Positions 1 to 64,000 of a stretch of DNA of 64,000 nucleotides are shown here, piece after piece. The DNA comes from Watersipora subatra (Eukaryota; Bryozoa; Gymnolaemata; Cheilostomatida; Watersiporidae). A model generated the notes under the pieces. It made no database searches, was not told the DNA's origin, and was given only the letters and a program-made list of their open reading frames with translations. Numbering within the stretch: the stretch's first letter is position 1; each line of letters opens with the position of its first letter. The DNA lies in the NCBI RefSeq assembly GCF_963576615.1, contig NC_088712.1:58092300-58156299 (forward strand), read 5' to 3'. Made by a program: the position numbers and the translations under genes.

Positions 1-2980
1 AGTTTGACTGTATATATATCTAAATGTATATAATTATACAAATTACAGCGTCTAGTGGTCTTATTGTAACTACTTGCTTTCCTCAATACTCTCCACATGA
101 TGTTGTACTGAATGGACCAATTTTTAAACTGCCATATAAAACTACTTAGCTTAGTTGATGTTTGTTTTGAGGGATTTTTGAAGCTGCAGTGGTGGTTGCA
201 GTATCTTCTCTTAAATGGGCCCTCTGCTAGGCCAACATATGTTTGATTGGGGGCATCATATTAATTACTCATAACTGTAGCCTGATAGATGACAGAACTA
301 GATGTGCATGCATTTGGCAACAGGCATGTATTCTTGTCTCCACCTTCAACCGAATTACAACCTTTTTCTTCATCAGTAGAAAAAATATCTACATATGAAA
401 TATTTACATATTTAAAATCTTTCATTTCTTGAAGATGTCAGTTTCTTTCTATTTTTAAAAACTTTCTGATCTTAAATTGCTTTGTTTATACTTAGTTATA
501 AATATATAATTATATTCTTAGCAATAAGAAAGACTTTAGAATGAATTGATTGACAATAGAACGACAAAAAGTTTTTCTCGCGTTACAATGATGAGTAATT
601 AAATTAATGCCTGATTAATTTTCTTATGCAACTGAAAAGTATGACACAAAATTCAAATAGATTACAAGTTTCTCAAAAAAGTATGTCACAAAAGTTGCAT
701 AAAATTGTCCATAATGAGCTTCTAAGCAAGCTTCTTGCATAAGTTCATCGGTTTGGTAAATACATGCTTGCCACAAAATAAATTTAATTTTGATAGATAT
801 CATCAGGTTTCAAGGCTTTCAATAAGCTTCAGTTACAAGCGAAGAGGCCAGGAAAGATGGCAAAAATAAGCTGATCATAAACGTGAGCCAACCATCACAC
901 CGCTAGGTTTTTCCATGGACAATACAGGAGAATGTGATCTGACACACAAACGGTTATACAGAATTCCATAGTCTCTGCGGCACCAGTGAGCCCTAATTTA
1001 AATATCTCTCAACTAATATGTGCCAAAATAACTGACAGATACTTCTAGCATCCCTCTGAGCAGCATAACCTTATAGATAAGCACTATCTGACACAGTGAG
1101 ATTAAATGCTAATCGGTACGGAGCAGAAACTACTGGAATGCAGATATGTAATATTTCTATTAGTTGCGACACTTTTGAATTGATTCAATCAACTTGACAG
1201 CTCGGTGTACTAGGTTGCGCGTGGTGAGTTTAGCCTCACTAAGTTATTCGTATACTCAGCTATGACACTTTTGAGTTATTTGCTTATAATAGAGTTAACT
1301 GTTTGCTAGACACTTGAAGATTATAAACGTCTAGGGATGAGTTTCTTAAAGCTCAGCGGATATGCTGTATTAGAGCTAGTTCCATAGTTTTCCAAATAGT
1401 GTTAATTTGTATTTGATGCTAAACCATAGAGCTTATGATTTGCCCAATAAACTACAGAATTGTTAAGGGTTTTACTTACAAAGTGACAAAGCACACTTTT
1501 AGAACTTCTCATAATATAAAAGCTTTTAGTTTATTTTAGTCTCTCATTAACATATTATACACACAAACGTTTCGCTATGTTCTTCTAGCCGCACTTTTAC
1601 TAAAATATACTGCCAGCATCATTTTAGTTTGTGCTTTTTATAAATACAGTCATTCTATGATTCTACTGTCATCTCCGCAACGCAAAGCAAAGTACTATTA
1701 TTGTTTTAGGATATTTTTTTGTGCATGAATAGTCATTTTGGCATTAAACTCAGCAAATGTTTCCCAAAATGGAAAAAAACATGCACCATAATTTAAAATA
1801 TAGCAGCTTAGCTCAAACAGATCAAACTTGGACAAACCAGAAATAGTTTTACACTAACATGGATCCTCTGATGGGTATCAGTATAACAAACTTTTATGAT
1901 CTGCTGAGTTGGTCACATAGATTGAAGACATCCGCAACAGGTGAAACAAGGAATATTTATTTATTAAACAATACAAAGTTAGTATTATTTTTGTTTGCTT
2001 TCAGCAACTTTTTTCAATTTATTGTTATCAAGACTTTGATGCCATTGTTGTCATAATTAAAAACTTAAGCCATGCTAAATTCATTATTTCCTTACAAGCT
2101 TGATTATTATATTAAATTGATATATATTGCATTGCATATTCGAAAAAATAGAATCTTTTGTGAAAACAAAAAATGATTAAATGCCAGATGTCAAACTTAT
2201 ATTTGAGACTATTTGATATTTTTAAGGATTAAGTTTAATGCATATTCTCTAAAACTCAGTGCGAGTAGCCTAAACTTGACAAAAAAACCATTCAAGCTGT
2301 CAGTTGACAAGCTGCCAAACGCCCTCTTGGATTAATTCATTGACTATTAGAATGACTAGGAAGCAAAGGATTCATGGGAAGAAAGATCAGCAAAAGGTTT
2401 GTGGATACAAATGACAATCACATATTCTCATTTGTAATTAAAACTTTTCTGTTGATTTGTTTATTTACTTTCTGCTTATGGCGCTAGTTACTGTCCCTGA
2501 GTGAAACTGACATTTAATGATCATACTTCTACACTTGTTTTACTTGGTACGCACGCACTTGCTAGAAAACTAAGACAATGCTCTGTACTTTTAAATAGCA
2601 ACTGATTTCTGCAGTGGCAAATGGATCAAGAATTTTTATTAATAAGTAAAGCTATAATACATGTGAGTAGATCTCCTTTTTCTATAGCGAGGTTTTGAAA
2701 TCAATCAACCATTTGACCTGTGAATGGGAATCACCTAGGAAACAACTATTCATAAGCACGCTTTTATTTGTCTCCTTACAGGTATTTTTACAGATGATTA
2801 TGATTTTAGACAATATATCAAAATTAAAGATCTATCAACTCAAATGTCAACTAATCCTAAACCAAAGATTTTTCGAATAACTCAGAAATCTGACAATGTA
2901 AAGAACAAATTATACAAAACTTTAATGGATTTTATCAGCAAGCATCGGTATTTTTCTAGCCTTCGCAATTTTTTGTATGC
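1..2980. other. AT-rich stretch without a recognisable gene
   Basis: Only short open frames of about 60 codons occur here (for example near 1859 and 2695). None has homology I recognise, a convincing splice context or biased composition. The stretch is probably intergenic or intronic. Confidence 0.6.
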
Positions 2981-2984
2981 TTGA

Positions 2985-3345
2985 GATGATCTTGCTACCA
3001 GGATGTTTCAAGATTAGAATTGACAATACTTGATCATGGCTAAAATGTATAGAACAAGAATTTGTGCAAAAGAGCGTCACTAGCTGCCATCGTTGCAATA
3101 GTTAATATCGGCTATTGCATTCGAGTTGTAGCGTTATGCGTCTCTATTCTGTTTGTCTCTTTGTAACTATCATAATCACACTTTCGTTTGATCTGAGTGT
3201 TTTAGCTCTAATCAGGTTTTGTAGATTTTAATCTGAAAACATCCTGGCAGTCAGATCACCTCAAACATTAAAACAATCGCAAATAATAGACAAGGACGAT
3301 ACCTGCTGATAACACTTACTAAAATTTTTTGTGAGGTCATCTTTA
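2985..3345. repeat. Dispersed repeat family member(s), inverted pair
   Basis: The core 'CCAGGATGTTT' followed by a run resembling 'CAGATTAAAATTG' occurs near 3000 on the plus strand and again, reverse-complemented, near 3225-3270 ('ATCTGAAAACATCCTGGCAG'). The same core recurs at about 15090-15160 (+) and 22250-22400 (-). Four divergent copies in one window argue for an abundant dispersed family, SINE- or MITE-like. No coding capacity is visible and I cannot assign a class. Confidence 0.55.
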
Positions 3346-3420
3346 AATTTATCTGATCGTTTAAACAAAAGTTATTAGGATTTCTGACAATATATGAAAG
3401 GAGAAACATATATCACTGAA

Positions 3421-3770
3421 TAGATGTCACTGTTTGAATGACTCCAAACTATATACATGTACATTAGGAATAGACATCACTGTTTGAATGACTCCAAACT
3501 ATATACATGTACATTAGGAATAGACATCACTGTTTGAATGACTCCAAACTATATACATGTACATTAGGAATAGGCGTCACTGTTTGAATGACTCAAAACT
3601 ATATACATGTACATTAGGAATAGACATCACTGTTTGAATGACTCCAAACTATATACATGTACATTAGGAATAGACATCACTGTTTGAATGACTCCAAACT
3701 ATATACATGTACATTAGGAACAGACGTCACTGGTTGAATGACTCTAAACTATATACATGTACATTAGGAA
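3421..3770. repeat. 50-bp minisatellite, about seven copies
   Basis: A 50-bp unit beginning 'TGTTTGAATGACTCCAAACT' and ending in 'TAGACATCAC' repeats head to tail about seven times. Copies differ by only a few substitutions (for example GGCGTCAC in the fourth and GACGTCAC with TGGTTG near the end), which implies recent expansion. Each unit contains the short palindromic motif TATACATGTACAT. Confidence 0.95.
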
Positions 3771-3947
3771 TGTAGTTAATTTTTGATTGACTTGATTTTC
3801 TTTTCAATGTTTTTAAAGGGTTTTTTGGAAGAGACAGTTGTGCATGTTGGGCTGTAAATCATCATAAGCAAGTTTTTTACTTATCATTTCACAATAATGC
3901 AAATCCTGGCAACGGCGGGTACCACAGCTAGCATTCTATAAAACATC

Positions 3948-4295
3948 TCTCTCCCCCTCTCTCCCCTCTTTCTCTCTCTCTCTTTCTCTCTTTCTCGCTC
4001 TTTCTCTTTCTTCTCCCTTTTCTTCTTTCTCTCTTTCTCGCTCTCTCTCTCCCCTCTCTCTCTCTCTCCCCTTCTCTCTCCTCTCTCTCTCTTTCTCTCT
4101 TTCTCGCTCTTTCTCTTTCCTCTCCCTTTTCTTCTTTCTCTCTTTCTCGCTCTCTCTTTCTCTCCCTCCCTTTCTCTCTCTCCCCTCTCTCTCTCTTTCT
4201 CTTTCTCGCTCTCTCTTTCTCTCCCCTCTCTCTCTCTCTTTTTCTCTCTCTTTCTCTCTCACTTTCTTTCCTTCCCTTTCTTCCTTTCTTACAGT
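3948..4295. repeat. Polypyrimidine/polypurine tract (CT-rich, about 350 bp)
   Basis: Almost pure C/T on the plus strand, made of CTCTCTTT and TCTCGCTC variants with an internal higher-order duplication (a block 'CTCTTTCTCGCTCTTTCTC' recurs). Such mirror-like tracts can adopt H-DNA. The 123-residue Arg/Glu/Lys frame on the minus strand is a composition artefact. Confidence 0.95.
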
Positions 4296-4310
4296 CACTC
4301 GTTTCAAAGA

Positions 4311-5335
4311 TGACCGTCTTACGGTTTAGGTTTCCTCAACAACTTCCATACATTTATGCTTTCCGCTTTCTCTTAAAAACTCTTTCATTCTATAAAATAC
4401 AGGAAGGCCAATAACAGCTCTCCACACTGTCTGTTAGAAAGAACCACTCAAATGGAACGTATGATGTAAATCTGATGACTTTGTATTAGAGTTTTCTAGA
4501 AACTTATACAATTTCCGGTGTATAATTGAGACCTCTTTGCGCCTGTTACAAAACTCTTCTGTTACCACAAGGAACAAACAACCTTTTAGTATGTGAAGCT
4601 TGCCTGTTCCTTCAAGGAAATGGAAGAGAATTTCAAAACAATTATTAATAAATTATCAGTAAAAAAATGCTGCATCATAGACCTGCTTTAGCTATTTTGA
4701 TCAACTTGCTTCTGCTGAAGACAGCTTGCAGAAATTTCTGCAGAAATTGTTGATTATGATACTTGTGTAGCGATGAATGTACATGTCAGAATCTAGGAGT
4801 GATGAGGCAACATGGTCGTATCTAAAAATGGCATATATGAGCTTTTGGAGCTTCCTAGCTGTCAGATATCTAACCAGGCATTTTGATAATTATAATGAAT
4901 GGCTGTAAAAATATTTTTAACGACCAAATGTAAAACATTATGTAAGACATATTTTGGCTATGACCTTCTAATCAAGATTGTGAAACCTGTTGATTCAAAG
5001 GATGCTAGAGGAGGTCATGTAATAAAATTTCAAGTGCTTGCCATGCGACAGGCAGAGTTTCAGCTATGCTACATCAACATGTTATAAAAGATAAAATTAT
5101 AATATATAAAAATATGCACATAAAATATAATATAAGCATGTATTTAGCCAAAGCTGCTCTTGTCCAAAAGGCTTCATCTCTGTCGCTTGTTGTGTTACAA
5201 TAAAACACAAATGCTGTAAACATTCTTGTTGCGAACACAGATATTAATGCTAAGCACGTGTTAAAATAAAATAGGTCGCTTTAATATATGTATATTAAAA
5301 CATATACATGTATATACACAACATATATTATATAC
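4311..5335. other. No gene recognised
   Basis: Non-repetitive AT-rich DNA. A 62-codon plus frame at 4899-5087 has no recognisable features. The right end runs into TATATACATG-type simple repeat. Confidence 0.55.
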
Positions 5336-5339
5336 ACAT

Positions 5340-5865
5340 TATTAGAGAAATGCCCGGCATTGCACGGGTATTAAAAATCAGTTTATAAACAATGTAGTTG
5401 CCTGCCACTTGCTATTAGCCTAGAGCATTGCCAATGGCTAGTTTGGTTAAGGTTACAAATAAGAGCTACTGCTTGCTCTCAAAGGAGTGCAAGCATAAAA
5501 TTATGCTGCGTCTTAACGGAGAGTGGTAGCGTATTGTCACTCACATAGCGGCATCTATTGGCCAACGAATTCATCTATCTCATGTAGTTAAAGTGGTAAA
5601 CCCTTTGCCTGGCGAATGGAGGGTTCTGAGATTAAATATTCTGTTTAACGGATTTTTCAATCTCATATTTTGACAGCTATAATGGGACAAACGGATTACA
5701 AACAGATACGCACACAGATGAAGATATATAGATATAATGGCTGTACTACCCGGCGTTGCCCGAGTAATAAAAGTCTGCACAGAAATTTTATTTTTATTTA
5801 ACAGATCACAACATTCGTCATTCTAACTTCTAACTTTCAAACTACATATCATGAGAAAAGTGCTT
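5340..5865. repeat. Dispersed repeat with 'CCCGGCRTTGC' palindromic core
   Basis: Two units start with near-palindromic cores, 'GCCCGGCATTGCACGGGTAT' near 5352 and 'CCCGGCGTTGCCCGAGTAAT' near 5748. A divergent relative of the first unit, including 'AATGTAGTTGCCTGCCACTT', is at 10795-10915. A reverse-complement relative of the second ('ATTACCAGGGCAACACCG') is at 13225-13350, and a degraded core is at about 14345. This is one abundant short repeat family in several states of decay. Confidence 0.6.
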
Positions 5866-6042
5866 GGAGTAGTTGAAATAAATTCAGAAAGAAAATAAGA
5901 ACAACTGCGAAAGTTTGCAAACTTTGTCAACTGACTGTAATTTTCAAACTTTATATCATGGGGAAAATATTTTGTGCAGATCGATTAAAAAAAATAGAAC
6001 AACTATAAAAAGGCTAAGTAATAGCTAAATTAAGCCTGTTTT

Positions 6043-6345
6043 GCTATGATTACAATGAAAGATGATTCAGTAATGATACAATTAATGCGAGCTGAGAAAA
6101 CAAATAAACATATTGAATGTGTTAAATTAATTACAACAGTTCTTGCATAGACGTGTGTGTGTGGGTGCATGGACGCAAGGGAGTGTAGGCGCGCGAGTGT
6201 GCCCCTGTGTGCGTGTGAGTGTGTGTATAAAAAAAGTCTCTGAGAAACATACATATAAATATATCTACATATACATAGATACATATAAGTACATCTATAC
6301 ATGTATATATATACATATAAAGGATTATCGCATTGTTTGAAGAAG
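6043..6345. repeat. Dispersed repeat followed by GT- and TA-rich microsatellite
   Basis: The segment 6050-6235, including 'AATGATACAATTAAT' and 'TATAAAAAAAGT', matches 13078-13205 inside a peroxidase intron. It is therefore a second dispersed repeat, here followed by GTGTGT and TATACATGTA simple repeat. Open frames across it are low-complexity. Confidence 0.6.
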
Positions 6346-6639
6346 TGCTCAATAGTAAAACTACAGCTGACTAAAATCAACCTTTGGTCATTTTACATGA
6401 AGAGTGCACCTACTATGGACAAAACTATTTAGTAGTAAAATTCTTTAACCATTTTGGTAGCTTTTACTCAAATTTGATATTATATATATACATGTATATA
6501 CACTCATATACGCAATGCATTAATAAATATATTTAAATACAAATACATATATTTATATATATATTATATTCATATATATTAATGTAATATTTCAATACAT
6601 AGAACTGTAAATATAAAAAAAAATTGTTTTCTCACCTCG

Positions 6640-7375
6640 GTTAACCATTATGGGTGGTAATTTCTGCTCTAACTCGAGTCTCCTACCAGAGACGTGGGAG
6701 TTTGAGCACTTGCCTCAAGATCTTAGCTGTTCCCAATGGCACACTTTTCTGCAACTCACCTGAGTTGATTGCTGTCGGTATTTGGGCAAGCCACATTTTA
6801 TGCGCCGGTGTTATTGCGCCCAGTGCCCCAATGCCTACTGGAATTACAGTTGTTCTTACATCCCAGCATTTTTCAATCTCTTCTCCAAGAGAAAGATATT
6901 TCTCTACCTTCTCTTTTTCTTTGCTGGCTATATTGTAGTCATTGATTACTGCTATATCTATTATAGTAGCCCTCTTGTTCTCCTTGTCCACCACCACTAT
7001 ATCTGGTTGGTTTGCTAGGACATGCTTGTCAGTCCGGATGTAGAAGTCCCAGAGGAGCTTAGCGCAGTCAATTTCATTGACCTTACCAAGAGCTTCCCAC
7101 CAGTGTTGTGGTTTATTAAGGCCATACTGATCACATAGACTTCTATACACAACACCCGCTACATGATTATGCCGCTCAGTGTATGCGTTTCCTGCTAGCT
7201 GCTTGCATCCACTGATGATGTGTTGTGATGTGATGGTGCATCTTTGCACAGTCTGCATCTAGGACCGTCTCTAGTGAGATAGATTTTTGTTTGGAGTTGC
7301 CTTGTTGGGTGCACTTGCTCCTGGGCTGCCATAAGTAGCAACTCTGTATTGGCCATTACATCCAATCATCCACCA
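6640..7375 (-). pseudogene. LINE ORF2 C-terminal fragment with zinc motif and restriction-like endonuclease signature
   Basis: On the minus strand the frame reads through an N-terminal 'MANTELLLMAAQ' stretch and 'CRLC', then, after a frameshift near 7230, 'HIISGC', 'YTERHNHVAGVVYRSLC', 'ANQPDIVVVDKENKRATIID' and a C-terminus 'KILRQVLKLPRLW'. The Cys/His cluster, the RHN motif and the PD...(D/E)xK-like pattern are those of the C-terminal region of non-LTR retrotransposons that carry a restriction-like endonuclease. The reverse transcriptase domain is absent, so the copy is 5'-truncated. The last 110 bp, including 3' UTR, recur at 16065-16190, which confirms the element's 3' boundary. Confidence 0.85.
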
Positions 7376-7464
7376 CAAATCCTTAAGAATTAATTAATTC
7401 TTCATTTATCCTTAACAAATTATAACATGGCTATTCAAGTTTTGTTAGCAGCAGTTTTGCACTT

Positions 7465-7860
7465 GTGTGAGAGCAGCCATAGCCTAGTGGCCTAAACTGC
7501 ATGACCTCCGAGCAACAGGTTGGGTTTAAATTCTTAAAAAGGTTACTGGTGATGATAGGTGTGACATTCAAACTTAATTTGCTCTCTGCAACTGGGCTTG
7601 TCTCCAGTTGAGGCTCCTTTGCCACTAGACTTATACATCCAGTGGACGCAACTAGTCCAGACTTCTTTGCCCATAGAGCTAATAGCTATACTTATAGTTA
7701 ATAGGTTAATAGCCAAGATTACAGAGCTAAAAAAGCCACTGATTATGACGGAAATAACATCCAACCTTAAAATACTCTCTGCAACTGGGCATCCTTGCCA
7801 TAGTCGAGGTTCCCTTGCTACTAGACTTAGACATGTCCAGCCAAGATCACAGAGCTATTA
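7465..7860 (+). repeat. tRNA-derived SINE-like element with duplicated body
   Basis: The segment starting near 7472 has a plausible pol III A box ('TAGCCTAGTGGCCTAA') and, about 35 bases later, a degenerate B box ('GGTTTAAATTC'). The body motif 'CTCTCTGCAACTGGGC', followed by a run ending in 'CTAGACTTA', occurs at 7580-7640 and again at 7775-7835, so the body is partly duplicated. It cannot be a functional tRNA gene because the arms do not pair. Confidence 0.5.
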
Positions 7861-8387
7861 TTTTGTAATAATACTTTTAGAAAAACAAGCACAGCCTCCA
7901 CTTGCAGTGAGCAGACACCATTCATGATCTTCAAGTGATTGCATCATTATCCTCTGTAATCCGTTTTGCAATGCAAATGTATCTCCGGTGTTTTAAAGTT
8001 ATGCTTTCTGATTAAAAGTTTATAAAATGTTCTATAAGAGCTAATGATCTGATACTTTACCAGTTTAAGATGACGCAGTGCACGAGGTTACTTGTGTCTA
8101 GGTATTGTTTTCCGAACTGACCGGAAGACCAAATTCTGATTGAATAAATGACCAAATAAAAGCAAGAAAGGTGAATTAGTCATACTAATAAAACGATGAA
8201 CCTAATACTTTAGCACTAACTGGTACGGCACATTCTTTCATTTTTTTTCTGCCGCAAATCTTTATCGGACATGATCTCAGGAGTATCAGAACTTTGGAGG
8301 TCGCTTATTATCTTTCACTTAAAAACTCATCAATCCGTATGGCCGGTTTCTTGTCCGATGATTGGGCCATCAATCAACTCACTGGAA

Positions 8388-8395
8388 TATAAAAG
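8388..8395 (+). promoter_or_regulatory. Candidate TATA box of the peroxidase gene
   Basis: TATAAAAG lies 134 bp upstream of the start codon at 8522. An inverted CCAAT (ATTGG) is at about 8361. A start site some 25-30 bp downstream would give a roughly 100-nt 5' UTR with no upstream ATG. Confidence 0.6.
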
Positions 8396-8521
8396 TGAAG
8401 CATTGACTGAGCAGAGCCACTTGTCAGCTGATAACTGATTTGAATAGCTTTGTAGCATCATCCACTGTATTATTTTGCCAAAGGAGTCTGCAGAGACTAA
8501 CTGAAGGAGATATTTATAGCC

Positions 8522-11500
8522 ATGAATTTGAAGGTAACAATAAAATATAAAGCTTGTTTTTCAAAATTCTGAATACATGTTGGTTATTGCATTGTATAAC
8601 TGTTGAAATTTTCAAAAATATTAAAAAAATTTGATATTTAATAAATTAATTACATATCTGAGGTGCTAATAATTGTATTCACTTTTAGGTAATTGAGTAA
8701 TATGTAAACTATTTTTCATTGAATCAGATTGAATCAGGTGTAAAATTGTTAGTGCAACCCTTGATGATTGATACACTTTATTCAGCTAAATCATAATATT
8801 TTTAAATAGCAAAGCTTTTGCCATATCGGTTATAAAAGATTAAAAAATAGCAGTTTTTTAATCATCATGTTATATGAGTTGCTTTAATTATTCTGCAGTC
8901 AACAAAACCTTTATATTATTTTCAGTTGATATATATTAACAAAAAAGCCTTAAAAATTATTAAGCAACATAGTATATAACAACTGCAAGCATGCCGTAAA
9001 GTTGTAAAAGCATTTTTTCCACCATATTCTACATAAAACAAGTTCTATTGCTATTTAATTTAGGCATCTTTAATGTGTTTTTCAGCTCATACTCACTGGA
9101 TTGTTAGTGATGGCAGCGTTTATAGAAATCACTGATGCAAGGTGAGATAATATAACATGCTTTTAAATTTCTGTACAGGATTGACATGATAATTTGTAAA
9201 CAATGAAAACAGCGTAAACTGCATGTAATACTTAAATACATTGCTAAATAAGAAGCGAATGTCTTTAGGAGTCGTCGCATCAATTGCAACAATAGAAGGA
9301 GCTCAAGAAGGAGAGCTAACGAGTCAAGAAGGGATGCCAGGCAGAGAAGGCAAGAAGAAAGATGCTTATGCAATCCTGGCTCAGGTAGTTTATTTTTTAG
9401 TAATGGTAAAAATTTGTTGGACATGACCGCGTTTTATGATTGCTTATTTATTTCTTGGCTGGGACAAGAGCTTGTATAAACATTCATCATTTATCACACT
9501 GGCAGCAGTTGTGCGCTCACGTTGACATCCCAAACATTAAAATTATTTTTGCAGACTGATCATGACTTTTCATCGAAACTTAGAGGATCAGTTTACGTCA
9601 TTTTAGTTATTCAAATCTATCGTAAAACCTCTGTTTGAACGCCATAGGGCTCTAATTTTTACCCCTTCCCCATGGTAGTGTTTTATTAGAGATGGCGTTT
9701 AAATAAAAATTGCGCTCAAACAAAGGTTTTACGGTTTTTAGTCTTTGTTTACTTTAAAGCAATTATGCATAGACACCAGCATACAATAGCATACAATATT
9801 TACTATCTAAAAATTGCAAAGGTATCTTTACTATAATAAAATTTGCATCTGACCATATGAAGCCATACTTATATGGTTAAGAAAAAATATTGCTCTCAAC
9901 AGGGTTTTAACTCACAACTTTCAGCTTGGTGAATCAGCAATCTGCCTGATGCTCAGATCAACCGCCTTTCTGCGCCTTGGAATAATTGTGCATATAGCTA
10001 TTACATGTGATGAACTATCGTGTCACACTAGACAGTCAGGGTACTAGTTATTGTAAATAATTAGTACCTTGGCGGTCTGATGCGCCGTGAGAGATCATCA
10101 GGTGTAATAACTATGTCTACAATTATTTCAATCATACGGAAGACGGTTGTTTGGTGCATGTGTCAGCGTGTTGATGTATTCTACTGATAAAGTTGTGAGT
10201 TTAAATCTTGTGTCACACAATCCAATCTTTTCGACTTTACGACTTCCGGTGATGATTACGGCTCCCAGAATAGCAAGGCTTTTCACAACACAAAAAATGC
10301 AAGTTTGTCGTAGGTTGATTTTAAAGTTTACTGCTTGCTAAAGCTTTTTGCTCAGTGACTTGATAATTCATTAGACCACACCCCTTTTGGCCACAACTTG
10401 GTCTGCTATGAGATTTAATAGGCAGCTTAGAGACGCTTCCCAAAAGCTAAATTCTATTACAGATATATGGTAATGAAAGTGGATCCTTGTCCAAAACATA
10501 AAGATTTGTCATGCTTTGTAGAAAGTGATAATAGTACAATGAATACCATCACAACTTTGCCCTGTTTCTATCTACAGCGAGATGCAGAGTACCACCTGTA
10601 CATACCAGCCAACCAGAAGTTAGCCTAAGCAGTTTGAGAAGGTCAATGACTGCTTTCTTAGGACAGAATGTAAGTACTTTGCTTTTTACTAACTTTCTCA
10701 ACTTAGCGACATAAGTTTCTATTGACTCTGTTTAATAACTAGTATATACATGTCTCTGACTATTAACAGCACAACAGTTTTATCAGACGATTTAGTAGGG
10801 AATAGCCGAATGTCCGGCGCTCTGTGGGTATTAAAAAACAGCTTATAAACAGTGGCAGGCAATGTAGTTGCCTGCCACTTGCCATTAACCTGGCACATTG
10901 CCAATGATTAGTTTGAGTACGCCGACTATCCATATTGTTAAAATTTTTAATAAGAGTCGTGAGAGCAAGCTTTTGTAACGTTGCGTAACGCAGAGTGCCA
11001 AGTGTATTTTAACTGAGATAGGGGCTCATGTAAACCAATGAATTCATTGCAACTCGCGCAGTTTAACTGACTAATTTATTGTCTGGTGAACGAATGTTCC
11101 GTGATCAAATTCAGCACGATGTGGATCTCTCGTTGCTCGATTTTAGTAACTATAGCTGGAAAGACTGAATGACAGACTTTGAGATTTATATAACAAAAGT
11201 GCGTATTTTTTATTTATCTCACATAAATGATGTAGAAGTGTCTAACATAAAGTTGTGTCTAACATAAATGACAGCGATGGTCTACTCTTAGGTTTACATT
11301 CATCAAGAACTGTTGGGTCCAAAGATCATCATGGGGTTGCTGCCTTGGAAATATTCCTTTTAACTTAGTCACAGAAGACTTGCTAGTGGTACTTGCTGGT
11401 TTATTTAGAAGCAAAGTTAATAAGAGAAAAAATTTGCTTTCTTCATCATAATTTAGGTTGGCTTGATACTACAGTTTCTTATCATGACTAAAAGGCGCAA

Positions 11501-13366
11501 CACTAAAAATTATAATGAAGTTTTGATTAAAAGTGAAAATAAAACATACAAATCAATACATTACTGTTTCAGTATCAGAAAATATCATTTAATTAAAATG
11601 CATATTTTGCAGTCACTACGAAGAATACCAGGAACGGTACGATTGGTTTATCACAGCTGCGTAGGAAACACTGGATGTGATGGCTGTATTAACAGCAAAA
11701 CCATGAACAACCTTGGTAAGTCACGACTTATGTAAAACTCTGGTGAAAATTACAGCCTTTCACCAAACTTATGGGAATTCTTTAACTAAAATTGATAAAT
11801 TTAGCTTTATAGCTTAAGTTTTTTATTTTTACCATCAAACTTCTCAGTTTCCCAACAAAAAAATCTGAATAGCCATTATTTTTGTGGTCTTATGACAACC
11901 CAGTCATACGCGCTTGTGTTGTATGACACGTGTCTATTGTTATGGAACTACCACTAATTAAGCCATTAATTTAAACTTTGTACGGCACTCGGTTTATGAC
12001 ATGGAAGTCATTTGCATAATCTTACCCATTAGGAAAACTTCTGCATCATCAATCTCTTTACCATTAATATGAAATCACCAGATGAGTGAAAATTTTGGCC
12101 TGGAAGCTTTGAGGTATTGCTACGCTTGACATGTTATCAACTTATCAACATAGGCATAGTTATTTATAAAATAGAGGTAGTGGTTATTTTTAAATGAAGG
12201 ACAACCACTTAAATCTTTGCTAATAAGCCAAAAATCTGCGAGAGTATTGGTTTAAATGTTTTTTAGAATACTATGTCAAGTGGCATTTCCAATGCTGATA
12301 AAATTGATGGAGATGTGACAAATTCTTGTCATTTATAGTAGTGAAGCTGTGCATGTTGATGTACTACACAAAATATTACCTGAAACATTGAGTTCAAATA
12401 ATAGTCTTTTTCAATGAAATATAACAACAACAAAAATTCTTTTTACAAAAATACTTCTAACATGTCACGTTTCCATAAAACGCTACATAAATTAGAAAAT
12501 AAAAAGTGTTTAGGTGAACGTGAACGATACAGTTAAAAAGCAAATGAACTGATATAGAGTATTGCATGATGATAAATACTGACATCAGAGATACATAGTT
12601 GTGGCCGGTTTATTAATAATTTTAAAGCATGCAGCCAGAACGCTAAGAATAATGTAATCGGCCTTAAGGCTTGAGTAGCGATGATCCAACATAAAGATTG
12701 AGTAGAGATGATCCAACATAAAGATTGTTAACAATTGTATTATTTTTTACTTATCTGACGTGGGTCATTGACCACCAGTTCTTTGGCATCTGCCATTATT
12801 AAAAGATGACTTTATCATAGGGTCCAGTACTAATCTCAATCTATTATGTGTTATTCTTATTTCTGTCTCTTCAAATATATGGAAATACTTAATAGAAATA
12901 TAATCATTCACAGCCAGAACGTCCTAAGGTTAATCCGTAACCTCTATTCTAAGGCTTGCCGAACATTGATACTACATACGTAAGGTCAACCGATGTCAAA
13001 CACCGTCAGCATTAAGTTGCTTAAAGATTTCAGATAACTGAAGGTTGAGGCCTCTGGCATAACTTGTGTTAACTTTGATTACAAAAAAATATGATTAAGT
13101 AATGATACAATTAATACGAACTGAGAAAACAAAATAAAAATCCGGAATATGTTGAATTAGTAATAACAATTCTTGCATTGAAGTGTGTGTCTATAAAAAA
13201 AGTTACTGTTCCATCAGAAGCTATCCATCAAAACTTTTTTCATGATATACAGTTTGAAAGTTAGAATGGCGAATGTTGTTATATGTTAAATAAAATAAAT
13301 TTTTTGACCAAATTCTTTTTTATTACCAGGGCAACACCGAATAGCACAGTTATTCTATGCATATTG

Positions 13367-13458
<92 letters not shown>

Positions 13459-16359
13459 CCATTCGAGTTTTCTAGGAACAGTGACCTCTCTACTCCAAGT
13501 ATAGATAGAGTTTGCCTTGCTTTTAGGTTTGATGACTGTCTACTATGATGCGATAAGTCTATGGAAGAAACTGGGCAGACCCATTGGGTTGGCTGACTTT
13601 ATTGTGCTGCTTGGAACAGTTAGTGTGGAAACAGCCTTTGCTCAACCAGGTAAAAGACTTTAGGTTTCTGTGAGTCAAAATTGATTTTAATATCTTGATA
13701 TATGCACACTTGGAGTTCGACCAGTGCAAATGAAATGGGGATTTTGTTACCTTGGTTTTAGGAGGGCCAGGAAGAAGACAACTTCCATTCAGAACTGGTC
13801 GTAGAAGCTGCTCGGATCCAATAAACTATAATCTAGATCACGTCTTTGCAATGGTATGTATTCAGTCTAGCATTTTAACCATAGAAATTTGAAAGCGTGA
13901 CAGAATTTAAAATCATTTAATCCAGTCAGCCTTTCAGCTCTAAATAGTCAAAATTATCAAAATATTTCTATTGCTTCATACATGTATATCAAAATTACTA
14001 ACCATTTTCTGGTAACATAATACTGAACCTATGTTTGTTGTCAGCTGAACAGAACCTTAATAATTTTTACATTTTAATGAAGTGTTTCATCAATTTTATG
14101 TATTGCAGGGTCAAAATACGGACTCAGTAGAATTCTTAATGGGTCAGTTTGGACTGACAAGAAAGCTTGCTATTGCTCTTTTGGGTAAGTGTGTGACGAA
14201 CAGAAATATTGTTACATTTGATGTTACAATTATTAGGCTGGCTTCAAACACGACTTTTATGGTAGTGAAGATTTAGACTAGCTCAAGTTACCAGCGTAAG
14301 TTACCAGCGTACGCTACTCAAATTCATTGTGTAATTATTTTATTACCTGTGCGACGCCGGCATTCAGGCAGTAGATAAAAAATGTACTCAAAAATTAACA
14401 TATATTACCAATAACCAGTATCTAAGTAGAACGTGAATGGAAAGAAAAATGTATCTGTGTTCTAAGCATATTATTTGCATAGTGTCACACTTTTTTGCTA
14501 TTAGGCTAGCACTGTCTAAAAAATCGACCAGATTATTTTTATACTAACTATTTGATTGCTTGACATAAGGAATAAAAATAAATCCATCGTGAATTTTGAA
14601 GTCAATAGATTATTATATTTATATCTTAAAGATTATCAGATCATATATGATCAGAATGACAATTGAAACTTGAGTATTTTATGAAGAGTTGTCATACACT
14701 GCCAGATATGATATTGCAGAATTTCCTTGTAATTGCAGGAGCTCATTCCTTGGGCAGATGCAACCCAGAAACGAGTGGTTTCTTTGGTCCCTGGGACAAC
14801 ACTCAACAGACTCTTGACAATGCGTACTACCTCGCACTGATGAATGGAAACTGGAGACTTGTCGATTCATCCAATGGGTAAAATCATCTATTTGACTGAG
14901 ATTTTTATAGCATAACAAACATGCAAGAAAAGTATTGTAAGCCTCTCTGCATACATTAGCTCTCATTTCATTAGATAAAGTTGGCTCCACTGTTCTGCTG
15001 CACATTAAAAATGTAATAACGCCAAATTGTAGTCGATTTTATCAAAAAGCGTAGATGTTCATTTATTATTTGTGATTGTTTTTGATGTTTGAGGTCATCT
15101 GACGCCAGGATGTTTGACGATTAAAAGCGACAAAAAATGATCGTGATCAAAACAACCAGCTGCAAGCTAGTTTGAATATGATGTATACGATTGAACTTCA
15201 GCAAAAAATCGACAGATCGGAGACACATAACACTGGAACTTGAACGCAATAGATATCAATAACAAGAGATGGGCAGCTATGATGATTGTGACATCAATAT
15301 GGCACTTATTTTTCTTCCGAGCGTTTAACCAAGTTCGTCAAATTTAATCTTGAAAAATCTTTACAGTCACACCAACACAAGCATCAAAAACTATCCCGAA
15401 TGTTAGAAAAACACCGGCACTTTTTGGAACATCTACTATAAGTCTTAGTAAGTTCATGTTTAATGCGAATTGAATGGTATTTCAGATTCACGCAGTGGAT
15501 AGATGGTGGTAAGATGATGCTGCATGCTGATATGACTTTGCTACGAAACCTTCGCATATCCAATGATGAAACACCGTCTTGCAGGCTTTCCAGCCAATGC
15601 CCTTTTAATAGAGCAAACAGCAGAAGGGTAAGAATTTATACAAAACAAGAGTTATCCTATTGAATTGAAAATATTATTGCCACCTGCTTTAGCAAGTTTC
15701 CACCTAATATCCATTCTCTTAGCTGAGAAAGGTATTTTAAGCATATTTGAAAAAACACTTATTTGATCTTATTGGCTATCAGTTGCCCTTTTTTATTCTA
15801 TGATTTTGTATGACATAATTTGCAAAACGTTTCTGTTTCGAAAGACATTATTGCCTATAAAGTACTATATATATATTACTATATAGGCAATAATATAAAT
15901 ATTTAAGTAATATAAATAAATATATATTACAGTAATATATATAATATATATTACTGTAATATATATTTAAACTATGCATATCATATGATTATATTTGCTG
16001 TAATATGCTACATATACATGTAAATATTGTATAACATATATACGTATATATAAAACTGTTTTCTCACCCCGGATACCCCGTGTGGGTGGTAATTTCTGCT
16101 CTAACTCGGGTCTCCTACCAGAGACCTGGTAGTTTGAGCAATCGCCTCATGATCCTAGCTGTTCCCAATAGCGCACTTATATATATATACATATATATAA
16201 CATATGTATATGCTACACAAAACCTTGCTAAGTAGATTGTTGCATCACATTGAAGTTCATCAGGTTGCAAATCTATTTTAGGTAGAAAACTATGCTCAGA
16301 ATCAAAATGTATGGGCAGACGACTTCGTGAGAGCATTTCTTAAAATGGTAGAGCATTGA
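8522..16359 (+). CDS. Secreted plant-type (class II-like) haem peroxidase, 11 exons, 342 aa
   Basis: Spliced from exons 8522-8533, 9086-9141, 9269-9384, 10578-10669, 11613-11715, 13527-13649, 13762-13853, 14109-14184, 14739-14877, 15486-15627 and 16282-16359. All ten introns are GT-AG, phases match, and the sum is 1029 nt including TGA. Residues 1-22 form a signal peptide (MNLKLILTGLLVMAAFIEIT...). Residues 23-56 are Arg-rich, followed by paired cysteines. The peroxidase fold follows: distal motif 'VRLVYHSCVG' (Arg102, His106), 'CDGCIN', 'GLADFIVLLGTVSVE', proximal 'GAHSLGRC' (His226) and 'MMLHADMTLLRNL' (Asp285). The end, 'NQNVWADDFVRAFLKMVEH', is a typical terminal helix. The family oxidises small organic substrates with hydrogen peroxide; the substrate here is unknown. 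Distal positions usually Phe/Trp and Asp are Tyr105 and Ser107. Introns hold SINE, LINE and (TA)n repeats. Family assignment and exon structure are very secure; expression is inferred. Confidence 0.94.
9890..10000 (-). repeat. tRNA-like SINE fragment in peroxidase intron 3
   Basis: Read on the minus strand, 'GCGCAGAAAGGCGGTTGATC' is followed about 45 bases later by a B-box-like 'GTGAGTTAAAACCC'. A similar 'GTTGTGAGTTTAAATCTTG' is on the plus strand near 10192. Both look like decayed tRNA-derived repeats. Confidence 0.4.
12671..12724. repeat. 27-bp tandem duplication in peroxidase intron 5
   Basis: Two copies of a unit beginning 'TTGAGTAGCGATGATCCAAC' differ at one base. This is a minor intronic duplication. 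Confidence 0.85.
13369..13457. repeat. (TA)n microsatellite in peroxidase intron 5
   Basis: About 44 uninterrupted TA dinucleotides lie 70 bp before the exon 6 acceptor. Expect length polymorphism and assembly uncertainty. Confidence 0.98.
16065..16190 (-). repeat. LINE 3'-terminal fragment in the last peroxidase intron
   Basis: This stretch matches 6635-6745: the same 'GGGTGGTAATTTCTGCTCTA' tail and, on the minus strand, the C-terminus 'ARIMRRLLKLPGLW' before a stop. It is an independent, strongly 5'-truncated copy of the LINE at 6640-7375, lying antisense to the host gene. Confidence 0.85.
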
Positions 16360-17240
16360 ATTGCTACCAGGATTGAGGACACCTGCTGAGATAGTCAGAC
16401 GTCAGAGGAGAGCTGAGATCTTTTTGTTATTTTTGTTTACACTACCAAATGTATGCTGCGGTATACATTTAAATTTACACATCATTTATATTTTTACTGC
16501 CAGTACCTCTAACTGTATAAATAATTATCTATTGTTTTTAATTACTCTGTTCATTGTTTGGAGTTATTTTTTCTTGTATTAGTTTTTGATGAACAAGGAA
16601 TACAAATCTGTTTTTCCACTGGTAAAAACGTTTTATCATAAGAAACTATTAAAAATACTTGCGTATTACAGCAGACCATGCAAAGATGAAACTATTGACA
16701 ACACACAATGGAAAGGCTCAAAGATTGAAAAATATTACAATAAACTACGTCCTGTCAACCTGATAGCTTCAAATTTCACAAATCAACAGAAAGTTATAGA
16801 TTAAGAAAATGTAAAAATGAACTACATAAGAGAATCAGCAAAAATCAGATATCAAAGTGCTTACTAAACAGAAACTCCAAAATTTGTTTCAATAAAATAA
16901 ATATGGATGGAAGATTGTTGATATATGAATTCAAACTTTTAAAAAGACTCTTTTTGAAAACACAGCAATCATTCAGTTTAAACAAAACAAGACAATCAGA
17001 AAATGCATTTAACTAAATAATGAATTTTAAATACTGAGAAAGCTGTTCATGGCATCTTTCATATTGCCAGCAGGATTAATTGCCTGTATAGAGAAAACTT
17101 TTTATTTAAAAAATTGATAATGAGCAAATTTTAAGTAAAAAGATCTCCACTCTCCATTTTATCACAAGATATTTGATAAGAGATTAAAGTATCTCATACA
17201 AGAATAGTTATTTTTATACAAAAAATGTAAAAATCTACTA
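16360..17240. other. Peroxidase 3' flank
   Basis: Candidate poly(A) signals AATAAA lie near 16739 and 16891 on the plus strand. On the minus strand AATAAA at about 17103-17108 could serve the exon ending at 17241. No other gene is seen. Confidence 0.45.
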
Positions 17241-17405
17241 TTATTTCTCGCAAAGAAAAACTCTTCGTAACATTAAATTATGTTTTGCATCTTTGATAAC
17301 AATGGAGTAATAAACATTCGGAGCTGAAAGATTAATTAGAAGTTTTCTGAAGTCCAAAAATCCATCCGCAAATAAACTGCTAGCAATTGCATACACATGA
17401 AAACA
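17241..17405 (-). CDS. Orphan terminal exon, 54 codons plus stop
   Basis: A strong acceptor (a pyrimidine run ending TTATATTTCAG) precedes an open frame starting 'CFHVYAIASSLFADGFLDFR' and ending 'RRVFLCEK' then TAA. Composition is protein-like rather than low-complexity, and a minus-strand AATAAA lies about 130 nt downstream. It starts in phase 0, but the membrane-protein tail exon upstream already ends in its own stop. This is therefore either an alternative last exon of that gene or the end of another transcript. The function is not recognised. Confidence 0.4.
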   Translation of the reverse strand, partial: CFHVYAIASSLFADGFLDFRKLLINLSAPNVYYSIVIKDAKHNLMLRRVFLCEK

Positions 17406-17716
17406 CTGAAATATAAAAAAAAACAGTTTTAATAACATCAATTGACTACAAATGATGTAAGATTCGGTAGAAGCAAATAACAAAGTGAGCTAAAACAATG
17501 CGTGTTAACTCTTTCTATTCACACTTTATCACTAAATTGAATAACCAAAGTTGCAAAGGTCTACAACTGTTGTGAAGGAGTGAAGACATGCTCTCTGATG
17601 GAAATCTTTGAATAATCAAGGTGAGCAACTGAGGACGACCATTGAAATACCAGGCAATTAGGAAGATTAACAATTACCACTGTTTGCTTTAAAATGAGTT
17701 TTGCAGAACAATGCAG

Positions 17717-20698
17717 TTAGTTGTGAAATTGATAAAATGTTGTCATGGACCGACAGTGAAAAACGTCCGTAGCCTTGTCGCCTATTCTTAGCTCAAGTTC
17801 ATCATTTTGGTTATAGGGATCGATTACATCAGGCCATAGTATTCCGTCATACATACTGTCATAGCCGGTGTGGCTGGGAATCTCAGATGAGATAGTAGAT
17901 ATGCGAGTGTCAGGAAGATAGCCTGTAGCATTTGAAGGAGCTAGACCAACACGGTGAAGGTGAGTAATTTCCTGCTCACTATCAGAGATATGTTCACATT
18001 TCTTCTTCTCTCTCATGACAACTGAAGCTCCTGCTGCTTCAGGAAGAGAAGCTTCACCTGACGGCTTATCCTCAAAAACAGACGTATCCTCTGTACTACA
18101 GCTATCTTTAACCGGAGATGGTGCAGACAGTGGGGAAGGAGTTGCCTTCCCACTGTCTATTGAAGAGTCGTGCAGATCCCTGCCATATATATACATGTAT
18201 GTAATTCAGAGCCAAGTCTGCTATCTCTGACACATTACTAGAGAAACGATTAAACATCTGGAACCTTCCTAGTTATCATTTAAAAGGAAAGCAAAGAATA
18301 TCAACTCATTGACGAAATAGAGAGGTTTCCTACACTTTTTGCATTAAAAAGCATGGAGAAGACAACTACACATTTAAGAATTAGACACCAGCTTCTCAAC
18401 TTTTAAATGTAAACTGTGATTTAATGCTTGTGCTAGTAAGTGTTGACAGCACAATGAGACTGACACAAATTCAAACACGCCAGACAGAACTCTGGCTCTT
18501 GATGCACAGGCTAAAGATTTAGGGTTGTCCGATTGAGATAAATAAATGACAATCAATTTCTACTGAAACCAACACAGAAATGCTATAATAATAAAAAGTG
18601 TACTCATAAACCGAAAAAGACGCAGTAAAACGCTATTCGCTGCTATCATGCTAAACAGCAGTATATAACTGTGGCCAGAAAGAAAACTAACACGCAACAA
18701 ATTAAGATAAAAGAAGCATTCATTTAATGATTATAAAAAGGTTTACCTCAGATTCGACTCTACCTCACTCAGAGTTCTTCTAGGAGAGGTCTTTTTGTAG
18801 CTGTAGATATTGGAGCGTTTTCTGAAAATATATACATGTAGATATTATGTAAAGCAGCTAATATACTACAAACATGCAAACCAAACAGAATATGTTATAG
18901 CAGCCGATGGAATACTAGCACAAATAAATACATGTATATAGTAGTTGTTATGGCATTTGATGTATCATGACTGTGCAGACAGAGTATTTTATGGTATTTT
19001 ATAAACAATGAGTATGCAAACCAAATGTGTTATGGTATTTCATGTACATAAAATATACAAATGCACTGTATGTTATGGTATTTGCAAAAAAGGTTCTGCA
19101 TCTATATATTTAAAAAATGGAAATATTTTTATGATCTAAATTTTTCTTGTAAAACCTAGTTTAGCGATGATGTGAGATAAATATTCGATGAACAGATACT
19201 TTCAAAATGATAGGCCATTGTATTTTCAATAAAGAGCAAGTTCTTTTTAACTTGTTTGATATATTCAGTAAAAATTAAATTATTTTGCTGAGAAATAAAA
19301 TATTTGTTATTTATATATATTTATTGTCATAAATAAAACCAATAAATATTTGCTGGAAAATTAGCAATTTTCAGAATACAAGAAGTATAAGCATTGACCG
19401 AATAGCATTTGCATTATTACATTGCTTTATCAAAAGAACTGATATTTAGAAGCCATAAGTATAATAGTCAACAAAACCATAAGTGTGTTGCTGATTAGTT
19501 TTGCTCTGAAGGGCTACTGTTACGCAATAGTGTTGTACAACTGCCGAGTTTTTTGACTTATTCCAGCAAAGCTCAACAAAACTTCAATTTGTGGGTTACT
19601 CACACAAATTAAAAAAAACCGAACTGACCGGGTGGCAGCTGCATTCCTTTATATGCTATTCAAAAAAGAGAGCTTTCCAGAACATCACAAGATGTAAGCC
19701 AGAATCTAATTTTTAAGATTCTAGCCGCTTTTGCATGGTGATTTGGGAAAAAAACACACTGATTGCGTGATACAACAATTTACTCATTAACGATAGTACA
19801 GTTCTATCCAGTAACTCAAAGCTGGTACACACTATATGACTGTATCTTGGTTTTCATTTTACAGTTCTTCTGTGATCGTCTGTGATAATATTGTTCACAC
19901 TATCACAAACCTATCGACACCTTTATCAACGATGTAGTGTTCTCATTTTTCTTTTTAATTGTTCTGGAACGAAACTCTTTATTACTGTGTGCTCGAGTCA
20001 AATGCTAGTCTCGCAGCAGCTATCATAAATGAAACTAGATTAAGCTATTAGCGAACCACCATCACTAAAATGGTGCGCATCGTACAGACTGTCATAAATG
20101 CTCAGCAAACTTTCAAGAAAGTTTGACTGCTGCAAACTTTTCTGATGTTACATCGTCCATTGCGTCGGTTTACGGTGCACAAGACAATGCATGCTGAGAG
20201 GACAACTCCAACATACGGTGATATAGCGCGAACCAGCTGTGAGGAGCAGACAGGATAAGATATCGTATTATATATACTATATTATATGTAATGTATATAC
20301 ATGATGTATAATATACATATTATATCTATAATAAATATGTCATCATATTTCATGATGATATATATATATATATAACTAACTAGAGTGTGGAATAGGTTAA
20401 TTTTACTTATCTTTATTCCAGATTGATGTTTTATTCTGGGGTCACGACAGGTCTGTTTCGTGCTGGTGCACTCTTCAGGTGACTTGTGTTAAATATTTGT
20501 GTGGTGACTTATATATTCAACACAAGTCACCTGAAGAGTGCACCAGCACGAAACAGACCTGTCGTGACCCCAGAATAAAACATCAATCTGGAATAAAGAT
20601 AAGTAAAATTAACCTATTCCACACTCTAATTAGTTATAACACTCCGCACTTTTTAGAGCGTAGAGTGCTGTTAGCAGTAGGCCTGACAACTTATCTAT

Positions 20699-20729
<31 letters not shown>

Positions 20730-21314
20730 TACATGTTATCTTGCAAATACTTGACAAGCTGTGATATGTAAGGTGAGACCTTCGACTAAAAGGTTGCAAG
20801 AATTACATAACTCCTTATTTTTTATTTATTGCGCTATTGCCAAGAGTCGAAAACTCCTAAACCAAAATGCTAAATTGTTGGTTGACTTTTGAACAGTTAA
20901 ACTAAACGTAAACTATTAACATTAATCGCATATAATCAATATATAGCATCTACTATACAGCAAAATAGTTAGATATTAAAATTTTAATATTAAAACTAAA
21001 ATTGAATATGTTTCCATTGATGTTCAACCAAACGTTGGAAAACATGGCAAAATAAAAATTAAGCCATGCTGAATGCAGCAGTGGCTAGTTAGACAAGCAG
21101 AACAGCTTACAGTACCTCGTTGTTTGTAGTAACATAAAAATAATCTCGGTATAGCGCTACCATTACACAAACCTGATCTTGCAATACCAGATTGCAATGG
21201 CCAGAAGTGAAGCTAAAAGAATTCCTGCACCAACAACTGAAAGGGTGATGGCTAGTTTACCGACTTCTGTTAAAGGAACAGCATCCATTTCCGCTAAAAC
21301 AGCCACTCGTAACT
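17717..21314 (-). CDS. Single-pass membrane protein, last three exons (5' end not found)
   Basis: Minus-strand exons 21314-21173, 18821-18747 and 18179-17717 join in phase across two GT-AG introns. Exon one gives a short juxtamembrane ectodomain and a hydrophobic helix ('LAITLSVVGAGILLASLLAI', then 'AIWYCKIRKRS'), whose basic flank marks the cytosolic side. Exon two is a basic linker ending 'TLSEVESNL'. Exon three is a 153-residue Ser/Pro/Glu-rich tail with 'DLHDSSIDSGKATPSP', 'KKKCEHISDSEQEI' and several Tyr in acidic context ('HTGYDSMYDG'), plausible phosphorylation sites. The ectodomain must lie in exons further up the minus strand that I could not locate with confidence. I cannot name the family; a receptor or adhesion protein tail is a reasonable inference only. 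Confidence 0.75.
20441..20483 (-). ncRNA. Hammerhead ribozyme, type I (left arm of palindrome)
   Basis: This is the reverse-complement copy of the motif at 20526-20568, with identical core, stems and GUC cleavage site, read on the minus strand. Both strands of the locus therefore specify the same ribozyme. An RNA spanning both arms would instead form a long duplex. Confidence 0.85.
20526..20568 (+). ncRNA. Hammerhead ribozyme, type I (right arm of palindrome)
   Basis: All core elements are in order: stem I strand GTCAC; CTGAAGA (the core allows any base at position 7); stem II GTGC-ACCA-GCAC; GAA; stem III ACA-GACC-TGT; cleavage site GUC; stem I strand GTGAC, which pairs exactly with the first. 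The fold follows directly from the sequence, and the family consensus is well established. Confidence 0.85.
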
Positions 21315-21319
21315 CTGCA

Positions 21320-24080
21320 AAACACGTGTCAATGAACTACGCTAAATGAAAAAGATATCAAAAAGCACTGTTTCATAACCATAAAGCAGATATCGCTGAC
21401 AGATAGAAGTTTAGACAGACTTGAGAGGTCTGAAACAGCAACAGGACAGAAGTAAGGAAAATATACAGAAACTCAAAAATAGAAACGAAATGAATTCAAA
21501 CTTGCGTTGCAAAATGAGATATGATGAGTGGTTGGAGTTATGAAAGAACCATGTAAGCCTAATGAGCCAATGAGAGTGTTGGTAATGTTCAATAAATCAG
21601 AAAAATCAATAAGGGCAATTGACCTAACAAATTGACAAAAAAGTAGTAAAATGATTTTTTGTAAAATAAAGTAGTGATTAGAAGGAAAGGGAATGGCTCA
21701 ATAAAAAAACTATAATCTTTTTCTAGGCAATTACAAAGAACATATAGAGAAATGGTCACTTGTGTAAGTTTAAAACACTTCTTTGCCTATCTGGCTTGAC
21801 AAAGAGGTACAGAAAAATATAAAGTTGAGATAAAAACTGCAAAGAATGGACTGCTTACAAAAAGCAGCGAAATTTTGTCACAAATCTCATTAATCTTTCA
21901 CTACCGCATTAAATTCTGCCCGAACGATTATTCTGCCTAAATTAATTCAAACAGATTTTTCGAAAAAGCGACATACCGCTAGTATTTAAGTAATATATCA
22001 ATAATTAAAACGTATATCGTTTTAGTGTAAAATTCATCTTATTCAGATTAGAAAATGATTAATAGGGTCGATAACACATTGGCTTAGTTACGGCCAAACT
22101 ATAAACATTAGAAAGCATTAGCGATAAAAATATAAAAAAGTTAGATATAACATGGAAAATACATATTATAAGAGTGATTATATGCAAAATTGATCTCGGT
22201 TAAAACGTTCAGAAAAAAAAGATGTCTTTTTTCTGAGCGTCTCAACCGCGATGAAGTTTTGCCAATTTTAATCTGAAAACGTCCTGGCAGTCACATCAGC
22301 TAAAACAAAAAACAAATCTCAAGTGATAGAAAAATATCTATACTTTCTGATAAAAACTTTTAAAACTTTGCTTGTGAGGTCCTTTAACTTGCAACAAGCA
22401 ATCTATGCTTTTGATTTATATATAGTTTGTATATGTACATGTATCTACTGATAAATACATGCATTTGAGACAGCGCTCTGATACCTTGAACGCTCTAGTA
22501 ACTCAAACACATTCGCTCGGTCCCGTGAAGTTTGATTTATCTATGTTTGACTGCATGTAGAAGAGCAAGTTAGATCCAATTAAACCTGATTACGCGTGGA
22601 TCATAAGATCGGTGATCCTAATAAATGTAAGTAGAAATCAGTATAGTAGAGATAAAGTTGAGCTATAGAACATGAAGCCTTGACCAAATATATAATGATA
22701 ACAATGGATGGACAAAAAAGTTCAGAATGAAAACCAAACAGAATGAATAGAGGAAGTTCATCCTTAAATAAAAGCTGATAATGAAAGTTGGAAGCATGCA
22801 GACTTAGGAGACCCAAAATTTTTAAAGGCGGATAAAGCCGTTAAGGCAGTTATCTGTCTGGCTGATGATGACACATGTTGTTTGGGTTTGTGATTATATT
22901 ACATAATTCGAAACACAATAAATATTGAGTTTTAAAATTTGGGGTGTCTGAACCTATGTGCTAGCAAGCAGTACTGTCAGAGATGTTACAACACAACGCT
23001 TTAAGAATGTAACTGCAAGGGTAAGTAAAATGTGATATTTATTTTCTGCGTTTTATGAGAAACTCAATAGATCAATAGGATTTTTTGTGTGATCTAAACA
23101 AAAATTTACATTGAGAAAAAATGATCTAGCTAACATATGAAACTTTTCCCATGCTTTTATAGCCAGAATATGTTAGGCGCATCCTGAGTATATGTTGATA
23201 AAGATAAATCTGTCCTCCAACATGGTAATCGAATGATCAGAACAGGTGCTATTGTAGGCAATGTCAACACCAAAGCGCAAAGAAACCAATTTCGGCAACG
23301 CATGCGTTGATATATCTTATAGTATTTAGCCATTTGCACCTTCTAAATATATACTCATGATGCCTCCAAGATCTTTCTTTTGTGTCTTCCTTTTTGTATC
23401 TGTCCAGTTTAATACTTGTATTGATATCTATGAGCAATCTTAATCTGGTAGTCAATAGTCATATTTTACAACATGTTTTCCACAAGGTACCACATTGATA
23501 CAACTAGTCTTATTATACTTTTTGTTGTCGCAGTAATCTTTTCGTTTTCATTTTGACTTTTGATTTATTTATTTATGTAGCCTACATAACATTTTAGTAA
23601 CCACTAGTAACCTAAAGACATTGAGTGTCGTTTGCGACCCAATAAAGCAGAAAGTTTGTAGTCTCAAAAAATCAGTTTTTCCCAAAAGCGAGAAATTGTA
23701 TATTGTAACCGAAATAAATATATCAGTGATGTGACAGTCCATCGATCATTGATCATTCGGTACCCAGAACTTCAAACTTACAGATATCCACAACATACAT
23801 AACCATAAAGCGTGAGCAGTAACTAATAAAGCCTAATTTACGGGTCAAGGTTATTATAGCCTTAGGCCGTGTTTTAAAATATGAATCAGCATTAGAGATC
23901 GATCTTGTTTTGGTTTAAATATCAAGCAAGACGTGTATAATAAAATATTGTTCTGGAATAAAAAATGAAACAAACAAAATTTCAATATGCAGTGTTAAAA
24001 TAAAAATCACTTTAATCTGTGATGCATTTACCGATAAACAAGCGGGCTTCTAGCTGGATTATAAAAAATAGCTAAACTAC
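21320..24080. other. Probable intron or upstream region of the minus-strand membrane gene; one dispersed repeat
   Basis: Contains another copy of the 'CTGAAAACGTCCTGGCAG' dispersed repeat at about 22250-22400. Several 60-70 codon minus frames (22601-22816, 23157-23339) are hydrophobic AT-driven frames without splice support. Confidence 0.45.
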
Positions 24081-24084
24081 CCTA

Positions 24085-24320
24085 CCTGTAAATAAACTAC
24101 GCATGTGCGTGTATAACATGCTAGAGTCGTGTAGGCGCGTGGAAGCGCCGCACTGCTGTGTAATGGCGGACAAGCACGTGTGTAACTTGTCGCTTTTGTT
24201 GTACTCATAAAGGTAAATCGACAGAGCAACATTCGCAGCAGCAATAAACTGGCTAATGACATTAAACGACTAATTTCCGCTATTGGTCTTTTCCGCCGTG
24301 ATTTCAAAGGTTATAATCGT
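24085..24320. promoter_or_regulatory. Local GC/CpG-richer island, candidate promoter or first exon
   Basis: CpG-containing words (GGCGCGTGGAAGCGCCGC, GCACGTG) cluster in otherwise AT-rich DNA. On the minus strand an open frame from about 24270 to a CAG|GTAGGG donor at about 24085 is possible, but its phase does not fit the known downstream exon. A promoter or 5' exon for the minus-strand gene is a guess from position and composition. Confidence 0.25.
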
Positions 24321-24329
24321 TCATTTGTG

Positions 24330-25130
24330 AGCTACTGTATATGATGAAATTTGGTACTAATTTGCTGTAGTTGATATAGTTGAAGGTTTAGCGCTAAAGT
24401 AAAGACGAACGATTGGAGTTATCCTGATTGTTACTCCTAGCGCCACTTATAGTTAATCATGTTTAGTACGTGGTAAAAACTAAAAATATTTCAATCATCA
24501 TTTGTGTGTATATAGAGTTGATGGCATGAAGAACCAGGGGATGGATCAAAGTTTTCTTTATTGTCTTTCAGGTTATACCTCAACTTCAGTCTGTATTTTT
24601 AGCCCGAGCATACGCGAGGCGTAATTTACATTTTTACATTTATTTTCCGAACATTGCTGACACTGCAATAACGGCAAGTTGTATCATTGTATCAATATAT
24701 ATGTTCTCTGTTGATTTAACGGGTGTTGTTGTTGTGAAGTTGAAGCAAAGAAGGAACTGATCCTTTCTTGCACTCGCCTTTACACCCTTCTCCAGACCTG
24801 TCAACCTGGTGTTATGAAAAGTTTTTAAATGGACCCAGGCATGTTAACACAGTGTTGCAGCTCTAAAGTTATGCTCAAGTGAATTACAAAAATATAAAAA
24901 CAAATCACAGGCAACTTTTACGAACTTAATGTTCTACATTTCATTTCTGTAAAAAAGCTGTAGCCTATCATATCCATAGTCATGAATATAATGTAAACAC
25001 AAAGCTCTCAAGGTTATTGTAAATGAATTAGGTAATTAGACTGGGATGCTATATAATCTCTACATTTGAGTCTGCACTGATTTAAGATGAGGTAGCTGCT
25101 GCTCCTTGATGTTTCAAGTTGTAGGGGAAG
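24330..25130. other. No feature recognised
   Basis: AT-rich, unstructured, without recognisable coding content. Confidence 0.5.
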
Positions 25131-25132
25131 GC

Positions 25133-25385
25133 GGGGCAGGGCGAGCCGCGTTTTACATTTTCCGATGTAGACTGCTTGTCCCAGGTCCAAATTTGTTAAA
25201 AATTGTTCAGGAACTCACCCAATATGTTGTTCTCATAGTAATACAGGTTTTGGCTTTGAAACCCGCACAATTTATTTTCCAGTGTAATTTTAGCCTAAAA
25301 ACTCAGATGGCTCGCCCTGCCCCGACTGCGGGGCAAGGTGAGCCAACCCGTGGGGCAGGGTGAGCCGGCTGGCTCATCCTGCCCC
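25133..25385. mobile_element. Nested short inverted-repeat ends: 191-bp MITE-like unit beside a terminal palindrome
   Basis: A 15-bp terminus GGGGCAGGGCGAGCC at 25133 has its reverse complement at 25309-25323, bounding a 191-bp non-coding unit. Immediately right are GGGGCAAGGTGAGCC (25330) and a palindrome of GGGGCAGGGTGAGCC, a GGCT spacer and GGCTCATCCTGCCCC (25352-25385). Shared termini and position about 170 bp past the stop codon suggest these are ends of the pogo-type element whose transposase lies next door, plus a derived non-autonomous copy. Confidence 0.7.
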
Positions 25386-25553
25386 ATTTCTATGTCAATA
25401 AATATCAATCCTGTCACAATGTAAAACCAAACTAACTCGATCAATTTAAACAGTTCAAACATACCAATTTGTAATTGTGCACCATTTAATTGTCAACCGT
25501 AACTGAAACAACAATGACAAAGTAAACAATCATGCTAGCTAAACATGGTTTGT

Positions 25554-27175
25554 CTATCTTAAATTGAACATTCCCAGGTTCACTCTGAAGGTAGTTCTAC
25601 TGCGAACACGTGCGGTTCCACCAGTTGTAATGGGTTCTCCGAGCTGCATTACTACATCGGACAACTTCACGTCTTGCTGGTCTTGGACTTTTGGATATGT
25701 AAACGAAGAGAACAAGTCATTTGTTTTTCGCATGAAGTTAACGGTTGCGGTTCGCGGATCTACCATCTTCATAACTCTCCCAGTGTAGAAAACCTCAGTG
25801 CCTTGCTCCGTACGGTATTGAACGAGCACATGACAATTGACATCAATGTTTTCTTTATTCTGTGCGGTGTCATCTAGGTCACTCGCTTCCTCTTCTGATT
25901 CTAAGAGCTCCTCTGCAAGTTCCTCATCGTTGCTCGATGACTCGTCAACAACTGCAACGATAGGTTTAGTTTTTTTGGAAACTTTCTTTTTCATCACTGT
26001 TACCCTTGAAGTTGTTTTCCGCTTACTTGCTCTTAGTAACACCTCTTCCCTCAGCTTTTTTTTCTCTGGAGTGTCAGTGAGAATGGCTGAACGAGCTTTT
26101 TTCCTTTGCTGCGTTCCTGGTTTCTGCAGTCCGGCTTCAGGAAATGGTAACACTTGTTCAGGTGTGACAGAGCTAGTAGGTGCTTGGCTTTTCTCGGCAG
26201 GTGTGCTAGAGATTTTAGATGGCTGGTTCTGCTCAATGGGTCTGCTAGAGCTTGTAGACGGATGATTCTGCTCAGCGGGTCTGCTAGAGCTTGTAGATGG
26301 GTGGTTCTGCTCAGCGGGTCTGCTAGAGCTTGTGGATGGATAGTTCTGCTCAGCGGGTCTGCTAGAGCTTGTGGATGGCGGGTTTTCACTGACAGACGTC
26401 TCGTCATGACTAAGCATTTCAGTTTCTAACACACCCTCTAGCGGCCGGTCAGTTGTGGCTGATGGTAGGAGCTCGTGGTCTTAAAACACATCTGAATCAA
26501 TTGGCCAAATTCCTGTGGAACTAAACCCTGAGATGATGTTGGCAGGGACCATACTCTTCAAGAAGGCTATCCCACCGAGAGCGCCGACATGGTATATTGT
26601 GATGCCTTCCCCTGGCCTCATCCTCAGCTGATCAACCATAGCCTTGTTGAAGTATGTTTTGAGTGGACCAAAGACAGTACGGTCCAAAGGCTGGAGCCTG
26701 TGAGAGCAATGCGGAGGTAGGGTGAGGAGGACAGTACCTGAGGTGCTGCACATATCGACAGCCTCCAAGGAAACATGCGAACTATGATTGTCCAAAATTA
26801 ATAGGACAGGTTTTTCAGGTGTGCATCGAGTTAAGTTCTTAAAGAAGGGTAGAGATTCGTTGACAAACAAATCACTGTTCATGTACCCCGACGGCACAGC
26901 ACATCCTTTTGATCCAGGCAGAGTTCCATTCATGAAGCACATCTTCATATTCTTTCTTGGAAAAATAAAAAACGGTGGGATGTAGGTGCCTGCAGCGTTT
27001 ATGGCGCAGCACATCGTGCTCAGTTGTCCCCGCTCCTGTGATGACGTGGCACCAACTTGCTTTTTTCTGCGACTGCTCACAACCCTTCCCGGATTTTGCA
27101 CTGTTGTTTCCCAGTCTCGTCTAGATTAAAGATGTTTTCTGCGCCGAAATGATGCCTAAACAAGAATCACATTCA
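25554..27175 (-). pseudogene. pogo/Tigger-type (jerky-like) DDE transposase pseudogene
   Basis: Catalytic-domain motifs in order: 'IFNLDETG' (first Asp, about 27130), 'VVSSRRKKQVGATSS', 'PVLLILDNHSSH' (second Asp), 'LTLPPHCSHRLQPLDRTVFG' (third Asp, 35 residues on) and 'GFSSTGIWPIDSDVF'. A premature TAA at 26481 interrupts the frame, which resumes in phase as a C-terminal region. That region has four 13-residue repeats (PSTSSSRPAEQN type), a basic/acidic linker, and an end domain containing 'DVNCHVLVQYRTEQG' and 'VNFMRKTNDLFSSFTYPKV', typical of jerky-like transposases. A 1-nt shift just after the first Asp separates it from the rest. The N-terminal HTH/CENPB region is missing or too diverged to see. 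The copy is inactive but not old. Confidence 0.88.
26195..26395 (-). repeat. 39-bp coding tandem repeat inside the transposase tail
   Basis: About four to five copies of a 39-bp unit encode 'RPAEQNHPSTSSS'. The repeats stay in frame and differ by a few bases. Confidence 0.9.
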
Positions 27176-27479
27176 AAAATTCAAAAATATTCAATATATT
27201 CAATATTCAAAAATATCGAGCCGAGCAATTGGCCTGAAATTTGGCCTGTGGATTCGAGCTGTTGTTTGCTTCCCATCTGCACTTTCACGTTTTTTAAAGT
27301 AACTATCTCTTTGTTGCCGTCCGCCCGGATCAAATACTAGTCCCACAGCAACTATCATAAAAGGAAATATATAGATCAAGCTATCCACGAAAATGTGGAA
27401 GTAGCAGTATAATATGACTGCGAATCTAAGGAACTTGCGCACACAAAATGTGCCACTATGGAATTTACTTTTAATAGCA

Positions 27480-29530
27480 AAACTCTACTTTGTTACTGGC
27501 GGAAGATATAGTTTTTCTGATGAATATTTTTGGGGAAAAGATTCAAAATAGTGACTAATTATGGAGAATACTCATTACTTTGGCAATTTTAAATCTAAAC
27601 TTTTCATCTGAAGTCGGTGACCAGGTCCGATTTGATTGATTCTGCTGGTTGTTAATATGTTGTTAATATTGTTGTTAATATTCACATTCAATTTTGTCCC
27701 TGATTTTACATTTCAAAAGTATAACTTCCATACCCTGATTTGCAAATTCTGTCTACAAATGTGTAATTGAAGTAAATATGGTTTTTATTGTTTTAAAATC
27801 TTTCAAGGTTTCCATCACTGCTACTGAGCTCCAAGCTGCTACAACCATAGGAAACAAGTGAGCATTAATTATTTAATAAGTTTTCATAAAGAAAGTATGT
27901 TGTCTATCACACTAGCGCGCGTTCAATCATATTATACTTGACAGACTAAGATATTTGGGGCTCTTGTATTTTTAAAATTTATGTTTCATAGGCTACCAAT
28001 TTCAGTCTAGTTGAGTATCATGTTGAAACAAAAATAGATTCAGGGACTCACAAATTTTCATGCTTGTACATCTACTTCAGTCATTTTTCACTAGATTTTT
28101 AAACTATTTATTATTTGATTGTACTATGATTAGGTTGTATTTACTTGTCGATTCAAGTTTACCATGGATATCCAGTTTGTTAAAGTGCTTCTTGGTATAG
28201 TGTCAATGCTTTGTTAAATACTGTTTTATTTGAGGATATATTTAATAATCTTTTGTTGATGCAAGTATATCCTTCATGATTGCCGATGGTAGTTGCTGTT
28301 TCTGTTGGTACCCATTGTTGTTAGGTTTCATGAACTGTCCAGTTCTGTTTAGCATGAAATCGACAAAAGTCGAGTCATTTTTGCTTCGATCGTAATCTTC
28401 CGTTCATTGTCGAAATATTCTGCCTATTGCTTTCTTTACGAGATTTGCCTTGGTGTTTCACAACATGGGTAGTTCATTTATAAGACTATATATATATTTG
28501 GTATAGCCTTCCTTAGCCCTGCCAACATATTTACATTCCCACTAATACACAGACTTCAGCATCACTATAGCTCCCCATTACCAGATGTGACAAGGCGTGG
28601 CCTGCTCGCTTGCACAACGATGGCTGACCATCAGAGCAAAGATTTCTCAGTGTGAAATATAATTTATTTGCTTTGTTCTGTTATCTGGTCATATATATAT
28701 GCAAATACCATGACCTTTTTCCAATAGTATGTCTGTTCTCGTTTGATAAAGAATGGATACATCAATGCATATAAACGATCTGTTCCGTCTGTTTGCGCTT
28801 TGAAAACACTATTACCTTGGCAGTTCTTCTCCACGAATTCACCTTAGTCTTACTTTTATCTTCAAGTATATCCTCTCTAAGACTTTCTTGCTCACGAAAC
28901 CACTCTCATACTTTGATCTCAGAGTTTGAGACCATCGTCCGGTATTACTCACAGATTTCAGGGTCTATTGTTAAAATTAGGATTATGGTCCTTAGTTGTT
29001 ATAAATGCTTGCTTTTTACATATAATATCGACCTGTTCAGCTATGTCATATGCTGTTACTTTTTTGAAATCCTTTTTAATGAATCGTTTGGCATTTGAAA
29101 ATATAATCTTGTTTTCTTGTTGGTGTTAAAAAAACACTGATCTACTTACTGCAAACCCAAAACTTCTTTTTGAGAAAAATTGAGCTTTTTGTAGACCTGA
29201 TTTCTGCCTATTGGTTCACTAGAGGCTTCACCTGATCCATTACTGGTTGAGGTGACAAAAATGTGTTATCCACTTGTCATAAGCAAAGCTAAATGTTAAA
29301 ATTGTCACATTAGTATAAAGTGAGGATAATAATATCATAGCTTGCACTGGTGATAAATTCCTAAAAAATTGTGTTTTATATTCGGAAGCCAATAAATCAG
29401 CTGTGAGAATGTGGCGGAAGTTTTCCTCTTATTCCAAATCAGAACAAATACATTAACCAATATTCGCGTTAGAAAAAGTAGTAGAAAGCATGGCGATTTC
29501 CAGTTGAAGACAAAGTCATTCGCTCGTAAC
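27480..29530. other. No gene recognised; one possible mini-exon at 27808-27858
   Basis: AT-rich DNA. A 51-nt plus-strand segment flanked by TTTCAAG and GTGAGC reads 'VSITATELQAATTIGN' and could be an exon, but nothing else supports it. Other frames (28793-29129) look random. Confidence 0.35.
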
Positions 29531-29542
29531 AATTTAAGCTGG

Positions 29543-30189
29543 TCATTTGGTACTCAAACAAAAAGTTAAGGGCTTTAATAAAAAAGCACTACTGATTGCT
29601 TCCTTGGCTGGACTTGCTACATACTTTTTAAAATAATAAATCTTTTTAGCATCTGGAACGCCTGAGCTTTCTGCTAGTTTCCTAAAGGAGATTTCCCAGT
29701 CTACATATTTTAGTGGATTGCCTGCAAATAGGGGTAGACCAGGCGCTGGTAGCCTGCTACTACGCATAGCTTTAGCAATTGATATACCACTTTCTTTCTG
29801 ATCAAGTATCAACTGTCGGTTGCATTCTGGTCACATGTAATGGCTGAGTGAGAAAAGGCAAGAGTATTACTAGCAACAAAAATGTGTTCAAGAGCATTAA
29901 CAATCTCTTCTCTCTCATCCCAGCCATGTTTTTCAAGAAGTTGTCTTCTCTGTTTGATAAATTCCTTTTTAGTCGCAAGCTCATTGTCTTTCATGCGCAA
30001 CTTTTGAATTTGTAGTTTGTTTTCTAGCTCTTTGAGCATGCATTCCTCTTCATATTGACGACGAAACGCTTTTATTTCTGTATCTACTTTACCAGCCTGT
30101 ATTCTGGCAGCGACCAGTTTAACTGAACATTTGGAACGCATGCTGATAGAAGGTGCTTTACTATGCAAAACTGCTTGACTATCAAACAT
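29543..30189 (-). pseudogene. BEL/Pao-like gag fragment (coiled coil then DUF1759-type core)
   Basis: The upstream frame, 30189-29809, is a charged coiled coil ('FRRQYEEECMLKELENKLQI', 'DEREEIVNALEHIF'). After a frameshift the frame 29812-29543 reads 'SSRLPAPGLPLFAGNPLKYV', 'WEISFRKLAE' and 'KKIYYFKKYVASPAKEAISS', the order seen in gag of BEL/Pao LTR retrotransposons. No CCHC knuckle, protease or polymerase follows. This is a decayed, truncated copy. Confidence 0.75.
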
Positions 30190-30199
30190 TTTTTAGTCA

Positions 30200-32680
30200 C
30201 TGCTTGTTCACTTTCAACTGTTAGATTCCACATATTTTTCCATGAGTTTCACTTGTTCGTCAAGTTAAGTTAATCCTAAGTATTTTGGGTCAAAGCATCT
30301 CAGGATTTTTAAATCAGCTTTTGTATCTAAATAATTGTTGGTCATTAATTCCGGCTTCTCTAAGTCTATGGTGATCACCAGTGAGTTTATTGAATTTAAT
30401 ATTGTGCTGAATGCTCTGTTTTCTAATTGCAATAGCATTCTTACTTACCTTATCACTTTGTTTGCGTTTTATCTTGCCCATGGTGATATCTATAACCTAT
30501 TTAATGGCATCTAGATGTGGAGTGTTAGGTAACGCTGCGTGACAACACTGTTGTGATTTTGCAAGGGTTCCAAAGGAAATCGGTGCCACAAAACAACAAA
30601 TGATCGCCAAATACCAATCTGCGCCGCTACGCGAACCAGTAAACAATCAAAATATAGCGGCTTGACTGTTTTTCGTAAAATCCCCAATTAACTGCCCAAT
30701 TTTAATTTACTTCGTTTCACGACCTTATTGCAATTTACTTCTAGCACTACAAATTTTCAAAATTCTGATGGCTTACCAATTACAATTATAAAAATGAAAG
30801 TAGCTAAATAACGGAGTTCCATCCGATTGCCACAGAAAGGAGTGAGATTTTTCACGGTTCGCTTTGTTGTGACTCACCAAACCTTCGTTCTTTATATTGA
30901 CACTGAGGATATCTGGATCGTCAGATGAATGTGTGGATAGTTCAACCTCTACTTCTTTGCTTGAATCCTTATTGAGGACATCTCTTCACTTGGCTTGATT
31001 CCCTCTTTAGGAGACAAGTTTTTACTGTAGCTAAATTCCATATAGATTTGAGAAGGCTTTGTGACTGATGCCAATTTCATTGGCTAAACTTTACAACGTA
31101 AAAACTACAATAGAATTATGCATATTTGATAAAAGCATCAATAGACAACATTTTGTCATTCAGTAAAAATTTACACCAGTTACATGATAAGTCTTACATC
31201 ACACTTTAAGCAGTTATGAAAGAGCATTGGTAGAAGTAGCAAATAGTGAGAAGTAAATCTAATATTGGCACAGCAACAAACAGATGAAAAAGCCTTGAAA
31301 TTTTAAACTATAACCATTCTGCTGAAACGACAAACTTGCAGTAAAGCAATATATGCTGACTATATAAAATGAGAAATCACATTCCTTGTACTCACTTGTA
31401 CTTAAATGTCACGAAACTAGCTAATACTACAATCTGCTTGATAGATACAGTCTCAAGTGTCACTCGTACCTTTGAGCGCACCTCTTCGTTGTTCATGCTG
31501 TACCACTGCCTTGAAATGACATCTCACTTTTATACGGTGGCAATCTTGTAAATATGTAAACATCTACCGCTAAGTTTAAAAATAAAACTGATGAATCACT
31601 AAAACAACTTTTGCAATTGGTAAGCAATATAATTTCGCTGATTCATTTGTTGCTTTTTCAAAGGTGACAGCGTTGTCACAACATTTTCATCATTGAAAGT
31701 CAGGGCATTGTGCAATAGTGAGCAGTCCAAGCAGCGCACCAAATAATCATCCACCAGGTCAAATAAGCAGCAAATATGAAAATAGACATTCAACCCAAAT
31801 ATCTATATAATAAACCCAAAATAATATGAATCATGGCACCACCATGAAACCCTTCAAAGTACAAGTGTGATGATCACGCTAGGGTTGCAGCTACACTTGT
31901 GAAGATAACACTAAGTAAAATAGTTGAATACAATCATCTGCCATACATCTTGTCTGAGATCAAATCTCTGCACACAAAAATAAACCTCAAATAATGAACT
32001 AAAATACCTATGGCATCCTAGGTAAGCTTGGAAACCTTCAAATAGTGATCTATTGTGCTGCTGTCGGTTATGAAATTTTTAAACTTGGTTTCGTGATTCA
32101 CCTATTATCCAACTACAAAGTGGAGTTGATCAAACAGAATGAAGAGCATTCTGATGACATTGGTCACTCCAATATTTCAACACTGTATTTTGTGAGTTTT
32201 TATAACACCTTGAGTAGCATACTTGTAAACAAGCCTACAAATTTTGAAATATTTTTATACTAAACTGATATTAACCACCTTCACAGAAAATCAAGAGAAA
32301 TCTTTTAATGAGCAAATGGTAACAAAGTGCATTGGTGAACTTTTAGCACTGTCTTCATCCAATTTTTCACCATATATTCACTCAATGTGTCTGTCTTCAA
32401 GGATAATCCCAAGCGTACCAGAGCAGTTACTAGGGCGATTTGAGCCTTCGACTGCGTAAAAGCTTTGTCATCTTACATCAAAATTGAGGGAGATACATAA
32501 ATTAACATGCATAGGAATGCTGAAAAACTTCTCTACAAGCTAATACTTTTTTATGTAGATAGCTTGTAATTGCTTTCCTGCAAAAGCCTAAATTTGTTGA
32601 AGCTACCAATTTTTTATTTTTATACGTCATTTTCAATTGTATTTTCTAATTAATAAAGGTAATTGACAATGTCATATAAA
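30200..32680. other. No gene recognised
   Basis: AT-rich sequence with scattered 60-70 codon frames and no family resemblance. The 30.3-31.0 kb part may include flanks of the BEL-like copy, but no LTR pair is visible. Confidence 0.45.
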
Positions 32681-32694
32681 TAATACTTGCCCAG

Positions 32695-33335
32695 ATTCAT
32701 ATGGTCACAACAATTTGCAAAAGAAATTGGTCGTCCAAGAGCATTGAAAGTGGAGCTATGACCTCCGATGCAATGCGGGAGCGCCACTCAATTCTCAGCG
32801 CGTGACCCTTATGACCAGCAAAAAAATGGAGGCTTGATGTGGTCGTCTAAACTTGGCCATAACTCGCATGCAAACTTGCATGCAGTTATAAATGAATATG
32901 CATTAAAAAGCTTGGAAATTTCTCAACAAGCAACCATTTATTCCCTGCGAATCGGCTGCAAACGTACTAGTCAAAGTTCTAATTTGACAAAGTTGTCAGC
33001 TTTTTACCATAGAATGTCGATAAAAAATACATTTTATAGAAGCGATAACTCTATGAAAATGGTTTAAGATAAGCATCTGCACGGTGTCATATGTTTGCAA
33101 GACTGCAAAAAATTGGTTGTCCAAGTGCATCAAAAGTAGAGTTAGGCGTTCCTGTGCATTGCGGGCGCAGATTTTAGAAATGCTCATCACGCCATGTCGA
33201 TAAGCAGTGCAAGACATGGCTGACAAGACGTGACATGGCTTTTCAAACTCTGCTATAACTTTCGTGCAAATTGGCATGAAGCTGCAAATGAATATGCATT
33301 TGAAAGCTGATATATTTTTCTAGACTGATTTTTTT
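32695..33335. repeat. Diverged tandem duplication of about 380 bp
   Basis: The same order of words appears twice. 'TTTGCAA..AAATTGGTYGTCCAAG', 'GCATTG/GCATCAAA', 'GCGGGAGCGCC/GCGGGCGCAG', 'CATAACTCGCATGCAAACTTGCATG' and 'AAATGAATATGCATT' at 32715-33005 correspond to a weaker series at 33095-33330. The unit is non-coding and of unknown origin. Confidence 0.6.
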
Positions 33336-33670
33336 CTCCAGACAGTTTGCGAAGTCTTTGCAACCTGAGATTTAAATATTGATAGGTATGATTTTTTGCT
33401 GTCAGATTATTATGCATTTCTTGAAACTAGATTTATGTAACAATTTTGCTCATTAACTTATTGCACAGATTCATGTTTGTTGCAGCAAAAATTGTGCACA
33501 AAAAGAATTGAGTTATGACCCTGCATTGGTACATTTGGTGAAGCAGAACAAGACAGGAGGCAACATTTATTACGAGCAGAAACAGCAAATCTTAGACTGC
33601 TAGAATGCAGAGCAATATGAGAACTGAACTTTTTGATAAAGTGGGTGCCCTGAAAAGGGCGGTTTGCAAC

Positions 33671-33800
33671 AAATACAACCTGTAAATGCACAACCAATAC
33701 AACCTGTAAATGCACAAAAAATTCAACCTGTAAATGCACAAAAAATACAACCTGTAATTGCACAACAAATACAACCTGTAAATGAATAACAAATACAATA
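33671..33800. repeat. 24-bp tandem repeat, about five copies
   Basis: The unit 'ACAACCTGTAAATGCACAAC' plus four bases repeats with single-base changes. On the minus strand it gives a hydrophobic pseudo-frame that should not be read as protein. Confidence 0.9.
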
Positions 33801-34096
33801 CATAGATAATGACATTTCAGCAAGTATATGTACAAAAGCAAGTGATACAAAGCAATGAGGCATTTGCAGACACTAAATAAAGTTTGTAATAAATTTATTT
33901 AGTATGGTGAGGATCAAAACATGACTCGCAAAAAAAGTACTCTACCTGCTAGACATTTAAATTTAGTTTCACGTCGCTTAGGAGTTTTGTCATTAGCGCG
34001 CTTTTTGCAGGGCCTACAAATTCTGAATTTTGCTGGTCTACTTTTCCCTGGACTATTTGGCATTATTGGATGAGTAGCAAAAGTTGAAGCGCAGGG

Positions 34097-34287
34097 TGTG
34101 AACTAAAGCTACTCTAGTTCAGTGGGTCCTTAACAAGTAGCTACTTAGCTGGAGACAAAACAAACACGTCTACGCTCACCGAGCTTCTAGTCTTAAAGAG
34201 AGCAATGAGAGGTTTTTCCCAGCGGTCTCGCGTCTTCTTACTTCCGGTCAAGCCGGAGTTCTAGCGAGACGAGTCGATGATATCACA
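34097..34287 (-). repeat. 3' LTR of the 34-36.7 kb element
   Basis: 191 bp, starting TGTGAACT and ending GATATCACA on the plus strand. It contains the small palindrome CCGGTCAAGCCGG. The matching copy is at 36543-36734. Confidence 0.93.
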
Positions 34288-34297
34288 TCTCCCTTTG
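34288..34297 (-). promoter_or_regulatory. Polypurine tract
   Basis: On the minus strand CAAAGGGAGA abuts the 3' LTR start TGTGAT, the expected plus-strand primer position. Confidence 0.75.
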
Positions 34298-34654
34298 TGT
34301 GGTGGATGCCGATTTTTAGCAGGGGGTGTTCGGAGGATTCTGAGAGATCCCGTGAGGCCAAACCCTCAGCAGCCTGTATAGCCCGTAGGCGACTACTTGC
34401 TGGTCTTCTGCACTCTCAAGTGCACATGAGGAAACATGGGTTTCTCCCTGAGTCTGGTGTCTCTGTGAGTAGAACCTGGTAATTCTACTTTGCCTCTAGG
34501 GCGCTTTGGTACTCCGGGTATCCTCGGAAACACGAGGTTTCGGAAAAGGAGTCTGGTAACTCCTTTAAAAAGGTTGAGAGTCTAGGATCTCTCCAAATGT
34601 CGCCGAGAGTCTGGAATCTCTCCGACGTGACTTACCACATGTGAAGATCACACC

Positions 34655-35652
34655 TCACTTTCGCCTGGACCGAGCAACAAGTCCTTGTTTGCAGTATCCA
34701 TGTCCTCTCTCTCCTGCACAGTTTCCTTCTAGAGAAAGGTCTCTGGCTGCGTTGGTTGGCTCAGCGCGGTCTCCTGTGGACAGGTTTCCAGCCGAAGTCA
34801 CCTGTTTAGCACAGTCTCCTGCAAGCAGGTATCCGGCCACAGTCACCTGTTCAGCGTGGCGCCGCCTCCTTCCAACAGAAGACTCTACTTTGAGGTGGTC
34901 TCTCCCGTCGTTGGAGTCTCCACTAGATGCCTCGCTGCTGTCCTTGGCGGGGGACGGCGGTGGCATGGCGGTAGCAGCAGGTTTTTTCTGAGACGCGGGG
35001 GCCTGGGGAGCCACCCGGGGACCAGGGGAGCCAGCCTAGGACCTCCCGAAGAGAGCGAACTCTCTCATATTCGGGCCTCTTTGCGTGGAGCTCATTCTCC
35101 CATCTCTCCAGCTCTTTCATTTCTGTATCGTACTGCTTTTTCAGTGCAGCACGCTTTTCTCTGAGGGTCCGCAAGTCTCCCTCAAAATCAGTCTGGGGAC
35201 CAGAATCCCCCCTGATTATTGCTTGGATGTCTTCCAAGGTGAAGACATTGGTGGCACTTGTAGTCTGTCTGGCCACGGGTGGGTTGTATGGGGTAGGGGA
35301 TGTTGTATGCCGTCTGCTCCCACCTTCCTCCCGTCTTTCCACATTTCGTTAGCCTGAGACCTTTCCCTTTTTTGAAAGATTACCTGCAGGTACTGAAGGT
35401 CTGAAGGGCTTTCCTCCTCTCCTTCCGGACGTGTTCCGGCAGACCTCTACTGTGTGGCCCTTTTCTCCACACATATTGCACACCATGCGGGGGGCACCGT
35501 TTTCTTTCGTGGCCTTCCTGTCTGCATTTCTTGCACCTGACGCGGGTGCACCAGTCGGTTGTGTGGGAGGTCTCCCCACATCTCCAGCATCTAGGACAGT
35601 CCTTTCCCAAGGGGTCTCCTGACTCCTTGCAGCGTGTATTGGGACACTTCAT
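34655..35652 (-). pseudogene. Zinc-knuckle / coiled-coil protein of the LTR element (frameshifted)
   Basis: From ATG 35652 come two knuckles ('CWRCGETSHTTDWC', 'CKKCRQEGHERKRC'), then a C6 homopolymer where removing one C restores a third knuckle, 'CNMCGEKGHTVEVC'. The same frame continues past one TAA (35349) into 'NVFTLEDIQAIIRGDSG' and a coiled coil ('RTLREKRAALKKQYDTEMKE'). A second frame change leads to an Ala/Ser/Lys-rich end with three imperfect 15-residue repeats (34890-34730). It lies downstream of the pol-tail-like frame, in the position of a third ORF. Nucleic-acid binding is inferred from the CCHC motifs; the rest is unrecognised. Confidence 0.7.
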
Positions 35653-35704
35653 AGTATTGGATCAATGTAGTAGGAATTAGTAATCTACAAGCAAAAGGAG
35701 AACA

Positions 35705-36025
35705 CTATTTATAATAGAGGAATCCATTGTGCCTCTTCGCCTCGACAGTCCAACCACTTCTGATCACTCTGTCACTGGTTTGAGCAACGGGGGTTGCAAC
35801 CCGGCTGTTACTACTGGTTTGTTCCGCTTCTGCAGGTCTGTCAGGGAAAGCCTCACCCTCAGTTAGGCGGTCAGGAAATACGGCATCTAAAGCTAAATCA
35901 CATTCTATGCTGTCAGTTATGCTCAGGTTATCAGGTAGTGTGTTATTGTAACCACCATTGCTGCAGATACCATCACCCCAAGCATTAGTGCCACTGTTAT
36001 AAGTGTTACGGGTTATTTGACTCAA
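35705..36025 (-). pseudogene. Pol C-terminal tail-like frame
   Basis: 107 codons, mostly Asp/Glu/Ser/Pro-rich, ending 'RVIRSGWTVEAKRHNGFLYY'. The RSGxxVxxxxR pattern at the C-terminus is common at the ends of gypsy pol polyproteins. Presumed deletion remnant. Confidence 0.45.
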
Positions 36026-36290
36026 AACCCAACGATCTTAGGGTTTCCCTACCCTCTTGGCCTATGGCTTTTAAGAGTGCTAGCAATTGAGCACTAGGAG
36101 TGAAGTTGGGGACCACAACGGTCTCTCCCTCCACCGTATCCTCCCTATCCCCCATCTCAAAAGCCTCCATTTCCATACAGAGTGTAAACTCTTCGCTAAA
36201 CTTTTTCCAACTACCAAATACATCAGTAGCCAAAATCTCTAGCGCAAGCAAGCTAGCAAAAATATTTGCACTCGCCTTTCTTCCAGCCAT
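36006..36290 (-). pseudogene. Gypsy-type gag N-terminal fragment
   Basis: 94 codons from ATG. 'DVFGSWKKFSEEFTLCMEME' resembles the tryptophan-containing opening of Ty3/gypsy gag proteins, followed by 'PSAQLLALLKAIGQEGRETL'. It ends early and overlaps, in another frame, the next open frame (36025-35705), suggesting an internal deletion joined gag to a later segment. Confidence 0.6.
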
Positions 36291-36528
36291 TATTCTATAT
36301 TAATTCGAAAAATTATAATAGAATCTACTGAACAGTATCAATAACAGAACGGTCAACTGAAATTCGTTCGTTTATCTATGGTGTCACTACCCCGCAATGC
36401 ACCTCGCTGATCGTCTATACCCACACAAAAATTGTCCAACACAATTCTTTATACTCACCCCCTTTAACACTACACTATCGTACAAACTTAGCTCAACACG
36501 AACGTATTACACTTCTCCTGTGGGTAAA

Positions 36529-36542
36529 CACTCGTGGTACCA
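36529..36542 (-). promoter_or_regulatory. tRNA-Leu primer-binding site
   Basis: The minus-strand sequence directly after the 5' LTR is TGGTACCACGAGTG. Animal tRNA-Leu(UAA) ends CACTCCTGGTACCA, so 13 of 14 positions are complementary. The tRNA identity comes from established tRNA sequences, recalled rather than searched. Confidence 0.75.
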
Positions 36543-36734
36543 TGTGAGCTAAAGCTACTCTAGTTCAGTGGGTCCTTAACAAGTAGCTACTTAGCAGGAG
36601 ACAAAACAAACATGTCTACACTCACCAAGCTTCTATTCGTAATAGAGCGATAAGAGGTTTTTTCCCAGCAGTCTCGCGTCTTTCTTACTTCCGGTTAAGC
36701 CGGAGTTCTAACGAGCCGAGTCGATGATATCACA
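36543..36734 (-). repeat. 5' LTR of the 34-36.7 kb element
   Basis: 192 bp, plus-strand start TGTGAGCT, end GATATCACA. Differences from the partner LTR are scattered substitutions and small indels, so insertion is not very recent. Confidence 0.93.
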
Positions 36735-38444
36735 CAGGGAATACTGTTTTTGTGGCAAGATCCAGTGTATTCAAATATCTGATCAATTAATTTCTGTCGG
36801 AACTCTAAGTCAGTTATTTTACAGCCGCTATGGATTCTATAAACTATGAGTGCGTTGTATACACAAATATCTAATAAATGAAATAGTTTTTTGTACCATT
36901 TCATGGTTTGACGCGCAGCGTTATATTAACGCAAATTTTGATCAGATTTGTCAACTATCCCCGTGTGTTTGTTGTAATCCTCAGTAGCTGCTGGTTTGCA
37001 AACTTTATCCCCTCTATAATTTGCTTTGTCTGTAACTACGACTTCCATGTTTTTATGCATAGTTAAAATTACAGAAATGTAGTAAACCATTCATTAATTT
37101 CTTGACTATTTTGTGAGGGATTCCTCTACCAGTTCCTTCGGCTTGCTTTCGCTCATCACCAATGTACACATTCAGCTTGTGCACATAGCCAGAGACAGCA
37201 TCGCAGAGAGCAAAGAGCTTTATTCCTAATCTAGATCTGTTAGATGGAATATACTGCCTGAAGCTGAGCCGCCCTTTCCAAGCCAGCAAGCTTTCATATA
37301 TAGATATAAATTTACCAGGCAGCAAAACAAAAGATAACCGGTCACATATCATGGCAAAAACATTTCCTAGCTTGAACATTTTATTGCCAGCAGGGTTTTC
37401 CGACTTTTCAGTGGATTGTAAACTGTTTGAAACTATTAAAAACCTGTTTTTATAATCATTTTACTAAACACTGGCGTTAATGACCAATTATTGGTAGACC
37501 AGTAAGACAACAGAGTAGGCCTCGCGACAATACCCATAAGCAAAATTAAACCAAAAACTCGCCAAATATCTTTGTCATCGACAAGCTGCCAGGCATCAGC
37601 ATGTTTTTGAAGGCCATATCTATTTGTTTCATTAACTATAAAATTCATGATGGCTGATGTAATTAACAGCTATGAATAACCAGAACTCAAGATCTCATAT
37701 TAGGTCTTCAGTTCAAATCATGTTGATTGGCCTTGATTGATAGATAGATCATCATGATCATCAAATTCAAACGGACAAAACAGCAGGTTACAATGGAATA
37801 TTTAACCACATCACATGGAAAATCTGGTCTGTGATGGCATCTGTTAGTTGCTTGAAATGTACTGTCAGTAAATAGTGATTGAATCATATTAATATGGGCA
37901 ATATGGACATCGTTCTTGATATTCAATGACAATGAATTAAGGGCTATCATCGTGAATGAACGACGTCTTCGGTTTGATCATAAAAATAATTATTCGACTT
38001 ACCTAGCAATAGTTGAAAATGGTTCCAAAAGGTTGACCTTATAATGGTCAACACGTCCAGTTACCGTTTTCATTTGTTGAGGTGATGGTACTGCTAAATC
38101 ATTTAAATTAATGATGGCCGATGTAATGAAAAGTTTTAAATATTCAAAAATACTTATCTGTCCAGGAATTCGACTTTTTACACCTGCCAAGCTTTCAGCA
38201 AAATGCAATTCTTTGGGTTTAAGTCGGCTCCTCTTTGAAATCCGTAAATACTCCCTCTTTCATCGCCAGCCATTTCACTCTCACTTTCACTATCAGATTC
38301 ACCCTATTGATCTTCTATTTCACTTTCATCGTCTTCCCCACATTCTTCTGACCTGATATCTTCTTCACTTCCAAACCAGTGGATGTCTTCCTCTAAACGT
38401 ACTCTTTTGGCTTAGCTCGAACGATCACATCTGTTCATGATGAA

Positions 38445-40100
38445 TAGCAAATCCAAAAAATAAGAGATGTTATTTACAACGTGTTTTTCTAGCACATGCG
38501 TATTACGGGTTATTTATAGACTCAAAACATTAGTATAAAAAAACCTACCAAAAATTGATGAAATAACCAATTTTAATTTTTATCGCTTTAATAAATAAAA
38601 TATTTTTAAAAAAGTCTATCTTAGACTGAATTATTTTGGGATTTTCGGGGTCCATACGCTGAGACATTTGTCGTTAGACGGGCTTCGGATCGAAAGGGCT
38701 AGACAGTTTTCCCATGAACACTTTTGCATAGATTATCAACAAATGCACCGATGAATGCGTATACATTCACTGCAGGCTCAGTGTGTTGAACTTTCAACCA
38801 TTTTTTACATCCACATACTAAAATTTTTACACTTACTTTTTGGATAGCTATTTCATACATATTTTATGTCATCCTTTTTTAGAATTATTTTTTATTGTAT
38901 GAGTAAACTCGAAATTATCTGATAAATTTTGCCATCAACTCTATGGTCCAGTTCAACTAAACTAATGTGACCCTTTTTGCCATCAACTCGTTATTTGAGT
39001 TATTTCACAGCAATATTTGACCCAATAATGAATTTTATTCAAAACTACATAAACATGAAATAAATAGACTTATTTTATGTCCCTCTTGAAACAAGCCTAT
39101 TCTGTAACAAAAAATGATGCTTTCACAGCGGTTTCTTATTTCATCACGTTACCACTTAACATATAACTTTTCCTTCGTTTTGCCTCATGTGAAGTGTTTT
39201 CTTAACTTGTCGGATCTTTTGGTGGCCATCAAGCATTCTATATATGAACTTGAAACAATAGCCATGTGCAGCATATTTTGGAAATTATATTGATTATTTT
39301 GGGTTATTTTGGGCTTGCTCATCACAATGAGCTGTGTAATGGTCCTCTGACTTATGACTATTAACTAAAAGTGCTGGATTGGTGGTTCAAGTAGTTGGTT
39401 TAGGATTTGCGAATGTAGAAGACTGTATTTTAGGTGTAGATTTAATTTTGAGAATTAGACTGATTTGTTTTGGATGGAAAACTTTAAAACATTGTATCTA
39501 TTGAAAATGCAAACTTTCAACAGCAGAAAATCTAAAGTATAAGGACTAATACAATAGCAGAGTAATACCTAAAGCGTAAGTAAAAGATGGAATTCAAATG
39601 ATTTCTGATTTATGCATGCTTATATATGTTTGCCTAGTTATTATAACGTATGTCAGCCAACCGCCATATCCGTAGATTCCAGACGATTGGGCACTGCAAA
39701 ACCTCCTAGGCAGAAAGCGAGTAAGTAAAAATAAGCAAATAACATTTATGCTAAGCAGTGAATTGCAGGTGCTAAAAAATTAGAATAACAAACCGGCGTG
39801 TCAGGCAACCAAGAGTCCAGAATTTGGTTTCCCAATGTCAAAAATAGTTATATAAAAGGGTATGAGTGGTTCTGCAAGAGGCGTATAATAATCTTATGAC
39901 TGTATTCATAGATATTACTATGAAAGTGGAATAACATTATGGTTCCTTTGTCTCAGAATGACACGGTCTTGAGGGGCTGTGTAACCAAGGATTACAAAAA
40001 GTTGGGTGCTTCACAGCTGCGCTGTCGTTTTCACTTATATTGCCACATTTGCTTATGGTTGCTTCATTGCACACATTACTCCAAATATCCCTTCGAGTCC
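38445..40100. other. No feature recognised
   Basis: AT-rich DNA without a gene or clear repeat; the piggyBac 5' terminal repeat is presumably in the first few hundred bases but I could not define it. Confidence 0.45.
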
Positions 40101-40110
40101 CGACACATTC

Positions 40111-41149
40111 TCAGCAACGCTTCTGGTCCCAGTTTTTATTTACTATTATTTGAGCATTCCCACAGCACAAATATTGTGTTGAAGTTAGTTTACCACCCCT
40201 AGCCCATCTACCAAACCTACTGCTGACTATTTTTTCTACTTCACCTTCAACTATTCTATAAAAATAAGGCTTGGTGGCAACCATACTCGTTAGATGTTTT
40301 GCTTCAATCTCTTTCAATCTGTATAACGGACTTGTTGATGCTAGGGTTGGCGGCTCCACATCGACATTCACTGGTTTTGATTTTGACATAAGATGTTTTT
40401 AGATCCTCGACGAGGTCATGAATGTAAACTACAAAATTAAAACAATAATTATGAAAAAGCACAAAAATTGTGTTGATAATTTGACTGGGTCTGTATAAAT
40501 GATCACTGAAGCAGCTTTTAGAAACCCACGACAACATGGACCAAAACAGACCCCATTTATTTAGTGTGTACATTGTTTCTTCAGCGGTGATAAGTCTGCC
40601 ACCCTCACTTGCTATATGTAGCATCTTTTCTCCGATAAACAGTAGTTGATACTCGCTTGGTCGCCTTACTCCTCTGAACGACAACCAGTGACGTTCCATC
40701 ACTCTTCTGCTTGACATCTCTGTTACAGTTTTCGTTATGTAACAACAGTTGTACTTTATAAAAAAAACAAGGTCTCAATTTTAGTAAGTTGCCATTTGCA
40801 AAGGCCGCAAATCACGAAACCGATCAACTGAGACATACCAGAACAGTAATGTTTCTCTGTCAAACGTTGGTTAGAGCTTACTGATTTGGTGTACTCATGG
40901 GTCTGTTCCATTGGTCTATCGAGTAACAGCAAACTTGGTCTATAAACAGCCTCCGAGGCCCACTGACTGCAGTGTTGACCGACTTACTGGAGAAGTAATT
41001 ACAACTTTTGTATACACCTTGATAGCATTCCACTATAACTGAAGCCTTCCATCTTTGGTGCATTCCTGTTGATTTCCGCATGGAAAGATTCTAGCTCGGA
41101 AGTAGCAAGCCTACCACCCTTAGATATGGCATCAATCAAACCCTTTCTT
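40111..41149 (-). pseudogene. Transposase-like remnant of unknown superfamily
   Basis: From 41149 the minus strand reads 'LIDAISKGGRLATSELESFH' and 'NRNAPKMEGFSYSGMLSRC'. This has the pattern of a conserved '(E)LExFHs..xxxxPKxxxFSYxxMxxR' block seen in transposon-derived proteins of invertebrates and fish. It decays, then a 137-codon frame from 40717 ('ERHWLSFRGVRRPSEYQLLF') and a 92-codon frame from 40389 follow. The left boundary and superfamily are unknown. The foldback element at 41154 sits exactly at its upstream edge and probably interrupts it. Confidence 0.45.
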
Positions 41150-41947
41150 TTAAACCATAACTGTCACGAACAACTTTTATTGTATTTACTAGGTAAATCA
41201 GACACGCTGATTCCGATTTTGTACTCAAAATAAAGATTAGTCCACTAGCCTTCAAAGTCATTTAGGCTTTTTTAAAGCGTTTCAATATCCGTTTCGAAAA
41301 CAACACATTCGGCATTACAAGCTCCGCCCATAAATATGTGACGAAACCTAGCTTTTTCAGAAACGGAAGTTAGGAAAGTTTAGTCCGATTTAGAATAATA
41401 GAGATGGGTGTCTTAAAACCCATTATTATCTAAATCCAGCCTGTAAAATAATTTCAGTTTTTTATGAAAGGGATATAAACTATTTAAAATTGCTCGCAGC
41501 TTGTTATATGACGTTTAAATGGGCTGGACGCCAAGAAAAATGAGCTCAAAAAGCGCGGTTTTATCACGAGCTAGCGTTGTTATCGCGCTTTTTAAATATG
41601 CAATGCTAAATAGCTTATCTACCTTTCAGAAAATACTGATATTATTTTTAAAGCTGGATTTAGATATTAATAGATTTTAAAACACCCATCTCTATTATTC
41701 TAAATCGGTCTAAACATCTCTACGTAACTTCTGTTCCTAAAAAGCTAGGTTACGTCAAGAATTTATGGGCGGAGCTTGTTATGCCGATCGTGTTGTTTTC
41801 GAGACCGATATTAAAACGCTATAAAAAAATCCTTTGTTACTCTGAAAGTTAGTTGCCTAATCTTTATTTTGAATACAAAATCGGAATCAGCATGTCTGAT
41901 TTACCTAGTAAATACGATAAAAGTTGTTCGTGGCAGTTATGGTTTAA
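41150..41947. mobile_element. Foldback element, about 290-bp inverted arms, TTAA ends
   Basis: Arms 41154-41440 and 41652-41943 are imperfect reverse complements starting ACCATAACTG and ending CAGTTATGGT. TTAA lies at both outer edges (41150-41153, 41944-41947). The centre is about 210 bp and non-coding and includes a smaller inverted pair (AAAAGCGCG / CGCGCTTTT). TTAA is the piggyBac target site, so a piggyBac-mobilised MITE is plausible, but the tips lack the usual CCC start. Confidence 0.85.
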
Positions 41948-42136
41948 GAATCGCTCTTAGTTTCACTGCCGTTAGTCTATCTACAAAACAACAGAAATTT
42001 TGATTATTGCAATTCCAGGGCTTCATTTTTACTTTTGGCATAAGTTGACCTATACCTTGCCGGTGATGGTAACATAAACTATATATATATAGTATATATA
42101 TATATTAGATATAAAAAGTATGAAAGTTTGATAAAA

Positions 42137-42178
42137 CTGTACTACTCAAAGTTTCATGTAGACAATCGTCAGATACAG
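42137..42178 (-). ncRNA. Hammerhead ribozyme (Penelope flank, B2)
   Basis: Minus strand: CTGTAT, CTGACGA, a short and weak stem II (TTGTCTACAT), GAAAC, loop TTTGA, GTA, GTACAG. Stem I pairs CTGTAT with GTACAG (one G-U). The core is intact but stem II has only about three pairs. Confidence 0.65.
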
Positions 42179-42254
42179 TATTAACATAGCAGTTAAAATA
42201 TACTGTTTCACTCACCTAAAATAGATATAAAAAGTGTGAAAGTTTAATAAAACT

Positions 42255-42307
42255 GTATGACTTAGAGTTTCGTGCTGGTGGTAAAATAACATGCACTCAT
42301 CAGACAC
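42255..42307 (-). ncRNA. Hammerhead ribozyme (Penelope flank, B1)
   Basis: Minus strand: GTGT, CTGATGA, stem II GTGC...GCAC with a 17-nt loop, GAAAC, loop TCTAA, cleavage site GTC, then ATAC pairing with the first GTGT. It lies just 3' of the decayed Penelope ORF ending near 42430, the location expected for Penelope pLTR ribozymes. Confidence 0.8.
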
Positions 42308-42681
42308 TGGTGATAATTAATACTTTTTTGGTTCTTGTATATTATTATAACCAAATAATCCAAGGTAAGCTAAACAGTTAAAGTCATTATAGATAATTAT
42401 GAAGGTTCAAATTTATAAAGCATAAATTTACCTAAATAGCGGCAAGATGAGAAGACTTCGTTTGTTGTTAAGATTAGCTATTTCTGGTTTGCATAGGGTG
42501 TAATACTGTTCAACGATACAAAGGTTGCACAAATATTTCTCATTATAGTTTGCAGCGGCCTTGGTGATTATTCGCCAGTCAATGTTGTATTCGATGTCGT
42601 TGTCTTTAAGCTGCCAAGCATATTTGCTGAGTTCGGTTGCCAGCCTTTTACTTTGGAGCTGAAAAGATGCGGCATGATTGT

Positions 42682-43923
42682 TCTAACGTACCTGATTCCT
42701 AGTTATCACTTCCTTCTCTCCCGGTTCTCGCAGTTAAGATGCCGTAATCCTCTCCTAGCTGTCGTAAACCGGACATCCGGTTTCCCGCATCACATCTTTT
42801 CTCTTTATCTCTTTTCTTTAGCCCTGTTAATTATCCACTGGCTATTATCCCTGGCTAGTGTTCCCATTCTATTTATTTTACTTCACATACTATCGAAGAG
42901 TAGGGACATCTTGTCGGATGTCTCTGTTTCTTATCTCGGGTTGTTCAGCAAAACGAACTCTCCGCTGCCTGACTGGTGACTTTCTTTCCCTTGCATCTCT
43001 ATCTTTTTGATTTTTTGTCTCTTTTCCTCCCTGTTAACCCTTTCTCCTCTTGCCCCTGGCTCTTTCTCTTTCAATAGCTCTTTCAGCTCTTATCCTATAT
43101 TCTCTAGCTCTTACCACATCTCTTTCGTAATCTCTTTCAACTGCTGCCATTTCACTTTCAAACCTTATTTCACCTTCCTTTTTTTCTTTATCTTGTCTTG
43201 CTCTTTCTTGTCTTGTGGAATTCTATTACCTCTTTTCCATCTTGGTTTTCTCTAGCAGCTTCGACGTTCCTTTCCTCTGAACTTTCATCTCTATCCAACC
43301 TCTCTATTAACTTCTTGTCTAGTTTCCCATTTCAATTCCTGCTCTAGTATCCCTTTCTCTCCTTGGAGGCCGAAATAGACGTTTCCTCAAGTCCATCGCA
43401 TCCCTTCTTGTAGCTATGTATCTGGACATAGTTTCAGACAACACCCTCGCCCAGTGTTCATTAGGGTGGACTTCATCCTTTAAGTGTTCTTTATTAAAGA
43501 AGAACAGGCCATCCGTCCCTCTTCCAAAAAGGCGAGTGCACAAGCTAGGTGTGCCCTCCCTTTTGTTAGAGTTAAGGGTACAAATAAGCCTATTCAGACG
43601 ACCTATGATGCCGTACTGTGTAGCTGGCACCCTAGTAGAGGGATAAAAGGAACAAAGGACCACTCCCGGTCTGTTGGATGCCCTTCTCAGAGTCTGCTCA
43701 TACCAAAAAACCCTGTCCCCATCCACGGCGTTATCCTGTCGGCCCATGATGTCAGGAACTCTGGATATAATAATTTTTATTCCTGGGATCCCACTCTTGG
43801 CACCATCTAACGTACCTGATTCTTAGTTCCTAGTTATTGCTTCCTTCTCTCCCAGTTCTCGCAGTTAATATGCCATAATCTCTCCTAGCTGTTGCAAACC
43901 GGACATCGGTTTCCCGCATCACA
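42682..43923 (-). mobile_element. Short non-autonomous LTR element inserted in Penelope copy B
   Basis: Direct repeats of 113 and 118 bp (42682-42794, 43806-43923) flank 1.0 kb. Flanks share ATTG(T/C), a 4-5 bp TSD. On the minus strand the LTR starts TGTGATGC. The primer site TGGTGCCAAGAGTGGGA (43805-43789) directly follows the 5' LTR and resembles the tRNA-Leu 3' end. A long purine tract (42819-42795) directly precedes the 3' LTR. The same primer family, the similar TGTGAT start and a CCGG-CCGG palindrome in the LTR link it to the 34-36.7 kb element. Confidence 0.88.
43319..43747 (-). CDS. SGNH-hydrolase-like C-terminal domain carried by the LTR element
   Basis: 142 codons from an ATG about 40 nt after the primer site. 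'MGRQDNAVDGDRV' could correspond to a block III-like (GxND) motif. 'VVLCSFYPSTRVP', 'GIIGRLNRLICTLN' and 'LKDEVHPNEHWARVLSETM' match the order of SGNH/GDSL esterases, with the Asp-x-x-His of block V present (DEVHPN). The block I nucleophile (GDS) is absent because the interior starts too late, so an active esterase is unlikely. Past the stop at 43319 the minus strand continues with charged, coiled-coil-like coding remnants (43250-42930, ending near 'RRVRFAEQPEIRNRD'). Family assignment is by motif only. Confidence 0.5.
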   Translation of the reverse strand: MGRQDNAVDGDRVFWYEQTLRRASNRPGVVLCSFYPSTRVPATQYGIIGRLNRLICTLNSNKREGTPSLCTRLFGRGTDGLFFFNKEHLKDEVHPNEHWARVLSETMSRYIATRRDAMDLRKRLFRPPRRERDTRAGIEMGN

Positions 43924-45301
43924 ATTGCTACACCTGGTTTTGAACATGATCGATGTTAGGCCAATGTAACTTTCGGTCGAATTGTTGGATCTGATAGTGG
44001 CCTGATAAATAATATTACTAGCCATGCAGTCACCGCCCAATGGGCAATCGGCTTTGGTTCTACAGTTGCACGTTTTTATGGTTGCATTTTCAATTGGTGT
44101 TTGTTGTTTGTTTAGTAGCTTGCTGTTGTGGCTGTTTATGATGGAAGCAACGTTCGGCATGCAGCTGTAGCTCAGTTTGATGGTATTGCGGTTGAATATT
44201 TTCTTTTAAACAGATTGATCATTAAATTCTCTGTCTAAAATTCTAAAGAATCTTTTTCCGATGTAAATGGCCAAAGTACTGCTGTACGGGGATTGAACCA
44301 GGTGATGTTCCGGCGTCTAGTGGTTGTGTCCTGCTTTGGTGTTCTAGGTTGGAATGTCAATATGTGTTTATGTAGACTTTCTTTGAGGGCTGCTTGGTAC
44401 ATTGGAGTTGCTTCTTTGAATACTGATTGGTCGGAAGAGATGTTGGACAGCCCTAGATTGATTGATATAGGTATATTTTGCGGGATCTGCGGGGGATGGT
44501 TAGACAGGTGGTGGACATACAGTGGCTTGTTGTTAGGCTTTATATACGGTCTATATTTGCTATCTTTAAGATTCAGGGTAAGATCTAAAAAGTTTGCTAC
44601 TTTTAGGTTTGCTTCTACTGTGATCGCTAGCTTGTTAGCTTTGAAGATATTACACAGCTTTTTCTTGATGTTATCTATATCTCTAGGGGTCTCGCTAATA
44701 ATCTTATATAGCCCGTAATTTCCTTTTATCTGTTTTTTAATTTGACTAAGCAGAAATAATCCTATAATTTCACACGTTTCAGCTCCATCGTAGCTTCCCA
44801 TTGTTACATCAAATGATAAATTTCCCTTTTTGTCCCACGGTTTATTGTCATGCACCAGTATAGAAGATTTGGCATGTAATATAATTTTTTTATCTTCAGT
44901 TGAGATGGATGTATATTGGCACGCAAAGTCTAGCGCTGCTACTAACAGTTCTTTAGTAATCGATGGATAAAATTCCACCATGTCAAACATCACAAAACTA
45001 TGATATTTCTTGTTGTTGATGTTATTAAACCACTGTAGTACTGAATTAGTGTTCTGCCACAGGTTAGCATCGGTTCCTATCTTTACTTGGTGGATGATGT
45101 TCTCAAGCAGGAAACTTAGAGCACTTTTATAGACAACATGACCATAAATAATTCTTTTGTATATATATATATATGATAAATATATATACATATATACATA
45201 CAGTAGATGCAGTATGAACAGTCTCTTGCATGAAAGTGCTCAATATTAAAATAGAGCGATGTAAAATTGGGTAAAAATGAAAGTTAAAGTTAAGTTTAAA
45301 A

Positions 45302-45355
45302 CAACTTTATTACTAATAGTTTCATATTGCCATGCAATAATCATCAGACATATAT
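45302..45355 (-). ncRNA. Hammerhead ribozyme, degraded (Penelope flank, A2)
   Basis: Minus strand: CTGATGA, stem II TATTGC-ATG-GCAATA (6 bp), GAAAC, loop TATTA, GTA, ATAAAGTTG. The core is intact. Stem I is poor because a TATATA microsatellite has replaced the 5' partner. Confidence 0.6.
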
Positions 45356-45392
45356 ACATAAATATATATACATGATATATACATATGTCTTG

Positions 45393-45438
<46 letters not shown>

Positions 45439-45461
45439 CATGTAAAACCTTAGATAAAAAA

Positions 45462-45518
45462 CAACTTCATTACTATTAGTTTCATGTCTGTTACGCAGAC
45501 AATCATCAGATAAAATTG
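45462..45518 (-). ncRNA. Hammerhead ribozyme (Penelope flank, A1)
   Basis: Minus strand: CAATTTTAT, CTGATGA, stem II TGTCTG-CGTAA-CAGACA (6 perfect pairs), GAAAC, loop TAATA, cleavage site GTA, then ATGAAGTTG. The last nine bases pair with the first nine (two G-U). All conserved core bases are present. It lies between the two Penelope copies. Confidence 0.88.
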
Positions 45519-45576
45519 TTTTGGTCCGACTGAGTTATATATGTAAGAGAGGTGTAATTACTATAACGACTGATAG

Positions 45577-46965
45577 CTATGTAATTGCATTTCGTAGTGT
45601 GTATTTAGCAGAATGTCGGCATGTGGAAGCTAGCTCGTTACGCTTGTTGAGTGAGCTCGTTTCTGGTTTTGTGAAGATGATGTACTTTTCTGATATGCAC
45701 AGGTTACAACGCTTGGTGGCTGGATCGTATGGCCTTGCGTGTTGAACGATTTTCCATTTAATTGTATACGGTGTGTTCAGGCCTTTTAGCTGCCAGATGT
45801 AGTTACTAAGCTCTGTGGCAGATTGCTTGTCCTGGTGCCTGAAAGATGATATGTGGCCGCTGAATCGTGTCTTAAAGGTATTTTCTGTGAGGCCAATATA
45901 ACTTTCTGTAGGTTTGCTACCGTCATTTGCGGTGACTACAGCTTGGTAAATGAGCGACTTGCTAAGACAGTTTCCTTCGAGAGGGCATTCATTTGGTGCG
46001 CGACAGTTGCATGTTTTGTTGTTTGCTGGGTGCGTTGAGGCGTTGTTCAAAAGCTTCTTATTGTGATTGTTGATGGTTTGTTTGATGTTAGGCATGCAGC
46101 TGTAGCCAATCTTTGTGTTGTTTCTATTAAATAGCTTTCTTAGAGGGTGATTGCTCGGAAAAGATTTATTTAATATTTTGATGAATGTCTGACCGATGTT
46201 ATTTGCCACGTTTCTGCTGTATGGTGGGTTGAACCATGTGATTTTTCTTCGTCGCCTGTGTTGTTTAGTTGGTGCAGTGGTCTCATGGGGTGTGAATTTC
46301 AGCTGGTGTGTATATCCGCTTGTTGTCAATGCCTGCTGGTACGGTGGTGCTGCTCGGTTGAACTCATTAGCATCGGATGAGTTTGCTGATAGTCGGTGGT
46401 TGATTGCTTGAGGTAGCTGCTTTATAATGCAGGGTGGGTGGTTGGATTGAGTGTGGATGTATGACGGGATGTTATTGGGTTTGTTGCACGGTGAGTATTT
46501 CCCAGTTGTTAGGTCGAAGGTGACGTCTAGGAAGTGTGTCACTTTTTTGTTGGTTTCGGCTGTGATGTTTAGTCCGTGCTTCTTGAATATAAGGCAGAGG
46601 TCTTTTTTTAGTTTTTCGGCTTGGCGGGGTGTAGATCCTGTTACTGCTAAACCGTCATCTCTATACAGTCCTAGGTTGATGCTGTGTTTTTCAGTGATCT
46701 CGTGTAGTAAGAATGAGCCAATTAATTCGCACGTTTCTGCTCCGTCGTAACTCCCCATTGTCCCGTCAAAATGGGAGTTTTCTCCCTTTTTGCCCCACGT
46801 TGTATTTCCGTTGAATAACACTGATTGTTTGGTGTGCATGATGATGCCTGTGTCCTCAGGTGTAATGTTATCGTAGTTTGATGCAAATTTCAATGCTGAT
46901 TGGAGGAGTTCGGCTGAGATAGAGGGGTAGAAATTGTCTACGTCAAACTCTATAGAGATAGCTCT
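45577..46965 (-). pseudogene. Penelope-like element, copy A: RT C-terminal half plus GIY-YIG endonuclease
   Basis: The frame is open from about 46965 to the stop at 45577, starting at RT motif A ('FDVDNFYPSISAELL', partly upstream of the first ATG). Then come 'DGTMGSYDGAETCELIG', catalytic 'GLYRDDGLAVTG', 'HFLDVTFDL', the linker 'RRRRKITWFNP', zinc cluster 'CNCRAPNECPLEGNC', GIY-YIG-type 'ESYIGLTENTFKTRFSGHIS' and 'CNLCISEKYIIF'. The 5' part is missing: it runs straight into unrelated AT-rich DNA. From motif A to the end I see no stop or frameshift, so this is the better preserved and younger copy. Role: target-primed retrotransposition of Penelope elements. Confidence 0.92.
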
Positions 46966-46974
46966 ATAAAGATA

Positions 46975-48590
46975 GCAATAAATATATATATATACCCATA
47001 TTTCTTGAGTTGAGAGTTGAATGTATACTTGTTGAGAGGTTTCCGAATAAAGGGACTAAGAGTTAACACAAATATATAAGGTTAAGCCTCCTACATGGTG
47101 TGTTTTATTCATATGGTAGATATATATACATTAACCTTCCAATTACGATATATTTTTGACGGAAATTTTAGAAGAATATGTTATCATATGTATTCATCAA
47201 CTTATCATATTTTACATATACATGCATATTAAAAAAACTGTCAAACCCTGGACATTGTCTAGAAGGTTATTGTAAGTTGCATGTCACTTTGAAGGTAACC
47301 CTAATATACATGTATATCTCAATTTGTACGCAAAAATAATGATTACTAATTAGGAGGTTGCTATAAATTAGACAAATTAGAATTTTACTATTGTAATATA
47401 TGCATCAGAACATTGCATAACTTACATAACCTTTAGAAACTTTTATATCATTTGGGAAGTTGCTATAACTTATTTATTTGTTATTATAACTTATACAGCT
47501 ATAATTTATATACCATTCAGAAAGTTGCATGTAACTATATACTTTATATCTCATAACGATATAACTTGTACATATGTAAGAAGTTATTTAACTTATAATA
47601 TATTTTCAAGAGGTCCCCATGATGTATACAGTGTACATCCTTTAAAAGGGTTGCATAAGTTATGTACTATGTTAGGAAGGTAGCATAACTTGCGCACATC
47701 AGCTAAGAGGCCATAAAACCATGTTCTCCTTTAACAACGCCTACGCCTAGTGACTTCTCTGACTTTTGACATGTCACAAAAGTAAAAAATCATCTAAAAA
47801 CAGTTACAACATTTTACAATATGAGGTACTATATTTTGTGCCTATTGGTACGAGTTGTGGGCAGACTTGCCTCTATTGCACATTTCCGTGTATTGTTTTT
47901 TTTTTTCAAAAGACTTAATTGTTGTTAAAACCTAAATATTGTATAATATATTAAACTTTGCAGTAGGGTGCAATAAGTAGATACATAAAACAACAACTGT
48001 CACTATGTTTGATACTAAAAAAACTCAATTAGTTGAGTACCAAAGAATTGATGTTGCTTAGTCGCCAAACGGAGTAAATTTAATCCGACATCAACTTTAA
48101 TGCGATATCACAAAAGCGTCAAAAACATAAAAAATCTGCAGCCTTATTAATTTTGAAGCTTCCTTGAGCAAGTTGTGGGCTCGGACGTAAATCATCATTA
48201 TAATTTTAAAACTCCACAGTTTTTAATAGTATCTTACTCTGACATTGTTGGTAGTTTACCTAAATTTTCTGACCATGGCTTTTTGAACTCTCCAATTTCT
48301 TTTAAGCTGTATCACTTTCTGCTGACTAAAATAAAAAAAATGTAACTCATTATTTATAAATATATCTGTTATAGTTTCTGATTCAGTCACATATCACTGC
48401 TGCTCTGCCTACAAAATTTAAATACGCTAGTTGAAAACAATGCATGGACACAACTCAGTTACTGTTATTGTTAAAATGAAACACACATTTTTTCTCCTTG
48501 CTGCGCATTTGTATCTACAGTAATAATATAAATTACTTGCACAACATACTACTTAGTTACTCAATCTAACCTACAATAACAGCAATGTTC
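46975..48590. other. No gene recognised; fragments of a short degenerate repeat
   Basis: AT-rich. Between about 47240 and 47720 short phrases on the theme 'GAAGTTGCATAACTTRTA' recur at irregular 50-90 bp spacing, an old, strongly diverged tandem array. Confidence 0.45.
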
Positions 48591-48601
48591 CTCCATTTGT
48601 C

Positions 48602-48694
48602 TTAAGCCACTCTTGGAATGTTAAGTAAAACGTTTCCTCGCTCGGCAGTGGAACCTGGAGTATCAGATTCAAAGACGGTCACGGTACCATAACC
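48602..48694 (-). CDS. Candidate terminal exon, 30 codons plus stop
   Basis: Acceptor CCCCTTTCTATAG, then an in-phase frame starting 'GYGTVTVFESDTPGSTAERG' and ending 'NVLLNIPRVA', then TAA. The composition is clearly protein-like. The upstream partner exon is unknown: the nearest minus-strand donor at 53566 ends in phase 1 and does not fit. Confidence 0.4.
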   Translation of the reverse strand, partial: GYGTVTVFESDTPGSTAERGNVLLNIPRVA

Positions 48695-49913
48695 CTATAG
48701 AAAGGGGTAAATACCAAGCAAGCCCATTGTGTCTATGTAGAACCAAAAGGAAACCATTATCTGCACATGTAGAGCTAATAAAAATACTAACATTTCATCC
48801 TGAGGGTATTTTCGCTTTTCAAAACTTCGTTTTTACTGCAATTTATTAGCAATGATCAGTCGGGCTGGACCCACTACTGCATCAAATCTTTACTAACTTG
48901 AGATCTCTAGACCTTGGGTGTTTTCTATTGGTCGATAGTAATACTGAGTTTTATTATTCACATTTTATCAATAATAATAATAATGCCATGGACTGTCAGA
49001 CAAATTGATAAAACATCTTACTCGGACAAACTCACTTTCTTTTAGAAAATACCCAAAAATAATTGTTTCTCACTGTGTAGTGAACATTTGGTTTTTTAGT
49101 CACGAGTACAACATTCTTGGTAATTTTTTTGGGATTATCGATTTTATGGTGAGTCATCAGCAGGCTGGCTGCTGCGGCACATTCCCTCATACTTGGTTTT
49201 CTTTACAAAAGTTTTTACAATTATCTTAGAGCTTGTTTTTTTTTAATTATTCATCATAGTGTACAGTATGGTACAATAGATAATGTATATTGTGGGTATT
49301 GTATTATCTATCATAGGTATTGTTTAATGCACATATTCTGTATATAAAATAATAGCTCAGACTGCTTGATACAAAATAACTATACCATTGCATTACTGCA
49401 TAGTTGGTCTGGCTTAGTCTCCAAAAATGGCACATTTAATTGACAAAACAAGCGCAATAATTTGAAAAAGGTGCAACAATATAAAAAATCAGATATCATT
49501 TTCTATCGCACCCTTCTTCAGCAAGTTGTTGGCTCGAGCCCGAAGCACTATAACACTTCTATTACGCAGCTTTAGGCGTATAGCATCCAACACTGATCTT
49601 GTTGGATGTTTGCCTGATTTTTTAGTCTAGTGTTTGTCAAATTCTGCTATTTCCTCCGCACTCCGCTGTTTTCTTCTGGCTAATATACTAAATCATGTTA
49701 ATTATCATAACATAAATATTATTATAACACATCCGATGAGCTATAGATTCTTATGAATCACATATCATTGCTCAGCTGCACCCAAAAGTTAAATAAGCTA
49801 GTTTATGTTTTGGCAAATCGAAACAAAACTGACAAATTGGTTTCTCAGAAATGAGTAAACAATGACATAAATTTTATGCTCATTTGTGTCGTTTTGCATT
49901 CAGTGATATAATA

Positions 49914-51189
49914 CGAGGGCGCTTCGATCTGTAAAGATAATTTTACAATAAGTCAAGTTGTAGTTGAGTTAGATACTTTTTTTTTCAACATATTTGCCAG
50001 ACAAGTCAACACATTTCTGCCATCTTAGTACCAGTTTCTTGATCCCATCTGCATAAAATTCTGCAGATTGCCTTCGTAACCATTCGCTCACAGTAGCTTT
50101 GACCTCGTCGTGAGTCTCCATATGAATCCCTCTGGTATTGGACTTTAGAGCACCAGAGAGATGATAGTCAGAAGATGCAAGATCAGGGCTGTAAGGTGGG
50201 TGGTCCAACAGTTCCCAACCTAGTTGGTTTATGGTCTCAATGGTTCGAGTGGCAGTGTGGGGCCTTGCATTGTCTTGGTGGAGAATGACGCCACGAGATT
50301 GCATGCCTCTTCTCTTGTTCTTAATGTCCTTCTTGACTTGCTGTAGCAGTTGGCAGTATTTTCCTCTGTTTACTGTGGTTCCCTGCTCAAGAAAGCTTAC
50401 TGTAATGGGGCCTCTCACATCCCAAAACACTGTCAACATCACTTTCTTGACACTTCTCTGTGCTCTAAACTTTTTTGTGACAGGAGATGATGGGCGTTTC
50501 CATCTCAATGACTGCTGCTTTGACTCCGGCTTATAGTGTGCCACCCAGGTCTCATCACAAATCTGTTTAAAAAGGAATCACTTTTTTTTTAACCTTTTCC
50601 AGATTCTTCCTAGACATTTCCAATCGCTTAGCTTTGAGCATTTTGGGTACCCACCTGCAGCACACCTTTGAGTACCCAATATTTTCATGAAGAATGGAAT
50701 GCACTGTTCCAATGGAGATGCTCAATGATTCAGCAATTTCCTCTACCTTTATCCTGCTGCATGTTCTGACAAGCTTGTCCACAGCCTCCAAATTGGATGG
50801 TGTGGCTGCCTATTTTGGCCTGCCTGACCTTGTTTCATCCTCAATAGAGGTCCTTCCTTCCTTAAACCTGCTAGCCCATTTGAAAACTCTGTTTTGGTTT
50901 AAACAACTATCACCATATATTGAGCTTTCATTCTCCTGTAAATGTCACTTGGTCTGACTCCTTCACTTGACAAAAATCTTATTACAGCTCTCTGTTCAAC
51001 CTGTGAGCAAATTTCAAGAGGGGCAGCCATTTTGAAATAGTCTCCAAATAAATTTATAGCCTCAAAATTATTGAAAAAGATTAGTGTGAAGACAACACCT
51101 AAAAGAACATAACTCCAAAAAATTATGCATGTATCACAATAATATTCTAACTTATAAGGAAATTATCTTTACTTACCGAATCGCCCTCG
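49914..51189 (-). mobile_element. Full-length mariner element with intact TIRs
   Basis: Ends read CGAGGGCGCTTCGATCTGTA on the left and, reverse-complemented, CGAGGGCGATTCGGTAAGTA on the right. The similarity extends about 40 bp, and each end is flanked by TA. The length of 1276 bp is typical for mariner. The transposase pseudogene is inside. Confidence 0.95.
49969..51030 (-). pseudogene. mariner (DD34D) transposase, three disabling lesions
   Basis: ATG at 51030. The N-terminal HTH region reads 'LEICSQVEQRAVIRFLSSEG'. A 2-bp AT insertion near 50913 shifts the frame, an in-frame TAG lies before 'AATPSNLEAVDKLVR' (about 50811), and an A9 run near 50580 shifts it again before 'CDETWVAHYKPESK'. 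Beyond that the catalytic half is open: Asp in CDETW, Asp in 'LHQDNARPHTA', Asp in 'PDLASSDYH' (34 residues later). It ends at the TAA at 49969. All three catalytic residues survive, so the copy died recently. No host role is indicated. Confidence 0.95.
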
Positions 51190-51194
51190 TACTT

Positions 51195-52165
51195 AACCGA
51201 TGTATTGCAATTTCATGTAATTAAACATTCCCCTGATAAACTAGCGAGAATTGCTTATCTAATTATATGGTTGTGATAGAATTAACAAGCTTTTTGGGTC
51301 ACCAATTCCTGCCACCTGGCTTCTGCAATTTTTGTTGTCTCATCAGTAGTAAATTTTTTGGCTTTCATTGTCATCACTGGAATCAGTTTTTTCTTCTGAA
51401 ATAGAAGTCTTTTCTTGACACAGTAAAACCACAAATACTTTCGGTAAGATGCTTAGAGGTAATGCTAAACTTGCTCAATCAAAACTTTATTGCACCCAAA
51501 GTGTACTTCGGTTGGTTGTTTTCTCCTTGAACATAATATCTACCATCATACAGCAATAAATCCTGCAATTTTGTTACTATTGACTAAACAATTCAGTGTT
51601 TGTTTTAAAAATTAGTACAACTATTCAATACAGCAAAGTCCGAAAGAATTACAAAGATATCCAGTTGAAAATCAACATTAGGGAGTAAATCATGGCCCAT
51701 GTTGACCGGCTTGATAATGACAAAGGATAGCTTATTATCATAAAAGCTACAATAAAGTAAATGGTATATACAAATTGCTAAATTGCATTGTTGAAATATA
51801 ACATTTATTTTCTAGTTTTCTTGTAACGCGCAATTAGTGAACGTAAAATGGGTTTTTACAAAAGCTGAAGTCGTTTACATTGTTCTCTAGAAGATGGCAT
51901 ATTTATGTAAACTGTTTAACAACTCCTAAAAAATTAGTGATTCAGAATTTTGTTGGCCGTTTGCAGCCGTGCCCATGTTACCACTCGCTGGTGAGTTACC
52001 TAAGTGTGTTTGAGCACTCGCCAGCAATATCTCCGCCCTCATGACACCCGTGATAAAATCACCTAGTCTGTTTTAGCTTTAACAGTTTCACTCCCATATG
52101 CGCAATTATACAAAATCTGGTTGTCTAATGTATGCGTAATTTTGTAAATTTCCGAGCAATTGTTT
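51195..52165. other. No feature recognised
   Basis: AT-rich spacer between mariner and MITE. Confidence 0.5.
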
Positions 52166-52167
52166 AG

Positions 52168-52572
52168 TACTGTACTTTTCGGACTATAAACCGCACCCCT
52201 ATATAAGCCGCATCTGCTTTATTTACCAAAAAAACGATAATGGAACAATAAATAAGCCACACCTTTGTATAGGCTGCAAAACTCAGGACTGTGCTTTTTA
52301 ACGCGGCAACAACTTTACTGTTTAAAATGGAACAGTGCCTAACGGCACTGTTTTGTATTAACCGACGCTTTTTAACCTAGTGCCTAATGGAACAGTACTG
52401 TTAGGCGTTGTTTCGTATTTTCTTTCACCGCTAGAGGCGCAATAACCGGAAGTTCTGGTTAATGCGCCCTAGCGACGAAAGAAAAAGCCACAGAATAGCC
52501 ACACCCTTATATAAGCCGCATGGCTCAAATAGTCACAAAAATGTGGCGGCTAATAGTCCGAAAAGTACGGTA
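52168..52572. mobile_element. 405-bp MITE with TACYGTACTTTTCGG termini
   Basis: The left end TACTGTACTTTTCGGACTAT matches, reverse-complemented, the right end TACCGTACTTTTCGGACTAT at all but one position. Subterminal words AAGCCGCAT and GCCACACC occur in both halves. The centre holds imperfect GGAACAGT...GGCACTGTT repeats. There is no coding frame, and TA at the borders suggests a Tc1/mariner-type or related source. Confidence 0.85.
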
Positions 52573-52574
52573 AC

Positions 52575-53530
52575 TTAATTTTACTATTCGTTGAGGACAT
52601 AACCAGCAATCTTTAGTACTGTTATGATATTGACTGTGGTGTCCGGAAATTTATCTATAAAATTAGCTTAAACTCACGAAGCAATTTTACTTCTTTGTGA
52701 ATTTTCAACTAAAAATGCGCAGTTTGTCTTTTTGACATTGGAACAATATAGTGCTATTATGGCTTTCACAAGTATTTCCCAAGTTAGAAAACACAGAATT
52801 ACTTATGTTGATGACATTATAGCCGATTCAGTTTTTAGTAATTAAACAGATAATGAAAGCGATAGCTCTGACGACGATGAAATTAATAATTTTTTCGCTT
52901 TCAAATTTATAGCTTCACATAGCTTTAGAAAGCCATATAGTGTAGCTGCATGAAAAAAATAGCTGCAACATGTTTGCATAGTTATGTTTGTAAACATGTT
53001 GACAACATAAAATATGTTACAATTTTCTATTAAATGTTTCAATTAAACAAAATAGCGAATATGTATCATGCTACCAAATCGGCACTTTTCAGTAAAATGG
53101 CTGGCAGTAGGTCAGAAGTTAAAGTCGTACATGGATGACAGTGAAAGGGTTCAGAATTAGTCAAGCCTACATATGTTATAGCAACCACTAAAACTGAATG
53201 GTAGAGGCTGATCTGAAAATAACTCCAAAGAACTATGACATTTAAATAATAAAAGTATTTTCAGACATTATTTCATTTGAAACCTATTGTTAACAAAATT
53301 TTCGGGATGTATCGCCGAGTTATAACACATTTCGGTTTCCATCTACAAATTTGCAGATTTATCACCCTTAAGTAGTCTAATGTTTTGTTTAAGCGGTACT
53401 ATAATTTACGACAATAAATGTGTAGTATGTATTATGTGTTATGTATTTAAATTGGGTGACTTTATCTGGTCATTAGTTGAGCACAGTGACATTGCATTAT
53501 AACACAAAAGTTAAAACTTTCATTAAGAAT
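52575..53530. other. No feature recognised
   Basis: AT-rich. A 66-codon minus frame (52842-53042) ends in a Ser/Leu run and has no support. Confidence 0.5.
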
Positions 53531-53565
53531 AGCTTACCATTGTCATGGATTGAAGTTTAGCTTAC

Positions 53566-53780
53566 CATTGCCGTGGATTGAAGTTGGAACCTGAACATCA
53601 TCCAGCTCCGTAGTCTTATAGACCTTGTGGAGCTCTCCAGCTTGAACAACAAGAATAATTTTTTCTATCTGCTTTTACTACATCCTTTGATTGTAGCGAG
53701 TATATGTTGACGTTTGTAGTCAGGTCGTGTCCTAAGTGGTCTGCCAGCATTTTCACTTTGTTAGTCTGCATGTTAAGTAC
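53566..53780 (-). pseudogene. Tyrosine-recombinase-like (Crypton-type) C-terminal exon fragment, frameshifted
   Basis: After an acceptor TTGCTTTACAG the minus strand reads 'MQTNKVKMLADHLGHDLTTN' followed by 'VNIYSLQ'. Following an A6 run in another frame come 'KIILVVQAGELHKVYKTTEL' and 'DDVQVP', ending at a donor CAATG|GTAAGC. The HLGH...Y spacing matches the last catalytic His and the nucleophile Tyr of tyrosine recombinases, and the following 'K..L....G' block is the usual continuation in the invertebrate Crypton-like family. The donor is duplicated 28 bp downstream (53538). Confidence 0.5.
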
Positions 53781-53879
53781 CTGTAAAGCAAAGGGAAGCT
53801 TGGAATGGTAAACTACAGCAAAAAAAATGTAATCAAATCAGCAACTTGAAGCCTAATTCTACCAGTTGTTCAGACCTAC

Positions 53880-54640
53880 CAAAACCTTTCCTGGAATGCA
53901 AGTGTACCGCTCCAGCACATTTAGACTTCCCTATATTCTAATTTATTGATCAATCAAAGTAAATTTTCAGCAACTATTAACCCTTTGAATCCTAACAGCC
54001 GGTTTTCCAGCATTGCATAGTGTGTTTCAAAATCCATAAAGGCAGGAATTCCGCCATTCACTAGGCTCTGTTTACATAAACTGTTTTAAGTAACAGCGTA
54101 AACTTATAAAATCAATTCTTGCACAAGATGTTAGACCAGAGATTTCACTTCCATTTGTAACAGTTCTCAAATATGTTTGTCTACTTCCTTCGTTATAGTA
54201 ACAAATCTTTATTAGGACCATATCGCGAAAAGATCAATACAGATCGTTCGTCGGTAGGTAATAAATGATTGTGATGCCAATAAAATGTCATGGAATAATC
54301 ATGAAAGTCATGAAATATTGAACATGTGCTTTGTTGTATTCCTAATGGTCACCTACCAGTCAAAAGAAGCTTTAATTAAGAAACCGATGTCACTAATTTC
54401 TTCGCTATATAGTGGGATTGCAAAAAACCTGTTGGCCAAGAAGTACCCACTCGTGCCCAGCACTATCGTACGTGACCATGAAGGTGGTTCTTGAACCATA
54501 TGTTAACTCATACTAAAATCAGAAGTGGCCTTACTTGTATGGGTTGAGTGATCCTCTCACATACTTACTCTCTGGGTCATAGTAGCTCTCACCAGCCTAA
54601 CCTGTTGTCATCAGTTTTAACATGTAACTTTTGAGTACAT
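53880..54640. other. No feature recognised
   Basis: AT-rich spacer; the 69-codon frame at 54285-54494 is unsupported. Confidence 0.45.
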
Positions 54641-54659
54641 GCCTGTTCCTGTGCCTTGG

Positions 54660-55660
54660 CTAAATGTCCGGGTCCTCTCCCTCTGCCGACGTCACCTGGT
54701 CCTCCAAATCACACATAGGATACATCCCAAACTCTTCCTCGTTGCCTGAGATGCTTTCCATCAGGACCTCCTTCATCGCCCTAGCCCAAAAACTATTTCC
54801 TTGGTTACCATGCCACCTGTTTCGGTATGGTTAGTCTCTTGGCTAGTACAGGTTGCTGTCGAAGCAGCATCCTTTGCACCTCCCCGATTTGTAGTGTGGG
54901 AACCAAGTGGGCATTCCCGCCGACAGACATGTGGTTGCCTGTAGGTAACTACCTCATCCTGTGTGGCAGGTCACCTAGTGGCCTTCAGAACTTTGTTCTT
55001 CAGGGTGGCTAGATTCTTCAAGGCAGTATTGAACTCCTGCTCATTCTCAATGTCTAGCTGGAGCTGGTCTTCGTCAACGTGTATGGCTGCAATAGCCCTC
55101 CTGTGTTCCTGTTTTATCCTGGACCTGCACTCAGCAAAAGCATGTTTACGCTGTAAGATAGCCTAAAGTGACATGAAACTTGACTGAACCTCATTAAGGA
55201 AACTGCTCACCCGATTCAGGAATAGCCGCAGCTTACCTCGAGCTGCCTGTACATAGCTCCTTCCAGCTGCAGAGCTAGAACTAGGCGTGGTCTTCGCCGC
55301 TGGCTCTGAAGAGGGATTTGCCTTCCTCTTGCCGCCTACAAGATAGTCCTTAGTATGTCTTTAAGTAGCCATCGTATGTCCACTGTAAGCACACCAATCG
55401 CAGACCTATGATGTGCACTCCCTGATCCACGACCAAGCAATGGCTGTAACAGGTGTGGTAAGCCAGGACGAAGTAGCTGCAACGTGGTCCCTGAAAGCCT
55501 GGCAAAGAAAGCATCACTTGTTGCCTGGCTGGCCATATACTTCCTGATGGAGGGTTTCCTGTCATCCTTACCCACCTTGGATGACTTCTCAGTCTCCTTG
55601 GGGGTCTGTCCTTCCTGTCCTTGGCCTCCTGCAACTGAACTCGAGCTAGACATCAACAAG
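54660..55660 (-). pseudogene. Retroelement-associated coding remnant (charged, coiled-coil)
   Basis: Minus-strand coding-like sequence, GC-richer than its surroundings. From 55659 it reads 'KETEKSSKVGKDDRKPSIRK' and 'SDAFFARLSGTTLQLLRPGL'. Further down, in another frame, come 'GRSYVQAARGKLRLFLNRVS', a TAG, and a helical stretch 'FAECRSRIKQEHRRAIAAIH' followed by 'LDIENEQEFNTALKNL'. It lies just downstream of the gypsy integrase fragment on the same strand and may be the third ORF or gag of that element. No enzyme domain is visible. Confidence 0.5.
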
Positions 55661-56059
55661 TTTGTATCTGTGACTACTAGCAGATCTCAATTAACTTCAT
55701 AGTCTAGGGGGTGGTGTAGTAATCCTTCCAAATTTTGTTACCTGAAGATTACCTTGGCTTGCACCTTGAGCACTTATGGGTATCCCAGGTTACCCGCCTC
55801 TCACTGACACCTCATTACCTACTGATGTTACATTCTCACCCTGTTGCTCATGTCGGGGTTGTTCGCCACCTGCTGGCTCTATATTCTCGACTGGCATTCT
55901 ATTACTGTGACTGGGGCAGAGGTATCACTCCTCGTCCTCTGGGTCCTGACGGTTGGCTTGCGCCATCCTCGAATGAGTCACAGCCGTTCGAAAATTTAGG
56001 GAATAATACCAAAAGATGTTTCCTGATTCTCCAAATTTCACCCCCTTCCACCCGAACCC

Positions 56060-56690
56060 ATTAGCTATCAGGAGAGGTATTCTCCCTTAGCACAGTACCT
56101 GTAGTGCCTGTCAGTAGGAGCCTTAACATATACAACTTGCCCTGGTAGAAGTTTGGGAGTCGTTTTACCCTGTATTTCCAATCCCATTTGGATTTAATCT
56201 TATGCCTGCGTGATGTTTTGTATGTTTTGAATTGGTCATACATTAATAGTCTACATCACTATTTTAGGGTATGCCTAAGGTCGACCTTATTGACCAAACA
56301 TAAGTTCACCAGGTACAAAATATCCTGATGACATTGGGGTAGTCCTATAGGCCGACAAAGCAGTACCTTTATCATATGTTTTTTAACATGAATACTTTAT
56401 TGTTTTTACTGCACTTTCAGCTAATCCATTTGAGCATGGATACCTTGGGCTGCTGGTAGCCAATCTGAAACCCTGTTTCCTAGTGAAATCCTTGAACTCG
56501 TGACTTGTAACATGCACCATTATCCAATCTTACGCATTGTGGGGTTCCAAACATAAGATACTTTCATGACATTAACCACTTCTCTAGTTGTCTAGGTCTC
56601 TGATGGTAGAGCCTCAATCTACTTAGAAAAAGTAGTCGATGATAACTAAATACAAGCCACCCTTTTAAATGTTGATAAGACTAATTTCGT
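56060..56690 (-). pseudogene. Ty3/gypsy integrase core and C-terminal fragment
   Basis: Minus strand: 'YLVIIDYFSK' (first Asp), 'IEALPSE', 'RLDNGACYKS' (second Asp, after a shift), 'FRLATSSPRYPCSNGLAESA' (Glu), then 'TALSAYRTTPMSSGYFVPGE' and, nearer 56150, 'KLLPGQVVYVKAP'. The D-D-E order and the NGxAE box define a gypsy-type rve domain. Several stops and frameshifts make it inactive. Confidence 0.85.
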
Positions 56691-57375
56691 GTTACTAAAA
56701 ACTCAAAATAAATTTCATCTAGCTAACACTCATCCTTTTTCATTTTCAACAAACCAATTTGTCAGACAGATCACATTAAATTCTTAGATATTTTCATTGA
56801 TTCTAATCTCACTTGAAAAACACATCGAATATTTGCTAAAAAAAACTGAGACCTTTATCAGGCTTACTCTACCGCACCTCTGAATATTTACCCCGCTAAC
56901 CTCTGCTTTTATTATACAATTCCATGGTTAATTCTAAACTTTCATATTGAGTTGAGGCATGGGGCAATGCACCTCCCCCCATCTTACAAGTTTAAGAACG
57001 CTTCAAAAATGCATAATAAGGACCATTCACAAAAAACCTCGCCTCACCCACACCAAACCTCTTTTCAAATCGTCATCCATGCTAATACTACCTATCAGTT
57101 CACTATATTCATATCGCATTATACTTTTAGCTCACCAAGAATTTCATTGTAATTACATCCCTCGCACAATACATAAAAGCTGATTTTCAAATTCATGTCT
57201 AAATCTCCAACAATCTACCCTTGCAGGCCATCGCAGGGTGGATTTCCAACAAGCCAGTTTTTGGAATCAACTCCCTAAGTCTATTAAAGGCATAGAGAAG
57301 GTGGCCAGCTTCAAGAGAGAACTCAGGTTGTATCTTTTAAGATGTGAATAAAATCGATGACGAAAAGCCCAACGC
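56690..57375 (+). pseudogene. Non-LTR retrotransposon RT C-terminus and 3' end
   Basis: Plus strand, three frames: 'NKTNFVLLKTQNKFHLANTH', 'HIEYLLKKTETF', 'LRTLQKCIIRTIHKKPRLTH', 'TKPLFKSSSM', then 'AGHRRVDFQQASFWNQLPKS', 'IKGIEKVASFKRELRLYLL' and a stop. This is the usual thumb/C-terminal region of Jockey/CR1-group LINEs. A 3' UTR of about 100 bp ends near TGATGAAAATAAATC. Confidence 0.85.
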
Positions 57376-57639
57376 CACGACTAACTATGGTATTGCGTAT
57401 AACGGGCTTCATCACTCCTCCAGCCTTTTTCTTTTGATCAACTAATTTTGTTGATGAAAATAAATCACAAATCTAGTAGTGAACTTGCAGGCTTATGTGT
57501 GCCGATCCATGAGGTTACAGGCTAAAAAGCGGAATAGTTTTGAAGATCAGACCAGGTAGAGGGCCAGGCTCAGTGTCTATAATGGACTTTTGTTGTAAAA
57601 TTTTAGGATCTATATACCTAAGCTAATGCGAAGAGTATT

Positions 57640-57800
57640 TAGAAAAGTGTCATGAGAGACATCAAGGCATAACAAAATGTCGGAAACGAGCAAAGCAACA
57701 TTTTTGGTGGCCTTGTGTTAATGGCGAGATAGCAGAGATGATAGGCAAATGCAATATTTGTATTATGCATTCCCAGGTTAGGCATCAACCGATGCAAGAG
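57640..57800 (+). pseudogene. Gypsy integrase zinc-binding (H2C2) fragment
   Basis: Plus strand 'CHERHQGITKCRKRAKQHFW', then 'WPCVNGEIAEMIGKCNICI': the HxxxxxK...WWP...C..C spacing of the integrase H2C2 domain. Its orientation is opposite to the integrase core at 56060-56690. It abuts the LINE fragment at about 57800. Confidence 0.8.
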
Positions 57801-58380
57801 GGTGTGGTGGCCACGTGACCGTGGAAAGTTTTAGGTTAAAATATTTTCGCATTTAAGGTGAGTTTGTTAGAAGTGCATCAGTTTTGAATAGCGAAAAGTT
57901 TGTTATTTAAACAATCTATGTGCTTGTTGATGTTAGAGGTTTCGAAAAAGAGATTAGTGTCATCTGCATAGAGCAAAGGTGTGAAAAAGTTGGTAACATG
58001 TATTAAATCATTTATATAAATTAAAAAGAGTTTGACCAAGGATGGTACCTTGAGGTACACCACATGTTAAATCTAGTATGGAAAATAAAGTGTTACCAAT
58101 AATAGTGTGTTGTTTACGTTCGGTTAGATAGCTTTTAATCCAGTTAATGGCGGTGATGTCAAGATTAAAATTGTGGAGTTTCGAGTACAATATATTATAA
58201 TCTATTGTGTCAAAAGGCTTTACTAAAATCTAGAAAGATGCCAAGAACACATTTACCATTGTTTAAGAATTTTAAAACATTGTTAGTCAATTTAATCAGT
58301 GCATCCTTGGTGCTGCGATTTTTCCTAAAACCATATTGCCCATCGTTAAAGAATAGAGAAAGTATGATATTATTATGCTT
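57800..58380 (-). pseudogene. LINE reverse transcriptase, fingers/palm portion
   Basis: Minus strand: 'DGQYGFRKNRSTKDALIKLT', 'GIFLDFSKAFDTIDYNIL', 'ITAINWIKSYLTERKQHTII', 'CGVPQGTILG', 'FTPLLYADDTNLFF' (catalytic YADD) and 'SNKLTLNAK'. The RT motifs follow the standard order with one frameshift in 'GQTLFNLY/INDLI'. The upstream part of the same RT is at 59640-60000, separated by the inserted element 58353-59712. Confidence 0.9.
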
Positions 58381-59712
58381 TATTATTTATCTTGAGGTGT
58401 TGACTGATGTTCTGAAAAAAGAATCAAAGAGATTTACCAACCAGAAGCTGAGATATAGCCAGCCAAACACAGGTCTACCAAAAGACATAAGTTTTTTTTG
58501 TTATCCTCATATTAGCATCAATATATGATGTATGAAATCGACTTGTATGCCATTGGTCAATTAAGCCAACTAATGCGCTCTATTATAACAATCACGGCGT
58601 TTTAATTGGTTTAATCCCTGGAAGTATAGAACAATCAAATTGGGCCTAACAATCATTGCTCTGAGAATTCCAAACCAGTCCCTCTGGCGTGTAGATTAGT
58701 TTTAGCATGAAATAATTACACACATCTATTATTTCGCAACATTTCGCTATCTTGCTAGTTCAGCTCAGTTTTGTTGTTCTCCCACTTAGCTTCCTTATTC
58801 AGACCCATCTTTAGCGCTGTTCAGATTTTTGCATCTATAGCTAATAAATGGAATCAATCAATCTCGGTTATAATTTGGAATTTTCTACAAATTATATTAG
58901 TTACATCATTTATTCTATACACAGTTATATTATTATTTTGTATAATATGCATTATGATTATTATATTAATCATAACAAAATGTTGTTTTAATTTAATCAT
59001 AAAAAGTAATCATAGATAAGATAATAGATCAATAGAAGAATCAAATCAAAAGTTATCGTTTTTTTTTACAGCAAGAGCAGCGCGGTCAAGTTATTCTTTT
59101 TAAAATTATGGCTGTAGTCAACTTACAGTCTGTTAATAGTGACGATAATCATGAAAATTAACTGAATGCCGTCGTAGGTACACAGTAGAAAGATGATGAA
59201 TGAATAAAAATTCACTTTCCCATTTCTTATTCTAAACAAACTGCAAATCACGGATATCGCATACTATAGACTATACACGCGCCATTCGTTGAACAGAGAG
59301 GATCTTCGGAGCATAACCGTCGAGATCGAGTTATAATTTGAGGCACAATAGTCAAAATCTGCTCTTGTTTTGAAAAATGGCAAGGGGTTGTGGTCAACTG
59401 CCTTTACCACACAATGTTTGCTTGGTTTTCCTGAGAAACCAAAGCTAGTCTGTAAATCCTTTACTATCGCGAGAAGCGTTTCACATCTCGTAGCCTAAAA
59501 CAATCAGTATACGTAACGGCGGTAAGGGTGAGCAACTCCGGTACATGTCCAATAAGTTGATTTCATACGTCACAATTCTCGGGATTTTCGAATGGTTTTT
59601 CCTCTGATTCGTTATTCTGGTGGGTCAATCTCCTTGATTCTTTTTTTAGAACATCAGTCAACACCTCAAGATACATAATAAAGCATCATCATACCATACT
59701 TTCTCTATTCTT
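58353..59712. mobile_element. Inverted-repeat element inserted in the LINE RT
   Basis: The left end (58353-58445: AATAGAGAAAGTATG..., 'TATCTTGAGGTGTTGACTGA', AAAAAAGAATCAAAGAGATT) is the near reverse complement of 59620-59712. The arms are about 90 bp with further weak similarity inward. The 1.17-kb interior is mostly non-coding. On the plus strand near 59378 a start 'MARGCGQLPLPHN', followed in another frame by 'GFPEKPKLVCKSFTIARS', faintly resembles a THAP domain. Class unknown. Confidence 0.65.
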
Positions 59713-60000
59713 CAAGCAGTAAATTACCCTCAAGGTATTCCATAATTTGTTTATTACAGCTTTTTCAATTATCTTAGCACTGGTAGCAAACTAATGGGTC
59801 TGTAAATAGAGCAAATCTTGTTTGAGCCTTTTTTAAACAAGGGTTTTACTTTAGCTATTTTCATTTTACTTGGTTCTTGAGAAGTCAAGTTGGAGTTTAA
59901 AATTTTAGTTATTACAGAAACAATAGCTTCTGCCGCATCATTAACTAGTTTTGATGGAATTTTATCAAATCTGGATGCTTTGGCTGGATGAACCTTTTTT
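59640..60000 (-). pseudogene. LINE reverse transcriptase, N-terminal portion
   Basis: Minus strand 'VHPAKASRFDKIPSKLVNDA', 'AEAIVSVITKILNSNLTSQE', 'PSKMKIAKVKPLFKKGSNKI' and 'YRPISLLPVL': RT motifs 0 to 2 of Jockey/CR1-like LINEs. It continues, after the insertion, at 58380. Confidence 0.88.
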
Positions 60001-60161
60001 AGAAGCTTGGTGTTGTGTTCTCACTGTGATGTTCTTTATTTCAGTACTGAGTTTACAATGAATTGGTAAGAGATATCCCAAGTTTATATATGTATAGAGA
60101 GCTGTTATAGCAAAAGTATTATCCTGGAATTATACATTAAGCAAGTAAAAGTAATCTTTAA

Positions 60162-60701
60162 TTATTCCATATATAACCAGCTATGTATAATATTATAATG
60201 ACAGCCTCTTTGCTGCTCCAACTGCTCTCCCTGCTGCCGTCTCTGCTGGTCCATCTGCTCATTCTGCTGCTCCATTTGTTCTCTTTGAAGAGCCATCTGT
60301 TGAGTCAGCAGTTGAATCAGTTGCTCAGTTTGGGTAGACATTGTAGGGAAAGAGTAGAGTTGAAGTGTAAAATGTCCGGCTAAAGAGTGTCCTTGTCGCC
60401 AAGAACATACGTCAGTCGACGCTGTAAAACACAAATTTGACTTACCATTCCAAACTTCAACCACGTAGTCGTAGACCCCAGCAAGGCCAAATTTTGGTAA
60501 ACCAAACTGGCTTAAGAGAAGGCGTAATGATTTGTCTTCAATACTCTGGTGACCACGGAAGCGACGACCTTGGTTGACAATCTTAAGTTTTTGGTTACGT
60601 GGGATTATCTGAACTTGCTGTTGCCTATCAGTTCGAGCGTTATGTTTTGCATCTAGGTCATCCTGCCGTTCTGCAGGGTTTTCGACAAATGACATAGTCA
60701 T
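60162..60701 (-). pseudogene. LTR-retrotransposon gag start with upstream leader
   Basis: From ATG 60342: 'MSTQTEQLIQLLTQQMALQR', then Glu/Gln/Met-rich 'EQMEQQNEQMDQQRRQQ', the usual opening of many gypsy gag proteins. It is truncated after 50 codons. A PBS-like TGGCGACAAGGACAC lies about 60 nt upstream on the same strand (about 60400), so the open frame 60701-60345 is probably LTR or leader and not protein. No complete LTR pair is visible. Confidence 0.5.
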
Positions 60702-60739
60702 TAATGTTCATGTCTTTAATATCTTATTCATCTGGATCT

Positions 60740-61000
60740 GCATCAAACACAACACTGGTTTGGAACTAAATCCACAGGCTGGACAAGGCCATCTAGGACT
60801 TGCTGATTAACATTGCCAGGTCGTAATCTAGCAGGGACTGGGAAGTTACATGGACCAATTTTAAAATCAAGTAGTTAGTAGTAAATCAGTAGTAAACCGT
60901 GTTTTTAGGGTCTCGGCTGTGAGTCGCCTTGCTAAGGCCTAAAATGTATCATCACAATGACTGGGGGATTTCTACACAGACATAATTGCTTGTTAAAGGC
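60740..61000 (-). pseudogene. Coding-like remnant, unrecognised
   Basis: The minus-strand frame 'FKIGPCNFPVPARLRPGNVN', then 'QQVLDGLVQPVDL', and after a shift 'FQTSVVFDADPDE' and a stop. Composition is protein-like with no stop for about 40 codons, but no family is recognised. It may belong with the next two entries. Confidence 0.35.
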
Positions 61001-61024
61001 ACAGCCTGTATGGATACCATAACA

Positions 61025-61610
61025 TCAAGAGAAAACTGCTAGATATAAATTGAACACGACATCCCATACCCGGCATATGTTGTTGCAATTCTCCCTAGTG
61101 CTTTTGGCTAAAACTTTGAGGAAATATTCAAGGAACTGGAATGCACTATGCTCAATGTGTTGTTTCGCTTGAGTGTTTAAGGACCCGCACCCATATGATT
61201 TGAAATAGAGCTGGTAAGTTGCAATAACTCGGAGAACTTTCTCTACACGCTTAACATCATCTGATTTGAAAACATAGGTTTCATACCGTGCCTCGAATTG
61301 CATTGATTCTGATTCATCGACAGACTTGGTTAGTACGAGCAGGTTATAGAAACTATGTTTCGTAGTTCCCAACTTTGGCACTTTCTGGCACACTATCATA
61401 TGCAGTGCCATCGCTTTGATAATCGTTCCGGTCGCATCGGCCATCTTTCGTACTACTATAGACACCAGCGTTCACAAGCTTACGGATGAAGTTATCTAAA
61501 GGCTCATAGTACTTCTCAAGTAACAGCTGCTGGTTATCAGCGTACTCGTCAGTAAGTTTAGCAGTAAAATAGCTACAAGCAAGTGAAACAATCTGCAACA
61601 ATCATGCTCC
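61025..61610 (-). pseudogene. Unrecognised protein fragment, one frameshift
   Basis: The first frame (61601-61353) reads 'IVSLACSYFTAKLTDEYADN' and 'EKYYEPLDNFIRKLVNAGVY'. After a shift near 61450 the second frame runs to 61025 with 'KLGTTKHSFYNLLVLTKSVD', 'RYETYVFKSDDVKRVEKVLR' and 'FQFLEYFLKVLAKSTRENCN'. Mixed helical composition and about 190 combined codons argue for a real former gene, mobile or host. No motif allows a functional call. Confidence 0.45.
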
Positions 61611-61779
61611 TTTTATTAATACCCCTTCATCTTCAATCACAAAGCTAACAGAAAACTTTGGATTTCAGTTCGTATATACAAGCTCAATTTAAAGCGAGAC
61701 TACCTCTACTCTCAAATACTGAACTCACCACTTAACTCAAAGTTAAAAATTTGATACAAAAAGTTAAGGAATCAAATAA

Positions 61780-62090
61780 CCATGGAACTCCACAATGCCA
61801 AATCAAACTATTTTGAATTCTTAATAAAAAATGCTTCTGGGCCTAAACACCTCTGGCAAATTTAAAAAAATGTGATTGGAAAAACTAAATCATCATCAGT
61901 TCCAAAATCTATAATACATGATGAAAAATAACTGACTACAGAGATTGATATAGCCAACACTTTTAACAACTATTTTACTTCTATTGGTCTGTCCTTGGCG
62001 CAAAATTTTGAAAACTTCAATCATAATCCAGTAGAGCTAATACAGGATATCAACAAAAAGTTTAACTTTCAAATTATCGCAAGTCGGCGT
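61780..62090 (+). pseudogene. LINE linker fragment (between endonuclease and RT)
   Basis: Plus strand 'NASGPKHLWQI', 'SSSVPKSIIHDEK' and 'EIDIANTFNNYFTSIGLSLA', then 'IQDINKKFNF': the conserved 'K..W.I.N...G', 'I..A..FN.YF..IG..LA' linker of Jockey/CR1-group LINEs. At least two stops. It appears inserted between the coding-like remnants on the opposite strand at 61610 and 62075. Confidence 0.75.
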
Positions 62091-62540
62091 AAATGATATA
62101 ACCAAGTGTTGGGACATTACAATGGACAACCAGTGAATTAAACTTTTCAGGACAAATAGATTTGTCTTTCACGCTATCGAGTATGTCACATCCTAGAGGA
62201 ACGTACTGAAAAGCACATTGTATGTTGATGCTATTTACCACACGGAAAGGGATTTTTATGGGATCTACATGCGGGTATGCGCTTTTCCACTCATGTCCAT
62301 CTGTGGGGCCAATAACAAATCCAGGGCATATGCTATGTCAGTGATAGTAAGCACTGAATAATACCCATTTTTGATACCGTTTGGCATCATCAAAAATACC
62401 AGTATGTTTGTAACTGAGCCATATGGGCGTTTTTGTGCAGTTTTATACATTTGTCATTGCTTTACCAACATTGAGAAACACTCGAAATTTGGCTGGGCAG
62501 TATTTTTTAAAAGTATAGTATTTCTAATTGTTCTTTGTGG
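62075..62540 (-). pseudogene. Coding-like remnant, unrecognised
   Basis: One minus-strand frame stays open about 85 codons without an ATG: 'PGFVIGPTDGHEWKSAYPHV', 'DPIKIPFRVVNSINIQCAFQ', 'CPEKFNSLVVHCNVPTLGYI'. Upstream the same frame, broken by two stops, reads 'KHTGIFDDAKRYQKWVLFSA'. Composition is strongly protein-like. No family is recognised. It sits on the same strand as 61025-61610 and could be its upstream part, split by the LINE fragment. Confidence 0.4.
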
Positions 62541-62559
62541 GGCAAATCACCAATGATGC

Positions 62560-64000
62560 GATCCATTTCTCACTCATGATCTAGGCCACATCGATGTTGC
62601 AAATTGTTTCAAAGGTGTCTAAGAAAGTGTTATACTTTGTTTCAGTAGAGTTTGTTTGATATATTGAGTGCTAGTTGGTGTTAACAAGATCAGAAATAAA
62701 AGCTTGTTTGTCATAGGTTTTCGAAAGAGCGGTGATACGAACGATTGCCTGAGAATTGTGGTCTGAAGTTGGTGGGGTGCAGAGTAGTGCTGGGACGATA
62801 TCAAAAATTCGTTTCGGTACGATATAATGGCGTAGTCAACCGATATATCGAAATATCGGTTATGTTATTCGGAGTTGTCTTATCTGTCAGAAAACGCTGC
62901 CATGGGAAAACAACTTTCTAATGAATCCATGTACCAGTATAATTCTTTGAAGAACGGGTATCAAATAGAGTAGAATATAATTCGTTTTTCATGACGTCGT
63001 TCTATCGTTGTCCGCCATATTTATGGAAAACTATCGTTAAAAACATGAAGCTTCTGCAATTAATTATTGCAAACAATGCTTTTGTTTGGAAATTTTTTAT
63101 TGTAGTATCTAAACAACATCAAAAACTACTATTAATCATGTAAACATCAACGGTACTTACACAGTCAGATGGTACAGACCATATTATTGTCATCAAATTA
63201 TTAATAACAATCAATCTTGCCACAATCAATACTCATAGAAGATCTATTCCTCAGACCTGAACTTTTGTATATAGTATCATCAATTTATTTTTGTAAAAGT
63301 TATCCTGCATTACTTATTTGAAGTCATCATCTCATGTAAATTTTCTTTTAATTTTTACACCAATAATCTCAAACTAAGCATGAATTGTTCACTACTATCT
63401 TGCATTCAGGATACTTTCACAGTTTCCATTTTATTTGATAATATGCCTGGAAATGGAGGCTTTTTGTTACTTTGTTATCAGCAAAATTAATTTTTACTAA
63501 CTAACATACTTTTAATCAAGAGAATGACGATAGTTTTCTACAAAGATGGCGGCTTTTTAATAGACGAGCGCATATGCAAACAGAGCAATGACGTCAAAAA
63601 CTCGATGTACAGTGTATCTATATTATCGTCGATATCGTCAAATATCGACGATATCCAATATTTCGATATGGGCAAAAAGCACTCGGTACGGTCAGTATCA
63701 AAAAGTGATATCAATGATATACCGAAATATCGTAATATCGTCCCAGCACTAGTTCTACCACAACAAAAAATTAGTTATAATTAGTTTGTTCATTCCAAAT
63801 AGCTACACAGGTAATTCTAGTATGTATGATAGTCTTTTGAATGTTAGGTTTAAGTAAAAATTAAAAACTTGACAAACACTTTTGTAGCGGATTCCACTGA
63901 AATTTTGCAACAGCTGAAACTGTTGTGCTGTGTACAACCATACCTGTTTACTTTACAAGCATGCAATCACGCTTCCACCTAATACCTATCATACCCATCA
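62560..64000 (-). pseudogene. LINE endonuclease C-terminal fragment, split by a TA-flanked element
   Basis: Minus strand 62786-62560 reads 'CTPPTSDHNSQAIVRITALS', 'KTYDKQAFISDLVNTN' and 'TFLDTFETICN': the SDH box of the apurinic-type endonuclease and following linker. On the other side of the insertion (above 63752) weak coding-like sequence continues ('ELPV', 'AIWNEQTNYN'). The upstream half lies outside the window. Confidence 0.6.
62787..63749. mobile_element. 963-bp TA-flanked element with GTGCTGGGACGATAT ends
   Basis: Fifteen-bp perfect terminal inverted repeats GTGCTGGGACGATAT lie directly inside TA dinucleotides (62785-62786, 63750-63751). Subterminal regions are full of ATATCG and CGATAT words on both sides. 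Interior AT-rich without a transposase. Non-autonomous DNA transposon, inserted in a LINE fragment. Confidence 0.88.

Follow-up and report, generated by a model that had tools for sequence, protein, structure and literature searches.

Hammerhead-bearing palindromes of Watersipora subatra as probable pLTR-only insertions of a Penelope-like element

We describe a near-perfect palindrome carrying a type I hammerhead sequence on each strand, found in a 64,000-nucleotide stretch of the genome of the bryozoan Watersipora subatra (the whole of which is referred to here as the window), and trace it to a family of dozens of similar insertions. On the evidence of sequence comparison, the palindrome appears to be a short insertion product of a young Penelope-like element (PLE), consisting only of the pseudo-LTRs (pLTRs) of that element, with no separate palindromic element involved. 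The arms are inverted pLTRs, and therefore a type I hammerhead lies on either strand. We consider it probable that such a palindrome is a pLTR-only insertion of an endonuclease-type PLE, for which one sense RNA was reverse transcribed twice, from opposite target strands, and the two cDNAs were joined.

Structure of the window palindrome

The palindrome reported at 20371-20638 in the original prediction was recovered as an inverted repeat with 126-nt arms (20371-20496 and 20513-20638; 98% complementary, two mismatches, 16 nt between them), and counting it with 120-nt arms reproduces the one mismatch and the 28-bp spacer first described. The insertion itself extends to 20702, beyond that interval, because a 64-nt tail is part of it. 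Positions within the arms follow a numbering taken from one observed unit of the source element, in which +1 is the A of ATTCAACACAAG and the ribozyme cut falls between +49 and +50. With outer ends at +124 on the left and +188 on the right, the window copy is a 332-bp insertion, composed as follows.

20355-20370, no strand: (TA)n target flank, left (sequence and flanks of sister copies)
20371-20494, minus strand (sense): left arm, PLE pLTR, from unit +124 (outer, 20371) to +1 (inner, 20494) (arm alignment)
20440-20484, minus strand: type I hammerhead of the left arm, predicted cut between 20446 and 20445 (RF00163, 22.0 bits; unit numbering)
20495-20514, no strand: 20-nt junction filler between the two cDNA ends, including GGTGACTT, which is shared with the arm (junction table)
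20515-20638, plus strand (sense): right arm, PLE pLTR, unit +1 to +124 (arm alignment)
20525-20569, plus strand: type I hammerhead of the right arm, predicted cut between 20563 and 20564, unit +49 and +50 (RF00163, 22.0 bits; unit numbering)
20639-20702, plus strand: PLE tail (unit +125 to +188), confined to one side, with its outer end at 20702 (arm alignment)
20703-20729, no strand: (TA)n target flank, right (sequence and arm alignment)

The predicted RNA fold of the insert (20371-20702) has a free energy of -234.8 kcal/mol, against -73.7 for shuffled sequences (z -29), and takes the form of a long hairpin in place of the hammerhead fold. The competition between hairpin and ribozyme folding that had been foreseen is thus settled in silico in favor of the hairpin, so that a transcript of the entire palindrome is not expected to form the ribozyme.

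The sequence makes the original placement of the palindrome, in an intron of a host membrane-protein gene, plausible: a minus-strand, transmembrane-like ORF (21163-21336), followed by AG/GTTTGT, lies nearby, and a Pfam search of this ORF matched no family. Elsewhere in the window, we noted a pogo-like DDE_1 transposase fragment (26484-27125, minus strand, E 1.6e-14), a long GA/CT-rich low-complexity tract with several open frames (3884-4414), and a plus-strand ORF (14660-14881) that contains the stretch AGAHSLGRCNPETSGFFGPW, which we take to be a heme-peroxidase-like motif; this ORF had no Pfam match at E 0.01.

Hammerhead sequences in the arms

Both arms contain the series CTGAAGA, GTGC/GCAC, GAAA, ACA/TGT, GTC and GTCAC/GTGAC, in keeping with the complete type I hammerhead that had been proposed for each; its activity is predicted. 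The full length of the Rfam Hammerhead_1 model (RF00163) aligned with each arm, scoring 22 bits (E 0.006; curated cut-off, 34), and an Rfam scan of the whole window at gathering level returned no match, the hammerhead included. In the relaxed Rfam scan, microRNA families outranked the hammerhead on account of the long hairpin, which is no evidence of a microRNA.

Genome-wide, the 44-nt ribozyme was found with up to 3 mismatches in 327 copies (173 + 154), against 0 for the reversed pattern, and a search by exact pattern yielded 35 short palindromes with arms reaching at least +5, against 1 in the control; for these reasons the ribozyme palindrome is not a product of chance. Across 20 variants, all young copies of one family, the 12 base pairs of the hammerhead were paired in 96% of cases, compared with 10-51% for slid controls. 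Because the copies are young, covariation is weak, with one stem II pair altered on both sides in 2 of the 20 variants. Stem III comprises 3 bp.

A hammerhead within the pLTR is a feature expected of endonuclease-type PLEs, and it appears to be present here. According to passages of PMC7761336 and PMC6155905, PLE hammerheads are minimal and usually lack helix III nucleotides; the minimal type I hammerheads of PLEs were described by Cervera and de la Pena 2014 and Luense 2017, as cited in PMC7761336 and PMC7229834. The arms analyzed here share the minimal type I hammerhead located in pLTRs and differ from those accounts, so far as they could be compared, in having the 3-bp stem III and in the existence of insertions that end at the cut. 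The ORF of the source element (L057, 2520-4712, minus strand) ends in RHSTQVT, and the TGA that terminates it also forms part of the hammerhead CTGA core, so that coding and ribozyme sequences overlap.

The source element

The original prediction had proposed searching the host genome for further copies of the arm. In the assembly (783.7 Mb, 239 contigs), a search with the 120-nt arm produced at least 60 matches, with 40 of 609 candidates scored, and at least 42 of these were 100% identical over the full 120 nt. Membership of the arms in a repeat family is thus read directly from the genome. At two loci, L057 and L058, the arm is found at each junction between tandem units of exactly 2400 bp, and the unit carries an intact 730-aa ORF with the stretches GLYRDDG, TLKDHKPNF..CRLINP and CNC..C..C and, at the C-terminus, STYIGL..FKSRFRNH..ELSKHIW. 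We take GLYRDDG and STYIGL..FKSRFRNH to be the reverse transcriptase and GIY-YIG motifs of PLEs; in endonuclease-type PLEs, a single ORF is expected to encode a telomerase-like RT followed by a GIY-YIG endonuclease at the C-terminus. Searches of this protein against PDB and NCBIfam gave no match up to E 10, and the only Pfam match was PMC2NT at E 3.5, under its cut-off. The architecture, namely tandem units, pLTRs, inverted pLTRs, a one-sided tail and AT-rich targets, independently supports the assignment to PLEs, and the combination of pLTRs with tandem or partial-tandem units that marks endonuclease-type PLEs can be recognized at both loci. The suggestion that the palindrome belongs to a mobile, ribozyme-bearing repeat akin to the terminal repeats of Penelope elements is accordingly borne out by the ribozyme copies and the tandem, ORF-bearing units.

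Among 100 listed of the 327 ribozymes, neighbors closer than 5 kb were oriented head-to-head in 25 cases, tail-to-tail in 0 and in the same direction in 3, these three being spaced exactly 2400 bp apart; the distance within ribozyme pairs, among the matches listed, ranged from 63 to 3972 bp. Three ribozymes in the same orientation, about 22 kb apart (C4:2679417, 2701175, 2723638), perhaps represent a larger tandem duplication.

This arrangement bears on the kinship with retrozymes that had also been suggested, under which the palindrome would be an inverted form of an animal retrozyme, a retroelement with a circular ribozyme RNA. Animal retrozymes, as described in part of PMC7229834, likewise carry a type I hammerhead in a retroelement, and the many copies found here would suit such an origin; they are, by the same source, non-autonomous and linked to circular RNAs, whereas the palindromes are inverted pLTRs whose parent PLE carries an ORF and repeats in tandem every 2400 bp. 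Moreover, no same-direction neighbors closer than 2400 bp occur among the 100 listed ribozymes, and the arms end at +1 or +50 and at +124 or +188, not from cut to cut. We regard a retrozyme origin as extremely unlikely: in place of ORF-less direct tandem repeats, the copies are inverted and tied to an ORF-bearing element, and the suggested kinship was abandoned.

The window also contains PLE-related sequence away from the palindrome. A minus-strand ORF (45577-47055) is 53% identical to the ORF of L057 over 455 aligned columns, and its single-sequence AlphaFold model had a pLDDT of 35. A second Penelope-like ORF (44235-45239, minus strand) has an alignment gap at the DD of YRDD. Close to these ORFs, four minus-strand motifs of the form CTGA[T/C]GA - hairpin - GAAAC (near 45509, 45347, 42303 and 42172) are possibly minimal or decayed PLE hammerheads; Rfam scoring matched none of the four sites. 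A similar motif was seen in the flank of L090/L091.

Coupling of the outer ends

The outer ends of the aligned arms, numbering 137 (141 in all, minus 4 internal ends at +212), fell at +124 in 67 cases and at +188 in 60, with the other 10 between 107 and 191. After 133 of the 141 ends, at least 12 of the next 14 nt were A or T, and target-site duplications are indistinguishable inside (TA)n; endonuclease-type PLEs are expected to have AT-rich targets and a short duplication of the target site. These (TA)n targets often seem to adjoin copies of another repeat; the flanks of L008, L022, L026, L034, L058 and others include many that are 90-97% alike.

The two ends are coupled. Of 52 scored inverted pairs, 47 had the ends 124/188, and the others were 122/188, 116/188, 114/188, 124/186 and L026, whose outer ends are 124/188 with an inner tandem arm present. 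Eleven further loci follow the 124/188 rule, which is common to short palindromes and to inverted pairs of up to about 4 kb. After removal of four duplicated insertions, all 59 independent inverted pairs with two scored arms, counted among the fetched loci, combined an end near +124 (range 114-124) with one near +188 (range 186-188), and no 188/188 pair occurred among them.

Left out of the 52 pairs were duplicate entries for the same place (L027, L030, L033, L038, L041), three loci overlapping L026 (L005-L007) and the compound locus L053, which is 124/124 and an exception to the rule, along with seven palindrome loci in which one arm was too short or too diverged (L029, L035, L036, L039, L040, L047, L056). 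When these seven were rechecked, L029 alone fitted 124/188, one of its arms being damaged. The ends of the diverged L035 are about 124/126, and each of the remaining five has one or both arms ending at +24 to +40; the second arms of L036 and L039 (+25 and +24) are 24-25 nt long and lie directly against (TA)n. The shortened arms could be either later deletions or other start points, and those of L036 and L039 either later deletions or a third kind of end. The genome may hold further exceptions, since the scored loci are part of the copies. Inverted pLTRs with an optional tail on one side, a form expected of endonuclease-type PLEs, are thus apparent in this family, with six of the seven rechecked loci and L053 departing from the clean pattern.

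Inner ends and junctions

The 35 short palindromes reduce to 33 when two pairs sharing rare junctions are counted once each. Of the 66 arms at 33 tabulated junctions, 41 reach all the way to +1. The base following a complete +1 end was C in 13 of 27 cases (P 0.008), or 15 of 29 when the duplicate L043 is included; a templated base would be G, which was seen in 4 of 29. The extra C beside +1 ends resembles cap copying, as moderate evidence for a capped end. Junctions of this class often read TTGAATTCAA, an AATT overlap.

A second class of inner end emerged from an anchor intended as a control. The anchor at +67 to +79 retrieved 7 palindromes whose junction reads GGGGT[C/G]ACCCC or differs from it only slightly; in each of them, one or both arms start at +50, the exact hammerhead cut. 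The junction is that expected from two cDNA 3' ends GGGGTCAC overlapping by GTCAC, with a central mismatch. Nine independent +50 loci were identified (L085, L086, L088, L089, L090, L092, L093, L094, L095), including the complex L085, where both arms start at +50 with an extra partial copy between them. A match at C4:19523892 (L097) was rejected as a chance match, and L084 (arms at about +50 and +33) and L087 (+28 and +47) belong to neither class. The control anchor at +26 to +38 retrieved 0 palindromes and that at +85 to +97 retrieved 1; the latter sees only the A type at +93 (37 of 52 pairs) because it spans this variable site. From the positions of the +50 ends, we infer that the ribozyme probably cleaves the element RNA in vivo.

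Longer pairs (e.g., L015, L024, L025, L059, L063) extend past +1 into the upstream unit and join elsewhere, and most loci differ in both the sequence and the length of the junction. This diversity is difficult to reconcile with palindromes that are themselves mobile, as MITE-like elements, foldback transposons or palindromic RNAs copied whole, and have spread from a few masters. Such spread would account for the many copies, the near-identical arms and the (TA) at both ends; however, inverted pairs as long as 0.6-4 kb obey the same end rule, a source is at hand in the PLE, and no transposase ORF was seen in L024 or L026. A MITE or foldback DNA transposon would move a whole conserved unit, whereas here the junctions vary and the ribozyme spacing ranges as widely as given above. 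Mobility of the palindromes as such is, in our assessment, very unlikely.

Evidence for one RNA per insertion

Two variable sites mark the RNA from which each arm derives, and the concordance of their alleles can be counted directly. At +80 (T, C and G in 31, 18 and 3 pairs, respectively) and at +93 (A and C in 37 and 15 pairs), the two arms agreed in 52 of 52 pairs, two of them duplicates, compared with about 48% and 59%, respectively, under random pairing. Elsewhere the arms differ at 0 to 8 sites per pair, the CpG at +35/+36 being affected in 3 and 5 pairs, which we read as later decay. No pair with one +1 and one +50 end was found by the exact mixed pattern, against about 14 expected (P 3e-8). 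Because the marker alleles agree throughout and mixed pairs are missing, the likeliest origin of the arms is a single RNA, or else two RNAs that share both a locus and a 5' end. Some of the allelic agreement could also be due to gene conversion between the arms.

The same observations weigh against two separate RNA molecules, one copied on each target strand and the products then joined. This alternative explains the loop-free junctions and the two primed ends, and a protein dimer has been predicted for a published PLE, according to part of PMC11167929; it nevertheless conflicts with the full concordance at +80 and with the lack of mixed +1/+50 pairs, and we judge it rather unlikely. It would still be possible if both RNAs always came from one locus and were alike in processing.

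Fold-back self-priming, in which the 3' end of one strand folds back and primes its own copy to give a head-to-head palindrome, accounts equally for identical arms and shared alleles. It was proposed for bdelloid Penelopes, with an antisense template favored, by reasoning from palindromes at inverted junctions (PMC3846280, consulted in part). Nonetheless, loop-free junctions (TTGAATTCAA, GGATCC, GAAATTTC, GGGGT[C/G]ACCCC) are unexpected from a hairpin primer, and a copied arm should often retain the tail, whereas 188/188 pairs number 0 of 59. Self-priming on an antisense template meets the further difficulty that inner ends at the hammerhead cut fit a sense RNA: at this position, a template of antisense polarity contains no hammerhead. 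Overall, fold-back self-priming seems distinctly unlikely.

Discussion

Double reverse transcription of a single sense RNA thus remains the preferred reading, and its steps would be as follows. The 5' end of the element RNA would lie at unit +1 (ATTCAAC) or close to it, a short way upstream of the hammerhead, and part of the RNA molecules would cleave themselves between +49 and +50. The RNP would open both strands of a (TA)n tract, and a single RNA would be copied twice, the cDNA on one target strand starting at +188 and that on the other at +124, with both cDNAs extending to the RNA 5' end. The cDNA 3' ends would be joined by microhomology (AATT for +1, GTCAC with GTCAC for +50) or by short fillers, sometimes derived from the arm, as the window filler with its arm-derived GGTGACTT would exemplify, and the outcome would be a head-to-head palindrome with a 64-nt tail at one side. 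If the cDNAs stop at the RNA 5' end, a unit-length RNA would yield only a pLTR stub, and ORF-bearing copies would require RNA reading in from an upstream tandem unit. The enzymology of this route and the role of +1 as the transcription start are what we infer from the finished insertions.

The sequence UUAUA is found at the end of both start sites, and (TA)n is identical on the two strands, which may aid priming from two strands on one RNA; because of this likeness between start sites and target, the end positions are uncertain by a few bases. When the 230-nt leader was folded, no clear cause for the two start sites emerged (z -1.7). Extending the proposal to the group, we lean very slightly towards the view that PLEs integrate by symmetric double reverse transcription of a single RNA, the strands obligatorily beginning at different start sites, that the hammerhead would cut germ-line RNA and set the 5' end of a sizeable minority of templates, and that the pLTR would be what lies between the RNA 5' end and the start site.

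Several elements of this picture are already published, namely inverted pLTRs, a one-sided tail, palindromic junctions, hammerheads in pLTRs, extension of both strands and two start sites. In the portions of PMC3846280 that we compared, the endonuclease-containing Penelope retrotransposons of Adineta vaga have inverted head-to-head pLTRs with a tail at one side, and they share with the element described here the pLTRs, partial tandems and adjacent head-to-head inverted pLTRs as well as the optional tail on one pLTR, the palindromic inverted junctions and the AT-rich targets. The tail measures 31 bp in Pen2a_Av of A. vaga and 64 nt here; copy number is low in A. vaga, compared with dozens of pLTR-only palindromes here; and, unlike those elements as presented there, this one has a hammerhead in each arm and two discrete classes of inner end. 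The palindromic form, originally put forward as undescribed, is therefore known in PLEs as far as the inverted pLTRs and one-sided tail are concerned. In the open-license PMC papers searched, no report was found of the use of each start site once per insertion, of allele concordance between arms or of insertions ending at the hammerhead cut.

The closest biochemical parallel comes from Poseidon of Anolis carolinensis (PAc), as reported in sections of PMC11167929: the purified PLE protein cuts and extends both target strands, and its reverse transcription starts at two adjacent internal RNA sites that bound the genomic tail. These properties, together with tandem units, a hammerhead near the ORF start and AT-rich targets, are shared with the element in W. 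subatra. The start sites of PAc lie within the ORF and lack homology to the target, whereas those described here precede the ORF and both end in UUAUA; the same sections note no reads starting at the ribozyme cut, and cleavage dispensable in vitro, in contrast to the existence of +50 ends here. Beyond what is given there for PAc, each of the two sites is used here once, on opposite sides of one insertion.

The route of PLE insertion, the template strand and the in vivo role of the hammerhead are described as open in the relevant parts of PMC3846280, PMC11167929 and PMC7761336. With dozens of minimal, near-identical insertions, these questions become counts of start-site pairing, of shared RNA and of template 5' ends, and the approach is applicable to any other genome that harbors young PLEs. 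The coupling of ends helps to distinguish self-priming from two-strand priming, and the ends at the exact hammerhead cut are the first lead that we found for self-cleaved PLE RNA serving as a template. If this reading is true, the genome would store a readable archive of ribozyme cleavage.
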